Shown here in pieces: positions 1-9,229 of a DNA stretch of 9,229 nucleotides. Origin of the DNA: Prevotella sp. UBA7782 (lineage in GTDB: Bacteria; Bacteroidota; Bacteroidia; Bacteroidales; Bacteroidaceae); assembly GCA_002480935.1 (NCBI GenBank), contig DLDC01000218.1, positions 3,823 through 13,051 of the forward strand, in the 5' to 3' direction. The position numbers and the translations under genes are program-made. Every line of letters starts with the position of its first letter. Within the stretch, counting starts at the first letter, position 1. The notes under the pieces were generated by a model. It was not told where the DNA came from. It was given only the letters and a program-made list of their open reading frames with translations, and did no database searches.

Positions 1-601
1 GCCTGATTTGCGGTATGAAATCAGCCGCACGCACGATGGGGCCGGCCACCAGTTGGGGGAAGAACGACACGTAGAAGGCATAGTCTAACAGGCTCTGCAC
101 GGGCTTTATCTTGCCCCGATAGACATCGATGGTATAGCTCAGGCTCTGGAAAGTGAAGAAGCTGATGCCCACAGGCAGGAATATATCCCATGGCTTGAAG
201 GGCTGATGAAAGAGCTGGGCGATGCTTCCGAAAATGAAATTGGTGTACTTGAAGTAGCCCAGCAAGCCCAAATCAACCACCAGACTGAGTGCCAGCCACA
301 GCCTTCGCGAGCGTTTGTCGGCGGCATCACGCTGCCAGCACTTACTTATCTGATTGGCTATGAGGTAGTCGCTGGCCGTTACGAAGGCCAGAAGGAGAAA
401 ATAAAACCCGCTGCTCTTGTAATAGAAATAATAAGAAAAGGCTGTGACAAACGCCAGACGTACTGTTGTGCGCCTGCCCAAGAGCATATATACGAAGCTG
501 AAAGCCACGAAAAGCACCAGAAAGAGCCCTGTGCTGAAGATGAGAGGCTCTGAGGGATGATAGGTAAGCTCGTTGATGATGTTATGCCAAATCTGCTCCA
601 T
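1..601 (-). CDS. MBOAT family O-acyltransferase (AlgI-like), C-terminus off the left edge
   Basis: This is the N-terminal 200 residues of a membrane-bound O-acyltransferase; the frame stays open to the window edge. Hydrophobic, probably membrane-spanning segments lie near residues 20-41, 47-60, 65-82, 101-116 and 139-155. The family signature is visible near residues 179-198: FFPQLVAGPI, then R191, F195 and PQ. In AlgI, DltB and PatA, proteins of this family move an acyl group, usually acetyl, across the inner membrane to a polysaccharide. The family's catalytic histidine lies further downstream and cannot be checked here; a full-length member would be about 470-500 residues. The ATG at 601 follows a purine-rich Shine-Dalgarno-like site and lies 15 bases after the stop of the SGNH gene, so the two are probably co-transcribed as an O-acetylation pair. 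The family is secure; the substrate is unknown. Confidence 0.9.
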   Translation of the reverse strand, partial: MEQIWHNIINELTYHPSEPLIFSTGLFLVLFVAFSFVYMLLGRRTTVRLAFVTAFSYYFYYKSSGFYFLLLAFVTASDYLIANQISKCWQRDAADKRSRRLWLALSLVVDLGLLGYFKYTNFIFGSIAQLFHQPFKPWDIFLPVGISFFTFQSLSYTIDVYRGKIKPVQSLLDYAFYVSFFPQLVAGPIVRAADFIPQIR

Positions 602-608
602 GATGATT

Positions 609-615
609 CTTCCTT
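609..615 (-). promoter_or_regulatory. Ribosome binding site for the MBOAT gene
   Basis: On the minus strand, AAGGAAG ends 7 bases before the ATG at 601, inside the 15-base gap after the SGNH gene. It is the clearest Shine-Dalgarno-like site in the window, where most starts lack one, and it supports this ATG as the true start. Confidence 0.5.
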
Positions 616-616
616 G

Positions 617-1993
617 TTATTCTTGCTTTTCGGCTTGCTTGCGCCGCTTATAGTTGTCGAGGCCGTCGAGGAACGAACGATAGAAATATCCGGCCAGGCG
701 ATGCCCGCCCTTGAAGTTGATGTGCGTATAATCGAGGTTGGCCTCGCCTTGGTTGACGAGTCTGAGCATACTGTCTTTGCCACCCATAGCCTTGAAGAGA
801 TTGAAGAAGGCCACGCCACATTCAGAGGCCATGACGTTCTGCTGAGCCGACAGAAGCTCTATTGAGGGCATGGTGTGTATGCCCCTTGCGGTGCGTGAGT
901 CGCGGTCGGCCACGCCCACAATGAGTATGGAGGCCTGCGGAAAGCAACGGCGCAGCTTGGCTATGCTCTTCTTCATCTTCTCGCAATAGGCCTTGCAGTA
1001 GGCCGCGTCTGACGTTTCGGCCACGGCATTCACGCCATAATGCAGCACGATGAGGTCGTAGGGGCGCAGGCGGGCGTAGGCTTTCAGAATGTTTTCGGGC
1101 ATGGTGGCGATGGATGTTCCGGGTATGCCGCGCATGCCAAGATTGTCTAATATCACGCCACGGGGCGACTCCAGGGCCACGCCGTGCATCACGGTGCCTC
1201 GTCCGAAGGCCGAGAAGGCATAAGAAACGGATGTCATGCGCCCGTCCGTCTCCACCATCTGCAGGTCGGCAGAGGGGCTGAGCCGCCTCACGGCAGGTGC
1301 CGAACCGTTCATGGCAACGACCACGCTCACGCCTTGCGGTGCTATGCAGAAGAGTCGTGCCACCTGCCACTGCGCGGTGTGAGGCCTGAACGAGGTAGCC
1401 TTATAGGCCACCTTGGCCCCGGCAGATGGCAGCGAGTAGCGCTGGTTGACGCTTTGCAGCGCGGTGCTGAAGGCTTGCCTGTTGAGCAAGTCATAGCCGG
1501 TTAGGCCCGCAACGCTCATATCTACCGTGGGACGGAAGGCGTTGGTGCCCTTCACGCAGTCGGTCCAGCCGAGGCCGTTGCCGCCAAAGCGGGCTTGCAG
1601 CATCTCGCGCAGGTCGGCCAGAAGGATGTCACCTTCAACAAAAGAATCGCCGAAGTAAGCGATGCGCACGGGTCGGTTGAGCGACGACACGTTGGCGAGC
1701 ATGTCGTAGAAGTGGCTCATGCCGCCGTCGCGACCGTCAGAATAGTCGTCGATGGGCACTACTCCTTTGGCGTGCCTCTCATGAAAATGAGGAATGGAAG
1801 TGAGGTGACTGATGGGCTTGGGGGCCGGCAATACGTCGGGAAGATCAGCCTGCGACGTGCTGCCTATGTCAGACAGGATGTCTACGCTGCGCAGTTGCGT
1901 ACCCATAACGGTGATGGTGGGCAGATGATGCATAAACAGCAATATGGTAAGAACAATGCCTCCCAAAGCGAAAACCTTAGCCAACGAATTCAT
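617..1993 (-). CDS. SGNH/GDSL-fold hydrolase or acetyltransferase partner of MBOAT, membrane-anchored
   Basis: A 458-residue protein with one hydrophobic N-terminal segment (about residues 6-22), probably an uncleaved anchor that places the rest in the periplasm. Three SGNH blocks are visible: GDSF at 115-118 with the nucleophile Ser117, GVN at 320-322 with the oxyanion Asn322, and DYTH at 421-424 with Asp421 and His424 completing the catalytic triad. The middle part, roughly 195-280, is probably a beta-rich insertion and looks unlike a minimal GDSL esterase. SGNH proteins paired with MBOATs (AlgJ/AlgX, PatB) pass or remove acetyl groups on extracellular polysaccharide or peptidoglycan, and the MBOAT gene follows here after 15 bases. 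It has its own promoter upstream. The fold and catalytic residues are clear. Whether it acts as a transferase or an esterase, and on what substrate, cannot be read from the sequence. Confidence 0.88.
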   Translation of the reverse strand: MNSLAKVFALGGIVLTILLFMHHLPTITVMGTQLRSVDILSDIGSTSQADLPDVLPAPKPISHLTSIPHFHERHAKGVVPIDDYSDGRDGGMSHFYDMLANVSSLNRPVRIAYFGDSFVEGDILLADLREMLQARFGGNGLGWTDCVKGTNAFRPTVDMSVAGLTGYDLLNRQAFSTALQSVNQRYSLPSAGAKVAYKATSFRPHTAQWQVARLFCIAPQGVSVVVAMNGSAPAVRRLSPSADLQMVETDGRMTSVSYAFSAFGRGTVMHGVALESPRGVILDNLGMRGIPGTSIATMPENILKAYARLRPYDLIVLHYGVNAVAETSDAAYCKAYCEKMKKSIAKLRRCFPQASILIVGVADRDSRTARGIHTMPSIELLSAQQNVMASECGVAFFNLFKAMGGKDSMLRLVNQGEANLDYTHINFKGGHRLAGYFYRSFLDGLDNYKRRKQAEKQE

Positions 1994-2036
1994 CTAAGAA
2001 CTATAAAAAATGTTTGTACAGGCTTATAAAATCGTG

Positions 2037-2068
2037 CAAATATAGTTATTTTACTCGAAACAAGCAAC
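2037..2068 (-). promoter_or_regulatory. Bacteroidetes-type promoter for the SGNH-MBOAT unit
   Basis: On the minus strand a perfect TAnnTTTG -7 box (TATATTTG, 2037-2044) sits about 43 bases before the SGNH start codon. A GTTG at 2065-2068 lies 20 bases upstream, close to the usual spacing of the -33 TTTG element; a CTTG at 2061-2064 is a poorer-spaced alternative. The 127 bases between the DUF4230 stop and the SGNH start hold this promoter and a short AT-rich leader. I saw no convincing terminator hairpin there. Confidence 0.6.
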
Positions 2069-2120
2069 AGTTAGCCTTGAAATATCATCCAACAGGGCTG
2101 GCTATCACGGCTCTGAGGCC

Positions 2121-2699
2121 TCATGGGCGAAAGGTCACCGTGATGGTGTTGAAGCCCATGGCCTGTATGAGACGTGTGAGTTGCTGCCGCGCATTGTCTT
2201 CGGCTTGCTGCTTATTGGCCCTTGTGAGGCATCTTTGCAGCATCTGCCGGCGGGCCCGTTGTGCCATGGCGGCACGGTCGGCATCGGTCCAATGCCCTAC
2301 CTCAATAAAGGGCTTAGACAGCGCCTCGTCTATAAAGGCGGAGTCGAGCAGCTCGATGGCGGGGAAGACAGCCGTTGCCGTGTCGCCCCGGGCGTGCAGC
2401 CAGTGGTCGGAAAGCTTGCGCATGTCGATGCCCAAGCGCAATGTGCCGTAATAAATGCGGGCCAACCGCCTGTCGCGAAACATGCCGCTGGCTGACGTGT
2501 CTACGAGTTCCTCATCGTGAACCGAGAGAAACTCCCACTGGCCGATGTTCTTGATAGAGGTTATTTGTTGCGGGGTGACGTCTATCTTATTGCTTTGGGT
2601 CACCTCCATGTGATTGGAATTGATAATCCATCTTATGCCCACGATGCCCACAACCACGAGCAACAGCAGGAAGATGACGTTGAGTTCTATTCGTTTCAT
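2121..2699 (-). CDS. DUF4230 family protein, membrane-anchored
   Basis: A 192-residue protein that I recognise as DUF4230, a family of unknown function found widely in Bacteroidetes. It has a single hydrophobic N-terminal segment at about residues 7-26, followed by a soluble domain that is probably periplasmic. The family-like core includes IKNIGQWEFLSV (49-60), DEELVD (62-67) and RIYYGTLRLGID (81-92). The C-terminal third, about 140-180, is rich in Ala, Arg and Gln and looks helical. It starts 12 bases after the response regulator stop, so it is probably the last gene of that transcription unit. No catalytic motif is apparent. The length is normal for the family, and no function should be assigned. 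Confidence 0.85.
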   Translation of the reverse strand: MKRIELNVIFLLLLVVVGIVGIRWIINSNHMEVTQSNKIDVTPQQITSIKNIGQWEFLSVHDEELVDTSASGMFRDRRLARIYYGTLRLGIDMRKLSDHWLHARGDTATAVFPAIELLDSAFIDEALSKPFIEVGHWTDADRAAMAQRARRQMLQRCLTRANKQQAEDNARQQLTRLIQAMGFNTITVTFRP

Positions 2700-2711
2700 A
2701 CGGTTATTTCA

Positions 2712-3359
2712 TCAGATGTAATACTCGGCGGCGTCTACCAGACCGGCCCTGAAGGCATAGCGCGTGGCCTCATGCACGTTGTTGACGCCCAGTTTTCGGA
2801 AGATGTTCTTGCGGTGTGTGTTGACTGTGTGGAAGCTCGACATGCGCTTTTCGGCTATCTCGCGCGTGGTGAGTCCAAGGGCTATATCCTTGAGTATCTC
2901 TGTTTCGGTCTTGGTGAGCCGCACCTCGTCTTCGGCCACATGCTGAGGGGCGAGGAGCATCTCGGTCATGTGCTGGCAGATGTAACGCTTGCCGCGCATG
3001 GCAAAGTCTATGCACTCGCGTATCTCGGTGGCGGGAGAGTCTTTGAGAAGAATGCTTGTCAAGGAGCTCCCCCCGGTTACTCGCCTGACGAAATCAACGC
3101 TCAGATCGTCACTGAAGAGTATGAGCGGTGCCTCGCCAAAGCGCTGGCCGAACACCAAGAGGTCGGCTTCGTCGTTGAAGTTGAACAAGGTATAGTCTAA
3201 GACAACAATGGAGTGAGGATGCTCTTTGAGCTGATAAGCCAGCTCTATCTTGTCGGTTGCCACGCTGCACGTGACGTCCTTGAGCTTTTGCAACACATAA
3301 AACAGCCCGAAGCGGGTGATGTCTTGATTGTCTGCCAAAATAATATTCGTGATCTGCAT
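2712..3359 (-). CDS. NarL/LuxR-type response regulator
   Basis: A 215-residue two-domain regulator. Residues 1-125 form a receiver domain: Asp10 starts the acidic pocket, Asp55 (in VVLDYT) is the phosphoacceptor, Ser83 is the switch hydroxyl, and Lys106 (LLKDSP) is the conserved lysine. The second acidic position is Asn11 rather than Asp or Glu, which is a mild departure. Residues 147-207 form a LuxR/GerE helix-turn-helix: LTKTETEIL, then GLTTREIA, then the recognition segment with HTVNTHRKNIFRKLGV. No sensor kinase gene is in the window, so its partner is unknown. The gene lies 20 bases after the DUF5686 gene and 12 bases before the DUF4230 gene, and both spacings suggest co-transcription. 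It may regulate this envelope and inositol-lipid operon, but that is inference. Confidence 0.93.
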   Translation of the reverse strand: MQITNIILADNQDITRFGLFYVLQKLKDVTCSVATDKIELAYQLKEHPHSIVVLDYTLFNFNDEADLLVFGQRFGEAPLILFSDDLSVDFVRRVTGGSSLTSILLKDSPATEIRECIDFAMRGKRYICQHMTEMLLAPQHVAEDEVRLTKTETEILKDIALGLTTREIAEKRMSSFHTVNTHRKNIFRKLGVNNVHEATRYAFRAGLVDAAEYYI

Positions 3360-3379
3360 GATGAAAAGAGATTTCTAAC

Positions 3380-5950
3380 TTAAAACACCAGATTGAACCC
3401 TAAGCGTATGCCGCCCTTCTTAACACCGGGATAGTCTGTGTAGGTGAGGCGCCTCACATAGTCTATCTCCAGACACTTTAGGATGTTGTGAATGCCTACC
3501 ACGGCCTCGAGATAGGGGTCGCTGGTCATGAGTCTTGTGGCGGCAGGAAACTGAAAGAGCGTCGCGTCGGCGCGGTTGCGCTCCAAGAAGGGGTTGTTCT
3601 TGTCGGTCAGGGTGCCCCACATGCCCTTAAAGGCGATATACTCACGCCACTTGAGCCGCTTGAGCAGGGGCACGCGGTTGAAAATTTTGCCTGTCAGGTC
3701 CCACGCAAGATTGAATTGCGCGTATCTGTCATTGAGGAATTCCATGTTCTCCATCATATTGAACGAGCCCTGATGCTCGAAGTAGGAGGTGTTGACAGGG
3801 GGCATGATGAGCAGCACATAGGGCACCTTGTTCCACTGCGCGCCTGCCATGGCCCGCACGTCTATATGTCCCCAGCTGCCCAGCCAGAGCCGCTTATAGG
3901 CTGAGACGTCGGTTTGGTTATACCTGTATTGTCCGCCCAGCACGCCGCTCAGGCCCATAGCGTGCTGCAAGGTGAACTGCGGCGCGTCGAGATTGACCTC
4001 TATGCGGTTCTGCTTAGAGTTGATATAGGTTTGTCCGGGGCGATAGTCGAAGCCCAAGAGCAGCTCGGTGGTGCGCACATAGGGCACGGCCGCGCCTCCC
4101 GCCTCAGGCAGATGGTTGAACGCCAATGTGCCCGCGGGCTCCTGACGCTCGGCCTTCAGCGACAGCTCTGTGGCCAGTCCGCCCTCTGTCTCCCACTTGA
4201 AGTCGAGCATCTGACGGTTATAGAAGAACATCTCCTCCACCTTTGAGGGGCGGAAGGTCATGAAGATATTGTCTTTGTTGTGCTTGAGATACTTGTCAGA
4301 CCACGACATAACGTCTCGCGTAGTCTCGAAGGAGAGGGTGCGTATGGGGAACTCTATGGGCTGGTATTCGGGCTTATTAAACGAATAGGTGAACTTTGTG
4401 TCGTAATAATGCCGGTGTGAGTCGGTGCCATAGGCATAATATCCCTCCCAAAAGAAGTGTGGATTGAGCTTTGCCGTGGTGCGTGCCGAGAGTCGCAGAC
4501 GCAGACCGTCTACATAGTTCTTGGATATTAAAGTGTTGACAGGTCCCAGGTCTATCTTGCTGGGATTGCGTGGGCTGCCTGTCTCGATGAAGTTTTCTAT
4601 GAGGGCCTTTGCGCCAAACATGATCAACTTGAAGTGTGGCGTGCTATACAGGTTGCGCACAAACGTGTTCATGCCGGCCTCGCCTTTGGAGAGCTGCACC
4701 TTGCGATTGCGCTGCCAGAAGGCCTCATCCTGCATCTTGGCGTTGGGCAGATAGCGCGTCTCGGCCTTGCCACGGAACTCCTTGTCGGGTATCTCGCCGA
4801 AGGAGTAATCGCTCATTTGCGTCTGCCGGATGACCACAGCCTTAGATAACCGGTCGGTAAGCTCAAGCTCGGCTATCATGTTGTCGGTGGTGAGCACCCA
4901 CTCGCCGTTGTCCAACCGTGAGTATTCCTGCTCCAGACGCATGGCATCCACAAAGTTAACGCCCGTGTTGGAGGGCAGCTGCATGTCGCATTTCTTGACG
5001 TGCAGTGTGCTGTCGGCCAGCACATAGAGCTCACCGCGGAAGCCAAAGTCTTGCTGATTGGCCGGTATGAACTGCAGGCGTATGCACCTGTCGTGGTCTA
5101 CATAGACGGTGTCGTCGATGTAGAAATGATAGAACGATATGGCTGTTGAGCCTATAGGACTGGGAAATCGTTTTTGCAGAAGGTTGATTTGATCGTCGTA
5201 TAAGTCTATATCCTTGAACAAATCTTTTACCATCGTGTTGAAAGCCTGGCCTGTCTGTATGAGCTTGCTCACGCCTTGGGTGCTCTGTCCCAGCACGATG
5301 TCTTTCTCATCGCGCGGGTTGCGACGGTAGATGTGCCTTGTGGCGGTTTCGTCTACCGACACGGGCAGGATGAGCTTACGGGTGAACGGGCAGGTGTCTA
5401 TCTGGTTTCTGAGCCATGGATAGTTGCTGAACAGCCCGCTCTGAAGGTCGTTTGGCGTGATGTCGTTCACGGCTGTGGTGACCTTCTGGTACTTGTGATA
5501 TTGATAGAAGGGATTGTTGGAGAGGTCGGTGCGCTTCTTTGCCGCTATGACACGGCGCATAAGCTCTACGGCGGGGTTGTTCTTTCTCGAGTAGCCGCGC
5601 TTGCGCTTGGCTCTGACAACCACCTCCTCCAGCCTCTGGGCATCGGGTACAAGCACCACACTAATGTCTTGGGGGGTATTCTTATTGATGTAAACGCGCC
5701 GTCTTTTATACCCCACGGCGCTCACGGTGAGGGTTTCGCCCTCTCGGCGAAGGATGTTGAATTGGCCCGAAAGGTCGGCCGAGCAGCTGATGCCCGTGCC
5801 CTTATACGAGGCGCTGGCATAGGGTATGGGCTGTCCTGTCTGCACGTCAACCACCTTGCCTTGCAGGTTTTGGGCATTGGCAACGCAGGCCAATGCCCAA
5901 AAAAGAATGATATTGAATAGCTTATTAATCAATTTCCTCATCAGCTTCAT
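3380..5950 (-). CDS. DUF5686 outer-membrane protein with carboxypeptidase-regulatory-like domain
   Basis: From the ATG at 5950 this is an 856-residue protein. Residues 1-26 are a signal peptide: a basic start, a hydrophobic core, and probable cleavage after VANA. Residues about 28-105 resemble the carboxypeptidase D regulatory-like domain (LQGKVVD, then GQPIPYASA, with LEEVVVRAK just after it). The rest matches DUF5686, starting with RKNNPAVELMRRVIAAKK, and has the alternating pattern of an outer-membrane beta-barrel. It ends in Phe (GFNLVF), the usual terminal signal for barrel insertion. In-frame ATGs also exist at 5974 and 5941. The first would give an overlong n-region and a 50-base overlap with the MIPS gene; 5950 or 5941 fits the signal peptide better, and all overlap the MIPS stop. 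The function is unknown; surface-lipid or polysaccharide handling is possible but not shown. Confidence 0.88.
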   Translation of the reverse strand: MKLMRKLINKLFNIILFWALACVANAQNLQGKVVDVQTGQPIPYASASYKGTGISCSADLSGQFNILRREGETLTVSAVGYKRRRVYINKNTPQDISVVLVPDAQRLEEVVVRAKRKRGYSRKNNPAVELMRRVIAAKKRTDLSNNPFYQYHKYQKVTTAVNDITPNDLQSGLFSNYPWLRNQIDTCPFTRKLILPVSVDETATRHIYRRNPRDEKDIVLGQSTQGVSKLIQTGQAFNTMVKDLFKDIDLYDDQINLLQKRFPSPIGSTAISFYHFYIDDTVYVDHDRCIRLQFIPANQQDFGFRGELYVLADSTLHVKKCDMQLPSNTGVNFVDAMRLEQEYSRLDNGEWVLTTDNMIAELELTDRLSKAVVIRQTQMSDYSFGEIPDKEFRGKAETRYLPNAKMQDEAFWQRNRKVQLSKGEAGMNTFVRNLYSTPHFKLIMFGAKALIENFIETGSPRNPSKIDLGPVNTLISKNYVDGLRLRLSARTTAKLNPHFFWEGYYAYGTDSHRHYYDTKFTYSFNKPEYQPIEFPIRTLSFETTRDVMSWSDKYLKHNKDNIFMTFRPSKVEEMFFYNRQMLDFKWETEGGLATELSLKAERQEPAGTLAFNHLPEAGGAAVPYVRTTELLLGFDYRPGQTYINSKQNRIEVNLDAPQFTLQHAMGLSGVLGGQYRYNQTDVSAYKRLWLGSWGHIDVRAMAGAQWNKVPYVLLIMPPVNTSYFEHQGSFNMMENMEFLNDRYAQFNLAWDLTGKIFNRVPLLKRLKWREYIAFKGMWGTLTDKNNPFLERNRADATLFQFPAATRLMTSDPYLEAVVGIHNILKCLEIDYVRRLTYTDYPGVKKGGIRLGFNLVF

Positions 5951-7232
5951 AGCCACCCATCTCTCTGATGGCATTCTTCAGCATAGTGTACTGCTCGAAG
6001 AGGTTATTCACAGCCTGCTCGCCCTTGGTGTAATCGTGCATAGGACTCTTGAGGAAGAAGCTCAGGAAGCGCTGCGTTCCGTAGCGTCCGGCGCGTGCGG
6101 CAAGGTCGATGAGCAGAGTAAGATCCAGCAGCAACGGGGCTGCGAGTATGGAGTCGCGGCACAGGAAGTTAATCTTTATCTGCATGGGATAGCCCATCCA
6201 GCCGAAGATGTCGAGGTTGTCCCAACCCTCTTTATTATCGTTGCGCGGAGGATAATAGTTGATGCGCACCTTATGATAGATGTTTCCGTAGAGGTCAGGC
6301 TGGTCGTCCTTGCGCAGGATAGTCTCAAGAGTAGACAGCTTGCTCACCTCTTTGGTGTGGAAGTTGGCAGGTTCGTCGAGCACCAAGCCGTCGCGGTTGC
6401 CCAGTATGTTGGTAGAGAACCATCCGCTCAAGCCCAGGTTTCGCACCTTGAGGATGGGCGCGAAGCCGCTCTTCACGAGAGTCTGTCCGGTCTTGAAGTC
6501 CTTGCCTGCTATAGGCATCTTCACCTTCTCGGCCAGCTCCCACATGGCCGGTATGTCTACAGTGGTGCAGGGTGCGCCCATCACAAAGGGTGCTCCCTCG
6601 GTCAGGGCAGCATAGGCATAGCACATAGAGGGTGCTATATGCTCGCGGTCGTCGTCTTTCATGGCCTGCTCCAAAGCGGCCAGCGTGCCATGATACTGCT
6701 CGTTATAAGGAACGTAAATCTCAGTAGAGGCAGCCCAGATAACCACGATGCGGGCGCAGTTGTTGGCTTTCTTGAAGTTCTGTATGTCCTTCTTCAGCTC
6801 CAGCACCATGTCCCAGCGCGTCTTGCAGTCCTTCACATTGTCGCCGTCCAGGCGCTTGGCGTAGTTCTTGTCAAAGGCTGCTTTCATCGGAACAATCTTC
6901 TCCAGCTCATCACGAACGGGGTCTATGTCTTTCTGCTTGAGCACTTCGGCATACACAGCGGCCTGATAGGCATTCTGAGGATACACATCCCATGTGCCGA
7001 AAACGATGTCATCGAGCTTTGCCAAGGGCACTATGTCGGCGTAATGCAGGTATTTTTTGTCGGCTCCCTTGCCTACGCGTATCTTGTCATACTGCGTAGC
7101 AGAGCCTATAGGCTTGGCAAGTCCCTTGCGAGCCATTAATACTCCTGTCATGAAAGTAGTGGAAACGGCACCGCAACCAACTACCAGAATGCCCAGCTTA
7201 CCATCTGCTGGCTTTACGTTTGTTTGTTTCAT
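5925..7232 (-). CDS. ino1: Inositol-3-phosphate synthase (myo-inositol-1-phosphate synthase)
   Basis: A 435-residue enzyme of the NAD-dependent MIPS family, which isomerises glucose-6-phosphate to inositol-3-phosphate in the cytoplasm. The Rossmann NAD-binding start is LGILVVGCGAVSTT (13-26). The family's active-site motif GKDFKTGQT is at 243-251, with the lysines 244 and 247. Other MIPS-like segments are SGWFSTNILGNRDG (269-282) and CRDSILAAPLLLDL (358-371). The length is close to short prokaryotic MIPS and below the eukaryotic enzymes of over 500 residues. The start ATG at 7232 lies in an A-rich stretch with no clear ribosome site. A 53-base gap separates it from the upstream phosphatase gene, with no good promoter seen in it, so it is probably read from the same transcript. 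Its product would feed the neighbouring CDP-alcohol transferase. Confidence 0.95.
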   Translation of the reverse strand: MKQTNVKPADGKLGILVVGCGAVSTTFMTGVLMARKGLAKPIGSATQYDKIRVGKGADKKYLHYADIVPLAKLDDIVFGTWDVYPQNAYQAAVYAEVLKQKDIDPVRDELEKIVPMKAAFDKNYAKRLDGDNVKDCKTRWDMVLELKKDIQNFKKANNCARIVVIWAASTEIYVPYNEQYHGTLAALEQAMKDDDREHIAPSMCYAYAALTEGAPFVMGAPCTTVDIPAMWELAEKVKMPIAGKDFKTGQTLVKSGFAPILKVRNLGLSGWFSTNILGNRDGLVLDEPANFHTKEVSKLSTLETILRKDDQPDLYGNIYHKVRINYYPPRNDNKEGWDNLDIFGWMGYPMQIKINFLCRDSILAAPLLLDLTLLIDLAARAGRYGTQRFLSFFLKSPMHDYTKGEQAVNNLFEQYTMLKNAIREMGGYEADEEID

Positions 7233-7285
7233 GTCTATTATTTTATTAATTTGTTAAGGTAAAACACTTCGTATACAACGTTTCA

Positions 7286-8002
7286 TCACAATAAATATTG
7301 TTTGGCAAGTATGTTCAAATCATTCACAATGATGTCCGCTTCGTCACATCTGTCGGGCGTTTCGGTCCACCCTTCGCCCCTGAGCCATGCCGTGTGGCAG
7401 CCCAGCCGGTGGGCCGGAAGAATGTCGTTTTTGATGCTGTCGCCCACCACCAGCACCTCATCGGGCTGCCTGTTCAGAGCCTTCAGCCCCAGCTCAAAGA
7501 TGCGCTCGTCGGGCTTTCTGATGCCTACCTCAGCCGATTCTATCACGCCATCCACCAGGTTGAGAAGTCTGAACTCATGGAGCACGGTGCGCAGGTTGCC
7601 GTAGAAGTTGCTCACTATCACCATATTGTAATGTCCGCGCAGCATACTGAGCACCTCTCTGCTATGTTCTGTCACGCCGCACACGTCATGATAAACGCCC
7701 TGAAGCATGTCGGCCAGGCGCTGCTGCCTCTGAGCCGCGGTCTCACTGAGCCCGCCTTGCTGCTCAAGGAAGTCAAGCTCAAGACCTAGCTTCACCCTCA
7801 ATGTTTCATGAAAGGTATCGGCGGGCTTAATGAGGGCATGACTGCCGAGGTATCTCTCCGCATAGACATAAGCCTCACGAAAAGCGTCCTCGCTCACCGG
7901 AACGTTCATTCTTTGGTAAGCATGCCACAGCACTTTGCCCCAATGGCATCCGACCGTGTCGAGCGTACCGCCATAATCAAAGATGAGTGCCTTTATCTTC
8001 AT
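7286..8002 (-). CDS. HAD-family hydrolase, candidate inositol-phosphate or PIP phosphatase
   Basis: A 238-residue haloacid dehalogenase-type hydrolase with a helical cap after motif I (about residues 16-105). Motif I is DYGGTLD, with the nucleophile Asp9. Motif II is Ser131 in VIVSN, motif III is Lys163 in IRKPD, and motif IV is GDSIKND (187-193). Position 11, normally the second Asp of DxDxT and the general acid, is Gly, as in some HAD relatives such as YihX-type enzymes. Its start overlaps the CDP-alcohol transferase gene by 26 bases, which points to coupled translation and related work. By context it could dephosphorylate inositol phosphate before headgroup transfer, or phosphatidylinositol phosphate afterwards. 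It is soluble, with no signal peptide, so a membrane-lipid substrate would have to be reached from the cytoplasmic face. The family is sure; the substrate is inferred. Confidence 0.9.
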   Translation of the reverse strand: MKIKALIFDYGGTLDTVGCHWGKVLWHAYQRMNVPVSEDAFREAYVYAERYLGSHALIKPADTFHETLRVKLGLELDFLEQQGGLSETAAQRQQRLADMLQGVYHDVCGVTEHSREVLSMLRGHYNMVIVSNFYGNLRTVLHEFRLLNLVDGVIESAEVGIRKPDERIFELGLKALNRQPDEVLVVGDSIKNDILPAHRLGCHTAWLRGEGWTETPDRCDEADIIVNDLNILAKQYLL

Positions 8003-8966
8003 TGGCTGAAAGTATTTTACGTGTCAAGCCCAGGCACAGCTTTTCATGACGATGATGCATATATATGCATATCATGCTCATCACGATGATGTCTACAAGA
8101 AAATAAGCCCAGGGTATGTTGAGCAGGCAGAAGACATACAGGCAGATGGCCCGCGTGTTGAAAGTAAGTATATTAGTGAGTGGCATGAGGGGTCGGCTGC
8201 CGGCCAGAAATTCGTTTTTCAGGTCGGCGGGCAGCTTGTCCAGACCGCCATACCTGCGCCCAGCAGCCTCGCGGAGGCGCTGGAAAGCAGGCGTGCGCTT
8301 CTCTTGGCTGTTGCAATAATGCTGATAATTAAAATAGAAAGCCCTTGCCCAGAAAGCTCCCTTGCGGGGCAACGACAGATAGGTGGCGTGCATCTTGGCA
8401 TAGCTGTCGAGCTCGGCGCCCTGCCTTCCGTTAAGGAAGAAGAGGTGTATCTGCCTGTAATAGTCGGCCAGCGAGCTTTGGGGCGAGTGGCAGAGCACGC
8501 CTGCCACAAAAGCCAGGGCAAATATCCACCAGCCCCACAGAAATGTTGTGCCTGGCATGTTTTGCGGCATGAGCCTCAAGCAAAGGGCCAGATAGATGGC
8601 AAAGAACCACACATCGCCCGCGAAGCCATCGAGTATTCGGCCGGCCAGAGTCTTTTGTCCGGTGAGGCGGGCCAGCTGTCCGTCGGTTGAATCACAGAAG
8701 TTGGCGAGCATCAGCAGCGCCACTCCGGCTATGTTATGGGGCAAGTCGGTGTAGTAGAACATCCATCCGGCGCAGGCGCCCAGCACGATGGAGAGCAGGG
8801 TAATGGCATTGGGATGCACGCCGAGCCGCCTCCACAAAAGGGCAAAAGCCAGGCCTATGGGGCGCGTGAAGTGCACGTCGAGCCACTCCTCGGTGTCTTT
8901 TGATTTCATACTGGCGCGCAGCAGCTCGCCAAAACTTTCCGACTTATTATCTGTTATGTCATTCAT
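7977..8966 (-). CDS. CDP-alcohol phosphatidyltransferase, probable phosphatidylinositol (phosphate) synthase
   Basis: From the ATG at 8966 this is a 329-residue inner-membrane enzyme. The open frame reaches 9065, but the extra 33 residues run back across the intergenic inverted repeats and past the stop of the upstream gene, so the later ATG is preferred; it has AGAAAG a few bases before it. The CDP-alcohol transferase motif is DSTDGQLAR (92-100), then eight residues to Gly109, then Asp113 and Asp118. The last two Asp are four residues apart, not the usual three. Probable membrane segments lie near 36-48, 57-72, 78-92, 117-132, 142-158, 270-284 and 286-303. About 100 polar residues (160-262) form an insertion not seen in the usual family members of roughly 200 residues. 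With MIPS and a phosphatase next to it, transfer of an inositol headgroup onto CDP-diacylglycerol is the likely reaction. Other headgroups are possible. Confidence 0.87.
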   Translation of the reverse strand: MNDITDNKSESFGELLRASMKSKDTEEWLDVHFTRPIGLAFALLWRRLGVHPNAITLLSIVLGACAGWMFYYTDLPHNIAGVALLMLANFCDSTDGQLARLTGQKTLAGRILDGFAGDVWFFAIYLALCLRLMPQNMPGTTFLWGWWIFALAFVAGVLCHSPQSSLADYYRQIHLFFLNGRQGAELDSYAKMHATYLSLPRKGAFWARAFYFNYQHYCNSQEKRTPAFQRLREAAGRRYGGLDKLPADLKNEFLAGSRPLMPLTNILTFNTRAICLYVFCLLNIPWAYFLVDIIVMSMICIYMHHRHEKLCLGLTRKILSANEDKGTHL

Positions 8967-8992
8967 TGCTTTTCTTTCTAATGTTTTTAAGC

Positions 8993-9029
8993 AGATGCCT
9001 CTACACCTTATATAATATATAAGGCATCT
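8993..9029. repeat. Nested inverted repeats in the ATP-grasp to transferase gap
   Basis: In this 82-base intergenic region, the 8-base arms AGATGCCT (8993-9000) and AGGCATCT (9022-9029) are exact reverse complements around a 21-base AT-rich centre. The right part holds a second perfect repeat, CCTTATATA (9006-9014) and TATATAAGG (9016-9024), around one base. The two hairpins share bases and partly exclude each other. No U-tract follows on the minus strand, so a simple intrinsic terminator is unlikely. An RNA switch, processing site or operator is possible. I saw no good -7/-33 promoter pair in the gap. Confidence 0.5.
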
Positions 9030-9048
9030 CTCTGCAGTCTCACCACCG

Positions 9049-9229
9049 TTACAGCTCCATGCCACGGAGGCGCGCCGAAGGTGAGCTTTGCGGCAAACCG
9101 GGCAGGCGAGTCATGGCGCTGGCCGCTTCTTCACGGCACCTTGAGTAGCTGGGCCAGTCGTTGAAGTCTATGATATAAAACTTTCCGTCGTCGGTGATGA
9201 TGGCATCTCCGCCGTAGATAGGCACATGC
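9049..9229 (-). CDS. C-terminal end of an ATP-grasp-like protein, N-terminus off the right edge
   Basis: Only the last 59 residues are visible before the TAA at 9049-9051; the frame is open to the window edge. The stretch YGGDAIITDDGKFYIIDFND (5-24) followed by WPSY fits the final strands of an ATP-grasp fold, where Asp21 and Asn23 of the D-x-N pair would bind magnesium and WPS follows. The pattern of a hydrophobic strand, then Asp-x-Asn, then Pro and an aromatic residue resembles the end of ITPK-type inositol-phosphate kinases, but also of other ATP-grasp ligases. The last 15 or so residues, rich in Pro, Ser and Arg, look like an unstructured tail. It lies 82 bases upstream of the CDP-alcohol transferase, on the same strand as the inositol genes. 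The fold is a fair guess; the substrate is open. Confidence 0.6.
   Translation of the reverse strand, partial: HVPIYGGDAIITDDGKFYIIDFNDWPSYSRCREEAASAMTRLPGLPQSSPSARLRGMEL

Follow-up and report, generated by a model that had tools for sequence, protein, structure and literature searches.

An alternative inositol-lipid gene cluster of Prevotella with a conserved ATP-grasp protein, a candidate inositol kinase

The window, a 9,229-nucleotide stretch of contig DLDC01000218.1 from Prevotella sp. UBA7782, carries on its minus strand the genes listed in Table 1. As the original prediction had it, those for a myo-inositol(-3)-phosphate synthase (MIPS), a HAD-family hydrolase and a CDP-alcohol phosphotransferase are contiguous, and the coordinates bear out the 53-base gap between the HAD and MIPS genes (7233-7285) and the 26-base overlap between the transferase and HAD genes (7977-8002). 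The MIPS gene in turn overlaps by 50 bases with that of an outer-membrane-type protein with a DUF5686 domain. A further minus-strand gene piece, absent from that prediction, lies at 9228-9049 and encodes the 59 C-terminal residues of an ATP-grasp protein, here termed UP. Read from the sequence, the transferase gene starts with the ATG at 8966 and ends at 7977; the GTG start at 9065 given in the ORF list was rejected because the product would exceed the length of its relatives. A promoter/terminator scan found no minus-strand terminator-like site in the gaps between the cluster genes. The scan also returned 12 promoter-like sites (5.2 expected) and 12 terminator-like sites (6.0 expected), and one weak promoter-like site at 9043-9014 in an intergenic gap; none of the scan results carries weight as evidence.

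Table 1. Genes of the window, with positions, strand and basis of assignment
Feature	Positions	Strand	Basis
Outer-membrane-type protein, CarboxypepD_reg-like and DUF5686 domains	3380..5974	-	PF18939 (1.7e-43), PF13715 (5.9e-16)
MIPS, myo-inositol(-3)-phosphate synthase, 435 aa	5925..7232	-	PF07994, PF01658, structure 7nwr
HAD-family hydrolase, 238 aa	7286..8002	-	PF00702
CDP-alcohol phosphotransferase, 329 aa	7977..8966	-	PF01066, motif, AF2
UP, ATP-grasp protein of ~265 aa; last 59 codons and stop, truncated by the window edge	9049..9228	-	Translation, relatives

Across 80 related loci, a HAD homolog is present in all 80 and a MIPS homolog in 29, and these counts, together with the gene order, rule out a chance adjacency of the cluster genes. 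ORFs homologous to UP (47-83% identity) occur in 77 of these loci and homologs of the DUF5686 protein in 76, making the latter a conserved neighbor of the cluster. The order nucleotidyltransferase (NTPT)-UP-transferase, in which the NTPT position falls outside our window, is seen in 75 loci; the HAD gene follows directly in 62 of them, and in 11 a DUF5686 gene stands in between. Several of these genes are also fused, namely NTPT with UP (seven loci), the transferase with HAD (five) and NTPT with both UP and the transferase (one), such that in one genome all three of the latter form a single protein. In relatives the complete cluster comprises NTPT, UP, the CDP-alcohol transferase and HAD, often with MIPS and the DUF5686 protein, and flippase-type genes neighbor the cluster along with the outer-membrane-type genes. 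The cluster is retained in 22 genomes in which MIPS could not be detected; species lacking a detectable MIPS include Hoylesella enoeca and Segatella baroniae. In two loci (L053 and L054) the genes are split as UP-HAD-MIPS and NTPT-transferase, a partition that would follow from UP and HAD both working on soluble inositol.

In a draw of 295 genomes, UP and the transferase occur together in 38, UP alone in one, the transferase alone in five and neither in 251; all 20 loci drawn from the 39 UP-positive genomes have NTPT, UP, the transferase and HAD in order. Serine palmitoyltransferase scores above the NF047600 cut-off in 36 of the 39 genomes with UP as against 52 of the 256 others. A search for this enzyme with a protein that itself reaches 357 bits against the NF047600 cut-off of 640 (that of locus L104) matched 231 of the 295 genomes and gave no discrimination.

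This gene set corresponds to the alternative, Bacteroides vulgatus-like inositol-lipid cluster, which was published as putative in the available text of Heaver et al. 2022 (PMC9246714). That cluster, like the window, has adjacent MIPS, CDP-alcohol transferase and HAD genes, and it shares with the relatives NTPT and neighbors of the DUF5686/carboxypeptidase-regulatory and flippase types. The same text reports that Prevotella veroralis makes PI-DHC by HPLC-MS, and the P. veroralis locus in our set (L055) has the full cluster including UP. We assign the locus to inositol-lipid synthesis with high confidence, as the original prediction did, and the Prevotella route lacking a PIP intermediate which it mentioned is exactly this cluster. 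The ATP-grasp gene has no occurrence in the available text of PMC9246714, which names the HAD protein as the PI-DHC synthase, though UP may be drawn in the figures or supplements; nor did the open-licence literature yield a paper naming an ATP-grasp kinase in the alternative cluster. Later papers, in their available text, still describe this route as predicted or variant (PMC10191378, PMC12482443). The BT_1522-1526 cluster of B. thetaiotaomicron, which uses the PIP route, likewise combines MIPS with a PF01066 transferase, but of another family (NF052561), and has a PgpA-type phosphatase in place of the HAD protein, whereas the relatives of our cluster add NTPT and UP.

Among the cluster proteins, MIPS satisfies its family models by a wide margin (PF07994, 5e-98, 328.9 bits, cut-off 25; PF01658, 1.1e-30, 106.3 bits, cut-off 27) and aligns with the solved inositol-3-phosphate synthase 7nwr at 4.1e-181. 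Its reaction can be predicted from this close homology; those of all the other members are inferred from sequence. The transferase is matched by PF01066 (2e-12; AF2 model pLDDT 88.8) and has the motif DSTDGQLAR-x8-GRILDGFAGD in 17/17 and 30/30 aligned relatives. As against the canonical motif of CDP-alcohol phosphotransferases, DX2DGX2AR...GX3DX3D, it keeps the first three Asp and the Gly but has Gly at D3+4 and Asp at D3+5. The fourth Asp is thus shifted one residue beyond its canonical place, with D3+5 being Asp in 91, Asn in eight and Glu in two of the 101 readable family copies, while alignments place Asp at D3+4 in three solved relatives. Its best NCBIfam match is the archaetidylinositol phosphate synthase (48.6 bits, cut-off 180), with PIPS among the next (29.2 bits, cut-off 170), and the BT_1523-type PIP synthase model NF052561 gives 13.5 bits against a cut-off of 350. 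An ordinary PgsA or PssA was rejected (20.7 and 21.2 bits against cut-offs of ~109 and ~107).

The NTPTs of the relatives resemble, among others, the IPCT structure 2xme (0.0013) and 4mnd. Seven of nine loci with paralogous transferases also encode other cytidylyltransferases in the vicinity, which lends support to CDP-headgroup donors, and CDP-inositol is probably the donor for the transferase studied here. Jorge et al. are said to have described in 2015 how thermophiles make ether inositol lipids by way of CDP-inositol. That route and the IPCT/DIPP synthase share with our cluster an NTP transferase, a CDP-alcohol transferase and a CDP-inositol donor; in our cluster, however, the genes are separate or differently fused, the similarity is low, and there are extra ATP-grasp and HAD genes. 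In the CpgD pathway of Caulobacter, too, a cytidylyltransferase supplies a CDP-headgroup for a ceramide lipid, but it is CDP-glycerate rather than CDP-inositol, and the acceptor step is without biochemical proof in the available text (PMC12275187).

UP, whose piece in the window has the motif IIDFNDWPS, received no Pfam assignment in three proteins scanned. A full-length relative belongs by fold to the ATP-grasp superfamily, with RimK and ArgX/LysX ligases as top matches, and one member (P0208) carries the source name RimK-type ligase-like. Eukaryotic ATP-grasp inositol-phosphate kinases comprise the ITPK and PPIP5K proteins. Against solved structures, the UP profile is nearest to inositol-phosphate kinases (ITPK4, 0.002; ITPK1, 0.019; with a broader profile ITPK4, 9.5e-5, ITPK1, 0.0013, and Entamoeba ITPK, 0.0018) and to 7drm, an ATP-grasp protein of a different type, whose match spans most of UP. 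The Pfam family matching most UP members is PF05770 (ITPK), found in eight of 45 below cut-off (best E 0.015); it gave no match at E <=1 in three UP proteins. In alignments, UP has Asp-x-Asn at the ITPK-equivalent place (98 of 101 copies, the other three unread) whereas 7drm has Glu-x-Asn. The likeness to ITPK and PPIP5K is local, exceeds no curated cut-off and is outranked by RimK-type ligases at the level of fold. Archaeal ATP-grasp inositol-phosphate kinases have been reported as well (PMC8024741, available text). We lean slightly toward UP being an inositol or inositol-phosphate kinase.

Phosphatases of the HAD superfamily typically have a DxD motif I with an acid/base Asp at D+2, though some active ones lack that Asp. 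The HAD protein of the cluster (PF00702, 5.5e-16) has FDYGGTLD at motif I, with the nucleophilic Asp present and Gly at D+2 in all 101 readable copies (three rows unread), and thus departs from DxD. It could, at somewhat less than an even chance, act on a soluble inositol phosphate.

With gene content, order, fusions and motifs as the observed basis, we infer the activity of UP and the role of HAD within the following route. UP, as an ITPK-like ATP-grasp kinase, would convert free inositol to an inositol phosphate, NTPT would join this with CTP to form CDP-inositol, and the transferase would hand the phosphoinositol on to the lipid alcohol diacylglycerol, and perhaps straight to dihydroceramide, with no PIP formed on the way; phosphate removal by HAD would be the weakest step. 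The original prediction of inositol-lipid synthesis holds in this being the cluster of Heaver et al., but the two orders which it offered, namely PIP formation followed by dephosphorylation or the making of free inositol followed by a CDP-DAG-dependent transfer, both omit the upstream NTPT and ATP-grasp genes, whose conservation instead suggests the third order of inositol phosphate, CDP-inositol and lipid transfer. That the window holds most of the operon of such a cluster, complete with UP kinase and CDP-inositol route, appears to us evenly poised. Scavenged inositol could also feed the pathway, as UP may be able to take free inositol as its substrate. Tannerella forsythia reportedly incorporates exogenous myo-inositol; we found no gene data on this in the open-licence literature.

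The published version assigns the parts otherwise: NTPT would use the MIPS product directly to form CDP-inositol, the transferase would combine it with diacylglycerol to give PI-DAG, and HAD would convert PI-DAG to PI-DHC, with UP having no named part. It has been proposed in PMC9246714, whose available text also notes a transferase-HAD fusion in P. veroralis, in line with the five fused loci above. However, we consider it unlikely, given that it leaves unexplained both UP, despite its fusion to NTPT in eight loci, and the 22 MIPS-less genomes, and that the HAD is a small PF00702 protein for which family scans found no resemblance to AUR1/PAP2-type lipid phosphotransferases. The PIP route of B. 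thetaiotaomicron and mycobacteria, wherein the transferase would join CDP-diacylglycerol and inositol-3-phosphate to PIP and HAD would dephosphorylate it to PI, accords with the leading NCBIfam matches of the transferase. Yet all such models score far under their cut-offs, the canonical fourth Asp is out of place in every readable copy and the conserved NTPT would be left without a role, making this route improbable.

Equally improbable, in our assessment, is that UP is an ATP-grasp ligase by which a product containing inositol receives an amino acid or a peptide, with the cluster making a decorated inositol lipid. The RimK and ArgX/LysX fold matches, the extent of the 7drm match and the source name of P0208 speak for it, but the metal motif is Asp-x-Asn as in ITPKs, UP is fused to NTPT, upstream, and not at a point following the lipid step, and the Prevotella lipids reported in the available texts are plain PI-DHC (PMC9246714, PMC10865984). 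Another conceivable product is an inositol compound that is soluble or linked to a polymer, for instance a solute resembling di-myo-inositol-phosphate, for which HAD would serve as the phosphatase. This would fit the resemblance of NTPT and the transferase to the domains of the bifunctional IPCT/DIPP synthase, whose pathway also ends in a phosphatase step. It is nevertheless very improbable in light of the flippase-type and outer-membrane-type neighbors and the serine palmitoyltransferase association, which favor a lipid, and of PI-DHC production by P. veroralis with this very cluster (PMC9246714, available text).

A putative second gene set for inositol lipids was thus already known; what we add is an overlooked neighbor whose kinase-like features suggest how the route could work. 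With a conserved gene fused to two of its enzymes, this second route can be put to a direct test, and with that gene counted in it would comprise six genes. Should UP prove to be a kinase, bacteria would have an unannotated branch of their own close to the inositol-phosphate kinases, and the MIPS-less species would rely on inositol from the diet, host or other microbes. More speculatively, UP might be a bacterial ITPK-like inositol kinase feeding a Kennedy-type route by way of CDP-inositol, with the transferase acting on dihydroceramide directly and MIPS being optional, which would allow gut and oral Prevotella relatives to make inositol sphingolipids from scavenged inositol. In that event, the stereochemistry of the headgroup would be set by the position which UP phosphorylates and not by MIPS. 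Host enzymes might respond differently to the headgroup if it were joined via a ring position other than the one used in the host's own phosphatidylinositol.

The three contiguous minus-strand genes of the original prediction, encoding a myo-inositol-3-phosphate synthase (MIPS), a HAD-family hydrolase (HAD) and a CDP-alcohol phosphotransferase (PF01066), are present where it placed them, with the 53-base gap and 26-base overlap it described, and all are supported by Pfam. A fourth minus-strand gene, which it had overlooked, encodes UP, an ATP-grasp protein of about 265 aa in relatives and a candidate inositol or inositol-phosphate kinase. The text of Heaver et al. 2022 (PMC9246714) sets out two gene clusters that lie close to MIPS in Bacteroides and Prevotella. 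The first is the BT_1522-1526 route via phosphatidylinositol phosphate (PIP); the alternative cluster combines an NTP transferase with a CDP-alcohol transferase and a HAD hydrolase, and was put forward there as a route via CDP-inositol that bypasses PIP, a proposal called unconfirmed. The window cluster, by its adjacent MIPS, CDP-alcohol transferase and HAD genes, is this alternative cluster, and the predicted finding is therefore already in print, as a hypothesis. The inositol-lipid reading holds in part: it matches the alternative cluster, whereas both reaction orders offered (PIP made and then dephosphorylated, or free inositol made and then transferred) omit UP and NTPT, the nucleotidyltransferase encoded upstream of UP in related loci. 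UP is named in no paper found in the open-licence literature, including the running text of PMC9246714. Our additions to the known cluster are the conserved UP gene, a three-way fusion, MIPS-less genomes, a shifted Asp in the transferase motif and the occurrence of cytidylyltransferases near paralogous transferases.

Features of the window and of related loci, with positions and support
Feature	Sequence	Position	Strand	Support
MIPS	window	7232-5925	-	Pfam; very close to solved 7nwr, 4.1e-181
HAD	window	8002-7286	-	Pfam
CDP-alcohol transferase	window	8966-7977	-	Pfam
UP, final 59 residues only	window	9228-9049	-	translation
LuxR-type regulator	window	2712-3359	-	
MBOAT/DltB-like fragment and 458-aa neighbor	window	2-1993	-	
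Actinobacterial-type MIPS	L091	10149-11285		TIGR03450, 374.7 bits (cut-off 638)
BioF/serine-palmitoyltransferase-like gene	L104	655-1926	-	
UP, MIPS and canonical-motif transferase	L121	134-4968	-	

The strongest sign that UP is part of the pathway is its fusion to NTPT and the transferase in a single 820-aa protein (locus L091); NTPT and UP alone are fused at seven loci, and the transferase and HAD at five. Genome contigs were scanned with a 17-sequence transferase alignment, and among the best 80 of 547 confirmed loci, titled as Prevotella and related genera and counted without the window, homologs of HAD occur in 80, UP in 77, DUF5686 in 76 and MIPS in 29. The domain order NTPT-UP-transferase is seen in 75 of these 80, with HAD directly following in 62 and DUF5686 inserted before it in 11; the UP match is spread over two frames in L062 and L068. 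The five others comprise two rearranged loci (L053, L054) and three without a local UP, two of which (L009, L012) have UP elsewhere in the genome, adjoining NTPT; a search of the third genome (L033) found none. In the window, a LuxR-type regulator gene follows the DUF5686 gene and has homologs in 22 of the best 80 loci. Separately, an MBOAT/DltB-like acyltransferase fragment adjoins a protein without a Pfam match, an arrangement known from surface O-acetylation systems.

An independent draw of 295 genomes of the same order recovered UP in 39, MIPS in 48 and a transferase of the cluster's family in 43 at E < 1e-40 (55 at E up to 0.001). UP and the transferase co-occur in 38 genomes, with UP alone in 1, the transferase alone in 5 and neither in 251 (Fisher p 3e-41, uncorrected for relatedness). 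Larger stretches from 20 of the 39 UP genomes all show the order NTPT-UP-transferase-HAD, which recurs in one of three further UP genomes (G339); in another (G320) the cluster genes are split between two contigs, and in the third (G189) UP adjoins MIPS and a different, canonical transferase. At locus L121, UP lies next to MIPS and a canonical-motif transferase; this cluster may be mixed or BT-like. Serine palmitoyltransferase exceeds the cut-off in 36/39 UP genomes versus 52/256 others. At L104 a divergent BioF/serine-palmitoyltransferase-like gene adjoins MIPS, in a genome where the canonical serine palmitoyltransferase model found nothing at E values up to 1e-130.

For 50 of the 51 loci without a local MIPS the genome was searched: MIPS lies elsewhere in 32 and was not found in 18. 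Ten of these 18 are named as isolates, not titled as MAGs, and every one of the 18 has UP, partly masked in L062 and split in L068. PF07994 was likewise not found in five UP genomes of the draw, and re-searching these 23 genomes with PF01658 gave a single match, in G233 (the genome of L091), where an actinobacterial-type MIPS after HAD apparently takes the place of the usual one. The cluster is thus kept without a MIPS detectable by either search in 22 genomes. Some absences may be assembly gaps; a UP with its predicted kinase activity, acting on scavenged inositol, would explain such clusters simply.

In the cluster transferase, the fourth position after the third Asp of the motif (D3+4) is Gly and the next (D3+5) is Asp, whereas in three solved relatives the Asp stands at D3+4. 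Across 101 readable copies, D3+5 is occupied by Asp (91), Asn (8) or Glu (2), and no copy has Asp at D3+4. Related transferases also occur outside the cluster: of nine such loci examined (L112-L120), six (L113, L115-L119) have a TagD-like cytidylyltransferase (PF01467) nearby and L112 has an IspD-like one (PF01128), and none was recognized among the partly scanned neighbors of L114 and L120. Since family members adjoin differing cytidylyltransferases, CDP-headgroup donors fit the family better than CDP-diacylglycerol; passages of PMC12275187 offer a precedent in Caulobacter CpgD, where a CDP-headgroup is made for a ceramide lipid. At the six TagD-like loci the transferase, cytidylyltransferase and an SDR-like protein form a separate small cluster, with an acyltransferase also seen, where scanned, at L113; these and the L112 cluster may make other phospho-headgroup lipids.

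HAD may dephosphorylate inositol-3-phosphate, a role that fits the grouping of UP, HAD and MIPS in L053 and L054, but fits poorly with its retention in MIPS-less genomes and its fusion to the transferase. All 101 readable HAD copies have Gly at D+2 of motif I, where the usual acid/base Asp stands. The product of MIPS is D-inositol-3-phosphate, and host phosphatidylinositol is not joined via the D-3 position. Direct activation of the MIPS product would accordingly yield a lipid joined through D-3, unlike host phosphatidylinositol, while passage through free inositol via HAD and UP would leave the joining position to be set by UP. The published scheme, as outlined in the text of PMC9246714, and the present one would therefore differ, as direct activation against free inositol, in the ring position expected.
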